Positions 1 to 13,999 of a stretch of 13,999 nt of DNA are shown here, one piece after another. Both the position numbers and the translations under genes were made by a program. Source of the DNA: Planctomycetota bacterium (GTDB lineage: Bacteria > Planctomycetota > PUPC01 > DSUN01); the NCBI GenBank assembly GCA_016872875.1, contig VGYW01000218.1, positions 1-13,999 on the forward strand, in the 5' to 3' direction. How positions within the stretch are numbered: position 1 is the first letter of the stretch; the number at the start of each line of letters is the position of its first letter. Below the pieces are notes generated by a model. The model did not search any database. It was not told the origin of the DNA and was given only the letters and a program-made list of their open reading frames with translations.

Positions 1-813
1 GAGACGAGCCTCCGCGGCCTCCAGACCGACCGCGTCGACGTCCTACTCCTCCACACGGTGAGCGACGCGGAGACCTACGAGCGGGTGATGGCGCCCGGCG
101 GCGGCTACGAGGCCGCGGCCAAGGCCAGGCAGCAGGGGAAGGTCGGCCACGTCGGCGTCTCCATCCACCGCGACCTGGCCACCGTGCGCCGCGCCATCGA
201 GAGCGGCGCCTTCGAGGTCGTCATGCTCGCCTGCTCGGCCATTGACCAGGAGGGCGCCGTTGCCCTCCTCCCGCTCGCCGCCCAGCACGGGGTCGGCACC
301 GCGGCCATGAAGCCGCTGAGCGGGGGCCAACTGGTCAGCCCGCCGGGGCCAGGCGGCCTCCCCCTCTCGCCCGACCCCGTGGTCAGCGGGGCGCTCCGCT
401 GGCTCATTTCCGATCCCCACCTCGACACGATCATCCCTGGCATGGTGTCGGCGAAACAGGTCGAGGACAACGTGGCCGCGGCCGAGAAGGGGCCGCTCTC
501 CGACGCCGAGCGCGCCGAGCTGATCGAGCTCCTCGGCGACCTCAAGAAGTCCTACCGCTACGGCCAGACGTGTCTGAGGTGCGGCTACTGCCAGCCGTGC
601 ACCAACGGCATCAACATCCCCGCCATCTTCCAGGCCGCCGACATGCTCAGGGAGTACCCCGACAACCTGAAGCACATGGGCCGCGAGCTCTACGCCGCCC
701 AGGCGCGCACCGCGGCCGACTGCGAGGAGTGCGGCCACTGCCTTGAGCACTGCCCCGCCAAGCTCGACGTGCCCCGCCGCCTCCGCGAAGTCGCCCAGCT
801 CTTTGCGGGGTGA
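1..813 (+). CDS. Aldo/keto reductase with C-terminal 4Fe-4S cluster region (5' end cut by window)
   Basis: The reading frame is open from base 1 to a TGA at 811-813, giving 270 visible residues; the N-terminus lies outside the window. The first visible stretch, SLRGLQTDRVDVLLLH, matches the conserved strand of NADPH-dependent aldo/keto reductases, and GKVGHVGVSIH and TAAMKPLSGG follow in the order expected for the TIM barrel. The C-terminal third carries two cysteine clusters, CLRCGYCQPC (C-x2-C-x2-C-x2-C) and CEECGHCLEHCP (C-x2-C-x2-C-x3-C), typical of 4Fe-4S binding. This arrangement is known from the group of predicted aldo/keto-reductase-like oxidoreductases with a ferredoxin-type tail. 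It is probably cytoplasmic, and its substrate is unknown. It converges on the minus-strand genes across a 442-bp gap and is not part of their operon. Confidence 0.88.
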   Translation, partial: ETSLRGLQTDRVDVLLLHTVSDAETYERVMAPGGGYEAAAKARQQGKVGHVGVSIHRDLATVRRAIESGAFEVVMLACSAIDQEGAVALLPLAAQHGVGTAAMKPLSGGQLVSPPGPGGLPLSPDPVVSGALRWLISDPHLDTIIPGMVSAKQVEDNVAAAEKGPLSDAERAELIELLGDLKKSYRYGQTCLRCGYCQPCTNGINIPAIFQAADMLREYPDNLKHMGRELYAAQARTAADCEECGHCLEHCPAKLDVPRRLREVAQLFAG

Positions 814-874
814 CCGCGCCTGACGGGACTTCTGGCCGGGTGATAGACTGCTGATGTCGGGAAGGCGGATGTGA

Positions 875-897
875 GAAAAGACTCCTGGAGTCTTTTC
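875..897. terminator. Perfect hairpin, possible bidirectional terminator
   Basis: GAAAAGACTC and GAGTCTTTTC form a perfect 10-bp stem around a 3-nt CTG centre, about 60 nt after the aldo/keto reductase stop and in a convergent gap. The T-run sits in the 3' arm rather than after the stem, and the downstream bases are C-rich, so it is not a textbook intrinsic terminator. It could serve transcripts from both sides. Sequence evidence is the stem alone; the function is inferred. Confidence 0.3.
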
Positions 898-913
898 CGC
901 CCCTCCCTTGGCA

Positions 914-1199
914 CCACGCCCCACAGATGAGGGGGCAAGAGCGCAGTCCCGAAGGGACAGCAGTAGGTAGCCGGCGGCTTCAGCCGCCGGATTGGGGCGC
1001 ACACACAACCCCAGTCCCGAAGGGACGGCAGTAGCCCACGGGAGACGGCCCGGCGCGTGTGTCTGCCGTCCCTTCGGGACTTCCCTGCTTCTGGCGACGA
1101 GTCCGGCGGCTGAAGCCGCCGGCTACCCACTATGATGCTCCCTTTGGGAGCAAGAGATCGAGGTGCCTGCGGTTTTGCCCCCTTAGTTGTGGGGCGTTG
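914..1199. repeat. Composite inverted-repeat (REP-like) element of nested palindromes
   Basis: This element fills most of the convergent intergenic gap 814-1255, which contains no gene I can support. Its outer ends (914-938 and 1175-1199) are inverted copies matching at 21 of 25 positions. Inside, reading inward from the left, are GTCCCGAAGGGAC (946-958), CCGGCGGCTTCAGCCGCCGG (971-990) and a second GTCCCGAAGGGAC (1014-1026). The right half mirrors this with GTCCCTTCGGGAC (1068-1080), CCGGCGGCTGAAGCCGCCGG (1103-1122) and GCTCCCTTTGGGAGC (1137-1151). A spacer GCAGTAG follows two of the left palindromes. The form resembles REP/BIME elements, often mobilised by RAYT transposases in other bacteria, but no transposase is in the window. 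Confidence 0.75.
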
Positions 1200-1255
1200 T
1201 GGTCAGGTCGCTCTGGTCCCTTGGGTCCCTTCCTTCGCCCCGCTATCACGCCTTA

Positions 1256-2986
1256 TCACAGCCGCGGATGGACGCGGCGGCCGCCGAGCCAGGTGGACTC
1301 GACCTCGATGTCCCTCACCGCGTCGAGGGGGCAGGTGAGGACGTCCTGCTTGAGGACGATGAAGTCGGCGAGCTTGCCCGCCTCGAGGGAGCCCTTCTGC
1401 TTCTCCTCGAAGGTGAGGAAGGCGTTGTTGATGGTGTAGAGGCGGATGGCCTGCTCGCGGCTGATGCGCTGCTCGGGGTGGAGGGGCTGATCGGTCCAGC
1501 GGGGTTGGCGGGTGAGGGCGGTCCAGATGCCGAGGAAGGGGTCGTAGGGGTTGATGGCGCGGCGCCGGGCGAGCTTCTGCATGTGGTCGGAGCCGCCGCC
1601 CACGACGACGCCCTGCTCGAAGAGGGTCTTGTAGGGCTGGAAGAAGGCGAGGCGCTCGTCCCCGAAGTGCTTGCGCAGCGTGGCGCCGTCGAGCCAGAGC
1701 CAGGCGGGCTGGAGGTCGGCCACGACGCCGATCTCCTTCATCTTCGCAATGGCCTCGGGGGTCATGAAGTTGGCGTGGGAGAGGCAGGGGCGCTTGTCAC
1801 GCACCGGGAACTCGCGATTGACCTTTTCGTAGGCGTCCACGAGGGCGGTCACGGCGCCGTCGCCCACGCAGTGGGCGGTCAGTTGAAGGCCGTTCGCCAG
1901 GGTGGTGCGGGCGATCTGGTGGAGGCGGTCGGGCGGGACGAAGAGCATGCCGCGGTAGGCCGGGTCGGTGATGCCGTAGATGGCGCTTACGCCCCAGGGC
2001 TTGAGCATGTAGGCGCTCCCCGTCAGCATCCCGCCGTCGAGGTATATCTTGATGCCGCGGAGCCACAGAAGGTTGTCGTAGGCGTGGAGGGGGTGCTTGG
2101 CGGCGGCGAGGATGGCGGCCTCGGCCTTCTCGATGGGCGCCTGGGCGTCCACGTAGCGGGTGAGGAAGACGCGGCAGGTGAGCTCGCCCTTCTCCTTGAG
2201 CCGCAGGTAGGCGGCGAGCTCGGCCTCGCCCGCCTCGCGGTCGGTCACGCTGGTGATGCCGACGGCGTTGTAGGCGGCCAGGAGGGCGCGGAGGCGTGCG
2301 GCGCGGTCGGCGTCGGTCGCCGGCTTGCCGCCGCCCGACTGCTTGAGGTAGCGGGTGCAACTGCGCAGGATGCCGGTCGGCTCGCCCGTCTTTGGGTCGA
2401 GCTCGACGACGCCCGGCTTGCCGTCAATGACCTTGAAGTCGCGGTCGATGCCGCTGAGCTTGAGGGCGAGGGAGTTCACCGAGGCGTCTGGCCCGGTGCG
2501 GAAGGCCACGGGGTGCTTGGGCGCCGCGGCGTCGAGCTCCGCACGCGTCGGGAAGCGCTGCTCGCGCAGCCGCGTGATGAAGACCTGCGAGAGGCCGATC
2601 CACTCCCCCTCCGGCACCACCGCCGCCCGCGCCTTGACGTAGGCCAACACGTCCGCGATGGTCTCCATGTTCGGCACCTCGTGGTCGAACTCGAACATCG
2701 CGCCATCGAGGGGGTGGGAGTGGGAATCAATGAGGCCGGGCAGGACTGTCTTGCCCTGGAGGTCTATCCGCTGCGTGGCTGGGCCGGCGAGCTTGATGAC
2801 CTCGGCATCGCTCCCCACGGCCACGATCCGCTCCCCCTTCACGGCGAGCGCCTGTGCGATGCGGAACTCGGCATCTACCGTCACTACCTTGCCGTTGTGA
2901 ACCACGAGGTCGGCCTGCTCGGCCGCGGCCACGACGGCCAGCAGGCCTAGCGAAAGGCAGAGGGACAAGGCTAGCGATGTCGTCAT
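1256..2986 (-). CDS. Exported metal-dependent amidohydrolase (YtcJ-like, amidohydrolase family 3)
   Basis: The 576-residue protein starts with a signal peptide (LALSLCLSLGLLAVVAAA, about residues 5-22), so it likely acts outside the cytoplasm. The amidohydrolase fold is shown by the N-terminal beta-sandwich segment (about 25-80) and the metal motif GLIDSHSHP with H89 and H91. Further along come K313 in GIKIYLDGGM, H372 in TAHCVGDGAV, H404 in LSHANFM and D467 in GGGSDHM, which match the metal and catalytic residues of the YtcJ-like group. The C-terminal GSLEAGKLADFIVL is typical of the superfamily. The substrate is probably an N-acyl or amide compound but cannot be inferred. ATG at 2986 has AGGAA 8 nt upstream, overlapping the TGA of the preceding gene; the gap is 12 nt, so the two are probably cotranscribed. 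It is the last gene of the unit. Confidence 0.9.
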   Translation of the reverse strand: MTTSLALSLCLSLGLLAVVAAAEQADLVVHNGKVVTVDAEFRIAQALAVKGERIVAVGSDAEVIKLAGPATQRIDLQGKTVLPGLIDSHSHPLDGAMFEFDHEVPNMETIADVLAYVKARAAVVPEGEWIGLSQVFITRLREQRFPTRAELDAAAPKHPVAFRTGPDASVNSLALKLSGIDRDFKVIDGKPGVVELDPKTGEPTGILRSCTRYLKQSGGGKPATDADRAARLRALLAAYNAVGITSVTDREAGEAELAAYLRLKEKGELTCRVFLTRYVDAQAPIEKAEAAILAAAKHPLHAYDNLLWLRGIKIYLDGGMLTGSAYMLKPWGVSAIYGITDPAYRGMLFVPPDRLHQIARTTLANGLQLTAHCVGDGAVTALVDAYEKVNREFPVRDKRPCLSHANFMTPEAIAKMKEIGVVADLQPAWLWLDGATLRKHFGDERLAFFQPYKTLFEQGVVVGGGSDHMQKLARRRAINPYDPFLGIWTALTRQPRWTDQPLHPEQRISREQAIRLYTINNAFLTFEEKQKGSLEAGKLADFIVLKQDVLTCPLDAVRDIEVESTWLGGRRVHPRL

Positions 2987-2998
2987 TCGCAGAGTTCC

Positions 2999-5707
2999 TC
3001 ACGGCTTGGCGGCGCGATAGGCCCGAATCGTTTCGGCCAGCTTGTTCAGGTGGAACAGGTCGCCGCGTTCGAGCCAGGGGACGTCGATCCACTTTTCGAG
3101 CTGTTCGGGCTTCTCGCCGAGAATCCACGAGCGGGCCATGAAGTGCTCGAAGGCGTCGGAGGGGTGGTTCATGTTGTGCTCGTAGCCCAGGATGGCCGGG
3201 GCGAAGCTGGCGTACCAGGTGGGCTGGTTCCACGCGATGCGGTCGGCGTAGGCGGCGCACTCGGCCTTCAGGTGGTCGCGGAGGAAGGCGGCCAGCTCGG
3301 GCGTGAGGTAGCGAAAGGCGACTGGCTCCACGGTGCACAGTTGATGCCACTTGTCGCCCATCACGCCCGCCCAGTGGCCGAGTTCGACGCGGTCGGGGGC
3401 CAGCTCGATGACCTGCTGCACGTCGTGCTCGGGCTTCGACCAATCCATCGTCTCAAGATCGCCGCACCAGTTCTGCGGGCCGCGGCCGCGCCAGGCCCAG
3501 AACCAGTCGGCCTTGGGCGGCAGCTTCACGAGGCCCGCCTGGTATCGCCATTGCGCCATCTTGCCCATCGCAAAGCGAAGGACAGCGGCTCGTGCGAAGA
3601 GCCACCAGGCATTCTGCTCGGCCTCCTTGTCGCCCATGAGGCGGGCGAGGCGGATGGCGCCGATTGCGCCGCTGAAGCGGCGATTGGCGTTGACCACGGC
3701 GGCGGGCCTATCGCCGCGCCAGCTCTGGGTCGCCCCGTGCTCCTTGCGGAGCGCTTCGCGTTCTTCGGGCTTGCCCATCCAGGGCAGGAAGCGGTTGGGG
3801 TGGCCGAGGTGGTAGAGCGTCGCCCAGCCCTGCTCCTCGAAGGCGGCGGCGATGACTTTTGTACACGCCTCCCACTCCTCCGCTGTCGGCTTCGTGCCGC
3901 TGAGGGCGTAGTAGCGTTCCAGTCCGTAGAGGGCGAAGAGGCTGACCCGCTTCCCGCGTTCCTCGGCGATGGTCTTCGAGACGTGGCACGGCCCCACGTC
4001 GTAGCCGCCGCGGCGTGCCCCCTTGTCGGGCGGAATGAGCGGCGTCGTCTCGGGCGGGAACGCCTTGCGGATGTCGGCCATGCGCTCCAGCAGCGCCGCC
4101 TGCTGTTCCCTCTTCACGATGGGATAGAGCTGAGCGAGCAGATACAGCGCCTCCCCCGGCTCACCCCAATAGTATTCCCCTCGCGCCGCCGAGATGGGGA
4201 TGTTGTCTGCATACACCCACGGCGCGAGGCGGCCCGCCTCGATCATCCTCCCCACGTGGGCCGACAGCTCATCCGAAAGGGCCGCAGGGGCCTTCGCGGC
4301 GGGCTGCGTGGCGGTCGAGCTGGCGTACTTCGCTAGGCCGGTGACCATCCAGCTACGCGTATCGGTCCTCTCCGGCGCTTCGCCCCCTGGGGAAACGATG
4401 GCGAACCCGCCCTGCACGGCGCCGGATGCGACCCAGGGCATGAATGCTGGAAGGAAGGAGCCATCTCCGCCATTGAGGAACGCCACCTTCTCAACGAAGG
4501 TGGCCTCGTCCTTCGCGGCGTCGTACCGGAAGCTCTCACGCGCCGAGAGCGGGTACGGGAGCAGGGACTTGAGCACAGTCTTGTATCGCTCGACCATCTC
4601 GGCGGGCAGCCCGGTAGTCCAGGCTTGCGTGACCGATGCTCGTGCCTCGCTGCCAGCGCAGCCCAGGTGAATGAGCACTCTCCTGCCCGGTTGGGCGAAC
4701 GCAAAGTCGAGGCCGCCCTCCTTCGCAGCCGCCACCGAAGTCGGCGGCTGGTCGAAGATCAGGTGCAGCGGGTAGTCGCCGAGGAAGGCATCCTGATGGG
4801 TGCCGCGGGCGGTGATCGGCCAGTCGGTGCCCACGAAGTGGCTCGACTTGCCCCACCAGATGAGGACCCAGGGCTGCGCAGGCGGCGGGACGGGGATGGC
4901 GTCGCCTGTCGCCACGACTCTCACGCCATCGGCGTGCGGCACGGCGATGTGGGCGGGGGTGACGGGGGTCTTGGGAGCGAGGTTCCCGCCCATGTGGCCG
5001 TGGACGCGCATCTTGCCCTTGTCATCGAGTGTGACCATTCGCTCGTGCTGGCCGGCGAAGAGGCGGAGTCTATCGGTCGAGGTCTCAACCACCACGGCCA
5101 TCGAGAGCTGGCTGGCGTAGAGGGTGAGCCTTGCGCCGCCTTCCAGGGTGACGACGGCCTTGGAGTACGACCAGTCGCCCGTGCGCTCGAAGTTCGTCAC
5201 GGCGAGCGCGAAGGGGACCCCGATGCTGCCCAGAGGCACATCAACCGGGCCGAGAGTGTTCCAGCCAGTGTCCATCGAGCCGTCGGCGATGAAGAGGTCG
5301 AGGGTCTTCCCGACCCGTACGCGCAGGTCGAGCGAGCAGAGGGGGCCTTCGCAGAGGCCCTTGGCATTGGCCTGCCAGGCCGCATCCTCCCCGGCCTGGG
5401 CGAAACGCAACTCGCACAGCGCGGCCCCAAGGAGAACCAGCCAACCTAGCCCACGAAGTGGGCGTCTGAGCCGTAGCCCAGGGCGACCGAAGGGAGCCCT
5501 GGGAAACGGCGGCCCCAGGCGTAGAGCCCCCGAAGGGGGCGATTCAACCCGCGCGAGGCGCCCCCTTCGGGGGCTTGACACTGGGGAATGCCGCGATCCC
5601 AGGGCTCCCTTCGGTCGCCCTGGGCTACGGCTGGGTCGCCCGCATTCGCGGGCTACGAGGAGTCGAGGACGAGGACGACGACGAGGACGAGGACGATGAG
5701 GGGCCAT
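2999..5707 (-). CDS. Large exported protein of unknown function, N-terminus extended by a palindromic repeat
   Basis: I do not recognise this family. I start it at ATG 5707 because GGGAGGA lies 7 nt upstream and the ATG follows the previous gene's TAG after one base, a normal operon junction; the product is 902 residues. Residues 2-25 are Arg/Pro-rich from a low-complexity DNA tract, and about 26-85 are encoded by palindromic repeats. A signal-peptide-like core (GLGWLVLLGAAL, about 86-97) then ends in AQA at 103-105. No ATG or GTG lies between a GTG at 5581 and this core; the nearest is a TTG at 5410, inside it. The mature part is about 797 residues. Its first half looks beta-rich. The second half is helical with many Trp, His and Tyr (YYWGEPGEALYLLAQLYP; GWATLYHLGHPNRFLPW), loosely like alpha/alpha-toroid enzymes acting on carbohydrates. 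That comparison is only an impression. Confidence 0.78.
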   Translation of the reverse strand: MAPHRPRPRRRPRPRLLVARECGRPSRSPGRPKGALGSRHSPVSSPRRGRLARVESPPSGALRLGPPFPRAPFGRPGLRLRRPLRGLGWLVLLGAALCELRFAQAGEDAAWQANAKGLCEGPLCSLDLRVRVGKTLDLFIADGSMDTGWNTLGPVDVPLGSIGVPFALAVTNFERTGDWSYSKAVVTLEGGARLTLYASQLSMAVVVETSTDRLRLFAGQHERMVTLDDKGKMRVHGHMGGNLAPKTPVTPAHIAVPHADGVRVVATGDAIPVPPPAQPWVLIWWGKSSHFVGTDWPITARGTHQDAFLGDYPLHLIFDQPPTSVAAAKEGGLDFAFAQPGRRVLIHLGCAGSEARASVTQAWTTGLPAEMVERYKTVLKSLLPYPLSARESFRYDAAKDEATFVEKVAFLNGGDGSFLPAFMPWVASGAVQGGFAIVSPGGEAPERTDTRSWMVTGLAKYASSTATQPAAKAPAALSDELSAHVGRMIEAGRLAPWVYADNIPISAARGEYYWGEPGEALYLLAQLYPIVKREQQAALLERMADIRKAFPPETTPLIPPDKGARRGGYDVGPCHVSKTIAEERGKRVSLFALYGLERYYALSGTKPTAEEWEACTKVIAAAFEEQGWATLYHLGHPNRFLPWMGKPEEREALRKEHGATQSWRGDRPAAVVNANRRFSGAIGAIRLARLMGDKEAEQNAWWLFARAAVLRFAMGKMAQWRYQAGLVKLPPKADWFWAWRGRGPQNWCGDLETMDWSKPEHDVQQVIELAPDRVELGHWAGVMGDKWHQLCTVEPVAFRYLTPELAAFLRDHLKAECAAYADRIAWNQPTWYASFAPAILGYEHNMNHPSDAFEHFMARSWILGEKPEQLEKWIDVPWLERGDLFHLNKLAETIRAYRAAKP
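5449..5653. repeat. Nested palindromic repeat cluster inside a coding region
   Basis: A perfect 34-bp inverted repeat (5471-5504 against 5597-5630) encloses a second inverted pair, GCCCCCGAAGGGGGC (5526-5540) and GCCCCCTTCGGGGGC (5560-5574). Each 34-bp arm is itself a hairpin built on CCCAGGG/CCCTGGG. Flanking hairpins are GCCCACGAAGTGGGC (5449-5463) and GCCCGC-ATTC-GCGGGC (5638-5653). The layout matches the element at 914-1199. Here it lies within the 5' part of the 902-residue ORF, encoding about residues 19-87 in frame with no stop codon. Confidence 0.8.
5664..5700. repeat. Low-complexity GAGGAC/GACGAC tract
   Basis: A purine-rich run of GAG, GAC and GAT triplets on the plus strand lies just inside the start codon of the minus-strand gene. 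Read on the minus strand it gives a His/Arg/Pro run directly after the initiator methionine. It looks like a slippage-prone simple repeat next to the palindromic cluster. Confidence 0.6.
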
Positions 5708-5708
5708 G

Positions 5709-6896
5709 CTATTGTCCTCCCGCGAAGCAGCGGAGGCCGTGCAGGCTGGCGTGGTAGAGGTGGCCGTCGGCGACGAGGGCCTGGCTGGCGCCGCCGCCCT
5801 GGGTGTTGCTGACGAGGTTCTGCCACGGGCCGCCGGGGATGCGGGACCACGTGCTCGCGGCGAGGTCGTAGCAGCCGGTGAACTGGGCGTTGCCCTCCTG
5901 GCAGTGCATGACGAAGATGATGCCGCCCGCGGCACTGGCGATCATGTTCTCGTCGTTGTTGCCCCGGCCGCCATCCTTTGTGGAGATGTCCTCGATCTGC
6001 TTCGAGGCGGGGTCAACTCGGCACCAGCCGCCTCCCTTGGCGGTGACGAGGCGCCCCTCGCCATCCACGCAGGGCGGGGCGACCGCGCCGTTCATCGTGA
6101 TGCCGCCGGGGATGGTGAGGGCGACGGGCTGGCCGGTCTTCTCGTCGAAGGCCGAAGCCTCCCAGGGGCCGAAGGGGCGGACGATGACCATTCCCTTGTG
6201 GACGACGGGCCAGTAGTCCTTGAAGGCGAGAGCGCCCTTCAGCGGCTCGGTCTTCCACAGCTCTTTGCCGCCCTTGGCGTCGAGGGCGTAGAGGCGGCAG
6301 TCCATTCCCGCGACGTAGAGGCGGCCATCGTTGTAGGCCGGCGACTGAAGGAGCGGGCAGGCGAGGTCGGCCTTCCACGCCAGGCCGCCATCGGGCTGGT
6401 TGAGGGCGAAGAGCGTTCCGCCGCGGTTGGGGGCGAAGACCTTGCCCTCGGCCAGCAGCACGGCGGTCGAGAAGCCCGTGCGGAGCTTGGAGTCAAACTT
6501 CCAGGCCAGCTTGCCCGATTCGGCATCGAGGGCGTAGACGCAGCCATCCATGGAGGCGAAGAAGACTTTGCCTCCTTCGACGCCCGCGCTGTGGAGGATC
6601 GGCCCGGCGGGGAACTTCCAGAGGCGTTTGCCATCGGCGGCGCTCAGGCAGTGGAGGTTGCCGCTCTCGGTGCCGAGGTAGATGCGCCCGCCCGCGATGG
6701 CCGGCTGCATGGCGGGATAGAGCCGCTCGGGCTGGAACTGGACGTTCCACTTGAGCTTGAAGGGGGGCTTGAGCTTTTCGGCGGAGAAGCCCGTGTGCTG
6801 CGGGCCATTGCCGAGCTGGGGCCAGTCGGCGGCGAGGACAGAGAGGGACCACAGGGACATCAGGGACCACAGGGACGCAAGAGAGCGAGACTTCAT
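5709..6896 (-). CDS. Exported PQQ-like beta-propeller repeat protein
   Basis: The 395-residue protein has a signal peptide (about 1-22, ending in LAA before DWPQLGNGPQHTGF). The DWPQ...R/QHTG opening is typical of secreted PQQ-like propeller proteins. Four clear PQQ/YVTN-type blades follow: GRIYLGTESGNLHCL (about 70-95), GKVFFASMDGCVYALD (109-134), GKVFAPNRGGTLFALN (151-176) and GRLYVAGMDCRLYALD (191-216). Each ends near a W-K pair. The later blades are more divergent. These proteins resemble BamB in fold, but many have no quinone and serve as scaffolds or binding proteins; I see no dehydrogenase catalytic site. ATG 6896 lies 3 nt after the cupin stop with GAGGA upstream, and the next gene starts one base after this stop, so translation is probably coupled. 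Confidence 0.88.
   Translation of the reverse strand: MKSRSLASLWSLMSLWSLSVLAADWPQLGNGPQHTGFSAEKLKPPFKLKWNVQFQPERLYPAMQPAIAGGRIYLGTESGNLHCLSAADGKRLWKFPAGPILHSAGVEGGKVFFASMDGCVYALDAESGKLAWKFDSKLRTGFSTAVLLAEGKVFAPNRGGTLFALNQPDGGLAWKADLACPLLQSPAYNDGRLYVAGMDCRLYALDAKGGKELWKTEPLKGALAFKDYWPVVHKGMVIVRPFGPWEASAFDEKTGQPVALTIPGGITMNGAVAPPCVDGEGRLVTAKGGGWCRVDPASKQIEDISTKDGGRGNNDENMIASAAGGIIFVMHCQEGNAQFTGCYDLAASTWSRIPGGPWQNLVSNTQGGGASQALVADGHLYHASLHGLRCFAGGQ
5715..5721 (-). promoter_or_regulatory. Strong Shine-Dalgarno GGGAGGA deciding the start at 5707
   Basis: On the minus strand GGGAGGA ends 7 nt before ATG 5707 and sits inside the last codons of the PQQ-propeller gene, whose TAG is separated from the ATG by one base. 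Neither the in-frame GTG at 5581 nor the TTG at 5410 has a comparable site. It is the main reason to accept the repeat-derived N-terminus as translated. Confidence 0.65.
6844..6879. repeat. 18-bp direct repeat encoding the hydrophobic part of a signal peptide
   Basis: AGGGACCACAGGGACATC (6844-6861) is followed at once by AGGGACCACAGGGACGCA (6862-6879), identical for 15 bases. On the coding strand this gives the repeated peptide pattern SLWSL-x-SLWSL in the signal peptide of the PQQ-propeller protein. Confidence 0.7.
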
Positions 6897-6899
6897 GGC

Positions 6900-7247
6900 T
6901 CAGTCCTCGGTGAACCATTCGTCGGCGGGGTCCCAGGCAGGGACGCCGATGATGAGGGCCTTGAAGTCGCCGTGGCCGCGGTGGGGGGTGCCGGGGTCAA
7001 TACGCACGAGGAGGCCGGGGCTAAGCGCCAGCTTGTCGTCGGCAACCTCAAGCGTGCCTTCGCCTTCCAGGATGTAGTAGAACTCGGTGCAGAGCTTGTG
7101 GAAGTGGCGGCGGGAGTCCTGGATGGAGGTCACGTGGATGTTGGCAGGCGAGCCGTCCTTGCGGGTGAAGATGCGCCAGCTCTGGCCGCAGGGGCAGGGG
7201 ACCGGCTTCACATCGCTCAGATGTCTTGCTTCGTAGCCCTTTGACAA
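6900..7247 (-). CDS. Small single-domain cupin protein
   Basis: The 115-residue protein is a single conserved beta-barrel of the cupin superfamily. Motif 1 is HFHKLCTEFYYILEGEG with metal ligands H48, H50 and E55, and motif 2 is PGTPHRG with H89. All four expected ligands are present, so it should bind a metal. Single-domain cupins act as isomerases, dioxygenases or sugar/ligand binding proteins, and the role here is not readable. No signal peptide is visible, so it is cytoplasmic. The start is a TTG at 7247, with GGAG 9 nt upstream; no in-frame ATG or GTG would keep the whole domain. It lies 25 nt after the protease gene and 3 nt before the PQQ gene. The CPCG near residue 18 is a possible extra metal or redox feature. 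Confidence 0.87.
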   Translation of the reverse strand: MSKGYEARHLSDVKPVPCPCGQSWRIFTRKDGSPANIHVTSIQDSRRHFHKLCTEFYYILEGEGTLEVADDKLALSPGLLVRIDPGTPHRGHGDFKALIIGVPAWDPADEWFTED

Positions 7248-7272
7248 GGGCGGCGTCTCCGAGAGGTGGGCG

Positions 7273-7635
7273 CTACTTCAGCCACAGCGCCGGCAGGCGC
7301 GTGAGGGTCTGGCTGACCGGGTCAACGAGGATGCCGACCGATTCCAGGGCCAGGACGCCCAGGATAGGTTGGCAGTGGTCGGGTCCGAAGATGATTCGGG
7401 CTGGCACGATCTCGCCCATGAACTCGAGTTCGGCGAAACCGACATCGTATTCCGTCGGGCTGCCGTCGGCCAGCTCATACGTCTTGCGGCCGCGCTTGGT
7501 GACCCCGATTCGGCGAAGCTCCCGGGCAGGGGCCATGCAGTCCGTGGCGCCTGCGTCTACCACAAACAGGGCCTCGTACTTCCGGCGTGCCTTGGCCGTG
7601 GCTCGCAATGTTGCCGTAACCTGGGTGAATCCCAT
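7273..7635 (-). CDS. Small retropepsin-like aspartic protease (clan AA)
   Basis: The 120-residue protein starts at ATG 7635, with AGGAG 7 nt upstream. The active-site region reads LFVVDAGATDCMAP, where D27 is the expected catalytic aspartate. The family usually has D-T-G or D-S-G; here it is D-A-G. The second hallmark, ILGVLALESVGILVDP (about 91-106), matches the I-L-G-x-x-x-L-E-x-x-G-x-x-V-D-P pattern of bacterial single-domain retropepsin-like proteins. Such proteins act as homodimers, each subunit giving one aspartate. No signal peptide is visible. It is separated by 86 nt from the FG-GAP gene and by 25 nt from the cupin, so it may open the downstream transcription unit. Whether it is active with alanine at the threonine position is uncertain. 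Confidence 0.83.
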   Translation of the reverse strand: MGFTQVTATLRATAKARRKYEALFVVDAGATDCMAPARELRRIGVTKRGRKTYELADGSPTEYDVGFAELEFMGEIVPARIIFGPDHCQPILGVLALESVGILVDPVSQTLTRLPALWLK

Positions 7636-7721
7636 TGGGTCTCTCCTGCAACGCGGACGGCGGACGTCCCTCTTCTGGCATTCTACCGCCTTTGGCTGCG
7701 AACGTCCACGCCGGGTCGGCC

Positions 7722-10124
7722 TCACTTGAAGTCCTCCTCGCGTATCGCGAGCCTGAGGCCCTTGGGCTCGATGGTGAGGGTCTTCTGGGCGACGCGGCCG
7801 TCGGTGAGGCAGACGGAGAGCTGGCACTTGCCAAGCGGGAGGCCGAAGTGGGCGACGGGCGTGGCCTGGCCGCCGCAGCTCTCGCCGCCGTTGAGCTCGC
7901 GGAGGCCGAGCGGGCGGCCCTTGTCGTCGGCCACGCGGACGACGGCTCCCACAAGCCCCTTGCGAGCCTGGACGCGGACGGTGAGGGCGGCGCGGTCGGG
8001 GGCACGGTCCATGTCGTTGGCCAGGATGGCCACGCGGCCGTCCTGGCTCAAGGCGAGGTCGAGGTCGCCATCGTCGTCGGCATCGGCGAAGGAGGCGGCG
8101 AAGGCGAGGCCGAGGCCCCCGAGGCCGGCGTTCGCCGAGGCATCGCGGAAGCGGCCCTTGCCGTCCCCCAGGTAGAGGCGAGGCGGGGCCTTCACATAGC
8201 AGACCAGGAGGTCGAGGAAGCCGTCGTTGTTCACGTCGCCCCAGGCCGCGGAGAAGGAGGGCTCGGCCGCGCCCGCCAGGTCGCCCGCGGCGGAGGCTAC
8301 GTCGGTGAACGTGCCGTCGTTGTTATTGCGATAGAGTTTGGGCCTGGCAGGGCCGGGCACGAAGAGGTCGAGGTCGCCGTCGTTGTCGTAGTCGGCGAAG
8401 ACGAGCCCGCGCTTGGCCTCGTTGGAGGTGCCGAAGCGGATGCCGGCGCGGGAGTCGAGCTTGAAGCCCTTGCCGCCCTCGTTGTGGGCGAGCACGCCGT
8501 CGCCGAGGTTGTAGAGGAAGTCGGTGTAGCCGTCGCCGTCGTAGTCGGCGAAGGCGACGAAGTCGCCGTTGCCGACCCCGAGCCCCTTTGGGCCGAGGCC
8601 AACCTTGTCGCTGACGTCCCGGAAGCGGGCCGGCCCCTTGCCGGTGTTCTCGAAGAGGCGGATGCCGTGCTCGCCGTTGGTGATGAGGGCGTCGGGCAGG
8701 CCATCGCCGTTGTAGTCAATCCAGCCAGCTCCCTCGGGGTTTCGCTCCTTCGGGGCGGGCAGGAGCCTGGCGTCGTCGCGGAACGGGGTGGAGGCCTGGG
8801 TGAAGAGGCGGAAGGCGCCGGTCAGGAGGTCCGGGTGGCCGTCGCCGTCGTAGTCGGCCCAGGCTGCGGCGCGGGAACCGCTCGAGACGCCGAATGGGGC
8901 GGCGAGCTCGCGGAATGGGCCGCCGTCGTTGATGAGGAGCAGGTTGCCCTGCGAGGCGCAGGCGTAGAGGTCGAGCCGCTCGTCGCCGTTGACGTCCGCC
9001 CACGAGAGGCCCCTTGCCTCGCCGCCCGCGGCGCGCGGGGCGGAGGCCAGGAGGCGGAACCCGCCGCCCTTGCGCGGGCCGATGCGCCCGAAGGCTACGC
9101 TCCCCCTCCTCGGCATGCCCTCCACGATCAGCATTATCTTGTCCACCCGCCCTTCATTGGGGAGGGGGAGCGAGTGCTCCCAGTTGGAGGCCTGCGACTT
9201 GAAGGTGCGCCCCGCAAGCTGGAAGCTCACCTGCGCGGCCCTGGCCCTCGGCGGGACGCTGACGGGTGGCGACTCGAGCATCGCCCACTCGGGCGCGGCG
9301 CCGAAGGCCACGGAGACCGCGAGCGGGCGGTCGGACGCATTGTCCACCTCGGCCGCGAACCGTGTGCCGCCCGAGAGGTCAATGTGGTGGAGGATGGCGA
9401 CGGCCAGCTTTCTTTCGGGCTGCCCGTCGCAATCAACGCGCAGGAGCTTGCCGCGCTTGCCCGCCTCCTCGACCGCGAGGCGTGCGGGGCGAGCCCAGGA
9501 GTCGTCCACGTACCAGCCTGGGATGGCCTCGAGGCCGGCCGCGGCCTCCTCGACACGCGGGGCGCGCACCGGCGGCGGGCCGGGGCGGCGCGGGTCGAGC
9601 GACGGCAGCTTCGGGTTCGGCCTCGGCGCCGCCACGCGGCGGGCCAACACGTCGTCCGTCAGCTTCACCAGCTCCGCCGTCGTGCCGTCGAACGTGCGGT
9701 TCATCCTGATCTCGATGTGGGTCATGCGCCACCAGACGCGGCTCTTGTCGGGCTCGTCGGTCGCGTAGAACTGCACCCAGTGGTCGCCGAGGTGCGCGCA
9801 GGAGAGGATGTTGTTGCCCTCGCGGCGATAGAAGAGGAGGAAGGGCTGGCCGGGCTGGAGGCGCGCGAGCGTGTAGTCGGACTGGTCGGCCGCGGCGATC
9901 CCCAGGTTCAGTTGCACCCGCGGGATTTCGACGCGGCCCTTGAGCGCGCGGTCCACGATTGCGATGGCCGCTCGCTTCTCCTTGTTGACCGCCTCGATCT
10001 TGCCGGCGACGACGTGGGTGGACTCGTCGAGGACCTGTTGGAGGGGATAGAGCGCCTCGATGTAGGCGATGGCCTCGCCGCCCACGAGGAGCGCGAGCAA
10101 TGCGCAGTGAACTCTCAGCAGCAT
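7722..10124 (-). CDS. Exported FG-GAP/VCBS seven-repeat propeller protein with ASPIC/UnbV-like tail
   Basis: The 800-residue protein begins with a signal peptide (about 1-20, LLALLVGGEAIA). Residues 20-165 form an unassigned N-terminal domain with a Trp pair (WWRMTHIEIR). A Pro-rich linker at about 166-190 follows, then a second unassigned region to about 365. Seven calcium-binding D-x-[DN]-x-D-G-type loops come next, near residues 377, 424, 470, 527, 578, 630 and 681, for example DYDGDGHPDL and DADDDGDLDL. Seven repeats are enough for one closed integrin-like beta-propeller. The end (about 712-785, with RELNGGESCGGQ and HFGLPLG) matches the ASPIC/UnbV module. It is likely a surface or periplasmic binding protein. 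ATG 10124 follows TGAGGAA at close spacing. Confidence 0.9.
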   Translation of the reverse strand: MLLRVHCALLALLVGGEAIAYIEALYPLQQVLDESTHVVAGKIEAVNKEKRAAIAIVDRALKGRVEIPRVQLNLGIAAADQSDYTLARLQPGQPFLLFYRREGNNILSCAHLGDHWVQFYATDEPDKSRVWWRMTHIEIRMNRTFDGTTAELVKLTDDVLARRVAAPRPNPKLPSLDPRRPGPPPVRAPRVEEAAAGLEAIPGWYVDDSWARPARLAVEEAGKRGKLLRVDCDGQPERKLAVAILHHIDLSGGTRFAAEVDNASDRPLAVSVAFGAAPEWAMLESPPVSVPPRARAAQVSFQLAGRTFKSQASNWEHSLPLPNEGRVDKIMLIVEGMPRRGSVAFGRIGPRKGGGFRLLASAPRAAGGEARGLSWADVNGDERLDLYACASQGNLLLINDGGPFRELAAPFGVSSGSRAAAWADYDGDGHPDLLTGAFRLFTQASTPFRDDARLLPAPKERNPEGAGWIDYNGDGLPDALITNGEHGIRLFENTGKGPARFRDVSDKVGLGPKGLGVGNGDFVAFADYDGDGYTDFLYNLGDGVLAHNEGGKGFKLDSRAGIRFGTSNEAKRGLVFADYDNDGDLDLFVPGPARPKLYRNNNDGTFTDVASAAGDLAGAAEPSFSAAWGDVNNDGFLDLLVCYVKAPPRLYLGDGKGRFRDASANAGLGGLGLAFAASFADADDDGDLDLALSQDGRVAILANDMDRAPDRAALTVRVQARKGLVGAVVRVADDKGRPLGLRELNGGESCGGQATPVAHFGLPLGKCQLSVCLTDGRVAQKTLTIEPKGLRLAIREEDFK

Positions 10125-10165
10125 GTCGTTTCCTCAGCAACTCCTGCCACGGGAAGTACCGGTTC

Positions 10166-10297
10166 GTAGTGCGGCCTTCAGGCCGTTTCTTCCTTCCCCC
10201 GTTCACGGGGGGATTGAGGGGGTCGAGGCTCCAGCCCCCACCCCGGCCCTCCCCACGGCCGGGGAGGGAGCAGAGAACGGGCTAAAGCCCGCACTAC
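10166..10297. repeat. Intergenic composite palindromic element
   Basis: It lies in the 214-bp gap between the YdjY-acylphosphatase and FG-GAP genes. The ends are inverted: GTAGTG (10166-10171) with hairpin CGGCC-TTCA-GGCCG (10172-10185), and hairpin CGGGCT-AA-AGCCCG (10278-10291) with CACTAC (10292-10297). The 20-bp ends match at 17 positions as inverted copies. Between them are two more stems, CCCCCG-TTCA-CGGGGG (10196-10211) and CCCCGGCC/GGCCGGGG (10241-10248 and 10257-10264). It could form hairpins in the readthrough transcript. Confidence 0.7.
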
Positions 10298-10338
10298 AAA
10301 CGTGGCTTGCTCTATCGGCGGGTCTCCTCAACAGAGAC

Positions 10339-11265
10339 TCAGTAGCGGATGCCGAAGTCGTCGAACTCACCCGTGGCGGGCTCGTCCTTGGCCTCGAGGT
10401 TTTCGACCTTGGCGGCGCGTGGGCCGGCCTTGAGCTTTTCGAGGAGGGCGGCCACCTTGTCGGGCGCCCCCTCGATGACGCCCTCCACGCGGCCGTCGGG
10501 CAGGTTCTTCACCCAGCCCTTGAGCCCGAGCACGCGGGCCTCGCGCTCGGCCCAGGCCCGGAAGCCAACGCCCTGGACGCGGCCGCTGATGAAGACGTGG
10601 ACGCGCTTCGCCCCCTCGGCGGCCTTCGGCATCACGCGCTCGAAGACTACGACCGCGGGCGTGCCCGGCTTCGGCAGCTCGCGCGCGTTCGGAACGTAGA
10701 TGTTCTGCTCCTTGCACTCGGCGCGCGGGTTCTGGATGAGCGGCGTGGCGTCCTGCCAGTGCAGGCCGACAAGATTCTTGGAGGTGTTGACCTGGAGGAC
10801 CTCCTTGTTTGCGGCGGGGTCGAAGCCCTTGATGGAGCCTGTGAAGGCCCACGGGCCGGCGTCGAGCGCCTTGCCGGTCTTCTTCGAGACCACGAGCTCG
10901 TCGGCGGGGCGGCGCACCTTCTTGCCCTCGGCCTCGTACTCGGCGAAGATGCGGACGCCTTTGCCCTTCGGCGGGTCGCCCTCCTTGGCCGGCTCGCCCG
11001 GCTCCAGGCCGATCTTCAGGAGGGCCTGGTGCAGCTCGTCGGGCGTGCAGTCCACCACGAGGACCGTTTCGTACTCCTTGCCGCCCTTGGCGACCACGAG
11101 GTACTCGATGGCGCCCTTGAGCACGTCGTAGGTGCCCTGCTTGGCGAAGGCCCCAGTGGCGGCGGCCGTCTTCGCCTTCTCGTCCACAGTGAGCGTGGCC
11201 GCCGTCGCGGCCAGCGCCCACGAGGCCAACAATGCGGTGGAACACGCTGGAAGCGGCAGACTCAT
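10339..11265 (-). CDS. Exported fusion of a YdjY-type domain and an acylphosphatase
   Basis: The 308-residue protein has a signal peptide (about 1-23, ALLASWALAATAA). Residues about 25-215 match the YdjY-type domain: KGAIEYLVVAKGGKEYETVLVVD followed by LHQALLKIGLEPG. This domain is common in exported planctomycete proteins and its function is unknown. Residues about 220-308 are a complete acylphosphatase domain, RVHVFISGRVQGVGFRAW and GWVKNLPDGRVEG, with the catalytic arginine at R236 and asparagine at N254. Acylphosphatases hydrolyse acyl-phosphates and are normally free cytosolic proteins of about 90-100 residues, so a signal peptide and fusion are unusual. ATG 11265 has AAGGAG 7 nt upstream. 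A possible promoter lies about 50 nt upstream of the start, so it may be transcribed separately from the membrane-protein gene. Confidence 0.88.
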   Translation of the reverse strand: MSLPLPACSTALLASWALAATAATLTVDEKAKTAAATGAFAKQGTYDVLKGAIEYLVVAKGGKEYETVLVVDCTPDELHQALLKIGLEPGEPAKEGDPPKGKGVRIFAEYEAEGKKVRRPADELVVSKKTGKALDAGPWAFTGSIKGFDPAANKEVLQVNTSKNLVGLHWQDATPLIQNPRAECKEQNIYVPNARELPKPGTPAVVVFERVMPKAAEGAKRVHVFISGRVQGVGFRAWAEREARVLGLKGWVKNLPDGRVEGVIEGAPDKVAALLEKLKAGPRAAKVENLEAKDEPATGEFDDFGIRY

Positions 11266-11315
11266 AGGGGAACTCCTTGCCGCGGACGCTGAGGCCGACC
11301 GGCTCGACTGCCTGG

Positions 11316-11348
11316 ATTATACTACCAAATGGCGGGGGAGAATGTAAA
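11316..11348 (-). promoter_or_regulatory. Candidate sigma-70-type promoter for the YdjY-acylphosphatase gene
   Basis: In this 112-bp gap the minus strand has TATAAT (11316-11321) within TAGTATAATCC, and TTTACA at 11343-11348. The spacing is 21 nt to TATAAT, or 18 nt to the overlapping TAGTAT (11319-11324), so the -35 fit is imperfect. An AT-rich consensus -10 in such GC-rich DNA, about 45 nt upstream of the start, makes it plausible. Confidence 0.4.
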
Positions 11349-11377
11349 AGACTGTAATGGCCTGTGGAAATCGGTCA

Positions 11378-13450
11378 CTACCGCCTCAACTCGTAGATGC
11401 GGCAGTTGGCGTCCTGGTGGACGAGCTTGAAGCCGTCGGGGCGAAGGCGGATCCAGTCCGTCTCCTGCGGCTCCCGCCGCCGGTCGTCCAGGGGAAACTC
11501 GGGGTTGAGCTGAACGAATACGTGAGTGGTCCCGGCCGCACGAAGGTTTGACATCCAGGTGGCCGAATCGTCGCCCGCCGGGACGTAGCGCACCACGTTC
11601 TGGAGCCGCCGGCCCATCAGCGGGTAGAAGAACCAGTGGTCGCCGAAGCCTGGCGAGAAGCTGGCGAGGGCAACCACCCGGCCCGGCTCCAGCTTGTCGC
11701 AGAACGCCCAGCCGTCCACCCAGTGCCGAGGGATCGGGTGCAGATCGGTCCGCGTGGCATAGAAACGGCCACGCTTCGCGTCCCGAACCCATGCCAGCGC
11801 GATGGCTCCGCCAAGCAGCCCGACGGTGGCCAGTGCAACAACGAGAAACCGAGGAAAGCGTTTCACGAGCAAGGCAAGAGCCAGCGCAACCGGCACGACG
11901 CACGCCACAAGGAGGAGGACATCCGGCGAATCTGGCAGGACGCACATCACGCAGAGGTCGAGGAGCAGGAACCCGCAGAGGACAGCGCGGACGACCGCCG
12001 CCGCTCGCGCTGTCCAGAGGAGCGACACGCCGGCCAGCGCGCTCGCCGCCATCAGCCCCACGGGCAGCCCGAGGAGCCGGCAACAGCTCAAGTGCCAGAA
12101 ACGCCTCACGATCGCCGACTTCGCCGAAGGATCGAGGTAGAAGGCGAGGAGCGGCACGATCCAGCACAACGCCAATGCCCGCAGGAGCCCGCGCGACGGA
12201 GAATGTCTGGCGCGGGCGAGAGCCAGGAGTGCGAGCGCGGCCAGGAGAGGCATCTTCGGCCCCCAACTGAGCGGCGCAGGCTCCTCCCCGTAGGAGTATG
12301 TCGCGGAGCGGGCGAGCTGCCGCACGTCGTCCCGCCAGCTCCCTCGGCCGAGGATGCGCTCGGCCTCGGACGCCCAGGCGGAACCAGGAAAGACGTTCGC
12401 CCCCAGGACTCGCACGTTCATTGGATAGAGCGGGTTGCCCGTCTCTGCCCAGTTGCGGATGTGGCGGTAGCCGCCGAAGGCTACCATGAGAACGGCGCAA
12501 AGCCCGAGTGTCGCAGGGAGAGATTTCCGGCTTTGGCGCCAGGCCGCAGCCAACATGAGCACGCAGAGGAGTCCCGCCGGCAGGAGCGCCGAGTGCTTCG
12601 CCCCCACGCTCAGGGCGCACGCCAGGAACCCCATCGTGGCGTCGGGCCAGCTCCACGCCCGCAGACACCTCGCCATGAACAGCGCCCCGGCCAGCAGGAG
12701 CGCCGCCACGAAGATGTCCGCGTACTGCGTCGTAACGTAAGCCAACATCGCGGGCGACAGGCAGACGAAGCCCGCCGCCAGCGAGCTGTCCTCAAGCCCC
12801 AGCTCAAGCTCCCGGCATAGCCCGTACACGCTCACTGCTGCGAGAGCCAGCAGCGGCAGGTTCACGAAGTTCACCAGGAAGTCGCTATGGAACGGCAGCA
12901 TCACCCAGGCCAGGAGCGCGTGGAAGTTGGTCGGGAAGTAAGCGTAGTCGCTCACCCCCTTGGGATAGGGCAGGTCCACCAGGCCGCCCGCCTGCACCCA
13001 GGTGCCCGCCACGTAGTTGTGGAAGTTCAGCGAATCGTAGGAGAGCGGCGGCCACACCGCGGCCCGGTAGAGCGCGAAGAGCGCGACGATGCCCACGCCG
13101 AGCAGGAGCGCCCCGCCCCGCGAGGCCGCGACGAGCCTGAGCCAACCGGCGCAGCGCCGCCAATCGCCGCCATCGCCCCGGCGACCGCCCCAGGCCAGAT
13201 GGGCGGCCGCCGCGAAGGCCGCCGCAGCAAACGCCGCCGCCCACCGGTTCAACGCCCCTGCGAGCGCCAACGGGTAGAAGATGGCCATCACCAGCGCAAG
13301 TGAAACCGTGGCGTTCGCCGCCAGCCGCACCGAAGCCCGCGCACCGGGCCAGAAGCGCCGCGCTGCCAGGTGCCCGCACCAGCCCAGGGCACCAGTGGCC
13401 ACGAGCGTCAGGAGAAGCCCGATCGATGTCCCCACCGCCATTTCGACCAT
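11378..13450 (-). CDS. Polytopic membrane protein, GT-C-like glycosyltransferase (ArnT/PMT/RgtA-like)
   Basis: I start at ATG 13450 (690 residues) because AAGGG lies 8 nt upstream; ATG 13471 and GTG 13477 are in-frame alternatives inside the first copy of the palindromic array. The protein has about ten or more hydrophobic segments, beginning with TSIGLLLTLVATGALGW. After the third or fourth segment comes a loop with WPPLSYDSLNFHNY, where D139 fits the catalytic aspartate of the first loop in GT-C enzymes, and then YFPTNFHALLAWVMLP, a common pattern in dolichyl/polyprenyl-phosphate-sugar transferases. A soluble C-terminal part (about 575-690, including LRAAGTTHVFVQLNP) should face the periplasm. 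The likely role is transfer of a sugar from a polyprenyl-phosphate donor to lipid or protein; donor and acceptor are unknown. It is the first gene downstream of the 74-bp array. Confidence 0.8.
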   Translation of the reverse strand: MVEMAVGTSIGLLLTLVATGALGWCGHLAARRFWPGARASVRLAANATVSLALVMAIFYPLALAGALNRWAAAFAAAAFAAAAHLAWGGRRGDGGDWRRCAGWLRLVAASRGGALLLGVGIVALFALYRAAVWPPLSYDSLNFHNYVAGTWVQAGGLVDLPYPKGVSDYAYFPTNFHALLAWVMLPFHSDFLVNFVNLPLLALAAVSVYGLCRELELGLEDSSLAAGFVCLSPAMLAYVTTQYADIFVAALLLAGALFMARCLRAWSWPDATMGFLACALSVGAKHSALLPAGLLCVLMLAAAWRQSRKSLPATLGLCAVLMVAFGGYRHIRNWAETGNPLYPMNVRVLGANVFPGSAWASEAERILGRGSWRDDVRQLARSATYSYGEEPAPLSWGPKMPLLAALALLALARARHSPSRGLLRALALCWIVPLLAFYLDPSAKSAIVRRFWHLSCCRLLGLPVGLMAASALAGVSLLWTARAAAVVRAVLCGFLLLDLCVMCVLPDSPDVLLLVACVVPVALALALLVKRFPRFLVVALATVGLLGGAIALAWVRDAKRGRFYATRTDLHPIPRHWVDGWAFCDKLEPGRVVALASFSPGFGDHWFFYPLMGRRLQNVVRYVPAGDDSATWMSNLRAAGTTHVFVQLNPEFPLDDRRREPQETDWIRLRPDGFKLVHQDANCRIYELRR

Positions 13451-13458
13451 CGCTGGAA

Positions 13459-13463
13459 CCCTT
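13459..13463 (-). promoter_or_regulatory. Shine-Dalgarno AAGGG supporting the start at 13450
   Basis: AAGGG on the minus strand lies 8 nt before ATG 13450. The two upstream alternatives, at 13471 and 13477, fall within the palindrome and have no clear ribosome binding site, which favours the shorter protein. Confidence 0.45.
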
Positions 13464-13468
13464 GCTCT

Positions 13469-13999
13469 CATTCTCACATTCTTGAGAATGTGAGAATGAC
13501 CACGGCCAGGCCCATCGCGCCCTCCTCTGGCGCCTTCGCCCTCATTCTCACATTCTTGAGAATGTGAGAATGACCACGGCCAGGCCCATCGCGCCCTCCT
13601 CTGGCGCCTTCGCCCTCATTCCCACATTCTTGAGAATGTGAGAATGACCACGGCCAGGCCCATCGCGCCGTCCTCCGGCGCCTTTGCCCTCATTCTCACA
13701 TTCTTGAGAATGTGAGAATGACCACGGCCAGCCCCATCGCGCCGTCCTCTGGCGCCTTCGCCCTCATTCTCACATTCTTGAGAATGTGAGAATGACCACG
13801 GCCAGGCCCATCGCGCCCTCCTCTGGCGCCTTTGCCCTCATTCCCACATTCTTGAGAATGTGAGAATGACCGCGGCCAGGCCCATCGCGCCCTCCTCTGG
13901 CGCCTTCGCCCTCATTCTCACATTCTTGAGAATGTGAGAATGACCACGGCCAGGCCCATCGCGCCCTCCTCTGGCGCCTTCGCCCTCATTCCCACATTC
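13469..13999. repeat. 74-bp tandem array with a 30-bp palindrome in each unit (runs off the window)
   Basis: Palindromes start at 13469, 13543, 13617, 13691, 13765, 13839, 13913 and 13987, exactly 74 bp apart; the eighth copy is cut by the window end. Each has 14-bp arms (CATTCTCACATTCT and AGAATGTGAGAATG) around a TG centre, and each arm contains CATTCT twice. Copies 3, 6 and 8 carry one T-to-C change in the left arm. The 44-bp segments between palindromes are almost identical (one to four substitutions among copies), so this is a minisatellite-like array and not a CRISPR. The period of 74 bp is close to seven turns of B-DNA. Since 74 is not a multiple of three, no long frame runs through it. 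The stretch contains no gene I can support. Confidence 0.92.

Follow-up and report, generated by a model that had tools for sequence, protein, structure and literature searches.

The DNA analysed here, called the window throughout, is a 13,999-nucleotide stretch of a Planctomycetota genome that ends in a phased array of palindromes, which abuts the start of a minus-strand gene for a membrane glycosyltransferase-like protein. The features at this end of the window are the following.

11378..13450, minus strand: membrane glycosyltransferase-like gene, 690 aa, start abutting the array
13460..13999, no strand: tandem array, each 74-bp unit holding a 30-bp palindrome and a 44-bp GC-rich spacer
13469..13498, no strand: palindrome 1 (14-2-14), nearest the membrane gene
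13543..13572, no strand: palindrome 2
13617..13646, no strand: palindrome 3, T to C in the left arm
13691..13720, no strand: palindrome 4
13765..13794, no strand: palindrome 5
13839..13868, no strand: palindrome 6, T to C in the left arm
13913..13942, no strand: palindrome 7
13987..13999, no strand: palindrome 8, truncated by the window end after 13 bases

Tandem Repeats Finder reports a 74-bp period over 13460–13999, with 95% matches, 0% indels and a score of 996. The 14-bp arms flank a 2-bp centre, and in 2 of the 7 complete copies the T-to-C change of the left arm is uncompensated. The original prediction had described eight copies of a 14-bp-arm palindrome at an exact 74-bp period; the arms, period and array are borne out, and the count becomes seven complete copies and a 13-base fragment. 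It had also read the near-identity of the units as recent amplification or active homogenisation, and recent amplification is probable, with 6 of 74 positions varying among units. Among contigs encoding the neighbouring protein the longest has 13,999 bases, so the window is probably the entire contig and the array probably reaches its end, the assembly stopping inside the array. Within the whole window, half-site matches at up to three mismatches number 15, whereas shuffled sequence gives 0.30 on average; each of the 15 lies inside the array or overlaps its edge. The GC content is 37% in the palindrome, 59% in 13460–13999 and 68% in the window overall. The period equals 7.05 helical turns (74/10.5), a figure of arithmetic only, and a two-unit stretch of the array folds far better than its shuffles (z −8). 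Stop codons in all six frames rule out a coding repeat, and a known RNA family is set aside as no Rfam model matches within the array at its gathering score.

The ATG of the membrane gene, at 13450, lies 18 bases from palindrome 1, and an alternative longer GTG start, at 13477, would fall inside that palindrome. The protein has a weak match, below cut-off, to an NCBIfam LA_3751-type model, and its matches in named organisms are all from Planctomycetota. A consensus scan of 13300–13999 found no promoter-like or terminator-like sites, a weak result with 0.1 and 0.3 expected by chance. Elsewhere in the window, two identical GTAG-tagged REP-like hairpins (GTAGCCGGCGGCTTCAGCCGCCGG) lie in inverted orientation at 967–990 and 1103–1126; tagged hairpins as a whole number 21 against 15.4 in shuffled sequence, so that only this pair stands out. 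The Rfam family Acido-Lenti-1 may partly be a REP, since its match at 945–990 on the minus strand overlaps the 967–990 hairpin. The window also holds a 45-nt inverted repeat (5460–5504 and 5597–5641, 93% complementary, with GTAG inside the arm) and, at 7276–7827, a predicted clan AA aspartic protease (TIGR03698, below cut-off).

The 30-bp palindrome is a dispersed, mainly extragenic repeat of Patescibacteria and of some Planctomycetota and Verrucomicrobiota. A scan of one genome per species with the pattern CATTCYCANATTCN{2,16}GAATNTGRGAATG returned at least 115 stretches and, among the matches listed, all but two show the 30-bp form. Judged by title, 81 of the 115 matches listed bear Patescibacteria lineage names and 4 come from Planctomycetota, including 2 from Phycisphaeraceae; Verrucomicrobia and Methylomirabilis supply one each, and the Methylomirabilis match (L077) may be a misbinned contig. 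One match (L091) falls within a long predicted ORF, and another (G080) is asymmetric and may be a chance match. The original prediction had proposed a search for the palindrome in related genomes, and the outcome is a repeat that is dispersed, not private to the array locus. There was no match in viral contigs (exact pattern), phages or plasmids, and a phage or plasmid origin is thereby set aside. Degenerate neighbours broaden the consensus to ATTCn4ATTCn4GAATn4GAAT, with covariation at inner positions of the stem. Strict consensus copies number 1–22 per genome in 18 palindrome-bearing genomes, across which a reversed-pattern control gives a single match (in G010), and in even draws the consensus turns up in 12 of 192 genomes from the G001 phylum and in 4 of 294 from the G010 phylum. 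For the positional statistics, 154 palindromes in 103 loci under 52% GC were compared with simple longest-ORF calls; 133 of the 154 lie outside ORFs of at least 80 aa, or at most 30 bp inside them, even though 83% of the DNA falls within ORFs of this size.

Close palindrome pairs also occur elsewhere, at spacings of 57–108 bp. A strict two-unit tandem pattern, sought in 379 genomes from the G021 phylum, matched none of them. Palindromes do stand at contig ends in four loci (L033, L073, L155 and L157), which suggests that arrays may vanish in assembly. Several other identities for the repeat were set aside. An extended mobile unit is not apparent in an all-versus-all comparison of 400-bp flanks, where, among the matches listed, similarity is mostly confined to the palindrome or stem, a few local duplications excepted. 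A DNA uptake sequence would predict single half-sites; among the matches listed, covering 70 of 100 further half-site matches (up to two mismatches, in loci), those at zero or one mismatch are, by eye, mostly arms of degenerate palindromes. Integron-like cassettes were rejected on inspection of close pairs, the interval of which often holds one particular kind of gene, described below. At one further locus (L120, 303–7253), four palindromes lie between small genes that on reading resemble nucleotidyltransferase/HEPN pairs, and three of the four share an upstream flank.

In several close palindrome pairs, the enclosed gene encodes a winged-helix (wHTH) protein of about 90 aa. The upstream palindrome usually begins 44–60 bases ahead of the start codon, and the downstream one overlaps or comes after the stop codon; in some genes it encodes the C-terminus (TFSHS, with the TGA in the palindrome centre). 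A further 39 wHTH genes were picked from palindrome-bearing genomes by protein match alone, and inverted repeats were sought around them without reference to the motif. At a score of at least 9, both sides carry an inverted repeat in 23 of the 39 and at least one side in 33, with 16 genes lacking a palindrome on one or both sides. Among 490 other genes of loci L001–L115, the corresponding counts are 69 upstream, 106 downstream and 14 on both sides, and none of 12 other genes sharing the wHTH loci has both. Overall, palindromes flank both sides in 41 of 73 rows, which count one gene (L154) twice with two start choices.

The two palindromes of a gene also resemble each other. Their similarity is 0.88, against 0.61 to the palindromes of other genes, a difference reached in 0 of 20,000 permutations. 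Within genomes that hold several wHTH genes (23 genes, 6 genomes), where palindrome sequences differ between paralogs, the values are 0.85 and 0.54, again with 0 of 20,000 permutations. Ranked by similarity, a gene's own downstream palindrome comes first in 29 of 41 genes, and another gene's copy is closer in 12. Protein identity is correlated with palindrome similarity (rho 0.69, 0 of 2,000 permutations). This is the pattern expected of a protein-specific recognition sequence, to which shared descent of gene and palindromes also contributes in a way that is not fully separable. At the level of sequence, the evidence for a link between protein and palindrome is strong, and the ArsR-like wHTH protein is strongly indicated as the partner of the palindromes.

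Enclosed proteins match Pfam HTH_5 or MarR, and one of five scores above the 55-bit cut-off of the NCBIfam ArsR/SmtB model. The predicted structure (pLDDT 93) has the ArsR fold, with the four helices, two-strand wing and C-terminal helix of the ArsR/SmtB family. An alignment of 23 members shows invariant N48, K50, T51 and H55 in or adjoining the predicted recognition helix; it contains no invariant or nearly invariant cysteine, and so lacks conserved metal-binding cysteines like those of ArsR/SmtB metal sensors. The bracketed protein shows no sign of a transposase domain. The family is large: of 7,997 database proteins scored, 5,019 reach E 1e-6. One 1.3-Mb genome (G021) has twelve family matches, 10 of which carry a palindrome on both sides at a score of at least 9. 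A Verrucomicrobia MAG encodes a divergent wHTH gene bracketed by an unrelated palindrome (GATTAGCATATTTGCAAATATGCTAATC; L151, 4296–4640), and such bracketing is therefore not confined to palindromes of the ATTC/GAAT type.

Across genomes, a wHTH match at E 1e-5 was found in 21 of 29 palindrome-bearing genomes, and all 8 without one are, by title, MAGs or bins. In the even draw of 192 genomes, a match at E 1e-10 is present in 4 of the 12 genomes with the palindrome and in 6 of the 180 without a strict one (Fisher p = 0.0015). A cut of 1e-25, set once the list was known, gives 4 of 12 and 1 of 180 (p = 4e-5). None of the nine window proteins scanned is encoded by a wHTH gene.

Promoter signs single out one position. 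Of 37 upstream palindromes, 20 have a −10-like hexamer on the side facing the gene (shuffled, 19%), and in 8 of these it lies at one and the same distance; on the far side, 6 of 37 have one (Fisher p = 0.0013). The corresponding fractions are 14% and 11% beside downstream palindromes, and 13% of the 188 sides of 94 solo palindromes (shuffled, 22%). As −10-like boxes are enriched at the upstream wHTH copy alone, this is the only palindrome copy that looks operator-like. Orientation shows no preference: co-directional, divergent and convergent gaps hold 94, 16 and 14 palindromes (9 more lie at locus edges), against 89, 21 and 14 expected from gap length, and the solo copies split 68/13/13 (p = 0.58). 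Distances from palindromes to starts (p = 0.18) and to stops (p = 0.25; median to the stop codon, 30 bp) do not differ significantly from those of random intergenic places. Runs of at least six T in ten accompany 18 of 68 solo copies in the sense direction and 36 of 68 in the antisense direction, which is not the pattern of an intrinsic terminator. A solo copy thus does not look like an ordinary operator, nor like an intrinsic terminator. Scatter without a link to gene starts, which the original prediction had named as evidence against itself, largely describes these solo copies, whereas the palindromes that accompany wHTH genes are indeed linked to gene starts.

The nearest relative found for the window is the Planctomycetota MAG M_DeepCast_400m_m2_195 (G026), which also holds L091. 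On its contig C48, all 6 of 6 tested window proteins have a match and their order is kept.

Amidohydrolase: 86% (220 aa, truncated by the contig start)
Counterpart of the 978-aa ORF: 77% (319 aa)
PQQ protein: 87%
FG-GAP protein: 61%
YdjY-acylphosphatase protein: 81%
Membrane protein: 48%

No palindrome is present at this syntenic locus, even at three mismatches across 20 kb of C48, and by ORF calls the membrane gene is separated by a 55-bp gap from an upstream radical-SAM gene on the same strand. The gap facing the window array (L214, 11820–11874) contains short GGCGG hairpins, and one of them has GGAG at its foot. Elsewhere, the G026 genome has 32 palindromes when two mismatches are allowed, against none for the reversed control: 19 with the ATTCTATAGAAT core, which also brackets a wHTH gene on contig C710, 11 with ACATTCT arms as in the window, and 2 that are GC-rich and probably unrelated. 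On contig C55, two sites start 76 bp apart. The repeat family is therefore resident in kin of the window organism, and the array is absent from the single syntenic place compared. Because the G026 site has no palindrome, the window array seems to have been amplified locally in its own lineage rather than conserved as an operator of the glycosyltransferase-like gene.

We favour, at a probability of roughly 60%, the view that the array is BIME-like, a tandem cluster in which each palindrome is a site for an ArsR-like wHTH protein of the self-bracketed kind; the window organism would encode a cognate member. A dimer of this protein would bind the two-fold symmetric palindrome, and binding at the upstream copy would repress the protein's own promoter. 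Solo copies and arrays, lying outside promoters, would serve as extra titrating or DNA-organising sites, not as operators of their neighbours. In the window lineage, a palindrome would have arisen ahead of the membrane gene and then been amplified head to tail.

An operator array, in which a regulator seated on the phased palindromes controls the membrane glycosyltransferase-like gene, was among the roles first put forward. The position of the array directly upstream of the start codon, a period close to seven helical turns and the −10-like boxes adjoining like palindromes at wHTH genes elsewhere all fit such a role. It is nevertheless unlikely: the syntenic G026 locus has no array and leaves only 55 bp after the same-strand radical-SAM gene, solo palindromes have no excess of −10-like boxes (13% versus 22% shuffled) and no bias towards starts or divergent gaps, and the promoter scan of the array is empty, though weak (0.1 expected). 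What stands of the idea of a protein-binding site is a palindrome that resembles one, with the wHTH partner that bracketing strongly indicates; an operator specific to the glycosyltransferase-like gene is not supported. Hairpins in RNA, as terminators or mRNA stabilisers, are very improbable. Folding is possible (z −8 for two units) and many copies lie near stop codons (median 30 bp), but sense T-runs are the rarer kind at solo copies (18 against 36 of 68), stop distances do not differ significantly from those of random intergenic positions (p = 0.25) and palindrome matching is paralog-specific. The leader hairpins first envisaged are thus retained as a folding potential and lack the T-runs on the sense strand of solo copies.

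The palindromes could instead be centromere-like or nucleoid-organising sites, on which the wHTH protein acts like the archaeal plasmid protein AspA, binding the palindrome and spreading or bridging. Because AspA of pNOB8 is a relative of the wHTH family by sequence and fold, a partition or nucleoid role stays conceivable; AspA ranks below many ordinary ArsR/MarR regulators, however, and the sites are few (1–22 per genome with the strict pattern), so that this role is likewise unlikely. Improbable, too, is a REP/BIME element moved by a RAYT (Y1) transposase, with the wHTH link incidental. The palindromes are extragenic, dispersed and at times clustered, as this would predict, and Y1_Tnp genes occur in 28 of 34 palindrome-bearing genomes, but the other 6 have none. 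Coordinates compared by eye place a single Y1_Tnp gene at most about 1 kb from a wHTH gene that is bracketed (contig C56 of G021) and show no regular adjacency; GTAG, GGAG or CGTC tags occur in 17 of 169 palindromes, at the chance level of 17.8; and the palindrome sequence tracks the wHTH protein.

The favoured self-bracketed wHTH system has points in common with three known ones. Similar to AspA of plasmid pNOB8, whose centromere-binding role is taken from its entry title, the protein has an ArsR-like wHTH fold; AspA binds a palindrome and spreads, and belongs to a plasmid partition cassette. With the ArsR/SmtB regulators CzrA, SmtB, CadC and HlyU it shares fold, size and the presence of a palindrome around the start of its own gene, and autoregulation is known in that family. 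Unlike them, the wHTH family has no invariant or nearly invariant cysteine, a second matching palindrome sits at the stop codon and many sites lack promoter signs. According to PMC2817692, RAYT genes always have an inverted pair of REPs around them and REPs usually exceed 100 copies per genome, and PMC3733652 gives most REPs a GTAG or CGTC tag at one foot and describes tagged REPs, TIR-flanked Y1 genes and clusters. The likeness to REP/BIME/RAYT systems extends to dispersed extragenic palindromes, two of which flank one protein gene, to differences between paralogs and to occasional clusters (PMC2817692, PMC3733652). As opposed to a RAYT, the gene bracketed here encodes a DNA-binding protein of about 90 aa; the palindromes carry no tag above chance; copy numbers are low, at 1–22 per genome (strict) or 32 in G026 at up to two mismatches; and the upstream palindrome tends to adjoin a −10-like box.

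In the portions of the literature retrieved by searches on Patescibacteria repeats and regulators, ArsR, REP, planctomycete repeats and the exact sequence, we found no publication on the palindrome/wHTH system and no paper on this large wHTH family, which is now linked to a genome-wide repeat. Paralogs of one genome carry different, matching palindrome pairs, and protein–DNA specificity could therefore be readable from sequence. If the favoured reading is true, an organisation like that of REP and RAYT can arise around a plain DNA-binding protein. More tentatively, the self-bracketed regulator might be a genomic parasite or symbiont of a new class, a unit that combines a tiny DNA-binding protein with the operator of that protein and a second, matching site. 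Such a unit would diversify into paralog-specific pairs and seed solo sites and arrays across Patescibacteria, Planctomycetota and Verrucomicrobiota without a transposase; these sites would titrate the regulator or anchor the nucleoid, setting the level of the regulator. Since members of the repeat family also bracket the genes of small ArsR-like proteins, a simple regulator may spread through genomes in company with the sites that it would bind, without a transposase, and the uncultured Patescibacteria would gain a testable regulatory or chromosome-organising system.
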